From contig BCKE01000066.1 in NCBI GenBank assembly GCA_001600495.1, forward strand, positions 176,245 through 240,244: a stretch of 64,000 bases of DNA, given 5' to 3'. Shown one piece after another: positions 1 to 64,000 of this stretch (position 1 is the stretch's first letter; each line of letters starts with the position of its first letter). The notes below the pieces were generated by a model, which was not told where the DNA came from, ran no database searches, and saw only the letters and a list, made by a program, of their open reading frames with translations. The stretch comes from Pilasporangium apinafurcum. Lineage: Eukaryota; Oomycota; Peronosporomycetes; Pythiales; Pythiaceae. Position numbers and translations under genes: made by a program.

Positions 1-400
1 TGGAAGATTCGGAGGTGATCGCCACACTATATCGTAGTAATGTCTGCAGTAGCGACAAAAACTTGAGGCAGTGCACTGCACCAACGCAACCAAACGCAGT
101 TCCAATAAGTCGAAAGTACCGATTCTCTGGTAAAGCGAGTAGATTCGCAAAATACGATAGATAGGGATGTTCCATGTACCAATACAATCGCGCGATGGAG
201 ATGAGGTAGATACAAAACGCGCCGTGAAGAAGTCCAAGCAGTGCCCAAATAGCAGTGAATCTTCGCGGTGACAGCACGAGCTCTATCCGGTTGATGGTCT
301 CGTGGCCCCGTACATTCCTGTTACGATTGCCAATCGCGCTTTTTTCCTGGAGAACGTACGCTTTGCCTTGCCTATGCAGATCGACGTGCTTCGTTGTCAT
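1..400 (-). CDS. LRR multi-pass membrane protein, N-terminal part (runs off left edge)
   Basis: The minus-strand frame opens at an ATG ending at 400. An in-frame TAG lies directly upstream, so this start is well supported. The 133 visible residues contain two hydrophobic segments (about 50-72 and 97-119). They align with the N-terminus of the neighbouring paralog (861-2864): both have RLYWY.EHPYL, then YF..LLA.PE and FRLIG.AFGCVGA.HC. The gene continues beyond base 1, so the C-terminal repeat domain is not visible. It has a longer hydrophilic N-terminus (about 45 residues) than that neighbour. Function is unknown; membership of the tandem array is clear. Confidence 0.8.
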   Translation of the reverse strand, partial: MTTKHVDLHRQGKAYVLQEKSAIGNRNRNVRGHETINRIELVLSPRRFTAIWALLGLLHGAFCIYLISIARLYWYMEHPYLSYFANLLALPENRYFRLIGTAFGCVGAVHCLKFLSLLQTLLRYSVAITSESS

Positions 401-860
401 CTATGATGTTCTTTTCAACTCCAAGAATGAACAAATATGTAACAACTGAAGTCGAGGCTGGCCAAAGATTCTCGCCTTTTTTTAGAATTGCGTCAATCCA
501 CACAGTCACATGAGTACAATTTATTTTATATACCTATACTGTTCTGCACTTTGTACAGTTTGGGTATGCGCCCGGAAGGTACAGAGCAATTCCAAACACG
601 TCCAAGATGCAAGATCTGCTTTAAATCTACCAGGATGGTTTGCTTCACCAGCCGGATAGCATTTAACTATGTCCTAAGACGAATATCTGGAACAGCTTGT
701 CTATCCTCACTTTAAGATTGCTTGGGATTGCTGGGTTAGTTGACTACATCAAAGCGATAATACCATGAATGTGGCAGTTTTTACACCTAAAACCTACGAA
801 CAGCAATCCATCTAAGTGACTGCGACCAAAGCGATTAGTGCTGTTGAGAACACTTCAGTA
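401..860. other. intergenic, no gene seen
   Basis: There are 460 bases between the edge gene and the next array member. Short open frames occur, but none resembles the flanking family or any family I recognise. It should hold the promoter of the edge gene (high-coordinate side) and the 3' end of the next gene. Confidence 0.5.
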
Positions 861-2864
861 TCATCCTAAGACTCGCTTTTTTTCCACCCACGTCGGGTAT
901 CGCCCATCGCCACGAGGATCTCGCTCTACACATGCTGTATTGGACGCATAGGGACTGTCAGTGTCACACACAGGACTCCCATATAGATACGTTGCCTCTT
1001 TGACATTGTCTAGAGCCCAATCGGGGAGTTCAGAAAGTGATGTTGATTCCAAGGAAAGGAACCCGAGCGTCATTTGGTCGTCGAGGTATGTGGGTAATGC
1101 CTCCAGTGGATTGTGGGACAGCGCCAGCGTATAATACCTCGCACTAGTCGAAAGATCCGGTAGCAATTGTAATTTGTTGCCGATGAGTGATAAGTCATCG
1201 ATGGTCATTTCGAGAAGCGTAGAAGGGAACTCGGTCATTTGGCTGTGTTCCACATACAAAACAGCCATGCTGGGCCATGTGAGGTGCAAATCCGCTGGTA
1301 AGGTTGTCAAATTAGTTATGGATAGTTCGATATCGGAGAGCATTTCGGGTAGCGGTTGAACCAATCCTTCCGGGAGATTCGTCATGTTGACACGGACGAG
1401 GACAATATACACCATTTTGGTATGAATTTCAGTTGAGATCGCTGCCTCAAGACCCCATTCCACAATCGTTGAATTGTATAAGTCAATTCCCAGCAAGTTG
1501 TGGAACTTCTGAATGGATTTGGGCATCACGAATGCGGGACAATGCGTGAAGAAGATCGCATGCAGCGCGTCAGTGTCGAGTAAATCAAGTGCATCTTCAC
1601 TTGGTGTTCCAGTGCCGTTCTGGTAGCAATTAAATTCAAATAGCGCGCACGGGTGTTGACCAGCAAACCATGGCTGCACATACTGCCTGCACTCTAAAAC
1701 GGCATTTATAGATCTCCTGGTCGCGCGGATATGGAGAGCAATAACCACGATTCCAATGATTACAAAAAATAAGTGCATTCCAATGTGCTTGAAACGGTAG
1801 ACTTTATGGACCGCTGTTCGATAGGAAGCATTCATCTTCTCGAATGTTCTTGATTGTAAGGACAGCTTGGTTGGGCGATGCAACGATGGCTGTCCTAATA
1901 CTTGCAGAATTTGTGGAGCTGGTCGTACGCGTGTCTTTGCGATGCCCTTGACTTTCATGATTGATGGTCCTGCGTTCGACCGTATAAGCATCTGAATTAT
2001 ATCAAGGCAGGCAAAGATGCTCAAATGAGGCACTAGTTTCGTGAATCCATCGAGGTTTGAATGTGCAAAGATAGACTGATTCTCCATCACAAAATTGACA
2101 AACTCTACATCGTCGTAGAGCATTTTGAGGCTGAAGGTGAATTGATTTGGGATGTATATCTGGAGATACGGGATGAAAATAATGAGTGGGAGCACCATAC
2201 AGGTGCATGTATTAAGCAGCACGTCCACAACCAGACACACTACACGCTCCAGAGCTGGCGTATGCTGAAACAGGAATTGGCATAGCGGTGTAGACCAGCA
2301 GTTGATGACTATGACTGCGACGTAGAAATGATTGATCCAGGTACGCGAGATGAGCGAACTGAAGCGTTGTGCTTGGTAAATCTGCGAGCTGATCTCGATC
2401 AGCTCTCGACACTGGAACACCAATCCGAATTGCTCACTTTCCACCCCAAGAAGTCCACGACGGCCAAAGATCTTTCTCCACAGTCGATACAAATGTCGAA
2501 CGGGTTTCCGCCGCGTGACAGTGGTGATTACCATGACAACATGTTGTTGGGTTCGTTCAGGAAGCTTAAAAGGCATTCTGGACGAGTCAAATGTGGTCAA
2601 CATCCGCGATCCTAGCGATTCAAAAACCAATGAGAGGAATCGGATGCAGTGTAGAGCACCGACACATCCAAATGCACCTCCAATGAGTCGAAAATGGCGC
2701 TTCTCTGGTGGAGCGAGCAGATCGGCAAAATACTTGAGATACGGATGTTCTATATACCAGTAGAGCCGTGCAGTGGCGATGAGAAAGATCCCACAGGCTC
2801 CACGTGTGAGAAGTAGTAATATCCGCACGATAGTGAATGTTCGAGCTGGCACTATCAGCTCCAT
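861..2864 (-). CDS. five-pass membrane protein with LRR-like ectodomain (array member, divergent)
   Basis: An intact 667-residue frame; no other ATG lies between this one and an upstream in-frame stop. Predicted membrane segments are at about 11-33, 58-80, 178-196, 207-235 and 355-378. The remaining 290 residues form an LRR-like region with N-glycosylation sites (NSTI, NMT, NLT) and cysteines. An odd number of membrane segments would place the C-terminus outside the cell if the N-terminus is inside. It is the most divergent full copy: GVESEQF replaces the GVESPYF block of its paralogs, and FNCYQNGTG replaces EYNCYRQGTTT. No kinase, Toll/interleukin or other signalling domain is visible. A receptor or adhesion role is only an inference. 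Confidence 0.85.
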   Translation of the reverse strand: MELIVPARTFTIVRILLLLTRGACGIFLIATARLYWYIEHPYLKYFADLLAPPEKRHFRLIGGAFGCVGALHCIRFLSLVFESLGSRMLTTFDSSRMPFKLPERTQQHVVMVITTVTRRKPVRHLYRLWRKIFGRRGLLGVESEQFGLVFQCRELIEISSQIYQAQRFSSLISRTWINHFYVAVIVINCWSTPLCQFLFQHTPALERVVCLVVDVLLNTCTCMVLPLIIFIPYLQIYIPNQFTFSLKMLYDDVEFVNFVMENQSIFAHSNLDGFTKLVPHLSIFACLDIIQMLIRSNAGPSIMKVKGIAKTRVRPAPQILQVLGQPSLHRPTKLSLQSRTFEKMNASYRTAVHKVYRFKHIGMHLFFVIIGIVVIALHIRATRRSINAVLECRQYVQPWFAGQHPCALFEFNCYQNGTGTPSEDALDLLDTDALHAIFFTHCPAFVMPKSIQKFHNLLGIDLYNSTIVEWGLEAAISTEIHTKMVYIVLVRVNMTNLPEGLVQPLPEMLSDIELSITNLTTLPADLHLTWPSMAVLYVEHSQMTEFPSTLLEMTIDDLSLIGNKLQLLPDLSTSARYYTLALSHNPLEALPTYLDDQMTLGFLSLESTSLSELPDWALDNVKEATYLYGSPVCDTDSPYASNTACVERDPRGDGRYPTWVEKKRVLG

Positions 2865-3365
2865 CTGGTCTTGAGCGTGCGTATAAGCGTTTCGATCGGC
2901 GAAGACACTTTTTCTTGTAACACGTATGCTTTGGTACTCCCTGATCTGCCTTCACTCTCACTCATACTCAAATGGTTCATACTTGATTTATAAATGATAA
3001 GTTTAGTGATGGATCAATTTTAGCCGCGGTTACGTTATGCTGTCGATTTGGTATTTTGGCAAAGTAACGATAGATACGAAATTGATGAATCGACTTCATT
3101 GAGTTTCGTTATGAGGACGTCACTGGATGCTGTATGGATCTCTTATTTGTCTAAGATAAGCATTCCCACATAAGCGGTGATGTAATGACACAATAGTCAT
3201 CTCCTTCTCATCCCCAAGACCAGATCTTGATTTTTCTGTTAGCATTGGGTTCGTTGAGGGTTGTCAAGAGTAATTTGAAAGAATTGGAACAAATGTAACA
3301 CAACGAATTGTGTGTAGTATTTTGTCTCATTTATGCGAGAAACGCGTAGATCAAGCTAAATGAGG

Positions 3366-3539
3366 TCAGAAAACACATATTACCCATCCAGACGAAGGTG
3401 AACTTACATCGAGATTATGCAGACGAACGCTGGTTTTTCGACAATTACCGAGCCAAGGCGCGTTAATCGATGTACTTGAACCAGATGTAACGTCTACGAG
3501 TTCTTGATCGCGACGTTGATTTGGTAATACTCGAGGCAT
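3366..3539 (-). pseudogene. possible N-terminal relic of the LRR membrane family
   Basis: A 57-codon open frame begins MPRVLPNQ, resembling the MPRVIPS start of the gene at 6155-8236. It contains a short hydrophilic stretch and then stops before any membrane segment. It sits where an array member would be expected to begin, inside a 905 bp gap between two paralogs. The match is short, so this could be chance. The rest of 2865-3769 shows nothing else I can identify. Confidence 0.25.
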
Positions 3540-3769
3540 TCCATATCTATAAATCGGCACCGTTGCGAACCAAGAGCTTTAATGTACTAGGTACAGTAGC
3601 ACGATTCGATGCTTGGAACGAATGATGACCATCATCGTGACTTAACAGCACTCGTTATTTTGTCCATGTAATTCTGACAGTATCCGACGAGCATTATTCA
3701 AAATAACCAACCTATCCCCGCGTATCGGAGTGAATATGCGTATTTCAAAATATGAAGGTATCTCATGTC

Positions 3770-5851
3770 CTATGGCAATCGAAGTGCCATCATCGCTTCC
3801 ACAGGATACTGTCCATTGATGCGAGGGTTCACGTTGCTGCAGGTGAGTGGTGCCATGGCTCCATATTTATGTTCTCGGTCTTCAGGTGTTTGGTTCTCAC
3901 AGAATGGAGTTCCGAAGGCAATCACATGTGTTCCAGTCTCCATTGCTGCAAACACCCAGTCAGGAAAATCCACTATCTGCGTTTTTTCTACGCCTAGCAC
4001 CGCCAAGCCACTCACGTTTTCAAAAATGTCCGGCAGTACGGCTAATGGATTGTTGGATAGCAAAAGTGAATTGTATCCGCCAGCACTGCTAGGAAATACC
4101 GTCAATTGGTTGCCAACAAATGACAGATCTGGAATGTCCATATTTGTTAGCACCTCTGGAACTGCAAGAAGCCCGCAGTGTTCTATATAGAGACTCTTCA
4201 CATGGCGCCATTTTATGTCCAAATCGTCAGGAAAGCTTGCAATGTGGGAGTAAACGATCTCAATATCTGTCAATGATACTGGTAAATCATTGGATAAGAG
4301 ACCGTCGGGTATACTCGTCATGCTAGTAAAGACTAGACACACATAAATAATCGATGAGTGGATCTGTTGGGTGATTGCTGCTTTCTGTGACCAGTCAATG
4401 ATGGTAGAATTCCATACATTAATCCCCAAGAGTTGAGGGAACGCTTGAATGACTTGAGGCATCACCAACTCTGGACAATGAGAAATAGTGAGAACCATGA
4501 TGCTCTTATGATCCAGAAAATTGAGCGAATTGTTCAAAGGCGTCGTAGATGCCTGCTGATAGCAGTTGTAGTCATACACGGAGCAAGCAAGTTTGCTGGT
4601 GAACCATGGATAAAGATGTTGATGACAACCAAGGATGTGACCATCGTCAGACAAAGACGAGACTTCTGTACCATAGACTCCAAGTAAATGTATTGTGATG
4701 ACTACCAGACCCCACAAAATGAACAAAAGATGCAGGAGAATGGCTTGACGTTGACCAAGCTGTTGCTGCTGCATTCGTTGGAAGAGTCCTAATGATTTCA
4801 GATCAGTTGATGGGCATGAAGCTCTCTTGTCATCTTCCACTGCTTCTTCGTTGGGTCTGTCGTCTTCTATCGTCACAGATTTGGACTTGAGCAGTGTTTC
4901 AATGGTGCCCAAACTGGCGTAGATGCTCAAATGAGACAATAACTTCATAATAAAGTCTAGTGAATTATTGGGGAATACTTGTCGAGCTTCCATCACCAAG
5001 TTGGCAAACCAGACGTCGTCATACACAAAATTCCCCTCGAAATAATATGTCGACGTATCAAAACTTTGATAATACGGTACAATGAGAATTAATGGTAATA
5101 CGATGCTCGATATCATATTCAAAGCTGCATCTGCAGTAAAGCACATGAGGCGTTCCAATGCCGGTGAATGATGTGTGAAATGCTGGATGACGGGAGTAGA
5201 CCACGAATTGATGAAGATAATCGCTACATACAACTGATTGATCCAGAGGCGACCGATGAGGATGCTGGAGCTATATGCCTGCTTGGTCTGTGATGCCATC
5301 TCGAAACACTCCTGAAGCAGGAAACGCCATTGGAAATACGGACTTTCAACGCCAAACCAGCTCAGCTGATTAGATAGCCAAGAGTAAGATCTCCAAAAGC
5401 ATTTACATCTGTATCTCCCCTGATAATAGTTAAAACTAGAGCCAGTGATCAAGTTATAGTTGGGCCAGTGGAACATGAGCGACTTGGAATACATGGAAAC
5501 CGCTAAAGTCTTCACGAGGCAGAAGCCATGAGCAACGATAAGGACCCTATATCCCCAGGCAGTGAGGGTGAATAATCGTGTGGACCCAAGCGTAGCCAAC
5601 TCTGCGTAGTACTTCATTTCCTCCTTCGCCAAAAAAGCATTGATCTGACTCATCGAGACGAGAAAGCATACACAGATACATCGCAATGATAGTACAAATA
5701 GCCACGCGATCGCGAAAATGCGTCGAGATGCGTAAACGACTACATGTCCGTTTGTAGGTGCATGCCACAGCGGATGCAGATCTTGGGGCCTCTTTGGCAT
5801 TCCATCACTATCGTTCACTTGCCCAGTTTGGATGGGGAATATCGAAGGCAT
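3770..5851 (-). CDS. five-pass membrane protein with LRR-like ectodomain (array member)
   Basis: An intact 693-residue frame. Hydrophobic segments lie at about 44-68, 94-116, 203-222, 235-261 and 369-392. The family signature GVESPYF..RFLLQEC.EM at about 168-185 is followed by QAYSSSILIG.LWIN and the FINSWSTPV.QHFT..SP.LER block. A charged variable linker (about 325-365) precedes membrane segment 5. The ectodomain (about 393-693) has a YNCYQQ motif, NSTI and VGNQLTVFP-type repeats, a paired FCENQ and LTC near the end, and finishes in NPR..GQYP.EAM. The start MPSIFPI resembles the MP-x-V/I starts of paralogs. The protein is probably in the plasma membrane, with ligand unknown. Confidence 0.88.
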   Translation of the reverse strand: MPSIFPIQTGQVNDSDGMPKRPQDLHPLWHAPTNGHVVVYASRRIFAIAWLFVLSLRCICVCFLVSMSQINAFLAKEEMKYYAELATLGSTRLFTLTAWGYRVLIVAHGFCLVKTLAVSMYSKSLMFHWPNYNLITGSSFNYYQGRYRCKCFWRSYSWLSNQLSWFGVESPYFQWRFLLQECFEMASQTKQAYSSSILIGRLWINQLYVAIIFINSWSTPVIQHFTHHSPALERLMCFTADAALNMISSIVLPLILIVPYYQSFDTSTYYFEGNFVYDDVWFANLVMEARQVFPNNSLDFIMKLLSHLSIYASLGTIETLLKSKSVTIEDDRPNEEAVEDDKRASCPSTDLKSLGLFQRMQQQQLGQRQAILLHLLFILWGLVVITIHLLGVYGTEVSSLSDDGHILGCHQHLYPWFTSKLACSVYDYNCYQQASTTPLNNSLNFLDHKSIMVLTISHCPELVMPQVIQAFPQLLGINVWNSTIIDWSQKAAITQQIHSSIIYVCLVFTSMTSIPDGLLSNDLPVSLTDIEIVYSHIASFPDDLDIKWRHVKSLYIEHCGLLAVPEVLTNMDIPDLSFVGNQLTVFPSSAGGYNSLLLSNNPLAVLPDIFENVSGLAVLGVEKTQIVDFPDWVFAAMETGTHVIAFGTPFCENQTPEDREHKYGAMAPLTCSNVNPRINGQYPVEAMMALRLP

Positions 5852-5916
5852 GGCTATCTTCTGGAGTTCAGCCGTAGAACTACTGCAAGTAGCACACTAG
5901 AAAAAAGAGTGTCATC

Positions 5917-6006
5917 TTCAGTCGTCTGCTGACTTTTTCGGTGTTATGCTATCTTCAGTAAAAATAGACGTAACTCATCAGTAGTCTGCTGATTTTTCGG
6001 TGTTAT
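5917..6006. repeat. 30-bp direct repeat pair in an array spacer
   Basis: TCAGTCGTCTGCTGACTTTTT-CGGTGTTATG at 5917-5947 recurs with two or three changes at 5977-6006. Start-to-start spacing is 60 bp. The pair lies between the divergent end of one array gene and the 3' end of the next, about 66-155 bp upstream of the ATG at 5851, so it could be a promoter element. The motif includes the palindrome-like CAG..GTCTGCTGA. Function is unknown. Confidence 0.6.
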
Positions 6007-6154
6007 GAATTGGTTGTGTGGACTGTGTCGCGAAACATCTCCATGCTATCAATTTTTATGTCAGTCTGGAAACGTAATGAGCTGACGCGTGTGCGTACTT
6101 TCATATAGTTCTTCTGAACAGACACCTTTTAAATCGACAAGTACTCAATATCTT

Positions 6155-8236
6155 TCAGGGTCTCTGAAGCGCTTTCATCGCTTCGAAAGGATACCGTCCA
6201 TTCATACGAGTGTTCGTGTTGCTACAAGTGAAAGTGGTAGCTTGGTCGGACTTGATTTGACGGTCTTCAACACTTTGTGTCTCACAGAACGGTGTTTCGT
6301 ACGCTATCACCTGCGCTCCAGCCTCTGCGGCAGCAAATACCCATTCAGAAAAATTTTGTAGTCGGGTTTTCTCCACTGCCAGAAAGCGAAGCTCACGCCA
6401 GTCTCCAATCCGCTCCGGCAACTCTGTTAGCGGATTGTTCGACAACGAGAGGTAGCCATGACCAAGATTATCAATAGGAAGTGTCTTTAATTGATTACCC
6501 ACGAGAGAGAAATCTGGCATCTTGAGCTTCTTGAACACGTCCGGTAACTCGGTTAGTCCGCAATATTCCACATAAAGAATGAGCACAAATCGCCATTTCA
6601 CGTCGAGGTCCTCTGGAAAAGCGCCTATGTGGCAGTGCGTGATCTCAATGTCCTGCAACGACATTGGCAGATCGTCGGATAAGAGCCCATCGGGGATTCG
6701 CGTCATATTAGAGTTGACCAAATTTATCGAAACAATTGTTGGATGGGTCTGCTGATTAATTTCAGCAGTTTGTGGCCAGTCAACAATAGTTGAATTCCAG
6801 ATATTGAGACCCAGCAAATTAGGAAACGTTTGAATTGATTGTGGGACCGTCAACGCGGTACAATGTGACATGATGAGGACAGCGACACTTTTTTCATCCA
6901 AAAGCTCGAGTGAATTGGCTAATGGCGTAGTAGTTCCTTGGCGATAACAGTTGTATTCATACACGGAGCAGGCGAATTTTGTCGTGAGCCACGGATAGGT
7001 GCGTTGTCTACAGCCTATGACGTGCCCACCACTCGAGAGAGTGGATTTCGCTCCATAGACTGCATGCAAATGCACGGCAAGAACAACGAGACCCCATGCA
7101 AAGAACAGCAGATGCACAATTACAGCTTGACGGTTGTGAAGCTGATGGCTTTGCATGCGCTGGAGGCGAGCAGATTCAATTGTTTCTGGTACTTTTTTCT
7201 TGCTTTCTATCCTCGAAAATTTTGAATTGTCTGGAACTGCCTTCTGTTCTGGGTTAACAAGTGCCTCAATGTTACCCAAACTGAAATAGATACTTACGTG
7301 TGGCATAAGTCTCATGGCCAAGTTCAGTGAGTTGCTCGCGATCAGTTGGCGAAATTCCATGACCATGTTAGTGTACCAGACGTCATTGTAGAGTGCATCA
7401 CCTGCAAAATATGACGTTGCTGGATCAAATTGCAATACATAAGGTATGAAGAGCGCCAGTGGAATCACAATTGCCGATATCAAATCCAAAGTCATGTCGG
7501 TAGTAAAGCACATGATGCGCTCCAATATAGGTGAATGGCGAGTGAAATGCTGAGCGACAGGTGTGGACCACGAATTGATGAAGACAATCGACACATACAG
7601 TCGATTAATCCAGAGACGGCTGATGAGGATACTGGAACTATACGCCTGCGCAGTTTGTGAGACCATTTCAGCCAACTCTTGTAGCAGAAAACGCCAGTAA
7701 AAATACGGACTTTCGACACCAAAGTAGCCCTGGCGATCAAACAATCGCGTGTACAACCTCCACATGAACAGGAAGCAGGCTGTCTCCCGAGAATTGCTAA
7801 TTCGATTGGCTGGTGGCTGATTCGGACTGCTGAGTTTGCGGAACGCAAGTGATTTGGACAACATTGTAGCCAATAACATCTTCAGAAGGCGGTAGCAGTG
7901 GGCACATGCCAATAACAAGCAAATCCATGACGCACAGGTAAAAAATTGGGATTGGTGAGGCGCGATTAGTTGTGCGTAATAGCCCATCTCGTACACGGTG
8001 AGCAGCGCGTAGATTGCACTGAGCGCGTAGAGAAAACATGCACAGATGATTCGTAGAATGAACACGAACAACCAGAGGGATGCAAATTTGGGACGGGAGA
8101 GAATGATAACCATCGGTGCTTCTGAAGTCAATTCATCCACACGCCTTAGTGGTTGGACTCGTACGGGATTGGTCACCTGGGACGTTTTGTCTCTACTATC
8201 GTCTTGTATTTTGCTGCTGGGAATGACGCGCGGCAT
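6155..8236 (-). CDS. five-pass membrane protein with LRR-like ectodomain (array member)
   Basis: An intact 693-residue frame, closest in layout to the 3770-5851 gene. It begins MPRVIPSSK; five hydrophobic segments and the GVESPYFYWRFLLQE block follow. A lysine-rich linker (SRIESKKKVPE) precedes membrane segment 5. The ectodomain carries EYNCYRQGTTTP, LDEKSVAVL, WNSTI, NSNMTRIPDGLL, LVGNQLKTLP and LSNNPLTELP repeat units, ending FCET then FTCSN and NGRYP. Its start faces the start of the next array gene on the other strand, 271 bp away, so the two may share control sequences. Confidence 0.88.
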   Translation of the reverse strand: MPRVIPSSKIQDDSRDKTSQVTNPVRVQPLRRVDELTSEAPMVIILSRPKFASLWLFVFILRIICACFLYALSAIYALLTVYEMGYYAQLIAPHQSQFFTCASWICLLLACAHCYRLLKMLLATMLSKSLAFRKLSSPNQPPANRISNSRETACFLFMWRLYTRLFDRQGYFGVESPYFYWRFLLQELAEMVSQTAQAYSSSILISRLWINRLYVSIVFINSWSTPVAQHFTRHSPILERIMCFTTDMTLDLISAIVIPLALFIPYVLQFDPATSYFAGDALYNDVWYTNMVMEFRQLIASNSLNLAMRLMPHVSIYFSLGNIEALVNPEQKAVPDNSKFSRIESKKKVPETIESARLQRMQSHQLHNRQAVIVHLLFFAWGLVVLAVHLHAVYGAKSTLSSGGHVIGCRQRTYPWLTTKFACSVYEYNCYRQGTTTPLANSLELLDEKSVAVLIMSHCTALTVPQSIQTFPNLLGLNIWNSTIVDWPQTAEINQQTHPTIVSINLVNSNMTRIPDGLLSDDLPMSLQDIEITHCHIGAFPEDLDVKWRFVLILYVEYCGLTELPDVFKKLKMPDFSLVGNQLKTLPIDNLGHGYLSLSNNPLTELPERIGDWRELRFLAVEKTRLQNFSEWVFAAAEAGAQVIAYETPFCETQSVEDRQIKSDQATTFTCSNTNTRMNGRYPFEAMKALQRP

Positions 8237-8507
8237 TCAGATAAAGTGTATATGGCCAAGCTCAATATCATGCGTGGTGTTCGTAGAGTGTAGTGTTAAA
8301 GAGACCCGCCAATACAATCATTATAGAGTGTAAGAATAAATAGCTGCCAATCGATCACATAGAATATTCAATGTAAGTGAACACAACTGAAACAACTCTA
8401 ACCGGCTGTAGCTTCTTCTGCGTCTATTTTTAACGTTCATCCAAGCAATTGTCAAACGTTCACAATGTGCGTACTGACGACGAACGCAACCGTGCACGGA
8501 GTTAGGA
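8237..8507. promoter_or_regulatory. head-to-head intergenic region of two array paralogs
   Basis: These 271 bases separate the ATGs of oppositely oriented paralogs (6155-8236 minus, 8508-10772 plus). Both promoters must lie here or overlap the genes. AT-rich stretches occur around 8320-8350. I see no convincing oomycete initiator on either side, so no site is assigned. Confidence 0.55.
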
Positions 8508-10772
8508 ATGCCGGGGGTCGTTCCATCACCACTACCACCCAATAATAGGGGTCCAGTGTTCCCGCAATTGGGGGCTCCCTCCAAGAACTCTGGCACGACC
8601 TCCAAACGTTTATTGGCCCGAGAGACGGCCAGTATTGTGGTCTTGCGGCTTTCACAGGTCAAATTCGCTTGTGTGTGGCTCGTTGTGTTGTCGTTGCGTT
8701 GCGCGTGTGCGAGTTTTCTCTTGGCATTCAGTCAGATCTACTCTGCATTCGCTGGGATCAACATGGAATACTACGCACGATACCTATCACCCCAACCACC
8801 TTCGTTCTTTAAAGTCACATCCTGGATCTGCGGTGTATTGGGCTGTCTGCATTGCTTTCGCATCATCAAAATGATTGGCTACTCACTTCACACTAGAGCA
8901 TTCGTTTTCGATCGGCAAGACCATAAGACTGCCGCATTATTGAGGAAAACACATCAATGGTGTTCACGCCGGTTCTTCGATCGGAAACAGCTCATCAAGA
9001 TTCGGAGGCAGCTCTTTGATCGACAGGGGTGTTTTGGAGTTGAAAGTCCTTACTTTGAGATTCGATTCCTTTTGCAAGAGTGTTTTGAGATGGTCTCGCA
9101 GACCATTCAGGCGTACAACTCGAGTGTGCTCATTGGTCAACTTTGGATTAACCACTTGTATGTTGCTGTGGTTTTTATCAATTCATGGTCTACATCGGTG
9201 GTACAGCATTTCACGCGTGATTATCCAGCGCTCGAGCGGATTTTGTGCTTTGCCGCAGACATCATACTTGACGCCATGATGTGCATTGTATTGCCGCTGA
9301 TCATTGTGACGCCTTATTATCAGCAATTTGACACAACCCTTTATACATTTCCGCTCACATCACTCTATGATGACACGTGGTTCAGCAATATGGTCATGGA
9401 AAGCCGACAGGTGTTTATCCACGGACCATTCGACCTGATTATGAAGATCATGCCTCACATCAGCATCTACGGTAGCCTCAATAGCATCGAAGCGCTTGTT
9501 CAACCTGTACATATAAAAAATTCGAGGCAAGTAGGGATAACACCCCAACCACCATCAAAACAGCAGCAGAGACGCGAGCAGAATACATTTCGAAAGTCAG
9601 ATCTACTGACATCCTCACAGTCAAAACAACAACAGAATCAGCCACTCACACGCAAATCGGTTTCAGATGCCAAGCAAGAAGTAGTCCCACGCTGGTCGCG
9701 CTATACGTTAACCACGTCTTTTGGTCCATGGCTGACAGAACGGATCATGCAAATGCAGCGACATCGGCTTCAGCGTCGTCAAGCTGTGGTGATCCATTCG
9801 TTTTTTCTTCTTTGGGGTTTGGCGGTCTTGCTGGTGCACTTTCTTGCTCTTTATGCCACATCTTCGTCATTTACAGCCAGCGCTGCAAACGCATTGGGCT
9901 GTAAACAACGCACATTTCCGTGGTTTGCCAACAAAATCGCTTGCTCCGTGTTCGAATATAATTGTTACCGACAGGGAACTACGACACTGAATGCCACATC
10001 ATTGGCATTTCTAGATGAAGCGAGCGTCGTGGCACTGATCTTAGCACACTGTCCTGTGCTTGTTGTGCCACAGGCAATCACGCGGTTCACAAATCTCCTT
10101 GGGTTTAGCATTTGGAACTCCACCATAACGGAATGGGCAGAAGAAGCAGGAATTACACAAGCAACACATCCTTCAATCACTTACATCTGTCTGGTGAATA
10201 CTAACATGACTACCATCCCCGATGGGTTACTGTCAAATGATATGCCGCCGACACTACAGGATATTGAGATCACACGCTGCAATATCACGACTTTGCCCAC
10301 AGACTTGGATACAAAATGGCGCTTTGTCAAGACCTTGTACATGGAATTTTGTCAGTTCTCGGAGCTACCAGAGGTGTTCACGAAGATGCAGATCACTGAC
10401 CTTTCGCTTGTCGGTAACCAGTTGAATATTTTCCCCACGATTACTGCCGACGCAGGCGGAGGAGGGTACTATTCGCTGTCTCTGTCCAATAATCCACTGA
10501 CAATGTTGGCGAATGAAGTTGGAGATACAAACGGATTGAGTTTCTTGGCTGTGGATAATACACAGCTTAAGACATTCCCGGATTGGGTCTATATGATGGC
10601 GAGACGAGAAAGTATCGTGTATGCCTACAACACATCTTTCTGTACGAATCTAAATGAACATGAACTTACAACTAAGTACAATCACGAGCATGGACTTACA
10701 TGCAGCAACGTAAATCCTCGAATAAGTGGTCGGTATCCCGTAGAAGAATTGAGAGCGATACAAATGCCGTGA
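8508..10772 (+). CDS. five-pass membrane protein with LRR-like ectodomain (array member, inverted copy)
   Basis: An intact 754-residue frame, the longest family member and the only complete one on the plus strand. The start MPGVVPS matches the MPxV starts of paralogs. Hydrophobic segments are at about 52-76, 103-124, 212-232, 245-270 and 432-456. GVESPYFEIRFLLQECFEM is at about 177-195. The extra length comes mainly from a glutamine- and basic-rich linker (about 345-420, with KQQQRREQ and SKQQQNQ) before the last membrane segment. The ectodomain has EYNCYRQGTTT, WNSTITEW, TNMTTIPDGLL, SLVGNQLNIFP and LSNNPLTML units, then FC and LTCSNVNPRISGRYP. Confidence 0.88.
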   Translation: MPGVVPSPLPPNNRGPVFPQLGAPSKNSGTTSKRLLARETASIVVLRLSQVKFACVWLVVLSLRCACASFLLAFSQIYSAFAGINMEYYARYLSPQPPSFFKVTSWICGVLGCLHCFRIIKMIGYSLHTRAFVFDRQDHKTAALLRKTHQWCSRRFFDRKQLIKIRRQLFDRQGCFGVESPYFEIRFLLQECFEMVSQTIQAYNSSVLIGQLWINHLYVAVVFINSWSTSVVQHFTRDYPALERILCFAADIILDAMMCIVLPLIIVTPYYQQFDTTLYTFPLTSLYDDTWFSNMVMESRQVFIHGPFDLIMKIMPHISIYGSLNSIEALVQPVHIKNSRQVGITPQPPSKQQQRREQNTFRKSDLLTSSQSKQQQNQPLTRKSVSDAKQEVVPRWSRYTLTTSFGPWLTERIMQMQRHRLQRRQAVVIHSFFLLWGLAVLLVHFLALYATSSSFTASAANALGCKQRTFPWFANKIACSVFEYNCYRQGTTTLNATSLAFLDEASVVALILAHCPVLVVPQAITRFTNLLGFSIWNSTITEWAEEAGITQATHPSITYICLVNTNMTTIPDGLLSNDMPPTLQDIEITRCNITTLPTDLDTKWRFVKTLYMEFCQFSELPEVFTKMQITDLSLVGNQLNIFPTITADAGGGGYYSLSLSNNPLTMLANEVGDTNGLSFLAVDNTQLKTFPDWVYMMARRESIVYAYNTSFCTNLNEHELTTKYNHEHGLTCSNVNPRISGRYPVEELRAIQMP

Positions 10773-11044
10773 CACCCTCGTGTTCTTCAAAAAATGTACT
10801 AAAACAAACGACATCAAGATTTGACTTTTGAAATGCCATAAGTGCGTGAACATGATTGAAGAAGTGTTCGACTTGTTTCACTTTTTAACCGTATGAGTGT
10901 TCGAACATAAAACATTGTTCCGTATATGTAGATAGCTGGATAGTTGTCTCCATTAGTTGCACAAGTTCATAGATCAACCAAAGCGTCGCCTTCAGTTTAG
11001 CATGGATACAGAATATCTCGATATTGCTAATCCAATCTAGACGC

Positions 11045-11239
11045 AAAATGGCACCATGCTACCCTTTTTTCTTGGAGTGCTGTGATATAATAGCCGCTCC
11101 CAAAGCTCTTGGAGAAATGCACATTTTCGTACTCGTACTCATCATCAGCAACCACTTGCAGACAATACCGACCGTACTAGTAGAAGCTAAACGATACCAG
11201 ACATTCGTGCTGGCCAGTAACCTGCTGGGTATACTATGA
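11045..11239 (+). pseudogene. LRR-region fragment of the array family
   Basis: Translation gives KMAPCYPFFLECCD..AAPKALGEMHI, then SNHLQTIPT and LASNLLGIL, which lines up with the paralogs' KWR.V.TLY.EHCGL..P..L..M.I..SLVGN.L..FP..NPL block. Only this part of the ectodomain remains, and it ends at a TGA. A second fragment (11481-11588) lies downstream but encodes a more N-terminal part, so the copy has been rearranged as well as truncated. Confidence 0.65.
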
Positions 11240-11480
11240 TTATATCCAAACCATTCACGGATTGGATGAACTGGCAGTTGGAAACACGTAGTTAAAAGGC
11301 TTTTCTGACCGAATCTACAGCTTGGTGAAGCAAGGAACGATGATCTGTATATATGGAGCATCTTTCGAGAAAACAGACTTGGTTGCTGTCTATATTGCAG
11401 GATCGGCATCTGCATTTGCATGAGAAGGAATAGCTGTTCGCCAACGCATCTAGTTGTGGTTTACTATCAAATCCATCTGG

Positions 11481-11588
11481 TTCGTATATGAACAAAACTG
11501 CTATCGTCAGGAAGTCGCCACGCCATTGGATAATTCAGTTGCGTTCTTGGATGAGAGAAGAGTGGTGATCCACATCATGATTCATTGA
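11481..11588 (+). pseudogene. ectodomain-start fragment of the array family
   Basis: The 35-codon stretch reads FVYEQNCYRQEVATPLDNS then VAFLDERRVVIHIMIH. It matches the paralogs' SVYEYNCYRQGTTTP..SLAFLDEKSVVIL...HC and ends at TGA where a conserved HC is expected. In an intact gene this part precedes the LRR block, whereas here it lies 240 bp after it. The surrounding 10773-11873 shows no other convincing coding sequence. Confidence 0.7.
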
Positions 11589-11873
11589 ACGGACTTGACG
11601 ATCCTAATTTCAATCCAAGGGTTTCCTCATATGTTAGAACGAAATATATGGGACCCTACTAATGGCATGTGATCACAGGATGCGCCAAACACCAAGCAGA
11701 CCCGTCTTTTCATCCTCTACACGTTCTTAGTCAACTCGGTTAAACGGCTTATAGTGGTCATAGAAGAAGCCATATAGCATCTTCTTACACTTCGGAAACA
11801 TCCCATGCCATAGCCAAAAAGTTTCACCAGCTTCTTGTCTTGACAGAGTTCCCAAAATTCGAACTATAACTTA

Positions 11874-13988
11874 TCACAAGACTCGTCGGAGTTTCATCGC
11901 TTCTAGTGGATATTTACCATCTACACGCGGATTCATGTTCACGCACGTCAGACTTTTAGGGCCGCTGTACGTGGTTATCATCTTTCTTGCTGCTTGGTTC
12001 TCGCAGAATGGTGTTCCGTACGCGTAAACTGCTCTGTCTGTCGCTGACATGGCGTAAACCCACTCGGGAAATCGATCAAGATACGTGTTTTCTACCGCCA
12101 AGAAAACGGGATAACTGGGATTTGTAGTGTCTTCTTCACCTAAGTCAATCAATGGATTATGTGATAATGCGAGCGAATAATAGCCACCTGCTCCAATCGA
12201 AGGAAATACTGGTAGATTATTTCCTACGAGCGAGAAATCGTCGATCTTCATCCGTAGCAGAGATTCTGGGACTGCCGTTAAGCCGCAATGTTCGACGTAT
12301 AAAGTGTTCACACGATGCCATTTCTTGTCTAGATCCGCTGGAAAATACTCCGTGAAATTGCTGTGGACAATCTCAATATCTTTTAACGTTTGGGGAAGAT
12401 CATCTGACAAGATTCCATCCGGTAGGCTTGTCATGTTCGTGAAGATAAACCCCAAAAAATTGATTGACGGATGCGTTCGTTGCGTAATTGCGGCGTCTAG
12501 GTCCCATCTTGCGATGGTGGAATTCCAGAAGTCAAGACAAATCAGATGCATGAACGACTGAATGGATTTGGGCATCACCAACTGCGGGCAATGCGCAAAT
12601 GTCAGTATCGCGACGCTCTTTTCGTCAAGAAATGCCAGCGAGTCTTCTGTAACTGTCGTTGTTCCTTGACGATAGCAGTTGTATTCATACACCGAACAGG
12701 CGGTTTTCGTGGTAAACCAGGGATGCTGCTGCTGTTTGCAACTACCAGCGATCGTGTGAATGCTGCCCATAGACTCATATTTTCCATACACTGCCCAGAA
12801 ATGCACGAAGAGGAGGCCCAGCCCCCATAGAAGAAATCCGAGATGCACTGCAATGGCGTGGCAATCGCGAAGCTGGTACCTCTGCATTCTCCGGACTCTT
12901 TGTGCTAGCCTAGTAGATTGTGTCTTCAAAAGCAGGCTCCGTCGTGAGTGGGTATTAACAACAGTTGGACAAGGCATGACTTGCTTCATCTCCACTGTCA
13001 TGGATCGAACAAGACACTCGATATTCCCTAGATTGCAATAGATACTCACATGAGGCAGTGACTTCGTTATTAAGTCAAACCATCCACGTGCAAAAACTTG
13101 ACGTGATTCCATGATCATATTAACATTCCATACATCATCGTAAAGAAAGCTGTAGTCAAAATTGTACATCGTTGCATTGAATTTCATGTAATAGGGCATG
13201 ATCAACACCAGTGGAAGCACAATGGAGGCCATGAAATCAAGCAGAATGTCAACAGCGAAGCACATGATTCGTTCCAATACCGGCGAATGGCGTGAGAAAT
13301 GCTGTACCAACGGTGTAGACCACGAGTTCACAAAAATGATGATCATATACGCATGATTGATCCACTTTTTTCCGATTAATATACTCGAGCTGTACGCCTG
13401 GGCAGACTGAGACACCATCTCCATACACTCTTGAATGAGAAACCGCAGTTCAAAGTACGGACTTTCCACCCCAAAACAGCTCTGACGACCAAACAAACGC
13501 GCATATAACTGAATTAAAGGTTTAATTCTATATGTTTTGGAAGAACCCAAACGCTTGTTGCTTCTCGTCCCTTTTGTTCTCCATCGGTGGTCCCTTTCGA
13601 ATACAAATGCCTTAGACAAAATTGAGTATCCGATCATGCGAATGATGCGGTAGCAGTGTGCGCACCCAAGTACCGTAAATATGTGACTGGGAAATTTGAA
13701 AAACGAAGGCTCAGAAATCAGCAATTGTGCGTAATACTCCATATCAATGCCTGTCAGCAGATTATAGACCCGGCCGAATGAGAGTAGGTACATTGCGCAA
13801 ACACTGCGAAGTGTCAAAATTCCAAGCCATACGAGCGCAATGTTGCGACGTGAAAGTTGTAGTACTACTTGAGAGGTTGGATCGTTGTCGGTAGTGCTCG
13901 TGGTACTTGCGTCCAGCGTGCGAGTAGATGGATCACATCTTGTTAGGCAATAGGTATTGATCTCAGCTATTGGATTGACTGCAGCCAT
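11874..13988 (-). CDS. five-pass membrane protein with LRR-like ectodomain (array member)
   Basis: An intact 704-residue frame. It shares a distinct N-terminus (CDPSTRT, then SQVVLQLSRR) with the gene at 14216-16333, so these two are a closer pair. The first membrane segments are at about 52-75 and 103-125. GVESPYFELRFLIQECMEM is followed by the SWSTPLVQHF and ERIMCFAVDILLD segments; a basic linker precedes membrane segment 5. The ectodomain has EYNCYRQGTTT, WNSTIARW, TNMTSLPDGIL, EHCGLTAVPESL and SLVGNNLPVFP, ending FCENQ, LTCVNMNPRVDGKYP. The asparagine-glycosylation sites support an exposed C-terminus. Confidence 0.88.
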   Translation of the reverse strand: MAAVNPIAEINTYCLTRCDPSTRTLDASTTSTTDNDPTSQVVLQLSRRNIALVWLGILTLRSVCAMYLLSFGRVYNLLTGIDMEYYAQLLISEPSFFKFPSHIFTVLGCAHCYRIIRMIGYSILSKAFVFERDHRWRTKGTRSNKRLGSSKTYRIKPLIQLYARLFGRQSCFGVESPYFELRFLIQECMEMVSQSAQAYSSSILIGKKWINHAYMIIIFVNSWSTPLVQHFSRHSPVLERIMCFAVDILLDFMASIVLPLVLIMPYYMKFNATMYNFDYSFLYDDVWNVNMIMESRQVFARGWFDLITKSLPHVSIYCNLGNIECLVRSMTVEMKQVMPCPTVVNTHSRRSLLLKTQSTRLAQRVRRMQRYQLRDCHAIAVHLGFLLWGLGLLFVHFWAVYGKYESMGSIHTIAGSCKQQQHPWFTTKTACSVYEYNCYRQGTTTVTEDSLAFLDEKSVAILTFAHCPQLVMPKSIQSFMHLICLDFWNSTIARWDLDAAITQRTHPSINFLGFIFTNMTSLPDGILSDDLPQTLKDIEIVHSNFTEYFPADLDKKWHRVNTLYVEHCGLTAVPESLLRMKIDDFSLVGNNLPVFPSIGAGGYYSLALSHNPLIDLGEEDTTNPSYPVFLAVENTYLDRFPEWVYAMSATDRAVYAYGTPFCENQAARKMITTYSGPKSLTCVNMNPRVDGKYPLEAMKLRRVL

Positions 13989-14215
13989 GTTTGGACCTGA
14001 GCATCGGATTGCTGACTTTCATTTCTTCAATCGGTGAACCTTGGCGTAAAAATAGATGGCGAAATAGTTCACATTTTTTATTGACGTTTTCGGTTGATTG
14101 GGCCACCCGCAGCGAAACACGCAACAAAAACTATACTGCTTGGCACGATTTTACTTTAGCCTGCTGTTCCATAGGATTTTCAATCACGACCTAGAGCTTC
14201 ATTTGGCAAGCCTGT

Positions 14216-16333
14216 TCACAGCTTTCGCATTGCTCTCACCATTTCGAGCGGATATTTACCATTCACCAGCGGATTCGCGTTCACACACACTAATCCAATC
14301 TCGTTGCTGTACTTGTTTGCAATATCTGCTTTTGGTTGATTCTCACAAAATGGCGTCCCGAATGCGTAAACTGTTCCATCAGCTGCCGCCATAGCATATA
14401 CCCATTCTGGGAACTTTTCAAGAAGAGTGTGATCCACAGCAAGAAACATTGGATAACTACCGCTGCCTATGTTGTCATCCAAATCACGCAATGGATTGTG
14501 CGAGAACGCGAGTGAATAGTAATTACTTGACTGGCCAGGAGAAAAACTTTCTAGGCTGTTTCCCACGAGTGAGAGTTCACTAATTTCCATGGCTCTCAAA
14601 GCATCTGGAGCTGCTGTCAAACCGCAGTATTCAATGTACAACGTATTCACGTGATACCACTTCGTATCGAGATCTGCAGGGAAATCACTTAAATTGGTGT
14701 ACACAAACTCAAAGTCTTGTAAAGTTTGAGGTAAATCGTCTGACAGAATTCCATCGGGTAGTTTGGTCATATTCGTGAGAATAAAACCCACATAATTCAC
14801 TAGTGGATGCGTCTTCTCTGTGATAGCTGCGCCTTGATCCCATGCTATGATGGTTGAATTCCAAAAGTCCAGACAAAGTAGATTCGAAAACAACTGAATA
14901 CGTTTCGGCACCACGAGCTCGGTACAGTGTGTGAACGACAGGATGATTACACTCTTCTCGTCAAGAAATGCTAGTGAATCTTCCGTGGGCGTCGTTGTTC
15001 CTTGGCGATAGCAGTTGTATTGATACACCGAGCAGGCAGTTTTAGACGCAAACCACGGATGTAGTCGTTGTGTGCAAAGTCCAATGGTTTGATTGTCATC
15101 AGATATTTCCGAGTTGTTGGCATATACAGCCCACAAATGCACGAGGAGGACGACCAGACCCCAGAGAATAAACATAAGATGAACTATAAACGCCTGACGA
15201 TCGCGGAGCTGATACCGCTGCATGCTCCTGATGCGTTGAGCCAGCCTTGAGGAAAGGTGCAAATTTAGTGTTTTCGAACGTAATTTCCATTTTCCTCTTA
15301 TGACAGATCGCGTACGTGGATGCGGCATGACTTGTCGTCCATGGACTGCGAATGTTGGCTGAAGAAGACACTCGATGCTCCCCAAACTGCCATAGATACT
15401 CACATGAGGCAGAAATGTTGTAATGAAATCCCAATACGTGCACGCAAATACTTGACGAGCTTCCATAACCAAATTTACAAGCCACACATCGTCATACAGG
15501 AAGGTATAGTCGAAATTGTACATCATTCCATCGAATTTCATGTAATAGGGTATGATCAAAGCAACAGGAAGTACCATGGAAGTCACGGAATCAAGTAAAA
15601 TATCGGTAGCGAAACACATAACTCGTTCCAAAACAGGAGAATGACGCGTGAAATGCTGGACCACTGGTGTGGACCATGAGTTAACAAAGATGATCGCCAC
15701 ATAGGAACGGTTAACCCATGATTTTCCGATTAATATACTCGACCTGTACCCTTGCGCAGACTGAGATGCCATCTCTAGACACTCTTGAACAAGAAACCGC
15801 AGTTCAAAGTACGGACTTTCCACTCCAAAACAACTTCGACGACCAAATAAACGTCTGTACAACTGTTGAAAAGGTCTGAAGGGGAAGAAACACCACCACT
15901 TGTTCTTTTTTGCCATGTTCATTCCATTCTGATGATTCCGTTCAAACACAAGAGTTTTGGCTTGAATTGAATGACCGATCATTCGAGCCATGCGGTAGCA
16001 ATGTGCATATCCAAGTAAAGCGAAGATATAACCGGGAAATTTGAAGAATGACGGATCTGTCGTCAGCATACGCGCATAGTATTCCATATCTTCACCTGTT
16101 AAAAGGCTGTAGATCCGACTGAATGATAAGAGAAACGCTGCACAAATGCCACGTAGTAGTAAAATGTTAAACCACGCCATTGCAAACCTTTGTCGAGAAA
16201 GCCGTACGACCACTTGTGCGACACCGTTGTCATCGGTGGAGCTTGACATACGTCGGTTTGAAGAGTGAGCAGACGGATCACATACTGTCAATGGTGGTGT
16301 ATTAAAATTTTCATGTGGTCCCACCACAGTCAT
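14216..16333 (-). CDS. five-pass membrane protein with LRR-like ectodomain (array member)
   Basis: A 705-residue product from the ATG ending at 16333. The frame is open to another ATG at 16402, but aligning MTVVGPHENFNTPPLTVCDPS with the MAAVNPIAEI..CDPS start of the adjacent paralog favours the inner ATG. Five hydrophobic segments and GVESPYFELRFLVQECLEM are present. The ectodomain shows YNCYRQGTTTP, WNSTIIAW, TNMTKLPDGIL, EYCGLTAAPDAL, LVGNSLESF, FCENQ and NPLVNGKYPLEM. It is the last member on the right of the array; GPI-transamidase gene PIG-S follows on the same strand. Confidence 0.87.
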   Translation of the reverse strand: MTVVGPHENFNTPPLTVCDPSAHSSNRRMSSSTDDNGVAQVVVRLSRQRFAMAWFNILLLRGICAAFLLSFSRIYSLLTGEDMEYYARMLTTDPSFFKFPGYIFALLGYAHCYRMARMIGHSIQAKTLVFERNHQNGMNMAKKNKWWCFFPFRPFQQLYRRLFGRRSCFGVESPYFELRFLVQECLEMASQSAQGYRSSILIGKSWVNRSYVAIIFVNSWSTPVVQHFTRHSPVLERVMCFATDILLDSVTSMVLPVALIIPYYMKFDGMMYNFDYTFLYDDVWLVNLVMEARQVFACTYWDFITTFLPHVSIYGSLGSIECLLQPTFAVHGRQVMPHPRTRSVIRGKWKLRSKTLNLHLSSRLAQRIRSMQRYQLRDRQAFIVHLMFILWGLVVLLVHLWAVYANNSEISDDNQTIGLCTQRLHPWFASKTACSVYQYNCYRQGTTTPTEDSLAFLDEKSVIILSFTHCTELVVPKRIQLFSNLLCLDFWNSTIIAWDQGAAITEKTHPLVNYVGFILTNMTKLPDGILSDDLPQTLQDFEFVYTNLSDFPADLDTKWYHVNTLYIEYCGLTAAPDALRAMEISELSLVGNSLESFSPGQSSNYYSLAFSHNPLRDLDDNIGSGSYPMFLAVDHTLLEKFPEWVYAMAAADGTVYAFGTPFCENQPKADIANKYSNEIGLVCVNANPLVNGKYPLEMVRAMRKL

Positions 16334-16541
16334 TTTGATTGCGTACTGCCTGTCGTTCTTTGCTTCGAACAGAAAATTTCCTGTCGTAAAAATAGAGCTC
16401 AACTCTTCGGGATTGTTTTCATTTTGGCTTCAGTCGATGCTCCATGTTCTATGGCAATACGACATGTTGCGGTGAAATTCATTTTGCATTCCTGTTTCCA
16501 TTTTCTTCTTACGTTCTAGCTTGAGGCTGAATGTTGCATTA

Positions 16542-18299
16542 TTAGTGCGCTTTATTTTGCTTTGCAGCTCGTTTTGTTTTCCATCGCTTAAATTCTCTTG
16601 AGAGGCCAACAAAGAACGGAAGAATCAATGGTGCCAATAGTGGTGCATACACGCCGAGCATTTGCTCTTGAGGGAAATATAACTGTCGGATCATCGTATG
16701 GTCGTAGTAAGCAGCATCAGCATGTTCTGCCGCTTCACGAGCCTTCACGAGTAGTGCACGTAAATCCAGATCTGCACTGCACTGCTCAGCTTGATCATCT
16801 CCAATATTACTGCATAAAATCTCTTCCATCAGTGAAACTGCTGAGGTGATACGTCGTTCCACGCGACCTAAGACACTCATTTGCGGCATTTCTGTCACTA
16901 GCTGAACGATCGACTGCAAGGTTTCGATTGTCATCTTTGTGTGACTACATGCAAGAATAAGTTGGGATTAACACATGTACTCGCATTAATTTGAAAACAA
17001 AGGAGCATGAAATTATTGTGTTCTTACCGTTTAAACAATTCTCGAACGATGGTGTCAACTTCCCAATCAGTAATACCGTCCACAGGTGCAGGCAAAAATA
17101 CGAGTATGTTTTTGCGCTGAGCTTCTTGTCGATGGTAAGCCGATGGAACACCCAGCAACGTCCGGAGCTGTGTGAGGAATAGACCCATCACACGTCGCAT
17201 TTCCTTTTGCTCTTGCAACCGTAATTGATGTGGATTCAAGATCACAACGCCACCCCATCCAGGAATCTCAAATGAAGACGCCAAACGTGGGTTGTTTTGA
17301 TCACCCATGATACCCAAGGGCGCGTGTGTATCGTTCGGCAGTGCTGCCATGAAATGCAACACCTGCTCTCGATCGCCCAAGACCGACGAGGTAAGGAAAT
17401 TGTTGGTTGTTTTAAACTGCTCACACATATACATAGTTAGATATATAAACAACAAGCGATTTACAAAATGTTATTTTCACCTGTGTGAGGTCCTGAACAT
17501 TCACATAAAAGCATTTATCATCAGGACAAGCATGAATCTCTTTTGCGAGACGAGCATAGTGCACAGTCTGCACCTCGTGCGTGAAATGCGCTGCAACACT
17601 GATCTTGTGAAGAAATGGCGACAGATACATCGCAAACTGCACTGGAAAGTCCCAACGCCACTGCTGCTCTGGTTTCTCCTTCAGTAGTGTAAACTGTAGT
17701 CGATAACGGAGCGCGGTACGTGCTTTTTTGGTACTGAGTTGCTGTATCGATGCGGTTAAAGGGAAGAGATGCTGTTGTGTAAGTTCTTCCAACGCTTGGT
17801 AGAGCAAGTCACCTGGTGAAATTGAACACGCAATCGACCACGCGTGATTATACTTCCCTACAACCAACCCATGTTGCCCTGGTGATTGATTCGCTTGTTC
17901 GTCACAGAGTAGAAACACTCGAAAGTGTCGCTGACTTTCGCCAACATCTTTCAGCAAATCATCCGTTTCCTGTGCTGATTTCGCGTGTTGAAGGCGTTGC
18001 TTCTGTTCTTCAGTCAGATTGATATGTTCTGTTGAGTAATGGATGTGGGAAGCAGAGGAAACGATCCGCTTCTTTATTTGGTGTTGATGTTGATAACCCG
18101 ATCCATCATCATCGATTGTGTAAATTACAATGGAAAATGTCTCTGGTTCTGCAAACCGGGAGGAATTCCAGGACAGGCGCTGAATACGCTCGACTGGCAG
18201 TGGTACACGCTCTACCTGTGTCAATTGCCATGCAAACGGCGCTGCTACGAGCGCGAATACAACGAAACTCAGCACAATTTCTAGCCGCGTGCCCCCCAT
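16542..18299 (-). CDS. PIGS: GPI transamidase subunit PIG-S (three exons)
   Basis: Exons are 18299-17481, 17416-17028 and 16944-16542, joining in frame to 536 residues (human PIG-S has 555). Introns are 64 and 83 nt with GT...AG ends. PIG-S is part of the endoplasmic-reticulum complex that attaches GPI anchors to proteins. An N-terminal membrane segment (about 6-26) precedes a large lumenal domain. The end reads like known PIG-S: a helical stretch (EAAEHADAAYYD), then FPQEQMLGVYAPLLAPLILPF and a basic tail, the second membrane anchor. An upstream in-frame ATG at 18332 would add 11 residues. A weaker alternative acceptor near 17420 would add one glutamine. Confidence 0.85.
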
Positions 18300-18477
18300 G
18301 ACACTTGTGTATTGTTGCCTGCAGGAAAACAATGCAATGAAGTGTAACCCAGTGTAACCTGAAGCTCGTACTTAATCGAATTACCATTACATTGGGAACA
18401 ATGGGCTATATTATGTATGGGGCTACACGCACTCACAAACAGGCAATCCACATGCCTTCTCTCCTCTATCCACTTGT

Positions 18478-18930
18478 TTAAAAGAACTTGAAGCCTTTGC
18501 GCTTGTGCTTGTACTTGTAACCCTTGAAACCTTTGTACTTGTGATGCTTCATCTTTCCTGCATAGACCACACCAGGATACGCCACATACGCTGGCTGTTG
18601 CATCATCACACCTGGCTGCACTACATAACCAGCCGGTTGCGCCACATACGTCGCATTTGTTGCCTGGGCGAAAAGCTGTCGACCTTGTGCTGCATAGTAA
18701 GCCTGTTGTTGAGGAGCAGGGATCCCTGGTTGCAGCGGATACGCTGGATAACCTGCAGGTGGAGGACCGTAACCAGATGGATATGGCTGTGGAGGGTATC
18801 CTGGCTGTGGAGGATATCCTGGCTGCTGTGGAGGAGGATAACCCTGAGGAGGGTATCCTGGCTGTTGCATAGGAGGAGGATACACTCCTGGAGGTGGTGG
18901 AGGTGCCGATGGATACTGATTACCGTACAT
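18478..18930 (-). CDS. GYPP/Pro-Gly-Tyr-rich repeat protein with basic His/Lys/Gly tail
   Basis: 150 residues, single exon. The N-terminal half is built of GYPPQ/GYPPP-type repeats. The centre is Ala/Gln/Val-rich and mildly hydrophobic (about 75-125), and the last 25 residues are Lys, His, Gly, Tyr and Phe only (KMKHHKYKGFKGYKYKHK). This three-part layout resembles plant glycine- and proline-rich GPRP proteins, whose XYPP repeats also precede an HGK-rich tail. Whether that is homology or convergence cannot be told here. Function is unknown; such tails are usually associated with membranes or phase-separating assemblies, which is inference. Confidence 0.75.
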   Translation of the reverse strand: MYGNQYPSAPPPPPGVYPPPMQQPGYPPQGYPPPQQPGYPPQPGYPPQPYPSGYGPPPAGYPAYPLQPGIPAPQQQAYYAAQGRQLFAQATNATYVAQPAGYVVQPGVMMQQPAYVAYPGVVYAGKMKHHKYKGFKGYKYKHKRKGFKFF

Positions 18931-19066
18931 TGACTGTGATTACCAACACCACCACAAGATGCTGGCGTTCAATTGTTCTTCCACTACTTCGTCAACTTCT
19001 GTGCCACCTCTGATCTTCTTCAAGTATGGATAGAAACGTATCTATTTCTATAAGAACTGTACTACA

Positions 19067-20418
19067 CCCCAAGAGACCATATAGGTTAGAAAGGTATGAG
19101 TAACTCGGAGAGAATCTCCTGTTTTGTTCTTTGGGTTCAACTTGACTAGCAAAAGCTAACTAAGACTAGACAATCGTAGAGTAGTCATCTTTGATACCTG
19201 GACTCGATGAGTAAGTGGTCATTCTTGAAAAAGATGTTTCTAGCAGCATTGACATCTCTATCAAGGACGAACTTGCAGTGAACACACTCCAAGACTTTCT
19301 GGTGCTTCATCGTGTGATTGACTCTTCCACGTCTAACATCATGCCATGAAAATTATAAAACTATGGACTCTCGGATCAATTGCACACATTCGAATGGAGT
19401 GTGTCTGCTGGAGTTCTTTCAATATTGGAACCCAGATATAATAGTGATCTTCTCGAGTTCTCTGCAAACAAGCTGCATATCTGAGTGTTGGAAATTGCTC
19501 TTTGATCTTAATACCTTTATTCTGGGAGAAACCAAAATATCGTAGAAAGCATTGAAGTTGACCTTCATTAGACTTTAGTGATCAAGATTGGATTTCAACC
19601 AAAGTCGTGTTATCCTTTCTTGATTTGAACCTCAACTGAGGAAACGACGTTTTCTTTCTTTTGTCCTTACAAGATTTGAATCAAGCTTTCGAGGACTTGT
19701 CAACTTTCACGAAATCTCTGTAGGTTGAATTCATGACCTCTGCTGGAGCATTTAGATGATATTCCGGAAGATAGTTGGTTAATGAATGCTTTTGAGTGAT
19801 CGGATGATATTTCGCACCTAGGTCTTTCATTGACAACATATAGCAGTCTTCTCTCGATGCTTCGACGATCTTGTTATAAATTGCTCGATAAGTATCAAAC
19901 ATTTTCTTGAAAAGTTGCTTCTATTCCTTTGTTAGATACAGTTTCACTTTCAAGATGCTGTTCAGACTTGGTTTGTCTATCTTATATCGTTTGATCCTTT
20001 CGGAGATCAGAGTCTTCTAAGCACTTCTGATCTCTTTCCATTTCTTCTGATAATGAAGGCACTAGCACAAAATGAGAGGTCTTCTTACAGTTCTTGTGCT
20101 TCCATCTCTTCATTCTTGTCTTGATGAAGTTGTTGGTCACCATGAACCACGACTTGGATGGTATGTTCTTTACACATTTGCGCAAAGGATCCGTACCGAA
20201 ATCAGATCTTGGATGATAACCATGGTCCTTGAAATCTACTCTTTGTATGGCATCGCCACTAATCCGGACGATCTTGGTTTGCTGTCAATTGCATGAAGAG
20301 AATATGTTGTGTAGTCACTTTGATCGTGATTATTGAAGTGTTTGATGTCTTCTATAAACTAATATCTGTAACAATGTATACATGACTAATTTATAGAGGT
20401 ATCTAAATAGGACCAAAA
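19067..20418 (-). mobile_element. decayed Fanzor/TnpB-like element, left copy
   Basis: Read on the minus strand. The C-terminal end encodes MKHQKVLECVHCKFVLDRD then VNAARNIF (about 19220-19310), the zinc-ribbon plus third RuvC motif typical of TnpB and Fanzor nucleases. Upstream lies MCAIDPRVHSF (about 19355-19395), the first RuvC motif, with Gly changed to Arg. Between the two is only about 20 codons and a frame change, so the second RuvC region is deleted. N-terminal pieces (19681-19902, 19982-20185) are in other frames. The element is dead. It ends 20 bp before the ATG of the glycosyltransferase. Confidence 0.8.
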
Positions 20419-20569
20419 GCCACTCACTTTGCTCATCTATGACAATGGTGCAGTTTGTGCAGCGCGCGCGTGTGTATCTGCAGCAACCAATACTACCGGT
20501 TCACCACACCCTCGCGCGCCACAAGTGGGTGCGCAAGATCACGCTTCTTCGATTGCTCGTGGTGGTTTT
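19067..20569. repeat. left arm of a 1,503-bp inverted duplication
   Basis: Every position x in this arm pairs with 44651 minus x in the right arm (24082-25584). The sum is the same at the outer end, the inner end and all checked internal open frames, so there are no indels. All four peptide frames that can be compared are identical between arms. The arm contains a broken Fanzor/TnpB-like element plus the first 131 bp of the glycosyltransferase gene. The 3,512 bp between arms holds that gene, SEC13 and PEN-2. Confidence 0.95.
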
Positions 20570-21512
20570 GGTGTGGGTCGTCGGGTGGATCTACCTGCAG
20601 TTGTTGGTGCGCTACGGGAGCATTTCGCCCATCGCCACGGCACTGTTCACCCGCGCCTACAATGGACGGCAGGCATGGGATTACCCGCCATCCACTGATC
20701 CTCCATGGCGTCCCCCGTTTAGAGTTGTTGTATCACTTACCACTACACCCAGTCGACTGGATAAAGTCATGAACAGCGTGAATTCACTCGTCAAACAGAG
20801 TCTTGTACCGGATAAGATCTACTTGAATATCCCCACTGGTCCCATGAAGCGGCATCCTGAACGGTCGTATGACGAAATTGCTATCCCCTTAGAACTAGAA
20901 TCATTGGCGCCATTGGTCATGATCAACCGATGTGTCGACGATGGCCCTGCTACGAAGCTCCTCGGTGCATTACGCTTGGAGGATGACGATTCGACGTTGA
21001 TCATTACAGTAGATGACGATTTCGAGTATCCACCACAATTGGTGGAGGCTTTAGCGTGGGAGGCAGTGGAGAAGAAAGAGGATGTGTTGGGTATCTGTGG
21101 ATGGGGAATGTTGCCACTTTATCATGAAGTGGGGGTGGTGCCTGCATATGTCCCCTACATCATGCGACCACGTGGGCGGTTCGTGGATATTCTCCAGGCA
21201 TGCTGTGGAAATGCCTATCGTCGCGGATTTTTCCATGATATCGACGCTTTAGCAGCCATTCCACCTGTATGCGTGACAGTCGATGATGTGTGGATCGCTG
21301 GCTTTCTTCGTACGGTCGAAGAACGACACAGCGCCATCATTAGCAAGCGGTTGGATCCAGAGGATCCACCATGGAAACAGGAAGAGGCTAAATCCGACGC
21401 AAAGAAGATGACGCTTTCGAATTACAACCACGAAAATCAGATTCATTACAAATGTGTACGCGCCATTGAGAAACAGTTCCAGCGCCGGTGGACACGTAAC
21501 TACGAAGAGTAA
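20439..21512 (+). CDS. type II membrane glycosyltransferase, GT-A-like
   Basis: 357 residues, single exon. A short basic N-terminus and one membrane anchor (about 38-60) are followed by a catalytic domain opening with VVVSLTTTPSRL and SLVKQSLVPDKIYLN, as in nucleotide-sugar transferases. LIITVDDDFEYPP (about 188-200) gives a DxD-type metal site. The likely location is the Golgi or endoplasmic-reticulum membrane; the sugar and acceptor are unknown. The ATG lies only 20 bp from the end of a Fanzor relic, so its upstream region has been replaced. An ATG two codons further in is possible. A copy of the first 131 bp sits in the right arm at 24082-24212. Confidence 0.8.
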   Translation: MTMVQFVQRARVYLQQPILPVHHTLARHKWVRKITLLRLLVVVLVWVVGWIYLQLLVRYGSISPIATALFTRAYNGRQAWDYPPSTDPPWRPPFRVVVSLTTTPSRLDKVMNSVNSLVKQSLVPDKIYLNIPTGPMKRHPERSYDEIAIPLELESLAPLVMINRCVDDGPATKLLGALRLEDDDSTLIITVDDDFEYPPQLVEALAWEAVEKKEDVLGICGWGMLPLYHEVGVVPAYVPYIMRPRGRFVDILQACCGNAYRRGFFHDIDALAAIPPVCVTVDDVWIAGFLRTVEERHSAIISKRLDPEDPPWKQEEAKSDAKKMTLSNYNHENQIHYKCVRAIEKQFQRRWTRNYEE

Positions 21513-21721
21513 TTAAAAAAATGTACAACGCTAATGACGAACTCATATGCATTCATGATTATTTTATCTCTCGCTTGTTGTTTCTTCGATACGTGTTTTA
21601 AAACTCTTTTCTTTCTTCTGTTTGAGTTATTTGCATCGAGAGCATGAACCAGCAGTTTAAAAGAGAGTCGAAAAAAAAACTGGAAGGCTATAACTCCGTG
21701 AGCTAACGAATCCATTTTGGT

Positions 21722-22944
21722 CTACTCCTTGCCATCATGAATGGTTCCAGCCTCGTCCACTGATGAAATTTGTCTATATCAATAAAACAAGAAAAGTCGG
21801 TTAAACTATCCAATGCAGCTAAATGGAGATAGAAAATGCAGTCGCACATACATCCACTTTTTATCGAGCGTTTCCTTCCATAACGTCACTTTGTGGTCGC
21901 CGGAAGAGACCGCCAACACATTACCCGTGACAGACCAGCTCACGCTCCACACGGGCGCGTCAAAGATGTGCAGCAGCTCTCGCTTCCAGCCAGCGTTCTC
22001 CTCCGTTTGCGTCCAGATGTACACATGTTTGTCCTCCGAGGCGCTTGCGATGAGGTTGACTGGCATGCCCGTGCTAGGCGCCCAGGCTACATCGCGCACC
22101 CAATCGCTGTGCGCGGGGGCGGAGCTGATTTCCTCCTTCGTCCACTCAGTCTGACCCTCAGCAAGGCTCCAAATCTTGATGGTTTTGTCACAAGAACCCG
22201 TCACAAGGCGTCGAATCGAACCAGTTTCGCTCTTGGACCCAAGCGAGTTGAAGGGAGCCCAGCTCACAGAATTGCAACCAAGCGAGCTGTCCTTGAAATG
22301 ACTCACGCTCCATCCCTCCGCTAGCAACGTAAACAAATTTAATATTACGCATTGATAAAAGTCAATTTAATTGTGAATAGAGACGTACTGGAATAGCTGA
22401 GCACTGATACGCGACCATCGGCTGAGGCACACGCAAGCGCCAGGCCGTACTCATGCGGTGCCCAGGCGATAGAATTGACCGACGCTTCGTGGAAGGCGTG
22501 CATATATGCCTGTGTCCACTGGTTTAGACTCTGCTCGCGATAGATTATCACCTTGGCGTCGTAGGAGCAGGACGCGAGGAGCACCCCGAATTTTGGATGC
22601 GCCCACGCTACTTGCCACACTGGACCCTCATGGCTATCGCACAGCAAGATATAAGCAACTATAAAAATCTCCTTCACTGTACACTGGAAAAATGTAGAGT
22701 TACGTACCCTGTGAGCATTTGTTCATTGGTTTGCACGTCACCAGTAACGTCGTAGACCTTGATGGTGCGATCGGAGGAGCACGTAGCCAGCCGTTTGCCA
22801 TAGTAGTCCAACTGGGCGTCGTGCTAGGTCAACAAACAGCGCATTGCAGTCAGCAATAGACCATTAAACAGTTAATATAAAAATTGCTCAGCGTACGATC
22901 ATGTCTTCATGTTGCGTATCAATGGAGAGAATTGGGGCCGTCAT
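21722..22944 (-). CDS. SEC13: SEC13 WD40 protein (COPII coat / nuclear pore), five exons
   Basis: Exons are 22944-22897, 22823-22708, 22633-22389, 22320-21852 and 21773-21722, giving 309 residues (yeast 297, human 322). Splices are GT-AG and keep frame through recognisable text: [68 protein letters not shown] and [13 protein letters not shown]13 pairs with SEC31 in COPII coats and with Nup proteins at pores. The last exon is only 52 nt and encodes the tail ending in DGKE. An in-frame ATG at 23022 would add 26 residues not seen in homologs, so the inner start is preferred. Confidence 0.92.
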
Positions 22945-23403
22945 GTTGCTGAGCGTCGTCAAGCAATAGCGATGCGCTTTTTGATTTTGAGTGCTTCCGT
23001 GGCAAAAGGGGGACAAATCCATTACTTTTGGTCCTCAATTAGCATTTTTTAACCAGAGCTACACGCTAATCTAGGACGACACTGTTTTCAACCAATCCGA
23101 ACATGCCAATTCAATATGGGTAGGCTTTGGAATCATGCAAGGCTCTTTGTTGCTTCAGGTATGGTAGAATGGAATGATAACATGTTTAGATGTCTACATG
23201 CATATATATATATATATATATTAGATTGATATGAACTGAAATACCGCTGCGTAATATATATTCTCTCGGCATACCATGGAGAAAACGGCAACTAGAAGAA
23301 TGGCGTTACTGGCAATCGTAATGAAGAAGACACTGCCTCTGAATACAATGGAGAGTCATGAATGGAATATCTCCTCGATTTCTTGAGAATTTTTCTGCCT
23401 TTA
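22945..23403. other. intergenic with AT microsatellite
   Basis: 459 bases between SEC13 and the end of PEN-2. It contains a (TA)n run at about 23203-23221 and no recognisable gene. Part of 22945-23022 could be translated if SEC13 uses its upstream ATG. Confidence 0.5.
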
Positions 23404-23865
23404 TCACCACCCAACATCGACATTTTTCGACGGCAGTACCATGACGAGATTGGCCCATCCAAAATCTTCCCAATTCAACTGGAAGAGAAGCACCCATCCG
23501 ATGAACAATATTGTGGTAAAGGCGAATCCCATCGCCGACCGACGCACCCCTGCATACACGCGCACATCGCAACGTAAATCAATAAGATAACTACATGTTG
23601 GTCTACCATAACCCTATGTGATTCACTTACATAGAGTGACTTTGGGGTCGATCGATGGGTCAAGAAACTGCTTTCGGTAGAAAATAATGTTGACGAAGTG
23701 CAGCCATGGTAACAACATCAGCCCGCCGAAAAACATCTTGCGCGCGACGGCATCATCTGACTCTTTGTTGAGATTTCGCGTAAAATTGCCGCGGTTGTTG
23801 GCGTCTCCTCCTGTCGGTGGGCCATTTGGCGTCTCCTCAAGCACAGGAACTCGCTCGTCGGTCAT
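23404..23865 (-). CDS. PSENEN: PEN-2, gamma-secretase subunit (two exons)
   Basis: Exons are 23865-23631 and 23549-23404, joining (phase 1) to 126 residues. The core reads KMFFGGLMLLPWLHFVNIIFY, then VTLWVRRSAMGFAF and WVLLFQ, matching the hairpin of PEN-2 (human: YYLGGF.FLPFLW.VN and YVWRSAVGF). PEN-2 is the smallest subunit of the presenilin protease complex and triggers its maturation. Compared with human PEN-2 (101 residues) the extra length is a hydrophilic N-terminus rich in Glu, Pro and Asn. The 81-nt intron has GTAAGT and CAG ends. Confidence 0.88.
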
Positions 23866-24044
23866 CTTCTTTAGTCTCTTCTTGTTTCACGCTGCTGTCA
23901 TAAAGCGATCAAGTCAAAAATTACCAAAATAGACTACTTAATTGTTTAAATATAACTAGCGCTGTTATCTGGCTATAAAATATCCAGTAAATTATACACT
24001 CATACCTGTATATAATTATACTTCCTAACTGTCAATATATGGGT

Positions 24045-24269
24045 TTTTGGTCCTATTTAGATACCTCTATAAATTAGTCATAAAACCACCACGAGCAATC
24101 GAAGAAGCGTGATCTTGCGCACCCACTTGTGGCGCGCGAGGGTGTGGTGAACCGGTAGTATTGGTTGCTGCAGATACACACGCGCGCGCTGCACAAACTG
24201 CACCATTGTCATAGATGAGCAAAGTGAGTGGCTTTTGGTCCTATTTAGATACCTCTATAAATTAGTCAT
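24045..24269. repeat. 37-bp direct repeat at the inner edge of the right arm
   Basis: The same 37 bases (TTTTGGTCCTATTTAGATAC... to ...TTAGTCAT) occur at 24045-24081 and 24233-24269. The first copy abuts the exact inner end of the inverted duplication, and the second is the 5' edge of the Fanzor relic. The left arm has the motif once (20382-20418, opposite strand). The layout looks like a recombination or insertion junction. Confidence 0.85.
24082..24212 (-). pseudogene. 5' fragment of the glycosyltransferase gene
   Basis: Exact reverse-complement copy of 20439-20569. It encodes the first 43 codons of the glycosyltransferase up to the membrane anchor, then runs into unrelated sequence. It shows that the right arm was copied from the left, because the full gene is next to the left arm. 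Confidence 0.9.
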
Positions 24270-25584
24270 GTATACATTGTTACAGATATTAGTTTATAGA
24301 AGACATCAAACACTTCAATAATCACGATCAAAGTGACTACACAACATATTCTCTTCATGCAATTGACAGCAAACCAAGATCGTCCGGATTAGTGGCGATG
24401 CCATACAAAGAGTAGATTTCAAGGACCATGGTTATCATCCAAGATCTGATTTCGGTACGGATCCTTTGCGCAAATGTGTAAAGAACATACCATCCAAGTC
24501 GTGGTTCATGGTGACCAACAACTTCATCAAGACAAGAATGAAGAGATGGAAGCACAAGAACTGTAAGAAGACCTCTCATTTTGTGCTAGTGCCTTCATTA
24601 TCAGAAGAAATGGAAAGAGATCAGAAGTGCTTAGAAGACTCTGATCTCCGAAAGGATCAAACGATATAAGATAGACAAACCAAGTCTGAACAGCATCTTG
24701 AAAGTGAAACTGTATCTAACAAAGGAATAGAAGCAACTTTTCAAGAAAATGTTTGATACTTATCGAGCAATTTATAACAAGATCGTCGAAGCATCGAGAG
24801 AAGACTGCTATATGTTGTCAATGAAAGACCTAGGTGCGAAATATCATCCGATCACTCAAAAGCATTCATTAACCAACTATCTTCCGGAATATCATCTAAA
24901 TGCTCCAGCAGAGGTCATGAATTCAACCTACAGAGATTTCGTGAAAGTTGACAAGTCCTCGAAAGCTTGATTCAAATCTTGTAAGGACAAAAGAAAGAAA
25001 ACGTCGTTTCCTCAGTTGAGGTTCAAATCAAGAAAGGATAACACGACTTTGGTTGAAATCCAATCTTGATCACTAAAGTCTAATGAAGGTCAACTTCAAT
25101 GCTTTCTACGATATTTTGGTTTCTCCCAGAATAAAGGTATTAAGATCAAAGAGCAATTTCCAACACTCAGATATGCAGCTTGTTTGCAGAGAACTCGAGA
25201 AGATCACTATTATATCTGGGTTCCAATATTGAAAGAACTCCAGCAGACACACTCCATTCGAATGTGTGCAATTGATCCGAGAGTCCATAGTTTTATAATT
25301 TTCATGGCATGATGTTAGACGTGGAAGAGTCAATCACACGATGAAGCACCAGAAAGTCTTGGAGTGTGTTCACTGCAAGTTCGTCCTTGATAGAGATGTC
25401 AATGCTGCTAGAAACATCTTTTTCAAGAATGACCACTTACTCATCGAGTCCAGGTATCAAAGATGACTACTCTACGATTGTCTAGTCTTAGTTAGCTTTT
25501 GCTAGTCAAGTTGAACCCAAAGAACAAAACAGGAGATTCTCTCCGAGTTACTCATACCTTTCTAACCTATATGGTCTCTTGGGG
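24233..25584 (+). mobile_element. decayed Fanzor/TnpB-like element, right copy
   Basis: Plus-strand orientation of the same relic. Pieces in order: an N-terminal region with a basic stretch (24466-24669), a helical piece (24749-24970), a PQLRFKSRKD-like segment near 25010, a segment reading RYFGFSQNKGIKIKEQFPTL near 25110, RuvC-I CAIDPRVHSF near 25255-25290, then after a frame change KVLECVHCKFVLDRDVNAAR near 25345-25410. The frames differ between pieces, so no full nuclease can be made. The DP.V and DRDVNAARN motifs are the basis for the family call. Confidence 0.8.
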
Positions 25585-25821
25585 GTGGTTGGTAAACTGC
25601 CAATAAAATATTGCTATTAAAAAAGTAACTCTTAAGTACCCCTTAAGTGAGCGGAAAGTGGATTCTGTTCTTACTGTGAGGAGTGTTTGTTTCTTTGGAG
25701 ACGCGTTTGATCATCTCAGGTTCATCCCAAACAAGAAGGCGGAGGAAGCGTGTGCTCTTCATCTCTATTTCTCTCTGTAGACAAGTATAGCTTGCTATCT
25801 CTATTGACCTACATACTTTAG

Positions 25822-26607
25822 ATGAATCTCTTCGGTCGAAAATCCGCCCCGCCCGTGAAAACTGGCCCAGGCGCCACTGCTGAAACCATTCGGAAACTTC
25901 GGGAACAGCTTGACACGTTGGAGAAACGAGAAGTACATATTGAGAAGAAGATTGTTCTACAATTGGAAGAAGCCAAGAAGAAGTCTGCAAGTAAAGACAA
26001 ACGCGGTGCAATCTTTGCACTGAAACGTAAGAAGATGTTTGAGGCCGAAATCGAGAAGCTCCAGGGAGCGCGAATGACTTTGGAGACACAGGTCATGACA
26101 CTAGAGAGTGCGCATGTCAACATGGAAACGTTCATGGCACTGCGCTCCGGTGCGAATCAAATGAAGGCTATCCACGGACAGATGAGTGTCGATACAGTCG
26201 ACAATATCATGGACGACATTCAGGAAGAAATGGCCACTGCTGATGAAATTGGCCGCGCGATTTCCCAGCCCCTTGGCTCGCAATTATACGATGACGACGA
26301 ATTGGAGGAAGAATTGCGTGAGATGGAGGAGCTGGAGCTGGAAGAGAAACTGCTGGAGCCAACGCCTGCCATCCAAACACCAGTGCAGCAGCCAGCACAG
26401 GCAGCACCTGCTCAAGCGCAACCACCAGCACCTGTGCGAACCGCAACCGCTCAACCTGCTGCTGCTGCCATTGCGCAGCCTGCAGCACCTCAATACAATC
26501 TACCGGAAGTACCAACACACCGCATCTCGAATATTAACGTGGTAGGAACGGCGGACGAGGACGAATTAGAAGCATTACGGAAGCTCGAAGCGTCTATGGC
26601 GCTGTAG
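25822..26607 (+). CDS. ESCRT-III subunit SNF7/CHMP4
   Basis: 261 residues, single exon. The N-terminal basic coiled coil (KLREQLDTLEKREVHIEKKI, then KKSASKDKRGAIFALKRKK) and the helix NMETFMALRSGANQMKAIHG followed by VDNIMDDIQEEM are SNF7-family text. An acidic region (DDDELEEELREMEELELEEK) precedes an Ala/Pro/Gln-rich linker and a C-terminal helix ending LRKLEASMAL, the usual place for a MIT-interacting or ALIX-binding motif. SNF7 polymers cut membrane necks in endosomal sorting and cytokinesis. It lies just beyond the right arm of the inverted duplication and appears unaffected. Confidence 0.92.
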   Translation: MNLFGRKSAPPVKTGPGATAETIRKLREQLDTLEKREVHIEKKIVLQLEEAKKKSASKDKRGAIFALKRKKMFEAEIEKLQGARMTLETQVMTLESAHVNMETFMALRSGANQMKAIHGQMSVDTVDNIMDDIQEEMATADEIGRAISQPLGSQLYDDDELEEELREMEELELEEKLLEPTPAIQTPVQQPAQAAPAQAQPPAPVRTATAQPAAAAIAQPAAPQYNLPEVPTHRISNINVVGTADEDELEALRKLEASMAL

Positions 26608-26923
26608 AGACCAAACTATTGATGGCTCGTTGGGATGCGTTTGGCCGAAATAGTTTCAATACATGTTTTTGAATGCCTCTCGTTTCTTATCACGTTCATC
26701 GGATTCTTCATAACAAGTTCTCTAACGTAACATAGTACTGCCACGGGAAAGTCTGTTTGTTCTGTATTTGGTCATCAGTATCTGTCTGCTCACTATACTC
26801 CTGGACAACTGAAGCCTCCTGTGAACGGAAGGATGAAAGCAAGCAGCAAAAAGAAGAAGAATCAGCGCATTCCATGCCGCTCTCCTCCTGCTCGTCCTTC
26901 CGTCCATATCCAGCTTTGTCTCT

Positions 26924-27865
26924 CTATCTCTTAACCCACTGGAATTTCTTTCTCGCCTTCGGCTGACCCGGCTTCTTTCGTTCAACCATTCTCGGATCTC
27001 TCGTGAGCAACCCTTCCTTCTTGAGCGCTGGACGGTACGCTGGGTCAAAGTGTTGCAGCGCCCGCGCGATACCATGACGTATAGCACCTGCTTGGCCAGT
27101 CAACCCTCCACCTTTCACAGTGCAGTAGACGTCGAACTGGCCGATCTCGTCGACGACCGAGAACGGCTTTAGCACGTCTTCACGGTAGGTATCGCGCACA
27201 AAATAGTCCACGAGATCCTTCTTGTTGATGAAGATACGCCCGCCGTACGGAGATTCGCTCTTCTTCACCCACACACGTGCGGTACTGGTCTTACGGCGAC
27301 CCGTGCCATATGCGCGGCCAAACTCGTCCACCTTGCGCACTCGCACGACGTTCTTCTTGGCTTCTTCCATGGCACGACGCGCCAACTTCGCACGCATACG
27401 CTTCTCTTCATTAATGGCACTCAGATCGCGTACAGACTGGAGCCACGTCGGTACACCTTCTTCCGTCACAGCGTCTAGGTCCCCATCAAACCCTTGCCAA
27501 TCCTCAGAATCGAGTGCGCCCCATCGCTCTTCGTCCCAATCGTCATCCTCATCCACTTCTTCTTCAGAAAGCGTGTTAGCCTTGGCACGAAGATTTTCTT
27601 CTTCCTCTTCTTCGGAATCTGAATCATCGTCAGAATCGAAAGAATCGTCCGATGCGGAATGCTTTGGAGGCTTCGAGTTCGTGTTCTGGCTGAACGATCG
27701 AACGGCAGTCATCGCGGACTGCACACTTCGCGGCACCACCACCGCATTCTGCGACACGAAAGACACACCTGCACGCGCGCAATAAGGAGCATCAGCAGCT
27801 CTGGCGAGAGAGTTGACGCTCGCGCGTCCTACCAAACGCTTCGCGCTCGCCACCAGCAGCTTCAT
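26924..27865 (-). CDS. MRPS9: mitochondrial ribosomal protein uS9m
   Basis: 313 residues from the ATG ending at 27865, which starts MKLLVASAKRLVGRAS, a good mitochondrial targeting sequence. An ATG 11 codons upstream (27898) is less likely. A Ser/Asp/Glu-rich segment (about 70-115) separates the leader from the uS9 domain. That domain shows YGTGRRKTSTARVWVKKS, GRIFINKKDLVDYF, GQFDVYCTVKGGGLTGQAGA and HGIARAL, ending with a basic tail that normally reaches the decoding site. Convergent with SNF7. Confidence 0.93.
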   Translation of the reverse strand: MKLLVASAKRLVGRASVNSLARAADAPYCARAGVSFVSQNAVVVPRSVQSAMTAVRSFSQNTNSKPPKHSASDDSFDSDDDSDSEEEEEENLRAKANTLSEEEVDEDDDWDEERWGALDSEDWQGFDGDLDAVTEEGVPTWLQSVRDLSAINEEKRMRAKLARRAMEEAKKNVVRVRKVDEFGRAYGTGRRKTSTARVWVKKSESPYGGRIFINKKDLVDYFVRDTYREDVLKPFSVVDEIGQFDVYCTVKGGGLTGQAGAIRHGIARALQHFDPAYRPALKKEGLLTRDPRMVERKKPGQPKARKKFQWVKR

Positions 27866-28239
27866 CGTCACGCAGATGGAGATAATTGACACACCCAAAC
27901 ACAGCAGTGAGCTGATGGTCGGTGGTGATCTACTGTATTTTAATCCAATAATATCATTTTATTAAACTTGTTATAGTTTCTATTGGCTAAAAATGAAAAA
28001 TGTAGCTGTTTATAATTGTATGTTGTTGAAGAGGTTATAAATTTATACAGTATATGATTTCTTTGTGAAAAGTCACACAGCAATGCTTGATCTTTGGCGT
28101 TGAACACAGTCTAGTGCATGCAATTATCTAGTGACGAGTTGGCTTTAGCGACGAAAGCATGTTTTGGCTGATGGGAAAAGAAGGATACGTATAAGTATTT
28201 GGTGCAGTACCCAGACATTCTAGCTGGGGCCCAAATCGC

Positions 28240-28628
28240 TCATAATGTCGGAGTACATTACATGGGAGGATTTGCATGTCTACGAGGAAAATGTGAATCC
28301 GGAATGCTATCAGTGTATTCCACCTTGGGTTCGTAATCATTTACATCTGGAGATTCCCCCCAGTTGGTGCTAGTAGCAGAACAAACGACAAACGGTAAAC
28401 GCTGAATGTGCGCTTGCCTATTGCATTGTTCCTGATTGCAATAGCCTCACTTACGACCTCAGCAAATAGAAACGAAAGTGGATCCTTGTAGAAGACACGA
28501 AATAGATGAAAACAGATAGAGAGCGATGCTATAAACTGTATTCCTCGAATTAGTACTGCATGACCGAGACCAGCTGCCGGCGCAAACTTAAGCAACATGA
28601 GTGCTAAGACAAATACGATTATTAACAT
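28240..28628 (-). CDS. possible small spliced membrane protein, unrecognised
   Basis: The upstream piece begins MLIIVFVLALMLLKFAPAAG and has two hydrophobic stretches up to a GTAAGT site near 28456. After a plausible AG near 28364 an open frame reads NWGESPDVNDYEPKVEYTDS, then IPDSHFPRRHANPPM and stop. The two pieces do not join in frame with the sites I chose, so the gene model is unproven. The rest of 27899-28831 shows nothing else. Confidence 0.25.
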
Positions 28629-28831
28629 TTGTTAGAACAGAAGAAAGACCATAAAGCTCCTATATGCACAAAGATTCTACAATAGACGAGCATATGGAAA
28701 CCGTCGGTAATCTCTCCTGTCGTCAAGATCACTGGCTAATATATCATCGTCGTGTTGTCACTGTACTGCACACAAATAATTTCTCATTTTTTCTACTACA
28801 TACCACAACTGGTTATATTCCCGCTATTGTT

Positions 28832-31800
28832 TCAAAACCGTCCAAACTGTGTTCTATCTTCTCCTACACTCATGCTTGGGGTAAACTGAGCCTTCATCAC
28901 TTCTTCATACAGCAGATCCTTAAGCGTCTGTGGATCCCATGGCAACTGCGAGTAGTCCGTTTGCATCAACTTCGTCGCTACTTCCGGTCGGCAGACCTGT
29001 TCCATCCGTTCATCACGCCATTGGCTCACATAAGGATGCTGCAGAGCTTCTTGTGCTGTGATGCGATGAGCGGGGTCAAACTGTAGCAATTTGTCTAGCA
29101 AATCCAGTCCGTCCGGGTTCGCCTCGGGGAAAATTTCCTCCCATTTCACTTTTTCCACCTTTTCGCTTTGGATGAGAAATTGTCGACCAGCGTACCGTCG
29201 TGCAACAGGGTTGTCACAAAAGCTAAAGGTTGTCGGTGTCCCAACCACTTCAATAATCACCTTCAGTTGATCGACATAGGAAGTACCAGGAAACATGATT
29301 CTTCTACCCAATAGTTCCGCAAAAATGCAGCCAATCGACCACATGTCGATGGCTTTCGTGTACATATTCGCCAACAATAGCTCGGGTGCTCGATACCAAC
29401 GCGTGACAACGTACTCCGAGAGTCCTTCTGCTAAATCACGGTCGTTCGCGTGGCGTGCGAGTCCGAAGTCACAAATTTTCAATTGGCAATCCGAGTTGAT
29501 GAGGATGTTACTGGGCTTTAGATCGCGATGCAGGACATTGGCCGAATGCAAGTAGTTGATACCGCATAAAAGCTGGTAGATGAAATATTGTATTTGGTCA
29601 TCACTCAGATACTCTTTCGAGTGGATCACTCGACACAAATCCATCTCCATCAGCGGTTGGATGATATACAAATCCTCGAAATGATCATAGTCAAGTGGTT
29701 TCTGGAGCTCATGGATACCCATCAAACAAGGATGGAAACCGATTTCATTCATCAGCCGGATCTCTCGTAAAGCCAGCATGGCGACTTTTGGATGACGAAG
29801 GAATTGGCCCAATTTCTTAATGGCATATGTGCCTCCATTAACGAAATCGCTAGCAGCAATCACTTCGCCATAAGTGCCTTTTCCCACGATCTTGACCATC
29901 CGATACTTTTCAGAAAGCTGATATCGCACGCCGTTGATCACAAATTGATGCATCACTTCTTCTTGTTCTGCCGCAGGCGATGCTACGAACCGTGCTGCAT
30001 TCGTAAACGCCCGAAAACTGCTGTTACTACTGCGGGAGTTTGTCGTCGAGGATTCGCTTGCATCGTCTGAAAAGCTACTTCCTCGATAACCTGAAGAGCG
30101 CAATGACGACTCACGCTGCGAACGTCTTGCGGCGGAAAGCGACGAAATCGTTAATCCGAGCTGAAGTTTGCCGAAAAAGCTCTGGTGGTCATTGGACAAC
30201 ACATAACTCTGGGTTTCCATCATCAAATCTGAGTTATTACCATTCTTGCGATTTTTTCTTCGTCGACTATTGGTGTTAATCTTGTCGTTCAAAAAACTCG
30301 CCAAGTTGACATGCGTTCGTGCTATGACTTCTCGGTTAGCATCACGACAAAATTCGATCAACAGGATTGTGTTATCGTCACGAGATAGTCGATCGAATTG
30401 CAGATGGAGCATCTGGTTGTAGACGTAGACTAAAGACCCATCTTTACTTGGAATAGACTCCGCTTTCCCACTAGTCGAATTGGTTTCACCAACATCAGTG
30501 GAGCAATCGAGAGGAGCAGTGGAGCGCGACTGTGCTTCTGTATGCCAAACGCCTTCAAATTCATTTGTATCCAGCGAACATCGAACGAAAAATTTCTGGG
30601 GGAATACCGTTCGCAGTAAGAACGTGAGAACATAAACATAATTAACGAAAGAAGACAGGAGAGAAGAATGGGAGAGTGACTTACATCTTTCTGAAATTCT
30701 GAGTGGCGTACGCCGCTGATCTGTTGGAGAAGGACGGAAACAGTGTACCCACCGACAAAAGACTCACGGATCCGCTCCGAAAGCGATGGCAATGTAAGAT
30801 TTGTGGTGAATCCTGGTGCTTTGAATACCACACCAGATGCGACGACATCACCAAAAATCTCCCATCGACTAGCAAGCCCACCGCCGTTGGGTTTGAAATG
30901 AAGCTTATGTGTCCATTGCTGCATGAATGTCGTCTGGTTGTAGCGCACTTGCATTGTTTCTCGTCCAGATACGACCACGATGCGATTATGCTGCTTCGTA
31001 GAGCTCTCTTCTTCTTCGATGTCGATTACTTCAACACTGAATTGTTGGAAACTCACCGACTGTGATAGTCTTGTGAAATACTCTAATACGCCGTTGTACC
31101 CACGATACTTGCCTTCAAATGGCACCATCGGTAGATAGTTAGAGCGTAGAATGATATCAGGGCTCAATAACGAGAAAAAACGTGTGATGATATGATCCAT
31201 CGGTGGAAACACACTGCTTTTGCTGATAGGATGATTCGGTTCAACTGCAGTGAAAATCGATTGGATTTTTTTGCTGCTACTGCTACTCGTACCGGATCCA
31301 TTGGAGATCCCCATGCTAGCGCGTTCAGTCGTCACAATCCCTGCAGTTTGTTGTGCAAATTCGGCTCCACTCGTTCCATTAGTAGTAGCAGCGATATATG
31401 CGTCCACGTTTACGCGATCTGACAACGCCGCGTAGAAATATTCGTAACCAGCATAAAAGTGCTGAATATTTGTGCATAAATTCTTGGCTGATGGCCACAA
31501 AGCCCCTGAGAGATCAAAATTTTGGATCGCATTGGCCGCATACTGCAGCCAAACGTACTTAGTTGCTTCCGAGTTCGTTCGGAAATGCAGTTGATGGCCT
31601 TTCTCCGTTTCCAGCGTGAAGCGAAATTGTGAGCACGTTTCACGGTCTTGCTGGGCCTCTTTTGTATTCGAAGATTGTGTGATTGACGCAGTTGAAGAAG
31701 TTAAAGTGACGGATGATCCATTAGTAGTCGATGATGCTGATGGAAGCGTCTCCTCGACATCCCATACTTTAAAGAGATTTACGCGGTTGGAGAAACCAAA

Positions 31801-32067
31801 TTTACCTTTCTTGATCTTGGATTTCTCCGGTTGATGACGTGCATCTTCCTCGGATAAATAGCAATAGAGCGACCGTCCACGCAGGACGAAATAGTACGTC
31901 TCCCAGTGTTTGAGCCAGTCGGAGCGCTTCTGCAAATAGCCTTCCCAGTGGAATTTCAATGGGATTTTCGTGGGAATGGACGATACTGAGAGCGACGACG
32001 ATGGACGTCCAGCGGATGGAGATGCTTTGGGAGCGACATCCAATGAGATCTGCTCCATCGCCGTCAT
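28832..32067 (-). CDS. MAP kinase fused to PH, SnoaL-like and C2-like domains (one intron)
   Basis: Exons are 32067-30685 and 30595-28832, joined phase 0 across an 89-nt intron (GTAAGT...CCCCCAG), giving 1,048 residues. Order: PH domain (about 39-172; FHWEGYLQKRSDWLKHWETYYFVL is at its start), a linker, an NTF2/SnoaL-like fold (about 280-420; YRGYNGVLEYFTRL), a C2-like region across the splice (about 462-570; NQMLHLQFDRLS, LLIEFCRDAN), a Ser-rich spacer and a kinase (about 692-996). Kinase motifs: GKGTYGEV, YAIKKL, HRDLKPSNIL, DFGLAR and the CMGC-type VVTRWYRAPE. The activation lip is SEY, where classical MAPKs have TEY. Exon 2 is open from its first base with no stop, so treating the kinase as a separate gene is not needed. 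The start could also be 32058 or 32151. Confidence 0.85.
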
Positions 32068-32652
32068 ACAAAAGAGAGAAAGAGGGAGTCGACAGTTCCC
32101 TTCGACAGCTTCTTCACTTTTTCGATAATGCGCTCTTGGGGAACAAAGCATAACGAGATCAAGCCACGTTGATTACGGTCACCAAAATTTACATCCATTT
32201 TTAACTATTAATGGGATAAAAACGTATTTATGAAATAATGGCCTGGCTCATGGCTCGAAAACGAGACAAAGGCGACCAGCTTAGTTTTGTTGTTATAGTT
32301 GGTGGCTTCACAACTACCGTCAACTATAAGTGATTGACTGCAGATGCTATAAACACACAGAGTGCAATACAGATCAGAGTGACGACGGCTGCGAATGAAG
32401 CGCGAAAAATCAGTAGAAGTTGTCAAGCTTTTTGACCTTGAGAAAATGGGAGTGCAAATTGAAGAACACACAAAAAAAGAGGATATTATGTCTGGCTTTG
32501 CTGCGACATGGCTGAGCATGTGTGGACCACTCTAAAACTGGAGCTACTTCACACTAATTTCGATTATGAACTGCAAGTTTTTTCTGAGAAATTCTGAGAA
32601 TGGCAATGGAAAGACAGAGATCAGAAACCAAAGAAGCACGAAGCGCGTCGAG

Positions 32653-33137
32653 ATGGAAGGGGGAAGAAGAAGCAGTATGAGTGGCCAGAACAGTGGAAGG
32701 AAACGAGCGCTGAGTGATGCAAAGGATCGGACGAGTCTGTCTCGAGGAGAGGAGGGGAATGGAAATGCTATTGAGACGGAGATGAAGCGGCTGCGACTCG
32801 CATACGATAGCTACGGAGGTACAAATGGATGCTGTAAAGAACATGAAATGATAGTCAGCTCATTTCTCTTTCTGTTGTAGGCACCAATGCGTTTTGGCAC
32901 ATCCATGATAGCAATAACCACAACCACACAGTCGAAGACATGGAAACAGACGACGATATACCTGCGTTGGGGGAGTACACGCAGATGAATGCGCTGTTGC
33001 GAGAGCTCCATTTTCAGCGACAATGGCGGAAATTCCAGAACGAGCGTGTCCTGCAGCTGCGTGACCGTGCAGGATTCATGGAACACCGTAATGTAGCGGA
33101 AACACCCAAGGCGTTTCTACAGGACCCACGTATTTGA
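32653..33137 (+). CDS. unrecognised small protein, two exons
   Basis: Exons 32653-32818 and 32881-33137 join (phase 1) to 140 residues; the 62-nt intron has GTACAA and TTGTAG ends. The N-terminal half is Ser/Arg/Lys-rich with a possible nuclear signal (SGRKRALSDAKD, MKRLRLAYD). The second half is acidic (EDMETDDDIPALGEY) then helical (MNALLRELHFQRQWRKFQNE). An upstream in-frame ATG at 32566 would add 29 residues. It is divergently placed to the PH-MAPK gene. I do not recognise the family; a nuclear role is a guess. Confidence 0.65.
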
Positions 33138-33768
33138 ATAGGTTTCACAATTAATTATTTACACATCAATCACTCTCGTGTTCTCCATCATCATCTTCCG
33201 CATTCTCGAACGACCACGCAGACAATTTCCAACAATAATCTAGTCGCCATCCAGTAGTGCAAGTATTTAACCTGTGGATCTGATTTTGATGACTTAATAT
33301 CAATACCTCTCTAATGGCCGTTAATTTCTGATGAATGAAAAACACACGATTGACGCCAAGGGATGGAGATGACCATGAGATTGCTCAGATGTATGCAAAA
33401 GGTTCAAGCAGATATTGACTTGATCTGCCAATATAAATCTACCCGAATCAAGCGAGGCAGTTGTTAGCTTTCATGCTGGTTGATTGTGCAATCAAAAGAT
33501 TGTCTGAATTCTTGGCTTAGATACATGACAACGATACGTTAGTTGAATGAGATGAAGATGTGCGTGAGTATGGCTGCAAGGCTGATTATATTTAATGAGT
33601 TATTTAAATACTTATTGTGTACTCGAATGATATGCACACTCACTAATGAGTGAATATCATCTAGAAATGTACATTATTTGCTTACAAAAGCGATCCCAAT
33701 TTCTTCCGTGCTGCATTATCTAATAAGTTCCAAGTCTTCATTTTGCCTTTAGACAGGTAGATACAAGA
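33138..33768. other. intergenic, no gene seen
   Basis: 631 bases with no recognisable coding sequence. It should include the promoter of the Rh-type transporter that starts at 33769; a TTTGCCTTTAG stretch just upstream of the ATG may be an intron end within the 5' leader. Confidence 0.45.
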
Positions 33769-35156
33769 GTGATGACATCAGAGAAAACTCAGCTTTTGGG
33801 TGGCACTACGCTGCAGACAAGTGGGCAAGTCCATCATCATCATCACCTTGCATCTAATCCGATGCATGGGCTAGCAGTGAACGAGGGATTTGTGACATCG
33901 CTCCTCACTTTCCACACTATATGTCTGATCTCTTTCGCACTTCTCTTTGACACGAGCAACACCACCAACACCAACATCACGGATAAAAATGCAGTAGATT
34001 CCACTCATTTGCGAGGATCCTACACCATGTATATGGACGTCCATGTGATGATCTTCATTGGTTTTGAGTTCCTCATGACCTTTCTACGAAAGTACAGCTT
34101 CAGTGCCGTCTCGCTCACGTTCACCACCGCCATGATGGCTTTACAATGGGGGATTATTGTTGTGACGTTGGTTCACCAATTGCTGAGTAATGATAGAATT
34201 CGTACCAAGACCATGGACGTCGAAACACTACTCAAGGGTAATTTCGCGACTGGTGCGGTATTAGGCCGAGCCACCTCCACACAGCTGGTTTGGATGGTAT
34301 TTCTTGAGATTTTCGTCTACGCACTCAATGAGTTCCTTCTCCCCAAGAAACTACAAGTGATCGACGCAGGTGCGTCCCTGGTCATCCACACGTCTGGAGC
34401 GTTCTTTGGCTTGGCGGTTTTTATGCAACTTTGTGTGCCATCCATCCATGAGCAATACCACAACGCTTCACGCTACACGCCCGACATATTCGCCATGATC
34501 GGTACGCTGTTCCGCTGGATGTATTGGTCTTCGTTCAATTCTGCTTTGGTGCCTGTTGATGGATTCCGACAAGAGCGCGCGGTGATCAACACGGTTTTGC
34601 ACTTGCTAGGTCTTGTGCTACTACATTTGCAGCTTGCCTGTTGATCTCACGGGACAAGAAGTTCGATATGATGCATTTACAAAACGCTACATTAGCTGGT
34701 GGAGTGGCCATGGGCGCTTCATGTGACTTGGCGCTCAGCCCTACAATTTCTATCGCTGTGGGGTTCTTCGCTGGTTTGGTATCAACCTTTGATTATGGTT
34801 ACATCAGTGGATTTCTGGAAGATCGGATGCATCTGGCGGATACATGTGGTGTGCTGAACCTCCACGATCTGCCTGGAGTCATTGGTGGTGTCGTCTCTGG
34901 TTTGGCCTCCATGGGCATCTCGGATGGATATTATAGCGGCGAGATCCTACTGAGTATTTATGCTGCGCGCCATCACCGCTCAGCACTTGAACAAGGCGGT
35001 TATCAGCATTTGGTCACGGTGGTGACAGTTGCGATTACGGTCGTATCTGGACTGGTAGTCGGTAAATTGCTTAACTCCAAGCTCTTCCGCAAGCAGCAAC
35101 AGAAATATGAAGACGACGAGTGGTTTCATTTACCTAAAATGCCTCACCAGCTTTAA
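33769..35156 (+). CDS. Rh-type ammonium transporter with one frameshift
   Basis: Two overlapping frames together encode a full Rh glycoprotein-like channel of about 460 residues with some 11-12 membrane segments. Family text includes YMDVHVMIFIGFEFLMTFL, NATLAGGVAMGASCDLALSP, FGLAV and DTCGVLNLHDLPGVIGG. The first frame runs into TGA at 34642. To stay in register with RAVINTVLHLLGLVL followed by ATTFAACLLISRDKKFDMMH the frame must shift near 34615, equal to one missing base. This may be a sequencing error or a real mutation. The first pore histidine is kept (IHTSGAFFGL), but the second pore-histidine position (CGIHNLH in relatives) reads CGVLNLH. Confidence 0.8.
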
Positions 35157-35450
35157 AGCCACTGCTTTAGTAGACTGTATCTTCGAAAGATTAACAAGCT
35201 CAGTTGCGTTGAGACATATTCAGGCAATAAGCGAAATTGTACCAGGAATTGATTTTGGAAATGTGAACTGTTATGTCAGAAGCAGACTGTCCATCCTAGG
35301 TAAACGATCCAAAGAGTGCAAAGCAACATTGTGGGCAATTCGCAGAATCCAAGCATTTTTTTTAGTTTTTTGCATTCGAGATTCCAAAATTATGGAACTT
35401 ACTTACAACTTCATGCCCTTCTTCATTCTCATATGTTAACAAAAGCAACT

Positions 35451-36485
35451 TTAATTGGCGTCAGGGAGCGTCGAAGTAGCCAATTGCGCAGCAAATTCAC
35501 GTTCCGACTCGAAGAGCGGCGACGAGAGGTAACGTTCACCGAAGCTGGGCAGAATAGTCACAATCAGCTTGCCGGCGTTTTCTGGGCGCTTGGCCAACTT
35601 CAGACTTGCGACGACAGCCGCACCTGAAGATGGACCAACCAACATGCCTTCTTCCAATGCCAATCTCTTGGACATAGCAAACGCTTCTGGCACGCTGGCA
35701 GTGATGACTTCGTCAATCAAGTCACGTTCCAAGATCTTTGGCACGAAACCAGCACCAATACCTTGGATCTTGTGGGGAGCTGGGTTGCCACCAGAGAGCA
35801 CAGGACTTTCTTCTGGTTCCACGGCAATGATCTGCACGCTTGGCTTCTTGGGCTTGAGGTAACGAGCCGTACCGGTAATGGTGCCACCAGTACCGACACC
35901 ACTGACGAAGAAGTCCACCTGTCCATCAGTATCGTTCCAGACTTCCGGACCCGTAGTCTCGTAATGAATCTTTGGATTCGCTTCGTTCTCGAATTGCTGC
36001 AACGACAGCGAGTTAGGCGTATTGCGCACAATTTCTTCGGCTTTCATCACCGCACCCGTCATGCCACGCGCACCAGGGGTCAACACGACGTTGCAACCAA
36101 ACGATTTGAGCAGAATACGACGCTCCATAGACATGGAGTCAGGCATGACCAACGTCAGCTTGTATCCACGCACAGCAGCAGCGAACGCCAACCCAATACC
36201 AGTGTTACCACTCGTGGGTTCCACGATAAGCGTGTCCTTCTTCAGTTTTCCGGACTGTTCGGCGGCGAGAATCATGCTGAGGCCGATACGATCCTTCACG
36301 CTCGCACATGGTTCCATGAATTCGCACTTGACGGCGATCTTGGCCACGCAGCCTTCAGTCACGTGGTTCAAATACACCAGTGGAGTCTTGCCAATCAACT
36401 CAGTCATGTCGTTGGCGATGTGCAGGCTGCGTGCACTACGTCGCAGTGTGCGGCTGCTGTTGTTGAGGAGACGACGAGCAAACAT
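35451..36485 (-). CDS. cysteine synthase (O-acetylserine sulfhydrylase), mitochondrial-type leader
   Basis: 344 residues from the ATG ending at 36485. The frame is open further upstream, but [20 protein letters not shown] is a clear organelle leader. PLP-binding lysine in [10 protein letters not shown]; the asparagine loop [10 protein letters not shown]; phosphate loop [36 protein letters not shown] near the end. It makes cysteine from O-acetylserine and sulfide. There is no cystathionine-beta-synthase haem or CBS-pair domain. Convergent with the Rh transporter, 294 bp away. Confidence 0.93.
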
Positions 36486-36558
36486 AGTTGGCCGATAGAG
36501 AAAGAGAAAGGGAAAAAGAGAGAGGCGAGAGCTTCTTCTTTGGTGGCGGAGGCTACTT

Positions 36559-36568
36559 CGGAAATGAG
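36559..36568 (-). promoter_or_regulatory. oomycete-type initiator for cysteine synthase
   Basis: On the minus strand the sequence reads CCTCATTTCC, 74-83 bp upstream of the ATG, matching the oomycete initiator consensus (TCAYTYY-like). The leader after it is C/T-rich. The rest of 36569-37039 shows no gene. Confidence 0.45.
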
Positions 36569-37039
36569 GAGCTCCTGACCAGATGCACTTGTATCCCGCC
36601 GATGGAATATTTACCAAAACACGTTATATTTTTTATGAAAAGCATACCTATTTTTGGTGAGCGGATGCTAATCAAGTCTTTCTTCTAAAACGGCCCAAAA
36701 CGAACGACGAGATTAAATAGGGACGTCTGATTGGCTAATATTATCCAATAACGTTTCTTATCTTGCAACCTTGGATGATTTTGAGTGTTTCGAACTGTTG
36801 ATTGGACAGTTTTTATCACAGCATCACACCCTTGATAAAGTGACCTACTTTAGTGACTGCAATAGATACAGTGGACCAATTCCACATTTGCACAAACAGG
36901 TTCTTGTCAATTGATCAACTCAGTCATTTACTTTTTTCTCTTTCACTTTCCATTATCAACACGGCGACACACCAAAATGCACTCCATCTTCATATGTCGC
37001 CAATAATCACTATAAACAACAGGAAAAGATCGAATCCAC

Positions 37040-38974
37040 TCATTCCAAGTACCTTCGTCGAACGATCAGTTTCTTGGCGTCAGAGTTCATGTACCCACGG
37101 ATGAGAAATTTACCAAAGCGGTTTCGACCACGCCCAAAAACCTCATAACTTGTCGCCTCGATGGCATCTATGCTGTCCTCCACCTCGCTCTCTCCATCTT
37201 CGTTCGGCATGGGCACAAAATGCAACTCCAGCTGATCGTCGCGAATCTTCAGATTTCGCCCACTAAACTGTCGAAAGTTAAAATACCCGCTGTATTTCCC
37301 AGAGTACGGCCGCCGATCGCCATCCTGTCGGTTATGTAAATAACTGGATGTGTATTCGAATTTGCTCACGCGCGGCGGATCTGCCTGGAAGTCGTCTTCA
37401 CAGAACGCCCACATGCCTATGAAACACGCTCGATGGTTGCCTCGGAACGTATACGTACCTTTCAGTATGGGAAACTCATGCTCTTCGTCCGAGATGTTTT
37501 TGAAAATGTCGAATTCAACCGGCACTGCGCGCTTGCTTGTCGTTTGGAGAGTTGCTTGCTCGATTGGTGCGCGACGTTGCTTTTTCCGCTTTGGCGTATC
37601 GTGCCACTCGTCATTTTCTTTTTCTTCTTCATCACTACTACTACTACTACTACTACTACCACTACTACTACTACTACCACTACTACTACTACTACTACTA
37701 CTGGAATTCGAGGAACTACTACTGCTACCGGAATCACTGACAAGTACGATGGTTCCATCGCTATCTTCATCTGCTAATGTGTGTCCAGCTATAGGATTTT
37801 GCTGCTGTGAGCTCATTCGGTCTTCTTCCCTATCGAAATGATAATATGCATCATGGTATTTCGCTGTGATGGGAATCACTGTATCTTCTCCATCCATATC
37901 TGCATCCGCAAACCACTGTTCCCCTTCATCCTCCTCGACAACTGGGGTAATCTGGCTGACTTCACCAGGATGTTGTCCTTTGCTAAAATCGACAGGTACT
38001 GATTCAGTTTTCTTTATAGTCGACTGATCTTTCCTGTCGATCATGATTTCGGTTTGATTTTTTTTTGTATCGATCGAATTTGTGGCTGATTCCGATGATT
38101 GGGCTTGCTGCTCTTGCGGCTGGCCATCATCATCACACTGTTTTTTCTCGTTGACAAATAATTCTTTTGCGTCTTCGTCCTCATTTCTCTCCATTTGGGC
38201 AGATGTTGGAATGTCGCTGATATCAAGTAAAGAAGCGCTTCGTTGGGTGTCGGTCATACGTTCTGATTCAATTGTGCACCCCATCTGCATAGTGTGTCTT
38301 ATCTTATGTTGTGCCTGCTGTTCCATGTCCTCTTCTATAGCAAATGTCTCATCCACTTGTTTCTCCTTTGGCATAGATGGACCTGATGATTGCTCCTTTT
38401 CAAACGTTAGGGAAGAAGTTGCAGTAATCTCTCGGTTAGACATGCTTTCAGTAGATGTCGCAGTCAACTGCTCAAGTGTCTGCTCTAGCTGTTGCTTGGT
38501 TTGCACACTAGTATTTTCTGCATCTTCACCTCCAACCTTCACTTCTTTGGTAGAGTCAACAACTGTGCTATCGCGTTCTTTGACCGTCGCCGATTCGGGA
38601 GATCCAGATGCTGAGGTGATGATACTCACCGTCGCTCCAAAAGGTTCTGGAGAATGCTGCCTATTCGCATTCGTCTTTTTACCAGCTGATATGCTAGATT
38701 GGCCCTCCATAGCTACTTCGCTTTGCTCTCCTCCTGATTCATTCGCGACAGCAGCCTCTATTCTCTCCACAGATCGCTTAGGTATCTCCACTGTATCCTT
38801 TCCTCTGCCCACGAGATCATTCACAGTGCTGTTCATTGTCTCCTTCATTGATCCTGTCAACGTACTCGACACTCCTTCCACTACTCCAATATCATGGTCG
38901 CTGCTATCCACATCGAAGGACTGATTCTCCATTCGCACGTTCTCTTTACCGTCTTCGTCTGCCGCCATTCTCAT
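37040..38974 (-). CDS. acidic Ser-rich protein with unrecognised C-terminal domain
   Basis: 644 residues, single exon. The first 440 are low-complexity and acidic, with a pure Ser/Gly tract (about 415-455) encoded by an AGT repeat and a basic patch (TPKRKKQRRAPI) that may be a nuclear signal. The last 150 residues look folded: FPILKGTYTFRGNHRACFIG, MWAFCEDDFQADPPRVSKFEY, KYSGYFNFRQ, LELHFVP, YEVFGRGRNRFGKFLIRGYM, then basic RRRYLE. The pattern of alternating beta strands suggests a compact beta domain. I do not recognise the family. It is divergent to RPB10, 200 bp away. Confidence 0.75.
   Translation of the reverse strand: MRMAADEDGKENVRMENQSFDVDSSDHDIGVVEGVSSTLTGSMKETMNSTVNDLVGRGKDTVEIPKRSVERIEAAVANESGGEQSEVAMEGQSSISAGKKTNANRQHSPEPFGATVSIITSASGSPESATVKERDSTVVDSTKEVKVGGEDAENTSVQTKQQLEQTLEQLTATSTESMSNREITATSSLTFEKEQSSGPSMPKEKQVDETFAIEEDMEQQAQHKIRHTMQMGCTIESERMTDTQRSASLLDISDIPTSAQMERNEDEDAKELFVNEKKQCDDDGQPQEQQAQSSESATNSIDTKKNQTEIMIDRKDQSTIKKTESVPVDFSKGQHPGEVSQITPVVEEDEGEQWFADADMDGEDTVIPITAKYHDAYYHFDREEDRMSSQQQNPIAGHTLADEDSDGTIVLVSDSGSSSSSSNSSSSSSSSSGSSSSSGSSSSSSSSDEEEKENDEWHDTPKRKKQRRAPIEQATLQTTSKRAVPVEFDIFKNISDEEHEFPILKGTYTFRGNHRACFIGMWAFCEDDFQADPPRVSKFEYTSSYLHNRQDGDRRPYSGKYSGYFNFRQFSGRNLKIRDDQLELHFVPMPNEDGESEVEDSIDAIEATSYEVFGRGRNRFGKFLIRGYMNSDAKKLIVRRRYLE
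37634..37702. repeat. ACT trinucleotide microsatellite inside a coding region
   Basis: About 23 units of ACT with a few CCA interruptions. Read on the minus strand it is AGT and GGT, coding the Ser/Gly tract of the acidic protein, so length change would alter the protein without shifting frame. Confidence 0.9.
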
Positions 38975-39143
38975 CCGCCCATTGCAATTTCAAAAATGTT
39001 TCTCTTCCAAACTTTACAGCAATCGCACTTTAATGAAAAACAACATTAATATAATGTGATTGGTAGAAAATATTTTGTTTTGATTTTTGATTGGATTAAA
39101 TCCACTACGAACCAATTGGTTGGGCTTCCAGTTGTCCACTCTC

Positions 39144-39150
39144 TCACTTT
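39144..39150 (+). promoter_or_regulatory. oomycete-type initiator for RPB10
   Basis: TCACTTTCAC lies 31 bp upstream of the RPB10 ATG within a C/T-rich stretch, fitting an oomycete initiator. Confidence 0.5.
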
Positions 39151-39174
39151 CACTAACAAGTACACAAGAAGAGG

Positions 39175-39478
39175 ATGATCGTCCCTGTGCGCTGCTTCAC
39201 GTGTGGGAAGGTGTTGGCCAACAAATGGGAGACGTACCTCGGGCTACTGCGTGCGGATTACACAGAACGCGACGCGCTGGATGAATTGTCGCTGAAACGC
39301 TATTGCTGTCGTCGTATGATGCTCACGCATGTCGATCTCATTGAGAAACTGCTGCATTACAACACAGGAGGTTCGTGTGGTATTCATGGTGGTGATTGAT
39401 TATGTGGTGGCTCGCCGTGCTTATCAATAATGTGATTATATGGACATTTATACAGCGATTGAACGTGGTGATGATTAA
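39175..39478 (+). CDS. RPB10: RNA polymerase subunit RPB10 (RPABC5), two exons
   Basis: Exons 39175-39370 and 39456-39478 give 72 residues. [19 protein letters not shown] and [20 protein letters not shown] are near-identical to RPB10 of other eukaryotes, including the CxxC...CC zinc site. This small zinc subunit is shared by RNA polymerases I, II and III. Reading straight through the intron gives a tail of [14 protein letters not shown]. Splicing at GTTCGT with acceptor TACAG gives HYNTGAIERGDD, a more typical acidic end, so the 23-nt last exon is favoured. Convergent with ORC3. Confidence 0.88.
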
Positions 39479-39573
39479 AGAAATGAAAGAACGAGAAGCA
39501 TCCGAGTGTCAACGGTTCTAACAATCATCGCCGACCAGCTTCCGCCATATTTTTTTTTCTTTTTTATCGTCTA

Positions 39574-42444
39574 TTAAATAAACACAACCTTTTCGATCAT
39601 GTCTTCGCGTCCGCCAATACTCTTCACGAATCCCCAGTGGCGTAACGTACAAAATACACGCACAAACCGCGCTTTCACTTCAATTTCCTCCATTGTCTTC
39701 ATTTTCTTGGCTGAATCATCATACTTTTGGTCCTCTACGGCGCTAGCAAACGTGTCATACCAATCGCTCAGGCTCAAATAGATTCCTGCGCTTTCTTGAT
39801 AGTACAAGAACGCTAGACTCACATCACTCGCCCATAAAAAGCCTTCATCTTCCATCGCTATGTCCAATAGCAACTGCTTCAGTTTGTCGTGATAATTTAC
39901 ACGCAAATGTTCCTCCAGCATCGCAACGTTTGTCATCGTTACCCATTCTACCACACGCGACGCTTTCCACTGCATAGTAGGAGACTGCATCAGCTCTACA
40001 ATCAACTTGTCGCTGAACAGATCCAAAATTTCTTGACGAAGATTGTGCAGCATCTTTTGTGTTGTCGCGATCGTCTCTGTCTCCATTGCGTACTGGTGAA
40101 GCAGAATCAACTCATCCAACTGACCAACAGCAGGAAGCAGTTTTTTATCATCATCATTGACTCCATTGCTCGTCCGAAAGATGGCTCTCCAATCTTCTAA
40201 GATGCAGAGCGCTATACGAAGCGAGCATGTACCAAGTTTCTGGATGATCATTTGCATCTTTACTGTATTGCCAAGCTTTCCATCTAACGCCAGTGCGAGA
40301 TGAGACGCAAATTCTTCACCTGTTAATGGAATATCCATCCACAAACACGCTGTCCGGAAACATTTCCAGCCAGCGCTCCATAGCCTTCGACTTCTGCGCA
40401 TCTCCTGCAATTTCAAATCCAAGTCAGCCATCCACATGTCCTTGTTGTGTTTAGCAGTTTTTCCAAACACGTGTCTACGTAATTCCTCGAGTTGAACTTC
40501 ACTAAATAGCTCCAGATGCTCCGTTACAGTTCCTGGATTCACATTATTCCGTCGTATCCATCTTGAAATATGGCGTGAAGGCGTTATCACACGATGCAGA
40601 GGTTTCTTCCAGTGAGCTTCCAAGCAGAAATGGCTCAGAAAACTCCATTTGGTGTGTTTGAAGTGAGAAAACAAGAGAAACCCTAGTGTATGGATAAACA
40701 TCGCAATGGATTGTGTTGTTCGATGACGGGCTGCCACCCATCGCAACACGTCACCTCCGAGACACAACGGCATATTGGCATTGACGATCAATGCCTCGAG
40801 GATATCATCAAAGCACTTATGTGAGTCTTCCAGTGAGAAGAATTGCATGTCAATCTTGGAGACTACAGACAAGTTCAAATGCTTCAGAGCAGGGGATGTT
40901 GCCGATGCCACACCAATAATAAGTCCCATTCGAATACACAACGCTGATGATGAAGCACTAGATGTATCAGGACGATATTGACGCGAACAACTTGTCCAAA
41001 TCGCGAGGAAATCGTCCAACACGTGCTGGCTGAATGTCTCTAATTGCTCTATGCACACAAGGAAGAATGGCTTTGGTCGCAAGCCAGCATTGCTTTCCGA
41101 AGCGCTAGCATGATGTAACTGGTAGAAATCTTCATGGCGTTTCATAGCCACCGCAATTTGTCGTCTCCAATGATCCAGCACGTTGGTTTGTACCAATCCA
41201 GCTTTTGGATGCGATTCAATGTCATTCGAATTGAGAAACGAATCAAATTGCTGCATAATTCGATAAAGTATAAGTGCCAACGAATACTCTGTCGAGCACA
41301 CTTGAACGTTCATACTTGCCAGAGTAGGTGATAGTGATCGACACTCGACTATACGAATCTTAATCCATTCCATCGTGTCGACATAACACTGAATAGAGCG
41401 CCCCACATCATCTTTCGAGCAAGTTAACTGCTCAATTATGTGTTCGTGAAGCAATTCTTGCAGCGCACCAATCCAAACTGAACTCGGACCATCTTTGTTT
41501 ATTACAGTATCCATTTCTTGAGTGATCTTGGCGAAGAGTTGCTGCATTGTCCATTTCGAGTATGCACGTGTAGCGGACGATGTGGAGGATGATGGATGTT
41601 TGCGTTTTTTCTTCCTCCTCATCTTCGCTCGATGCTCCATTTCATCATGTTCATCGTCAAATTCATCCTCTTCATCGCCATTATCGTCTTCATTTTCATA
41701 GTCGATATCCTTATCGTTCCCACTGCAATATGACGTTTCCAAATAATCTGACGTGACCACTGTACTTGACCGTCGTTGGGTTGTTCGACTACGTAAATTA
41801 CGGGTTGTATTGTTCTCTTTCGCACTCGTACGCTTGACTTCAATATGAAACTGCTCAACCTCCTTCAACAACCACGCTTCCTCCTTCTCGCGCGTTTGCC
41901 TCACGGCCTCCAATTGCTCTATCATCCACTCCATCACGCGTCGGGCATTCGTGAAATCCTCTTTCATCATAAAGATCACCGGAAATGATCGCTGCAATAC
42001 TTGGCAGAGCGGATTCACCCATACTTCACTGAATGTCGCGTCCGCACCAGCAATGATCCCTGCGGTAGGAAACGGATGAAACTCTGGGAACTGCACTAAC
42101 GGTGATACTGCTGGCAATGAGCCTTCGTTTGATGATGAGTCAAGGTCTGGTGCACTGCAATATCTCTCCAAGTACCGTAAAACCTGATGGTAGCAGTTTG
42201 CATTCGCCTTCATTAGCACCGTACTAACGGTCGATTTTGTCTGCTCCATCGCATAGTGATACGCGAGCTCCTGATACGCAATATACGTATCTTCCTCTGC
42301 AGAACTCCATCGCTCGGTGGCTATGTCTTCAACTGACTCGATGCTTGATTCTTCATCAATTGTGAAGGGAGAAGACGCAAACACCCGTCGTTGCGCTGTT
42401 GGCCACTGCACTGAAATGCCTGTGGATAGTACCGTCGCATCCAT
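39574..42444 (-). CDS. ORC3: origin recognition complex subunit 3
   Basis: 956 residues from the ATG ending at 42444; the frame is open to 42552, but that extension reads like a leader and overlaps the promoter region. The ORC3 N-terminal fold shows FPTAGIIAGADATFSEVW, then LQRSFPVIFMMKEDF and MEWMIEQLE. FFLVCIEQLETFSQHVLDDF is the degenerate AAA+ Walker B region. A very acidic insert followed by RKKKRKHP (about 255-290) is lineage-specific. A C-terminal winged-helix-like region ends LRHWGFVKSIGG. ORC3 pairs with ORC2 in the complex that marks replication origins. Divergent to centrin. Confidence 0.8.
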   Translation of the reverse strand: MDATVLSTGISVQWPTAQRRVFASSPFTIDEESSIESVEDIATERWSSAEEDTYIAYQELAYHYAMEQTKSTVSTVLMKANANCYHQVLRYLERYCSAPDLDSSSNEGSLPAVSPLVQFPEFHPFPTAGIIAGADATFSEVWVNPLCQVLQRSFPVIFMMKEDFTNARRVMEWMIEQLEAVRQTREKEEAWLLKEVEQFHIEVKRTSAKENNTTRNLRSRTTQRRSSTVVTSDYLETSYCSGNDKDIDYENEDDNGDEEDEFDDEHDEMEHRAKMRRKKKRKHPSSSTSSATRAYSKWTMQQLFAKITQEMDTVINKDGPSSVWIGALQELLHEHIIEQLTCSKDDVGRSIQCYVDTMEWIKIRIVECRSLSPTLASMNVQVCSTEYSLALILYRIMQQFDSFLNSNDIESHPKAGLVQTNVLDHWRRQIAVAMKRHEDFYQLHHASASESNAGLRPKPFFLVCIEQLETFSQHVLDDFLAIWTSCSRQYRPDTSSASSSALCIRMGLIIGVASATSPALKHLNLSVVSKIDMQFFSLEDSHKCFDDILEALIVNANMPLCLGGDVLRWVAARHRTTQSIAMFIHTLGFLLFSHFKHTKWSFLSHFCLEAHWKKPLHRVITPSRHISRWIRRNNVNPGTVTEHLELFSEVQLEELRRHVFGKTAKHNKDMWMADLDLKLQEMRRSRRLWSAGWKCFRTACLWMDIPLTGEEFASHLALALDGKLGNTVKMQMIIQKLGTCSLRIALCILEDWRAIFRTSNGVNDDDKKLLPAVGQLDELILLHQYAMETETIATTQKMLHNLRQEILDLFSDKLIVELMQSPTMQWKASRVVEWVTMTNVAMLEEHLRVNYHDKLKQLLLDIAMEDEGFLWASDVSLAFLYYQESAGIYLSLSDWYDTFASAVEDQKYDDSAKKMKTMEEIEVKARFVRVFCTLRHWGFVKSIGGREDMIEKVVFI

Positions 42445-42621
42445 CTTTGGAGTGGCAATTGGCGCAGGCCATGAGGTTGATAAGCTACAATTCAAATGTG
42501 AATTGACTAATTTTAACCAATAAAAGAATTTATTTGGATTATTTTCAGCCAATTATCAGGATTGAGTGAAGAAACTCGAAAGGTCGTGATGACCATATTG
42601 TGTGTCGCTGCCAACGAAGTG

Positions 42622-43577
42622 ATGCGCCGCCAACGTAGTCCGCAGGAGAACCACGATCGTTATCCACTTAGCAACCGCATTAGCTCTTCTAGTCACACGA
42701 AAGAGATCGGCAATTCAATGGTAGGAGACAGACGCGGTTCCCGCTATCGACGCGTGAAGCAGGAGCTCCCAGAAGACCAAAAGAAGGAGCTGAAAGAAGC
42801 GTTTGAACTCTTTGATGCCGAGAAAAATGGCTCTATTGACTATCATGAACTCAAAGTGAGAGTCAGCATTGGTGTCACTCGGTGGAAATGCATTTGATTT
42901 AAATTTAAGAACCACATGCGTTTTTAGGTACTGATGCGTGCATTGGGATTTCAAGTCTCGAAGAAAGAAGTGCTGGCATTGGTGGACGAAGTTGATATTC
43001 ATCGCACAGGGCGAGTGGAGTTTAACGATTATATGGAAATTAGTATGTGGCTTGCACGCAATGGGTTTAATTTTGTGCGTGGATGTTATTACTATAAAAT
43101 ACTGTCTTATTTTAACAGTGAGAAGAAAAGTTTTGGCGAGGGATCCAGATGAAGAAATCGCACGTGTGCGTATAACTTGGATCTTTACTTGTCAATGGAT
43201 CGTCTTTTGGTCTGATTTTTTTGTTGCGATGGCAAATTACAGGCGTTCTCTTTGTTCGATGAAGATAACAGTGGGAAAATTACGCTTCGAGTAAGTCAGA
43301 GATTATTGGAATCTCCATTAGTAGTCAGTTTTATTGATGCTCCCTGTGAACAGAAAATGCGTCGAGTCGCGAAGGAACTTGGAGAAAATCTTGGAGATGA
43401 TGAACTCCAGGTGAATCATAAATCATATATGTTTTATACTCGGTCAGCTGATGTGCACCATTTCACTCAATTGTGCTAACAATGCAGGCGATGATCGACG
43501 AGTTCGATCAAAACCAGGATGGAGAAATTGACATCAACGAATTCTTTGCCATTATGAAGCAATCAACCGAGTTCTAA
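42622..43577 (+). CDS. centrin, six exons
   Basis: Exons 42622-42855, 42928-43042, 43119-43165, 43243-43290, 43354-43410 and 43488-43577 give 196 residues. All introns are 63-77 nt and GT-AG. Text matches centrin: [80 protein letters not shown] and [14 protein letters not shown]. The calcium loops 1 ([12 protein letters not shown]) and 4 look canonical; loop 2 ([12 protein letters not shown]) and loop 3 (ending in Lys) have lost ligands. The N-terminus is longer and basic. In-frame upstream ATG at 42589 is possible. Role: basal body and spindle-pole structure. Confidence 0.9.
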
Positions 43578-43623
43578 AACGAAAAGACAAATTAAATAAC
43601 TACAAGATATAAAGAAAGAAGCA

Positions 43624-44084
43624 ATGGGATTGGATTTTCATTAGCAGAGACGCTATTATCTCTTGCAGTTTCGCAATCCAACTTGCCAATCCACTACTAA
43701 ACTACCAGCAAACTGCTTAGTTGCGGTGGTGGTGGTGGTGTTCACGAGTCTTTGGCTGTACAGCAAAAAAAACATGAATGTTAAATGGCTGCGACCTTGG
43801 ATCAAAGATGATGCCAAAGGAGCCGACAATCGTTCCAAAAAGAAAAAAAAACGTATGTATGCCTTGTCTATCGATTCTCCTTCATTTTTATAAAAGAAGA
43901 AGAGATTGATAGGCAATTCATACATACGTTGGCGATAACCAATTGTATCAAGCATGTGTGCATCAGCAGCACTGATTTGATCAAGCTGATGTTGCACAAT
44001 GGGTACACCGACCAAAGCATAATCAGGAGAACAATATTCTCGTGATAACACGCTTTGTTTTCTTTTGGTTGTCGGCTCCAGCAT
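43624..44084. other. opposing open frames between centrin and eS17; gene unclear
   Basis: On the minus strand 44084-43656 is one open frame (142 codons) with plausible protein text (SPDYALVGVPIVQHQLDQIS, DAHMLDTIGYRQR) but an improbable Phe-rich tail. On the plus strand a hydrophobic segment (VAVVVVVFTSLWLYS) is followed by KWLRPWIKDD, a Lys run, a possible 50-nt intron (43853-43896) and QEEIDRQFIHTLAITNCIKH up to TGA at 44045. Either could be a small gene; neither has a clear family. Confidence 0.35.
43850..43930. repeat. imperfect inverted repeat
   Basis: AACGTATGTATG at 43850-43861 pairs perfectly with CATACATACGTT at 43919-43930, and pairing continues with some mismatches through CTATCGATTCTCCTTC. 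The arms are about 34 nt with a 12-nt loop. GTATGT at each arm start would be a splice donor on either strand. Confidence 0.75.
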
Positions 44085-44094
44085 TGAGGAATTT

Positions 44095-44460
44095 TCATCT
44101 TACCTGTGGCACGTGGACGCCAGCGAGCTTCAAGTCCAAGTGAGCCAAAAGGTCCTTGGTGTCGTTGTCAATTTCAATGCTTTCCGTGTTGATAGCCGAC
44201 ACTTCAGGCACGAAGTCCAAACGACGTTCGCGTTCTTCTTCCTGCAACTTGAGCGAGATGCCACGCACTTGGCCGTGTTGCACACGCTTCATCAGGTGCG
44301 TGATGTAGCCAGCGATTTTGTTGCGCATACGCTTGGAAGGGATGATGGCAACTTCATCGCACACACGCTTGTTGGAGTCGAAGTCCAAGGTCAAACGAGA
44401 GTAGTACTTCTCGATGATCTTGATGGCGGAGCCCTTGACGGTCTTAGTACGAACACCCAT
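44095..44460 (-). CDS. RPS17: 40S ribosomal protein eS17
   Basis: 121 residues from the ATG ending at 44460: [20 protein letters not shown], then [43 protein letters not shown] and [14 protein letters not shown] are eS17 throughout. The frame is open upstream, but the start is fixed by the family. The end reads VHVPQVR then TGA. A GTAAGA at the end could also be a splice donor; no better 3' exon was found. Confidence 0.92.
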
Positions 44461-44703
44461 TGTCTCTTTCTTTCTTGATAGATTGTTGGAATGGAGCAGC
44501 TCCGCGAAAAGAGCTCTTAACAACTGGAACTCACAAGCACCATCCGTTTTCACCAACCAATAAATCTGTTTTCGAATATTTACTGGTAAACTCCACTATA
44601 TTGTAATTCATCTATACACTCATTTTCTATACATAATTCAATATGCTGAATTTTTTCTATACACTCCATGCTTATAAAAATACCCATAGTGCGTAGTCCA
44701 CTA

Positions 44704-44765
44704 TTTAACCTTTAGCCCTTATTTCTACCACGCGTGGTACAGAACACGTGAGACTAAAGGTTAAA
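44704..44765. repeat. perfect 12-bp inverted repeat with nested palindrome
   Basis: TTTAACCTTTAG (44704-44715) and CTAAAGGTTAAA (44754-44765) are exact reverse complements. Between them TACCACGCGTGGTA (44726-44739) is a perfect 14-bp palindrome. They lie between the start of eS17 and the end of the OB-fold gene. Confidence 0.85.
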
Positions 44766-45015
44766 CAAGTTTTATAAAATGAGGTATGTTTTAGACGTGA
44801 GCAGCTTAGATGGTGGAAGATGATGGAACATTTCTGTTCAAATTAGCGGTTCCAGGAACTCAGGCGAGCATGCTCACCTACACTAGTATGTCCACTATAT
44901 CCGCGTTCTGTGTGGCCCACTCCTGGCCACTGCTCTTGCTGTTTCTCTCGTTTTTGTTTCTTGCTATCTACCATCCATGGCTTGGGTCGTTGGTCAACTC
45001 TGCATCCTCTGTGTT

Positions 45016-45658
45016 TCACTCTTCTGCCGCATGTTCAACCGTCACAAGCTCGTACTCAACAGCAGAGACGTTATTCTCTGTGTTCACGCTTGAGGGAGGC
45101 TCCGGCGTGGATGCAATGCCGTCAGGATGCGTGGAGAGTTTTCCCCATTGTGTCACATTCAATCTCATGAATCCATTGAAGATATCAGCGTTACTATTGC
45201 GAACCACCACAGTCGTTCCTTTCTTCAGCAAAGTAATCTGATCTGCACACAGCAACACAAAAAATGACATAACGCAGAGACAGAAACAGAGATCAACGAC
45301 ATAACATCATGCGGATGGGCAGTCCAACATGGGTTCATTACCGTTTCTCGCTGTGAACGTCACGCAGCCCGTCTCGTCACCAAGCACGGCTTCTGCAATA
45401 CGTGAGGTGCTCCCATCATAGCGTTTCTTTTCCACTACAGATGCTATGGACACCACCTGTAACACCAAATTGTGTCCCTGTGAGCCTGGTGTCAGGTCCG
45501 CCACTTTGACATCTGCACAAAATCACATTCACAACACGCACAGAACTCAGCAATGAAATAATAAACAGCCATAAAATGGATAGACGCGTCTGGTATGAAT
45601 GACTGCACGTACATGTGGCACGACGGAGCTTCGTGGGTTCTTTACCTGTGGCAGCCAT
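45016..45658 (-). CDS. OB-fold single-stranded nucleic-acid-binding protein, SOSS-B-like (three exons)
   Basis: Exons 45658-45613, 45512-45342 and 45242-45016 give 147 residues. The text VKVADLTPGSQGHNLVLQVV, AEAVLGDETGCVTFTARNDQ, LLKKGTTVVVRNSNADIFNG and MRLNVTQWGKL matches the OB-fold family that includes SOSS-B/NABP proteins and plant one-domain homologs. Introns are 100 and 99 nt, both ending TGTGCAG. SOSS-B proteins bind single-stranded DNA in double-strand-break repair; the function here is inferred. The acidic end lacks the long Pro-rich tail of animal SOSS-B1. Confidence 0.87.
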
Positions 45659-46496
45659 TGTGTTCTCAGTCGGTCCAACGTGCATATCTTGATCAACACT
45701 GGTCGACCAACAGCACCAACACCAAAGATCAGTGCGTTAGAAACAGGTTTAGAAATAGAAATGGTGGCTAAAGAGATGGTTTGTGACCTTTCGACTTGTC
45801 ATCTTTTTGAAGGCTATGTTCGATGTGAAGCGGACATACACGTGCAGATGAGTAAAAACATTCCCACGATATACTGAGCATGGCTATGATAAAATTCAAT
45901 CTCATATTTGAATTGATCTCTTCACAGTAGCTGTGATCATAATCATAAAAAAATCCACGAGATCAAACGAATCTGTGTTCTTCGTGGGAAAGAAAGGACT
46001 GCACTCAGTAGTGGATATGCTGGTATGCAGGTCTCTTTGCAATATCCTTGAACTTCGTCTTGTCAGATATGTTTATAGTGTCACAACAACTCTCCGCCGC
46101 TCAAGTTGGAAGCTGGTAGGAACTTGCCAAATATGTGTTATGAGAGCATGGCTTCTTACTGATGTAAGTGAGTGTGCCTGAGCCATGCGTTATTACAGCT
46201 ACAAAAGCTGTGGGAAATAGAATTATTGGTGTTCTTGCCATTGCGACATGTTGCGGTTCCAGATAGCAAATAGGCTATAGACAGATGGTTATCAATAGCA
46301 CTAACATTGCCCCTTTAGGAAATAAAGAACTCGGTGATAGCATTTGTAATAATGCTCAAGATCGGTGCGAAGAGTCAGAAGGTAATTCTCACGTGGTGCT
46401 GGAATATGTACAACACATGGTATTAACATTAAGTATAGATAAACAACCAAAGCTCATGACGACTTGCACGCGCCGCTACCGTCTTTTGTCCTCCCT
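45659..46496. other. intergenic, no gene seen
   Basis: 838 bases containing only short open frames in mixed directions, none recognisable. It should hold the OB-fold gene promoter near 45660-45760. Confidence 0.45.
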
Positions 46497-47522
46497 CTAT
46501 GCTTCTGCGGCATTACTATTGCTACCATCTACTGCGTCCCAATCAGTTGACGGATCCTCGTCATCCGAGTCGCTTTCCTCATCTTGTTGCTGCTCAGTCT
46601 CTTCTACTTCAAGCTCATCGTGTTCTTCTTCTTCTTCTTCTACTTCCTCTTCATCGTCATCTTCCTCTTCTTCTTCCTGCTCATTCGATTCTCCCACACT
46701 ATCGCTAATCTCTCCGAGACCATACATGAACTCAAAGTCAATCTCATTTGATTCTCGCCGGTGCGCAATAATGCGATTCACTTCAGCCTCCACGGTTGCC
46801 ATTGTTGGCTCTTCACATCCTGCGTTGTTCAGGATGACCTCGCGTTCCTGGGGGTCCAAATATCCTTCTTCCATATAGTTTTGTCGGCCCACCCGCCTAT
46901 TGCAAAATAAAAATGTAGCGCGTGTAAGACACCACAATCAACATTAATCAACACCAAAGTTATTCGAAAATTCGTACATGTCTTTACGTTCCAATTCGAA
47001 CGAATCCAAACGACGACGAGAACGTGAACGTTCCTTCAGTGACATACCAACCTGTCCATCCATATATGCAACCATTAGCGATCATATCAAACAAATAAGA
47101 GCAGTTCTCTATTATAGACTCACCGGTATACCGCCTGATGTCACTGATGTCGTGTAAATTGTCGGCTCGAACTCGACAATATCTGCTGATTCAAATGACA
47201 CTCGTGATCGCTTCTTCTTCAGTTTTGGTTCAGACGTTGGATTCTTGGTGGATGAACTTGGAGAGCACTGGTTGTCATCTGCTTCCCCATTTCCTCGTCG
47301 TTCAATATTCTCTACGTCCTCCCCATTATATTGATGATCGATATTCCTTGTTTTTGACTCCTCAATGATTGGGTCGATTTGGTTGCTTGTAGAATCCCCA
47401 CAATCCACTTCTATGGAAGAGAATGCCCTGCTCTTCTTCGCTTGAGAAGGGGATTCCACAGGCGCAGCAGTTGACGGTGGACTGGATGGCGCTGACGATG
47501 GCGCAAGTACGACGGCCGTCAT
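46497..47522 (-). CDS. acidic-tailed protein with an RVxF phosphatase-docking motif (three exons)
   Basis: Exons 47522-47124, 47051-46978 and 46896-46497 give 290 residues. A disordered N-terminus is followed by KKKRSRVSFESADIVEFEPT, where RVSF fits the PP1-docking motif, then YTTSVTSGGIPVGMSLKERS and RRRLDSFELERKD. After the second intron MRVGRQNYMEEGYLDPQERE and VNRIIAHRRESNEIDFEFMY look folded or helical. The last 75 residues are almost all Glu/Asp. Splices keep frame through the text. The family is unknown to me. Regulation of PP1 is a hypothesis based only on the motif. Confidence 0.7.
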
Positions 47523-49864
47523 CCCTCCGCTTCGACTATCGCTGTCACCAACGTGGACACAGCCAAGGCCTTTGAGGGAAGAGAGTTCCTGGAAACGTTT
47601 GGTGTCTGCGCTATTGGGGCTTTTTCCAGCGGCGGCACCAAAAAGCGGGACAAGTTAAAATAAGGGACGTGGATAGGGATTATAGTTACCCAATCAAATG
47701 CCGAACATACACTTGAGGGTTTCCAGATGGCTGAACACATTACCCGCCACAATATTATTGTTGATGATGAATCAATTTATAAGGAAATTAAAAGTGTACG
47801 CGTTCTATTTGTATACATTAATAAGTGTACTTTATTATCAAGGATAACTTAATTTAACAGGTTGTTCTGTGGATGTGTTTGTACTTCTTTGTTTTCAGAA
47901 CCCACCCCCACCAATGAACTTCGTCTCTGCTCATATCCTCGCTGCTTCATGCCTCCAACCAAGTTCGCTGTGGGTTCTCTGGTGTATCAACTGAATCGAT
48001 GCATGTTTAAGATGCAAGCATATGATCAGCAGACCATAGCGATGTCGGGTGCGACAGTCGTAGCGATATAGATTTTTTTGGTGATATACATTTGCGTCCC
48101 TCCATCAGTATTACATACACCACTTCAGTTGATCATGTTGTCAGTTCACTCTTTTTATAACGGACTTAATCTTGACATGCAACAAAAGGAATCTTGATAT
48201 AAAACTTTGTGGCAGATATAGTCGAACAACAAAGGACATCATATTTCCCAATTGGTGGTATCAAAGTACAAAGATGAGTGTTGATCATGCGACAGTGCTC
48301 ATGAAACTCCAATTGTGGTTGTCAGGTGCGAAAAGTGTCGAGACGGCCAATTCTCTACTGCATGAAGCGAATGATGGTGTGATATGAGCGTTCTTTCGTG
48401 ATACAGTAGATACGCTATTGCCGCAACAGAGCATACACGCTCAAAAATGTGGCAGATGGGGAATGCAAAGCATGAACATTTGCTGCACATCTTCATCAAA
48501 GTCTTCTGTTCATCACTTCCCTCCCGTTTCATAGTGTATGTACGGTATCGCACCAATGGCAGTGCCGCAGTTGGTGCCACGTTAGTCATCAACAACGTAG
48601 GTCCTCTACACTACGAGATGTGTGTCCTCACCAGGAATCTGGCCGCAGCTGCATCTATTCGATTGGCTCTTCCTACTTCAATGAATGGTGAACATGTGCT
48701 CTGGCTTTCTTTATGGTGGCTGAGGGCGAATTTATCGTGCATATATCGTTTAATTATACAGGAAGTCAGCATCAGCAATCCATTTTACTCTCATTAATTC
48801 TATCCGATAGATACTTATACAATACGAGTATCCATTGGCTTCAAAATTGAGAGTCGACGCTTTTGAAAGGCGGAAGATTTGTGATTGGTAACTTTCCATC
48901 CATTCATTCTGTAAAATCTGTCACAAAACTCCCACTCCTGTACAACATGCTGAAAATATATTTGGATGAAAAGAATGATCTATACTGTGCGGTATGTCTG
49001 TGCGTAGGTACACTATACTTTGAGAACACTCCAAAAGCGTGACCGCACATAACACAGTGAAATTTTATCCACCCATAAAAATCTTCAAAATTTACAAATG
49101 TAGCATTCTAGGTAGATTGCAATCCAAAAATGGTTACCTTCATTGCATTTTTCCATCAAATCTCTCAATACCGTACAAAATATGGTACAGGAGAAACCCG
49201 GTATCTGATAAGAAATGGAAGTTCAAGGAGGTTTCTTCTGCACAAAGACCAGCCAACGAGCCACTCCCGTTGAAATACCTAGCCCTTAATTTCCCTATAC
49301 CGATTTGCAGGTTTGCTTTGTCGGAATACTCCAAATAGTGCTGAAGATTTACAAAAATCTTAATTCTAGGTGGTGCAACGTATTACCCAATCTAGCAACA
49401 AATAGGAAGAACATTGTATCCGCCTTGTAGATTTGTTTATTTCGTCAACTGCAACGAAGGACGCCAGTTATTTTGTCGAGTACAACGGAATACACCAATC
49501 GGTCATTCATGAGATCTTTGGAACGTGATCAATGTTCAGTTCATATCCCTGATCATAGAACTCTAGATATATCATGCTAGTCCATCAAGTGTACATTAAG
49601 ATGTGCGGTAAAAGCCTCACTAGTGAATATACTTGCGCCATTGTGCGGGCTGGTTCTGGTGAACTTAACGACGAGATTTGGTTGTGTCTTTTTATAAAGT
49701 ATCGATTATGGGTGTGTTATGTGTCATGCAGGTAGCTTTGACAGTAATTTCGATTGTGCGATTATTATTTGGATTCCGTACCATAATGAACTGTAAAGTT
49801 GGAAACCTGAACTACTGACCAATTAGTTGATCCAATAAAAAAAGAAGAAAAAAACTGTGTTACC
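47523..49864. other. gene-poor stretch
   Basis: 2.3 kb with only short frames broken by stops on both strands and AT-rich tracts. I recognise no transposase, reverse transcriptase or cellular gene in it. It marks the change from dense core genes to the repeat-rich right third of the window. Confidence 0.5.
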
Positions 49865-50350
49865 ATGGACACATCATTGAAGACACCATATACATTTGTT
49901 TACCTTGGCATACTCAATAGCAGGATGATGCAGTCCCTCTTACAAATCGACCAAGACAAGCCATCATTTCTAGAGCTCACAAATGTACTTGATATCGGAC
50001 AACCAGAAGTCACCATTTGTATATTTTCGTGTTGTGAAGAAACAGGCAGTATGTGTTGGGAAGGTGCATCGGTTGCATTCGTCGGATCACGTTTTTTATT
50101 ACAATTGCAGTTTGGAAAAAATCTATTTTGCATCCAATTTTTTGGCGCCCGTTTTCGCAACATATGTGCTCCGACTGCTGGGTCACAAGGACAGTGGCGG
50201 GTCGTAGAGCCTGCCCGACCTATGGTGCAGTTCCAAAATGCACTTTTTGTAGAGATGCATCAGGAAATTCCTGACACTCTCAAAATTGATAAATGGAAGG
50301 ATACCGGGAGAGAAAAAGAGACCTTTGAACGATGCGCTTTTGAAAAGTGA
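49865..50350 (+). CDS. unrecognised 161-residue open frame
   Basis: ATG-initiated single frame, Cys- and Phe-rich (IFSCCEETGSMCWEGASVAF, LFCIQFFGARFRNICAP), with no signal peptide, domain or repeat I can name. A conceptual match to any family is absent and codon use is unremarkable, so it may be a chance frame or a decayed mobile-element piece. Confidence 0.25.
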   Translation: MDTSLKTPYTFVYLGILNSRMMQSLLQIDQDKPSFLELTNVLDIGQPEVTICIFSCCEETGSMCWEGASVAFVGSRFLLQLQFGKNLFCIQFFGARFRNICAPTAGSQGQWRVVEPARPMVQFQNALFVEMHQEIPDTLKIDKWKDTGREKETFERCAFEK

Positions 50351-51128
50351 GATGGCAAAGGGGAGCGCAGGTGGTATAGGGATACGTGTTGTATCTTTGC
50401 GAGTGCAAAACAAGTATGATCTGTATCCAAGACCATTTTCTTTTGTGGAAGCCAGTAAGCGAAGAGACAGCATCCACAATAATAATTTCGTGTCGTTGGG
50501 TGTTGATTTTACGCAATGAATAATACTGGCACGTTAAACCCTCCGTTAAGTCGGGTGGTGAAGGGGTGATTACAAAGGCAGAAACCAACCCACTGCATCA
50601 AAAACCTGAGTTTTGCGCTCTTTCTCTGTGACTAGTGGGAGAACCCACAAATGCGTACGTAAAGCCTATCGCAATTCCCACTATTTATGATCTGACGGAC
50701 ACAAACGGGGTATGCAGAAACTATGGGGCAGGCACGGCTCATGAAGTTTTGTACAAGTTCATGGCGTCAGTTTTTAGGCAAAAGCCCTTTCTCTTTTTCG
50801 TCCCCTCCCCGCCCACAAATATAAAGCGCACTATAAAAGCCCTTGTTTTTCTCGTATCGCATAGAAAAGCCAAAGAGTGTACCGTCTGAACTATATAGTG
50901 AGAGGAGTGGTGAGTGGTTAGCATGGTCGAATGACCTACCCCTTGTTTTTTTTTGGGAGGAGCGCACTATTGTGTGTGGCGGTGGGGAGACAAGGAGTGC
51001 TCCTCTTCAGTTCGTTGAGGGCGTCGTCAGTAGTGTGATCTATCGTGCGGCAGCGAGGGGGGAAAAGGAAAATTATTCTGCAATTTCCTCCAGAGCTCAC
51101 AAGTGGCACACAAGATCAGTCCTCTCCA

Positions 51129-51141
51129 TTCATTTCATTTC
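51129..51141 (+). promoter_or_regulatory. oomycete-type initiator for the Myb-like gene
   Basis: TTCATTTCATTTC contains two overlapping TCATTTC initiator matches, 17-28 bp upstream of the ATG at 51158. A TATAAAG-like stretch lies much further up near 50820. Confidence 0.55.
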
Positions 51142-51157
51142 TCTTACTTGAGACGAC

Positions 51158-52192
51158 ATGACGCAGTACACGTTTGAGCAGGCGCACTCGAGCGCTGGAG
51201 TGCCGGCGAAGAGATCTTTCCAGGAGCTTCCACGTCTCCAGGTCCCTCCTCTCGCCTTAAGTCAACCAGCTCAACCAACACAGCCGCTGTGGAAGAGAGA
51301 TCCAGTCATCCCCCCCCCTCAGCCGAGCAGAATGTCTGTGTCTAATATCTTGTCGAGTACCATGGGGAGTCTCTGGGGACGATCAAACCCGTCTCCTCCC
51401 CCTCCTCCTCAGGCGCCAAAAGTTCTTCCGAGCTTTCAGGAGGTTCTAGCTAGAACAAATCAACTACACCTTGTCGGTAGTACCGCCAGTCACCCTGTCG
51501 CTCCTTCAAATGTTCCTGCTCTTCCCGTGACTCCAATTTATCATCAGCGGAACTACGCAGCCTACGCTCCTCCTTCTATCGTTGTTTCCGGTGTCGATAC
51601 GTCCTCTGTGGGGGACTATGAAATGAGTAGTCCAGTTGCCCCTTGTTCCCCTGTCAGTCAAACAAGCGAGTCGAGTAAGCGCCGCGAACGATGGACAGAA
51701 GACGAACACGCTCGTTTTATGGAAGGCTTAAATCGATACGGTCGAAAATGGAAGAAGATTCAAACGTTTGTAAAAACTAAGACCGCCGTCCAAGTCCGTA
51801 CACACGCATACGGCTATTTCGCCAAGTTGCTGCGTAACATGCCAGAAGATGATGCGATCTGGGAACTCGCCGAGGAAATGAGTTCTCTGCCTGGTGCGGT
51901 GCTGAAGGGTCCTGGGAATGGCAAACGGCGGAACGAGCCAAAAACCGACGAGGAAGGAATGGAAGTTCTTCGTCGATTTGTGTTTACCAAGAAAAAAAAT
52001 GAAGACAAGAAGCCGTCGGTGAATGAAGACGAAGAAGTTGAAGAAGCCAACGCTTTGGAGAATCAAAGCGTAGTGCGCCCAACTCCAGCCGAGTACCCCA
52101 TTGGTGCATGGAACCCAAGCGCGCAATTGAACGTCGCAGACTCAGCGGCCTCCTCAGTCATGCTCGATTTGAAGAGACAACGACTGAATTAG
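51158..52192 (+). CDS. one-repeat Myb-like (SHAQKYF-type) DNA-binding protein
   Basis: 344 residues, single exon. A Pro/Ser-rich N-terminus precedes a single Myb repeat at about 175-225: RRERWTEDEHARFMEGLNRY, GRKWKKIQTFVKTKTAVQVR, then THAYGYFAKL, the local form of the SHAQKYF motif. The three spaced Trp positions are W, W and V/A-type, as in this class. After it come an acidic Lys-rich tail and a bipartite-like basic stretch (KGPGNGKRRNEPK). It is probably a nuclear transcription regulator; targets unknown. This class is expanded in oomycetes. Confidence 0.88.
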   Translation: MTQYTFEQAHSSAGVPAKRSFQELPRLQVPPLALSQPAQPTQPLWKRDPVIPPPQPSRMSVSNILSSTMGSLWGRSNPSPPPPPQAPKVLPSFQEVLARTNQLHLVGSTASHPVAPSNVPALPVTPIYHQRNYAAYAPPSIVVSGVDTSSVGDYEMSSPVAPCSPVSQTSESSKRRERWTEDEHARFMEGLNRYGRKWKKIQTFVKTKTAVQVRTHAYGYFAKLLRNMPEDDAIWELAEEMSSLPGAVLKGPGNGKRRNEPKTDEEGMEVLRRFVFTKKKNEDKKPSVNEDEEVEEANALENQSVVRPTPAEYPIGAWNPSAQLNVADSAASSVMLDLKRQRLN

Positions 52193-52457
52193 ACATGTGT
52201 GTGTACTAGTAATAGGACCGTGTAGTAATGTGCTGTGTACTTGTAAACCAAAAACCGCTCCAGAAAAAAAAATTTAATTTATTCGATTTTGCCGTGATAA
52301 ACAAGTATGATATGCAGCACCCCGCTGCTTGGTGTACGTTTGACAACCTTATCAATAGATATATATCGCTGATCACTACTGATGTCCTACATGCACCATC
52401 GCCCATCTGTTTATCTATGCGATTGTGGTATCTGTGCCTCAACAGATCATATGAGAT

Positions 52458-52750
52458 CAATAACTTAGGGAGGAGCTCCTGTTTTGTTGTTTGGGTCCAA
52501 CTTGACTAGATAAATCGCAGAGTAGACAATTCCGACACTTGGACTCGATGAATAAGTGTTCATTCTTGAGAAAAATGTTTCTAGCAGCGCTGACATCTCT
52601 ATCAAGAGCGAACTTGAAGCGAACACACTCCAAGATTTTCTGGTACTTCATTGTGTAGTTGATTCTCCCATACTGAGAACAACTATTTATTGTATCATCT
52701 TCCTCACACTCGATCATCTTTCTTCCAGTCCTTTCCATTTTGTACTTCAA
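52458..52750 (-). mobile_element. Fanzor/TnpB-like C-terminal fragment
   Basis: Reads MKYQKILECVRFKFALDRDV, SAARNIFLKNEHLFIESKCR, close to the C-terminus of the inverted-duplication copies. The zinc-ribbon Cys pair ECVHC has become ECVRF. The 3' end past the stop (CCCAAACAACAAAACAGGAG) is also shared. Upstream RuvC parts are absent. Confidence 0.78.
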
Positions 52751-52784
52751 TAACTTCTTGAACTTAGTGAGACCACGTGAGCAT

Positions 52785-53088
52785 TGCTCTTGACGCCTTG
52801 CTTGAGATCCTTTTTTGCTTGGACGTCAGCTCCGAGGTCCCAAAGGATGGAAGAAGGACTTCATGGTAGCTGTCCGATAGCCACTTGGAGACTTTATGAT
52901 GCATGTCCGACATTATCGTTTTCATCCGTTAGAAAATTCGATAGATCGTTTTCCTCAACTGATATCGATTGCGCTTGCATCCCTGGCTCATTGAGCTGGT
53001 GTGTGTGCTCGACATACAACTTGTTCTTATGAAGTGGCTGGTGCGCTATACCGGTATGGTCGAATTTATTTATACTGGACAACACCAT
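52785..53088 (-). pseudogene. decayed unrecognised coding fragment
   Basis: A frame beginning MVLSSINKFDHTGIAHQPLH runs through QSISVEENDLSNFLTDENDN to a stop near 52894. One base shift later the text continues HKVSKWLSDSYHEVLLPSFG, TSELTSKQKRISSKASRAML. No signal peptide is seen. It looks like one gene with a frameshift, but I cannot name it; the next Fanzor fragment lies directly downstream. Confidence 0.3.
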
Positions 53089-53303
53089 CGATGAATCTTT
53101 TTTACTTGGCTATTTACCATATCTCACTCAAATCTAGAAGATCTGACAAGTCTAAAACGCATGCATACATAACAATTTGCAATTCCCTGCCAAGCAAAAA
53201 TCACTACAAGACATTATATATATATGTGTATGAATGTTGCTGTTAGTATGCAGTCTGAGTGCGATTAGTCGCTTCTCGACTCGGATAATCCCCCTTCGCT
53301 AGA

Positions 53304-53477
53304 TTATACTTCGCTGTTACTCTCTCTGTCGTCGATGCCTTTTGTCCTATGCATGTGCTCGTAAATGTCTGCTAAATGAGTATTTGCTTTGTCAATATCC
53401 CCCTGCATTTGTACAGCAGTTAACTGCGAGAATATTGTATGCAGTCGAAAAGCACTCTTACACTCGTCATGTGTCGC
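53304..53477 (-). CDS. possible terminal exon of an unrecognised gene
   Basis: Right after an acceptor-like CTACGTAG the frame reads ATHDECKSAFRLHTIFSQLT, AVQMQGDIDKANTHLADIYE, HMHRTKGIDDRESNSEV and stop (57 residues), amphipathic and helical. No upstream exon was found with confidence; a Fanzor fragment lies 190 bp upstream and may have broken the gene. Confidence 0.3.
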   Translation of the reverse strand, partial: ATHDECKSAFRLHTIFSQLTAVQMQGDIDKANTHLADIYEHMHRTKGIDDRESNSEV

Positions 53478-53669
53478 CTACGTAGATTTCCAAGACCACT
53501 CAAGTTATAACGAGGAGAATAGAGTGCAGGAAGAGTATCCATGGACAGCGAGAGAGACTAACAATCTCTCAAACACGTCCATAAGGTTAGTCCGTATTCT
53601 GGCAACCGCCAGAAGAGAAAGTTATATCTTCACCTAAAGAGATCCTATGCGTTGCTAATCGATACCAAA

Positions 53670-53812
53670 GTACGAGTAACTCAGGGAGGAACTCCTGTCT
53701 TGTTCTTTGGGACTGATTTGCAGTTGTCTCCAACACCTGAACTCGATGAGTAAGTGTTCGTTCTTAAGAAATGTTTTTCTAGCAGCATCGATATCTATCA
53801 AGAACTTACAAT
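53670..53812 (-). mobile_element. short Fanzor/TnpB-like 3' fragment
   Basis: Minus-strand text DIDAARKTFLKNEHLLIEF corresponds to DRDVNAARNIFFKNDHLLIE of the larger copies, with the catalytic Asp context altered. The shared 3' end CCCAAAGAACAAGACAGGAG also follows. The next 450 bases (53813-54261) show no gene. Confidence 0.7.
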
Positions 53813-54261
53813 GCGGAGGTATAAAGACCTTTTGGGTGTATTTGTGAAGAATGTCGTGGGACGAGGAGTGGCATCCAAAGGCAATCACATTTTCATCCCC
53901 ATAAGTGACGATTTCGCGAACGACAACACTCGCCCTTCCTCGTAAATTTCAACATCTTCTGTTTGCCTTCTAAGCAGGAACTATTGCTTTTTTCAAATGT
54001 CCGTTTTCTGTGATATGGAGAGCGAGTGCTATGATTGATAGATCCACATTAAATATAGTCCCGGAACCATGATGATACTAACAGATGAAAAACACCAACG
54101 CACATAAAGAACAGGTCTAGTAGGAGTATGTTGTGCATGCTTTCATTTCGCCTAGACGGCCAACGCTGAAGACAACCGCTTTTTTAACACACACCTATTC
54201 GATGCAACTATGTAATGTTTTAAGGTGTACAATGATTGGCTACAAGGTGCGGTGACGTGAC

Positions 54262-55302
54262 TTAGTCCACCCTGATGCACACCTTCCCGATGTGGTTGCC
54301 GCTCTTTAGATAGTCGAAGGCAGCAATCACTTCATCGTGNCTGAAGCCAAANGTCTTCTCAACTGGTGGACGGATCTTCTTCATGACAACAAAGCGCAGC
54401 AAATCTTCGAGCATTTGNTTGGGCCCCACGTTGATGCCTCGAACGATGCACGCCTTGGACAGCACCAGTCCCGCGACGTCGGGCATCTCTTCTTGCTTGA
54501 NNGCGGCCAGAAAACCAATTACTGAAATAATCCCACCACGTGCGATTGCAGCGATGCTTTGCTTGATCGTCCCAGCTCCACCATTCTCGAAGATGAAGTC
54601 CGCGCCGTGGTCGTTNGTGATCCTGTTGACCTCAGCTGCCCANTCAGGGGTTTTCTTGTAGTTGATGNTATAGTCGGCACCGAACTTTTCTTGCACCAGC
54701 TTCAGCTTTTCATCGGATGAAGACGTAATGATCGTCGTCGCCCCCGCGGCTTTGGCGAGCAAGAGCCCAGTAATCGAGACGCCACCCGTGCCTTGAAACA
54801 GAACGGTCTGCCCTGGTTTCAGCGGGATGNTGCCGTANAGCGCATTCCATGCGGTGATGCCAGTGACCACTAGTGACGCCATCTCTTCAAAGTTTAAGGA
54901 TGAATCATGAGGGACTTTGACCAATGCATCGGCGGGAAGCNCCATGTATTGCCGCAGCACGCCATCAATTGGCCCNCCATGACCATGAAGCCAATCGGGC
55001 TGTGTGCCATAATAATGGTGCACGTCAAAGTTNGTAATGATACGGTCCCCTACCGCGAATCCTTCCACAGCNGTACCAACTTGGACCACTACCCCTGCAG
55101 CATCNGAACAAGGAACAACGTTCTCTTTCACAGGGAANGGGTATGTACTGTTGGCGATCGCGAGGTCGCGGTAGTTGAGCGCCACGCCTCGAATCTGCAC
55201 GAGGACCTCGTACTTATCAATCGTTTGTATTGGTTCCTCGACGAGCTTCAGGTGGTGGTGTGAACTCCTCTCCGTATGACGGTACACCAAATTGGATGGC
55301 AT
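54262..55302 (-). CDS. medium-chain zinc-type alcohol dehydrogenase / quinone oxidoreductase family
   Basis: 346 residues, single exon. An N-terminal GroES-like fold ([31 protein letters not shown]) and a Rossmann domain ([51 protein letters not shown]) define an NAD(P)H-dependent MDR oxidoreductase. Few of the Cys/His zinc ligands of true alcohol dehydrogenases are visible, so a quinone-oxidoreductase-like member is likely. The substrate is unknown. The coding sequence contains 16 single N bases, 12 of them at third codon positions. Confidence 0.88.
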
Positions 55303-56100
55303 CTTGGCTTGTTGCTTGTTTGTTTTTGCTCAACGAATGCTTGATTTTTGTTGTTCGGCGCGCGAAATTGAAAGTGATCAGCCCCATATGCGACCAAGAA
55401 CGGAAGTAAATCGTGTTTACTGGATCGTTTCATATACCATGGTGTGTTCGGCCCCCTTGAAGCGGCCCACGCTTTGCCTACACATACAGGATGGCCCAAT
55501 TTATGGCCCAAAATCCTAGACATCCGTTGCGCTATTTAAACATTTTTGATTGAGATTACGCATACTCGCTGAGTGGACCAGAAATCTGGGCCATCTAGTA
55601 TAGACAGACAAAAGGGATGGCCCACTTGCAACATGAGCTGATACTAGCACATCCACCATATTAACTGTTTTCCATGTTTATTACGCAATCCTTGGCTATT
55701 GGGCCGCGCCTTTAGGAGTGTTTTGTAACTAGGAGGAGGAGGTGAGAGACAAAATAGAGCAATTAGGCATATGAGGCAAAAGACTGAGGCGAATACAAAC
55801 CTGCAAGAGGTCGTTGCAGCCGTCAAGGCCCAGAGACTGTTGGTGCACGAGCCCGCGCGAGGCGTCAGCTGTAAAGGGAAGCACGATCGCGAACGGTGGT
55901 GCCGTGAAAATCAAGAAACAGTCAGTAGATAGGGCACAGCAAGCAATCCAAGAGAGTGAATTGCAATTAAAAGGTCCGTGTCGCTGGCGTGAGTCCGTTT
56001 GTCTAGTTATGTTAGCAACACGCTGCATGGCATCTTAATCCATTTGTGTGATATGATGTGGAGAAAAGGTCCACGGAAAGCGATCAACTGTAAGATTCGA
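55303..56100. other. intergenic, no gene seen
   Basis: About 800 bases without a recognisable gene. The oxidoreductase promoter should lie at 55303-55500. Confidence 0.4.
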
Positions 56101-57722
56101 ATGCTCTGCACATCACCAGGCAGTGGCCTGGAGAAGTTAAGCAATGAGATGACCTTGGAGGGAAAAACAATATATAAATTGGACTTGGGATAGTCACCAT
56201 TTCCGGTGCCTCAGTGCATCGTCGATGAATTGCGGTCCGTGGAGAAAGAGAAAACCCTCTCTATCGTCGCCCTTCCTTTGCAAACACGTTTTGGATGTTA
56301 ATGCGGCTAAAACTATTTTCATTTTTTGGTTGCGTATTTGAATGTAGCGTAAATTCCAATCAGCACGGCTATTTGCCGGTAGCTGGATTACCACAGTTAT
56401 GTGAACAGATTGCGCTGTGGGGAACGAAGCGGTTGGGCCTCAACTACACGCGAGATGACGTGTTAGTCGGGCCTGGAACGAAAGAGCTGGTGTTTGTACT
56501 GCAAACGGTTTACTGCGGAAGCTTGCTGCTTCCGAACCCAAGTTGTACGAACTACGCGCCTCAGACAGCTATCGCGGGCAGGTACGAGCACTATTTAGAT
56601 TCTCGAGTTTGGCGAGGAAGCAACGCCTCACGCTGTGAAATCTACGTATTTTGGGACGACAGAAGCATGGTGTGGTTACCAACATCTGCAGAGGATCGGT
56701 GGGTACTTAAGCCTGAAATTCTGGAAGAGCATTGCGCCAGAGATCCAGGTCAGATGCACATATAGTCTGTGTTTTCAAAAAGCGAGAGTAGCAACCTCAA
56801 AGCTGATTTTTTACTTCCAATAGAAGCTCCGCGGATACTGATCTTGAATAGTCCATCAAATCCTACAGGCTGTGCCTATGACGATGATGAGGTTTGCGCC
56901 CCAGTCCACTTTCGATTTGTCACTCCCATTCCCACCATTTTCAGCTCACGGCTTTGAAAATCGGTAGCTATTTGCGATTGCGCAGGTTGCACGAAAATAT
57001 CGGATCTTAGTCATCTCGGATGAAATTTATTCGGAATTACACCATTTGGGTGACCATCTCTCCATCTCAAAGCATTATCCTGAAGGTACAATAATAGCGG
57101 AAGGGCTAACCAAATGGTGTGGAGCCGGTAAATGCTGCACGGGCTTTTGGCTATTTTCATCCAGTATACAGTGGCTCCGTAAGAGCATGCTCGTCATGGC
57201 GTCGGAAACCTATACGTCAGTGCTGTCCCCTATCTAGTACGCAGTCGGGCGCGCATTCTTTCCCTGGTATGTCAACACAGTTGCCTTCTGTGGAATATCC
57301 ATAGCTCGCTCACTTATCCACTAGATTTCGCCTACAGTTGCGTTGAACTTGCAATATACAAGCAAAAGTGTAGAAAAACGCTACAAATTATCGGCCAATG
57401 GTGCACCTACCGGTTGCGAAAGATGAATCTGCATGTGCAAGAACTCCAGAGTGGGTTTTATCTCTTCCCGACGTTTGCGTGCCATCGTACTGCACTTGCA
57501 CAGCGTGGAATCACAACCGATGAGCAACTGTGTATGAGGTTGTTGCAGGATACAGGGATCGCGATCCTTCCAGGTTCATGCTTCGGCCGCGCAGCGCTAG
57601 AGCTCTATGTTTGGCTAGCATTTGTTGACTTCAAAAGTGAAATTGTCATGTATTTGATTGAGAGCATGGTACGTGGTTTTCAACTCATTAAACTCAATAA
57701 TGATTTGCTTGTCGCTTGCTAG
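56101..57722 (+). pseudogene. decayed class I/II PLP aminotransferase
   Basis: Pieces in order: GLEKLSNEMTLEGKTIYKLD then LG, an in-frame TAG at about 56191 where relatives have Gln or Glu, SPFPVPQCIVDELRSVEKEK, then YLPVAGLPQLCEQIALWG, LVGPGTKELVFVLQTVY, NYAPQTAIAGR, NSPSNPTGC (the PLP-site NPTG motif) near 56850, ILVISDEIYSELHHLGD, EGLTKWCGAG around the expected lysine, and FYLFPTFACHR, ILPGSCFGRAALELYVWLAF at the end. Frames change several times, and not all changes fit introns. It is an amino-acid aminotransferase relic. Confidence 0.78.
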
Positions 57723-58109
57723 TACTGCCATCTCAGACACTGAAACGGTGCTATGCGTAGGGCGACAAGCCATCGTTAGAAACGGTGGACAGGATTATTC
57801 AGTCTATCTGCCCCAACATCAGCAATGACATAGAAAAACTCGCGACTTGGATTGCTCTAGGCAGCACATCGCAGGTGATACCTGCTTCAGTCATAGCTGC
57901 CACACATATCTTGTAACTGGGTCCCAGTGTCATATCGATTACACATACGTTCTTCTCTATGAGGTGTCAAATAGTTTGTCAGTCGGAATGGCAGCCGTGC
58001 GTTCTGGTCAGAACAGTATGGCGATGCATAGGTTATAATAAAAGTGCTTAACCTCACGACGAGTGCCGTTAAATTCAATATGGCAATAGACAGCAGTTGA
58101 GGATTGCGT
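57723..58109. other. intergenic, no gene seen
   Basis: About 390 bases between the aminotransferase relic and a Fanzor fragment; nothing recognised. Confidence 0.4.
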
Positions 58110-58290
58110 TCTTGGCGTCGTCCACGCTTAACGTCATGCCATGATCGTCATCCAAAGTTATAAAACTACGGACTCCGGGATCGATTGCGCACGTTCAAAT
58201 GGAGTCTGTCTGCTGGAGTTCTTTTACTCGAGGAATGCAGAGATCGTAGCGATCTTCTCGAGGTCGTTGTATGGAGGTAAAATAAATGAT
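58110..58290 (-). mobile_element. Fanzor/TnpB-like fragment with RuvC-I motif
   Basis: Minus-strand text reads CAIDPGVRSFITLDDDHGMT around 58140-58192. IDPGVRSF is the canonical first RuvC motif of TnpB/Fanzor, better preserved than in the inverted-duplication copies (IDPRVHSF). A TGA replaces the CGA codon just before it. DNA similarity to 19310-19480 extends about 150 bp. No third-motif part is nearby. Confidence 0.75.
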
Positions 58291-58322
58291 CAACTTTGTA
58301 ATAGGTCATTATTAAATTGCAT

Positions 58323-58402
58323 ACCCATTCGGGTATGAAAATAGAATGAACCCGAATGGGTTCTACAGGTTACGGTCGTTTATTGTTTATTGTTAACCTG
58401 TA
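58323..58402. repeat. two adjacent perfect hairpins
   Basis: ACCCATTCGGGT (58323-58334) pairs exactly with ACCCGAATGGGT (58350-58361). TACAGGTTA (58364-58372) pairs exactly with TAACCTGTA (58394-58402). Confidence 0.85.
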
Positions 58403-59147
58403 AAGAAAATATGGAATAGTAACATTCACTGTTCCCATGCCACGAAATAGAAAGATCCTAAACTATAAGAGTACCCTTGAGTATTTGAACTTAGCGATAT
58501 TTGTTAAAGGAGCTCATTCGGCCGACATCCCCCCCCCTTCCGTCACATACTGTCAAACTATAAAAAAGCGATTTTGAATTATTCGTACTGACGCATTTAT
58601 TCAGCATTCCATGCTAGAATTATCCTGCGAATTCGAACAATGTGAAACAGCTTCCCAGTCAATAACAGCTCGGGACTCAGCTGCTTACAATTCTTGAGTC
58701 TTGTGCATTTCGGCAACTTCCAAATCATCGGCACCGCTTCGCTCTGCACATGTTCTGTGGTTATGTCCCCCCCTTCCTCCTCGATTGCAGATGTGGTACT
58801 TTTGTCGTGCTCTTTCCGCTGTCTCGAATTGTGAAGGATCCTTCGAGTACTACGAATAATTCCAAATCGTTTTTTTATAATTTGGCAGTGTGACAGAGAG
58901 GATGTGAGCGGATCAATTTAAGGTGTTGGCCGATCAAGATCCTTAATTATCCCATAAATTATTCGATTATCAGAAGAAGCAAATTAATGATTATGGTGAC
59001 ATCCATGTAGCAACAACCATCATTCCTGATAATGTGTGATCAATGCTCTCAATTTGTGATGTGTGTTGATCACATTGTTGCACAAAATCTCGTTTCAGTG
59101 TAAATGTATCACTCACTCATTCAACATTATCCCACGACAGTGCTTAG
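58403..59147. other. intergenic, upstream of the SDR gene
   Basis: About 745 bases with C-runs (CCCCCCCC near 58531) and no coding sequence. Just before the SDR start the sequence reads ATCACTCACTCATTCAACATT (59109-59129), a possible oomycete initiator about 20-35 bp upstream of the ATG. Confidence 0.45.
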
Positions 59148-60134
59148 ATGAGCACTTTTACTGACGCCCCCACCGTTGTGCCTGCCAAATGGGACACCTC
59201 ACAGATCCCCTCACAACGCGGTAAAGTTGCGATTGTCACCGGCGCCAATTCTGGATTGGGCTATGAAACGGCATTACAGCTCACTCGGAAAGGTGCGCAC
59301 GTCATACTCGCCTGTCGTAACCAACAAAAAGGTCAAGAAGCAGCGGCAGCCATCACTGGTGCACTCAAGGGAACGGAAGGAGCTGGGTCCGTTGAATTCA
59401 TGGCACTTGATACGAGCGACTTATCCAGTGTCAAGGCATTCGTGACGCGGTTTCTGCAGACTCATGACCGTCTAGACCTGCTGGTCAACAATGCTGGGAT
59501 CATGGCCGTGCCCTACACTCAATCGGTCGATGGTTATGAAAGCCAGTTCGCGACTAACCATTTGGGCCACTTTGCATTGACCGCGCAGCTCTTTGGACTG
59601 CTCAAGCATAGCTCCCCGTCCAGAATCGTCAATGTGAGCAGCCATGTGCACCGTGAGATCAAACACTTCGACAAAGACGCCATCATGCTCTCGCCGGAGA
59701 GATATAATGACTGGGAAGCGTATACCATTTCCAAAGTCTGTAACATTCTCTTTACATTGGAACTACAGCGACGCATGCAAGCATATAATGTTAACGGCGT
59801 GACCGTGTTGGCCAGTCATCCCGGTAGCACAACCACAAATGCAATCCTTTCTACTGCGGCCAGCCAGACGTGGTTTAAGCGATTTGTCTGGACGCTCATA
59901 TGGTACTTGCCGCTCCACCAACCCGTGACGATGGGTGCACTCCCCATTCTCTATGCTGCTACGGCCAAGAATGTCAAGAGTGGCGATTTTTTTGGACCGA
60001 ACGGATTCCGTGTATACTCTGGGTATCCAACGCTGGAGATTCCGTCGACACTCGCGCAGTCCGAGTCGGCGGCCAAGCAATTATGGACACTGAGCGAAAA
60101 TCTCGCCAAGATGACGTTTACAGTGGAAAAGTAA
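59148..60134 (+). CDS. short-chain dehydrogenase/reductase, retinol-dehydrogenase-like
   Basis: 328 residues, single exon. NAD(P) motif VAIVTGANSGLGYETALQL at about 27-45; ACRNQQKGQEAA with the Arg that favours NADP; DLLVNNAGIMAVPYTQSVDG; catalytic Ser in RIVNVSSHVH, Tyr and Lys in YTISKVCNILF; HPGSTTTNAI. Layout and length match the RDH/WWOX-like SDR group. A hydrophobic stretch (FVWTLIWYLPL) may bind membrane. The substrate is not predictable. Confidence 0.92.
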   Translation: MSTFTDAPTVVPAKWDTSQIPSQRGKVAIVTGANSGLGYETALQLTRKGAHVILACRNQQKGQEAAAAITGALKGTEGAGSVEFMALDTSDLSSVKAFVTRFLQTHDRLDLLVNNAGIMAVPYTQSVDGYESQFATNHLGHFALTAQLFGLLKHSSPSRIVNVSSHVHREIKHFDKDAIMLSPERYNDWEAYTISKVCNILFTLELQRRMQAYNVNGVTVLASHPGSTTTNAILSTAASQTWFKRFVWTLIWYLPLHQPVTMGALPILYAATAKNVKSGDFFGPNGFRVYSGYPTLEIPSTLAQSESAAKQLWTLSENLAKMTFTVEK

Positions 60135-60299
60135 ATGTGCAATTGTCCGGCTCGTGCTTGAATGACCGAACGCACCAGAAAGACCTTGATGAATTTTACA
60201 TTAAAATGTTTTGTTTAGTGTACGTGAAGGAGGTCCCTTTATATTCTGCTACATGTGGTGCTTGACTTATTATTGTTGTCAAAAGCTGTGATTACACGT

Positions 60300-60660
60300 T
60301 ACACATCATAACCTTTACCTATATCCTTCTTCTCTACTACAGATCCCAGTTTCTGATCACACAGTTCCGCATCGAATTTCATCGAAAACCAATTCTTCCA
60401 CCAAATCACAAACCACATGACGGCGATGCGCTACAATACTCATCAATTCAACCACATAATTTGTTTGAACGCACTGCTGCCGCTGTGGAGTAAATGCATC
60501 TGACTCAGGAAACGGCCGCGCGTAAATCTTCGGCACTGTCGTTTCTTGGATCCCGAGAAAACGCTTCAGTGTAGCCCATGTTTATGCCGCAAGCAGAACG
60601 AATAGGGGTCTCTTATTCGCGTGAGTATCTTGGAGACGAGCACCACGCGATTGTCATCGG
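60300..60660 (-). pseudogene. decayed unrecognised coding fragment
   Basis: Minus-strand pieces in three frames read like one gene: DDNRVVLVSKILTRIRDPYS, FCLRHKHGLH; LKRFLGIQETTVPKIYARPF, PESDAFTPQRQQCVQTNYVV; and VMWFVIWWKNWFSMKFDAEL, CDQKLGSVVEKKDIGKGYDV then stop. The last part contains a short hydrophobic segment. Frameshifts separate them. I cannot assign a family. Confidence 0.35.
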
Positions 60661-61308
60661 ATCTCCCGGACGTTGAAAAACCATGTGCATAGTTATCTTC
60701 TCTTTCTTGTTCATTTTCCAACTTCCCAAGAGAAGACAAACGAAGTTATTTTGCGCGGTGGCGGAGATATAGGCTCAACTTTCCTTAAAATTGACATATA
60801 TTTTCAGACTGCTTAGATTGTTGCTGTACTTGCAATATGTAAACGTCTTAGCTTATACATGTAGATAGATCCTGTGACGTTTACTTGGTTTAGACGACGA
60901 TGATTAGGCGAAAATCGGATTTTCGATTTCCCATTGGTCAAAATAAGATGAATTTGGAGGACGTTGGTGGCTGAAGGTATGACGATTACTGGTTTTTGAC
61001 GACGATGATTGGACGAAAAGTAGACTTGGAGGGTTTTGATTGGCTGAAATATGGGAAACTTCAAGGACGTTGGTAGACGGAGGTGGCAACTCGAAGACAA
61101 AATGTAAAGTGAATTAGATGAAAGACTTAGTTCGCTAGCGCTACATCTAAGCTCCCTTTCAATGCATCTTTTCCTAATCTGATTACGATCAGCTTTCTTC
61201 CTGTACATATGTATTTATATGCAACTATGTATTTCTGACTATTTTCCCTCTTGATGTATCGAAATGACTTTAAGGTATGTTGTAAGGATTGTACTAAGAT
61301 ACTACTTT
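60661..61308. other. gene-free stretch
   Basis: About 650 bases with two similar GACGAYGATTRGRCGAAAA motifs (60894-60913 and 61000-61018), suggesting a short diverged duplication. No gene recognised. Confidence 0.4.
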
Positions 61309-61470
61309 TAGCTCAGCTGGTTAGTAATTAGTGCTTTATGCTCAATGTAAGGATTGAAGACTTTTTATATCTTGACGTCCCTGGTTCAAATCCCACAAGT
61401 TCATAATTTTGCATATCAAGCTACATATCTGATATTGTTATGATTTCTACATTTACGAAAGCGTAATTAT
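61309..61470 (+). mobile_element. tRNA-derived SINE-like element
   Basis: TAGCTCAGCTGGTTAG (61309-61324) is a tRNA A box and GGTTCAAATCC (61383-61393) a B box, about 60 bp apart. The arms that should form an acceptor stem do not pair, so it is not a working tRNA gene. The part after the B box (61382-61470) recurs at 61698-61789, which fits a dispersed tRNA-derived SINE. Confidence 0.6.
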
Positions 61471-61541
61471 TGTATTTACGAAAGTGTAATTACTATATTT
61501 ACGAAAACGTAATTACTAATTTACGAAAGCGTAATTACGAG
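61451..61541. repeat. palindromic tandem repeat, four units of about 22 bp
   Basis: ATTTACGAAAGCGTAATTAY-type units start at 61451, 61474, 61497 and 61518. Each contains TTACG-AAAG-CGTAA, a small hairpin; one unit has GTGTAA instead of GCGTAA. A single further unit lies at 61768-61788 in the second SINE-like copy. Confidence 0.85.
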
Positions 61542-61551
61542 GTAATCATTG

Positions 61552-61677
61552 CATGNTTATGTGTAAGGAAGAATGGTTGGTTCTTAGGCCAATAAGAAAA
61601 TGAATGGTTAGAAAGAAAGAGAGNAGTGCAAGCTAAAACAATAATCTCACTTTTCAATTTACCTTCAAACACTCAAG
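61552..61677 (+). repeat. direct repeat, copy 1
   Basis: About 126 bp from CATGNTTATGTGTA to ACTCAAG, matching 62586-62710 at most positions. It contains two N bases (61556, 61624), both T in the other copy. Confidence 0.85.
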
Positions 61678-61697
61678 TTCCTTACACTCAAGGTCTC

Positions 61698-61789
61698 TAG
61701 TTCGAATTCTCCAAGTTCATAGTTTTGCATATCGAGTTACGTATCTGATATTATTATGATTATCACATTTACGAAAAGCGTAATTACAA
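61698..61789 (+). mobile_element. second, 5'-truncated SINE-like copy
   Basis: TAGTTCGAATTCTCCAAGTT and the following CATAGTTTTGCATATCGAG match 61382-61470. It retains the B-box region and one palindromic unit but lacks the A box. Confidence 0.6.
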
Positions 61790-62585
61790 ATGTAATGTGA
61801 CGTGGCCATATGAACAGCCAATCAGTGTTGTTATTAGGTGTATTGAGGGCGGAGTGTAGTGCTGAGTTGGAGGCTAATCTGAAAGTAAATGGAATTGAGT
61901 TGGGTTTACCTGAGCACATTCAACTGCTCGAGCACTATGCCTAGATGATGAATCCAGCTCGGATTCATCCACCGATCCTTCAAAGTCGACTTACAATGTG
62001 TCAAAGGTACGTGTCGATCCGATCCGGCTAGATCAAGTTGAAGTGGGGATCTAGCCAATCACAAGTTAGTACACCCATCATTCAACCAATCATATACCGA
62101 TATTTCTGGATATTGACCAATCAGGTCACAGCATCCGGTTTGGCCACGTGCTTGCCCTCGCCGCACACGCTGCGCGCTCAGTTTGGACACCGACGAGGCT
62201 GTCAGGCGCATTTTCAACAATCAGAAGGCTGATAAATGGTAACGTCATTATACAAAATTGTGTATGTGCACATTAATTTGCATTCAAGAGTGTGATGTTG
62301 GTCGATTACTCTATACAGCAACTTTACTGCAACATTAAACTAATTGATTACACACCAGTACGTCTAACTAGTGACAAAGTGTCAGATAAGAATATCCTTG
62401 GCTAAGGAACGTTAGCAATCATAGGAAACCAGGATAGAATGCAAATCCGTAGGACACTGAATGTGAACCCTGAAGATTAGTGGATAGCAGTAGCCGTAGA
62501 ACTTTAAAAGAACTCACTCAATCTCACTTTTCCATTTACCTTTTGCTGCCCAAGCAAAACGTTTCCTCCGCCTTCAAAAGTGTTA

Positions 62586-62710
62586 CATGTTTATGTGTAG
62601 AGAAGAATGAATGGTTCTTAGTCCATTAGAAAATGAATGGTTAGAAAGAAAGAGAGTAGTGCAAGCTAAAACAATAATCTCACTTTCCAATTTACTTCAA
62701 AACACTCAAG
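62586..62710 (+). repeat. direct repeat, copy 2
   Basis: Second copy of the 61552-61677 repeat, about 1,034 bp downstream. The two could be ends of a small element, but TG...CA termini and target duplications were not seen. Between the copies, 61800-62585 contains no gene I recognise. Confidence 0.8.
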
Positions 62711-62740
62711 CATGGTTACAATCAAGATGAATGCGATGAC

Positions 62741-63501
62741 ATGGAGGATATTGAAGGGGATCTATCACTATTGGGAGACAGTGAAGTTGAAGATGTAAGT
62801 AAGGTTGAGGACTCTGTGGGTGGAGTGAGCCTCACGGAAACCATTGAGCCTCAGGCAACACTTAGCACAATTACAGGGTACGAATTGCAACTCAGGGGCA
62901 GTTGCGTCGACGAACAAGGCACTGGAAGCATCCACCGAAACTGAGCCTGACAGCCGACACAAATATTCATTCTAGGGACGCTTTAGCTGTCGCCGTAAAA
63001 ATTACAATACAAATGCACACGGCTGGTGTATTGGGCATTGAATATGCTAGAAATGCTTGTGCGTCCATCATCCGTCAACAGACAGATGCATTTGCACTTC
63101 CGTTTGTAGGCGAACCTGGATGGGCAGTACGCCCTAAAAAAGGAGAAATGTACGGACGTAGGTACGTTAGCGCTTTTCGGAGTGATATCAAGTAACTTTT
63201 CAACTGTGGAGAACATGATAAGGCTGCCAAAGTGGGTTCGGGGCGCATGCTGGAAGTACTGCGTGCTAGATACGACAGATTTGACTTATCGACGAAGAAT
63301 GAGATTCGACAAGAAATTTCAAAGCTAACGAAAGCACCTAAAACAAGTGCGGGAGTAAATGACACATATAAGGAAAGATCATACGATTCGGCGTTTCTGG
63401 AACAGTTGCTAAATGAATATCTGCAGATAAAACCGAAGGCTGCACTAGAGCAGTTTCGAGCTATGCAGACAGAATCAAGCTTAAGCGACCAGCAAGTATA
63501 A
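62741..63501 (+). pseudogene. decayed repeat-family ORF
   Basis: An acidic N-terminal piece (MEDIEGDLSLLGDSEVEDVS) is followed in another frame by NACASIIRQQTDAFALPFVG, RPKKGEMYGRRYVSAFRSDI, a TAA at 63193, and in the same frame LFNCGEHDKAAKVGSGRMLE, VLRARYDRFDLSTKNEIRQE. The latter is a small helical module I associate with repetitive oomycete ORFs of unknown role. One nonsense and at least one frameshift make it non-functional. Confidence 0.55.
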
Positions 63502-63540
63502 AATAAGCTTAGCAACTTGAAGGCTAAAAAGCGTAATTGA

Positions 63541-64000
63541 CTACTTAATGACTAAGTAAAATTCGCCGCGAACTGACAAGAGTCGCTGTGAACGGGCATA
63601 TATCTCTGCGATAAAACCGGTCACCACCACGGGATGCAGAGAATGCCGCTCTGTGTAGAATGCGAAGCCACCTTGGAAACCCTTGAGAGGGGCAAGTGTG
63701 ATAAAGTCGCATTCGACTAATGGGTATTTGGTAAAAACGGCTCTAAAACCCACATGAAGCTCCAACTATTAAGTATTAAAACCTTCACTCTGTGTAACGG
63801 GACTCAGTCCTATCCTGCTCACAAGAGCTGGATGGATCTGAGCGAGAGGAAGCTTTACAACGACAACGAGACTCACACGAAACGTGAGGAGTCTGATGTC
63901 GGACGGGAGGAAGGACTTGTTTACTTGGAGGTAAATTTGCAACTGAATTAAAATGCTTAAAGGTTCCTAAAATATAACCACTAGGTGCCTATGGGGTGAA
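63541..64000 (-). other. unassigned open frame at right edge
   Basis: Minus-strand 63765-63541 encodes MELHVGFRAVFTKYPLVECD, FITLAPLKGFQGGFAFYTER and so on to a stop after YLVIK; preceding sequence to the edge is interrupted by TAATAG. It may be the end of a larger gene or element beyond the window. No family recognised. Confidence 0.25.

What the first reader, a model, noticed from the sequence alone, without database searches (positions are those of the whole stretch)
28832..32067. One gene appears to fuse PH, SnoaL-like, C2-like and MAP-kinase domains
The two long minus-strand frames (30430-32151 and 28832-30412) look like separate genes, but a GTAAGT donor at 30684 and a CCCCCAG acceptor ending at 30596 join them phase 0. 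The second exon is then open all the way into the kinase, passing a C2-like region that the kinase-only start would cut in half. A MAPK that carries its own lipid-binding PH and C2 modules plus an NTF2/SnoaL fold could be recruited to membranes directly. The activation lip is SEY, not TEY. I do not know of this four-part architecture outside oomycetes; novelty is uncertain.
Basis: partly seen in the sequence, partly recalled or inferred. Interest (0 to 1): 0.78.

Follow-up and report, generated by a model that had tools for sequence, protein, structure and literature searches.

The report
Four-domain MAP kinase, oomycete type
A signalling enzyme (an ERK-like MAP kinase) in what looks like an oomycete carries three extra modules of kinds usually seen on membrane-binding or assembly proteins, and the same genome holds at least four more kinases built the same way.

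Summary
Two minus-strand exons (32067-30685, 30595-28832) around an 89-nt GT-AG intron encode one 1,048-residue protein: PH (37-183), SnoaL/NTF2-like (294-428), C2-like (438-614), ERK-like kinase (681-1039) with an SEY lip at 854-856. The best support is four paralogues in the same genome (C3, C10, C16, C64) with the same parts in the same order in single uninterrupted frames. SnoaL_2 passes Pfam's cut-off in C16 and C2 in C64; in the window protein alone neither does. The window gene has SEY, the other four TEY. It fits the published oomycete MAPK10 group (PlMAPK10: 1,082 aa, no intron, SEY at 894-896; PMC5852060), compared by lengths and positions only. The PH-SnoaL-C2 architecture was not described in the passages and listings I saw. 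Membrane recruitment is plausible but unproven: by eye, the PH domain lacks the usual arginine and the C2 domain most calcium-binding aspartates. The exact intron is likely, not shown: I had no transcripts. The species is not identified; 'oomycete' is inferred from the MAPK10 match.

The parts
30685..32067 (-). exon 1: residues 1-461 (PH, SnoaL-like, first strand of the C2-like part); upstream in-frame ATG at 32151 also possible
30596..30684 (-). 89-nt GT-AG intron, phase 0, 71% pyrimidine (inferred, no transcript)
28832..30595 (-). exon 2: residues 462-1048 (rest of the C2-like part, linker, kinase) and stop codon
31519..31959 (-). PH domain, residues 37-183, with a low-complexity insert
   Evidence: Pfam PH E 7.7e-7 on the segment; paralogue profile 53.6 bits
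30784..31188 (-). SnoaL/NTF2-like domain, residues 294-428
   Evidence: paralogue profile 112.9 bits; SnoaL_2 in 4 of 5 family members at E 0.1 or better, best 2.2e-9
30137..30756 (-). C2-like domain, residues 438-614, interrupted by the intron; the part in exon 1 (438-461) rests on the alignment only
   Evidence: leave-one-out profile 18.3 bits over 516-614; Pfam C2 in 3 of 5 members at E 0.1 or better, best 3.6e-6; family profile hits ferlin, PKC and synaptotagmin chains; alignment
28862..29938 (-). ERK-like kinase domain, residues 681-1039
   Evidence: Pfam Pkinase E 8.7e-60; best solved match E 1.4e-85, Mitogen-activated protein kinase 1
29411..29419 (-). SEY activation lip, residues 854-856

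Best explanation
This is one gene for a kinase of the oomycete MAPK10 type: an ERK-like kinase behind a PH, SnoaL/NTF2-like and C2-like N-terminal block. Shown: the domain order, its repetition in four paralogues, and intact catalytic motifs. Inferred: an upstream MAP kinase kinase phosphorylates the SEY lip, while the N-terminal block places the kinase. The PH and C2 parts give weak contacts with a membrane or with membrane-bound proteins, and the NTF2-like part makes the kinase dimerise or oligomerise, much as the CaMKII association domain does (recalled). The protein would then be its own scaffold.
For: Spliced product open over 1,048 aa. Four paralogues with the same four parts in one frame each. 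Leave-one-out profiles find all four parts in the window protein, C2 only over its exon-2 portion. Intron first of 250. HRD, DFG and APE motifs present. MAPK1/3 (ERK2/ERK1) and fungal MPS1 among the closest solved structures (60 of 225 shown). SEY lip, long N-terminus and similar length as in PlMAPK10.
Against: No transcript data, here or for the paralogues. The C2 call in this member is weak (18.3 bits, about 20% identity to the paralogues). Pfam's own calls are patchy across the family: no PH in C16 and PH below cut-off in C10; at E 0.01 no SnoaL in C10 and C64 and no C2 in C3 and C16. By eye the PH domain lacks the usual arginine and the C2 domain most calcium ligands. The lip is not TxY, and the common-docking site keeps one of two ERK2 aspartates. 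PMC3019232 counts 15 P. infestans MAPK-like kinases, all with the threonine, so none with SEY, which does not fit the SEY orthologue that PMC5852060 reports there. Oligomerisation by the SnoaL part is analogy only. Single-sequence AlphaFold models were too poor to use.
Confidence: 0.7

Rival explanations
1. Two separate genes: a PH-SnoaL protein of up to 573 aa and a kinase starting at 30412.
For: Two long separate open frames. The paralogue profile scores the two frames apart almost as high as joined.
Against: The four paralogues are single frames. The homologous C2 stretch starts at residue 516, seven residues upstream of the kinase-only ATG at residue 523. PlMAPK10 is one 1,082-aa protein.
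Confidence: 0.04
2. One gene, but joined elsewhere: another intron, or an assembly or real frameshift in the doubly open stretch 30763-30432.
For: 417 joins keep the frame, the paralogue profile separates the best ones by less than 1 bit, and coding signal near the join is weak. PlMAPK10 has no intron.
Against: GTAAGT donor, pyrimidine-rich stretch, and first rank of 250 with coding and splice scores together.
Confidence: 0.15
3. The N-terminal block is a protein-interaction or autoinhibitory module with no membrane role.
For: Missing PH arginine and C2 calcium ligands by eye (alignments).
Against: PH and C2 folds together are typical of membrane proteins (recalled); the C3 paralogue has an arginine at the PH position (by eye).
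Confidence: 0.35

Closest known systems
PlMAPK10 of Peronophythora litchii and its oomycete orthologues (PMC5852060, passages)
   Same: SEY lip, C-terminal MAPK domain, very long N-terminus, similar length (1,082 against 1,048 aa), orthologues described as conserved over full length
   Different: No intron there; N-terminal domains not named in the passages I saw; the sequence is not held here, so no alignment
ERK1/ERK2 (MAPK3/MAPK1)
   Same: Among the closest solved kinase domains (best E 1.4e-85)
   Different: No accessory domains (recalled); TEY lip; two aspartates in the common-docking site (recalled; alignment)
PAS-MAPK PITG_01203 of Phytophthora infestans (PMC3019232, passages)
   Same: An oomycete MAPK with an N-terminal sensor-type domain
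   Different: PAS instead of PH-SnoaL-C2; TEH lip
CaMKII (recalled)
   Same: Kinase joined to an NTF2-like domain
   Different: Different kinase family; NTF2-like part is C-terminal and is an oligomerisation hub

Membership tests
MAP kinase (ERK type) | kinase domain nearest to ERK-type MAPKs, with intact HRD, DFG and APE motifs | tested here: met
MAP kinase (ERK type) | TxY dual-phosphorylation lip | tested here: not met
   lip is SEY. I therefore file it under the MAPK10 group, which is called MAPK in print with this lip, and not as a canonical ERK
MAP kinase (ERK type) | common-docking acidic site | tested here: inconclusive
   DPSDE of the best solved match aligns with DERME
oomycete MAPK10 group | SEY lip, long N-terminus, C-terminal kinase | tested here: met
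   compared by lengths and positions only
oomycete MAPK10 group | full-length sequence similarity to PlMAPK10 | not testable with these tools
   the P. litchii sequence is not held
PH domain | Pfam PH profile | tested here: met
   30.0 bits against cut-off 25.1 on the segment; 23.1 bits for the whole protein; 25.2 in the genome scan
phosphoinositide-binding PH | K-Xn-[K/R]-X-R in beta1-beta2 (motif recalled) | tested here: inconclusive
   a loose pattern did match at residue 47, but through RGR, which I place after strand beta2; in beta2 itself KHWETYYF lacks the arginine (placement by eye)
SnoaL/NTF2-like | Pfam SnoaL_2 profile | tested here: inconclusive
   window member E 0.032, below cut-off; paralogue C16 passes it (37.8 bits against 27)
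C2 | Pfam C2 profile | tested here: inconclusive
   window member not matched by PF00168; 3 of 5 family members match at E 0.1 or better, C64 over the cut-off
calcium-binding C2 | aspartates in loops 1 and 3 (recalled) | tested here: inconclusive
   only one evident in loop 3, by eye

The most novel reading that the evidence does not exclude
Oomycetes (or stramenopiles) evolved a class of MAP kinases in which the scaffold is built into the kinase: PH and C2 parts for location and an NTF2-like hub for assembly. The SEY member is a divergent branch that answers to other partners than the TEY members.
Probability: 0.3. Interest if true: 0.7.

Novelty: new variant of a known kind. Interest (0 to 1): 0.48.

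Why it matters
MAP kinases are usually small and rely on separate scaffolds (recalled). A multi-gene family with location and assembly modules in the same chain would be a different way to wire the cascade. It would give a testable reason for the loss of growth, sporulation and laccase activity reported when PlMAPK10 is silenced.

Tried and rejected
Single-sequence AlphaFold of the SnoaL part and of PH to the end of exon 1: mean pLDDT 35.5 and 32.4, no fold search made. Viral contigs with the SnoaL alignment: 13 pattern matches, 0 confirmed. Prokaryote genomes with most of exon 1 (432 aa): 8 pattern matches, 0 confirmed. Rfam over the window: 0 families. Kinase tree of 13 rows (seven MAPKs and six other kinase frames that I picked from the loci): the seven group together (98/98), but their inner order is unresolved, so the order in which the modules were gained cannot be told. 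I labelled C31 'PH-only' in that tree by eye; Pfam found no PH in it at E 0.01. Other MAPK-like loci were not put in the tree. Oomycete initiator motif (recalled): 23 matches against 17.4 expected, no use. Splice weights were generic values of my own, not trained on this genome. The five-member profiles include the proteins they score; independent are (leave one out, though the segment borders came from the alignment with the window) and the C31, C36 and C9 rows.

Full report
Gene structure. The two frames reported are present. Removing 30684-30596 gives an open product of 1,048 aa, in phase 0. The doubly open stretch 30763-30432 allows 417 in-frame GT/GC-AG joins; the reported one is second by a crude splice score and first among GT donors. 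With codon log-odds trained on eight frames of the same genome plus generic splice weights it is first of 250, by 6.5 bits; but coding signal near the join is weak, and at 30550-30461 the exon-1 frame scores 0.23 against 0.10 for the kinase frame. The paralogue profile does not separate the best joins (685.5 against 685.2 bits). So one gene is well supported and the exact intron is likely, but it has not been observed in RNA.

Paralogues. A search of the window's own 36.5-Mb genome with 664 aa of the N-terminal part gave 17 matches, two of them the gene itself. Four of the other loci (C3, C10, C16, C64) have PH, SnoaL-like, C2-like and kinase parts in one uninterrupted frame of 1,117-1,374 codons. 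This is the main evidence for the fusion. Leave-one-out profiles find PH (53.6 bits), SnoaL (112.9), C2 (18.3, residues 516-614 only) and kinase (419.6) in the window protein. Identity to the paralogues is 26-31% in PH, 31-44% in SnoaL, 19-23% in C2 and 48-54% in the kinase. Among the other MAPKs of this genome, C36 has a PH domain and C31 none that Pfam detects; the family profiles find no SnoaL or C2 in either. The seven kinases group together (98/98), with the inner order open.

Domain identity. SnoaL_2 matches 4 of 5 members at E 0.1 or better (best 2.2e-9), with C16 over the curated cut-off. The family profile finds two NTF2-like solved structures at E 0.016 and 0.019 and nothing else up to E 1. 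Pfam C2 matches 3 of 5 members at E 0.1 or better (best 3.6e-6), with C64 just over the cut-off. The C2 profile finds 25 chains up to E 1, mainly ferlins, PKC beta, synaptotagmin and rabphilin, with two that I do not know as C2 proteins (a DUF4270 protein and MED15). Scanned whole at E 0.01, the paralogues give patchy calls: PH over the cut-off in C3 and C64, below it in C10, absent in C16; SnoaL_2 in C3 and C16; C2 in C10 and C64. For the window member alone, SnoaL and C2 are below threshold, so they rest on the family.

Kinase. MAPK1/3 (ERK2/ERK1) and fungal MPS1 fill the top of the 60 shown of 225 solved matches. Catalytic motifs are intact. The lip is SEY; the four paralogues are TEY. The common-docking site is partly kept.

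Literature. PMC5852060 (12 of 14 passages found): PlMAPK10, 1,082 aa, no intron, kinase from 748, SEY at 894-896; orthologues in Phytophthora and downy mildews described as conserved in full length, mostly in the kinase domain; higher in zoospores and cysts; silencing reduces growth, sporulation, laccase and infection. The term 'PH domain' does not occur in it. PMC3019232 (12 of 15 passages and section 8): PH reported on AGC, CAMK and CMGC kinases of P. infestans, C2 only on an AGC kinase, PAS on one MAPK; SnoaL does not occur. It says that all 15 MAPK-like kinases have the lip threonine, which leaves out an SEY member. PMC8036616, PMC9500583 and PMC3386981 (passages): 0 occurrences of 'PH domain' in each. 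Searches pairing SnoaL, NTF2-like, or PH with C2 or domain architecture, with oomycete, stramenopile or MAPK terms gave 2, 1, 0 and 1 papers; I saw their listings only, and none describes this architecture there. The original PsSAK1 and PsMPK7 papers are not held, so the architecture may be mentioned in them.

Mechanism. Shown: the layout and the intact kinase motifs. Inferred: activation by a MAP kinase kinase on SEY, location by PH and C2, assembly by the NTF2-like part. Against a simple lipid-binding role, by eye PH strand beta2 has KHWETYYF without the usual arginine, though a loose basic pattern matched further on, and the C2 domain keeps few calcium ligands. I put the assembly and location role at about 0.45 and a role without membranes at about 0.35.

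Noticed in passing
L009 (G000:C10), residues 1294-1324 of the 1328-aa frame: The C10 paralogue ends in a WW-like stretch (Pfam WW E 0.002, below the cut-off).
   Followed up: partly
L014 (G000:C9:113500-117500): A kinase outside the MAPK group (AGC-like by eye) has a PH domain that the family profile finds (55.8 bits) and a weak partial SnoaL match (10.4 bits) before the kinase.
   Followed up: partly
L055 (G000:C12:8500-12500), frame 3-1829: A PH-like (by eye, not found by Pfam) plus weak SnoaL_2 (E 0.0078, below the cut-off) frame without a kinase: the block may exist on its own.
   Followed up: partly
G000:C2:5800-6378, C46:57719-58114, C3:887394-887852, C22:107198-107572: Other MAPK-like kinases with SDY, TEH, TEH and TKH lips; TEH and TKH were reported for P. 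infestans.
   Followed up: no
G000:C105:4150-4932 and 44215-44997: Two kinase matches with identical scores on opposite strands of one contig: a possible inverted duplication or assembly artefact.
   Followed up: no
G000:C101 and C78: Seven similar-scoring kinase matches on C101 and three on C78, perhaps tandem arrays.
   Followed up: no
window 26924-27898 (-) and 33769-34644 (+): Neighbouring frames: a ribosomal protein S9 family gene (E 2.6e-48) and an ammonium-transporter-like frame (E 1.7e-19).
   Followed up: partly
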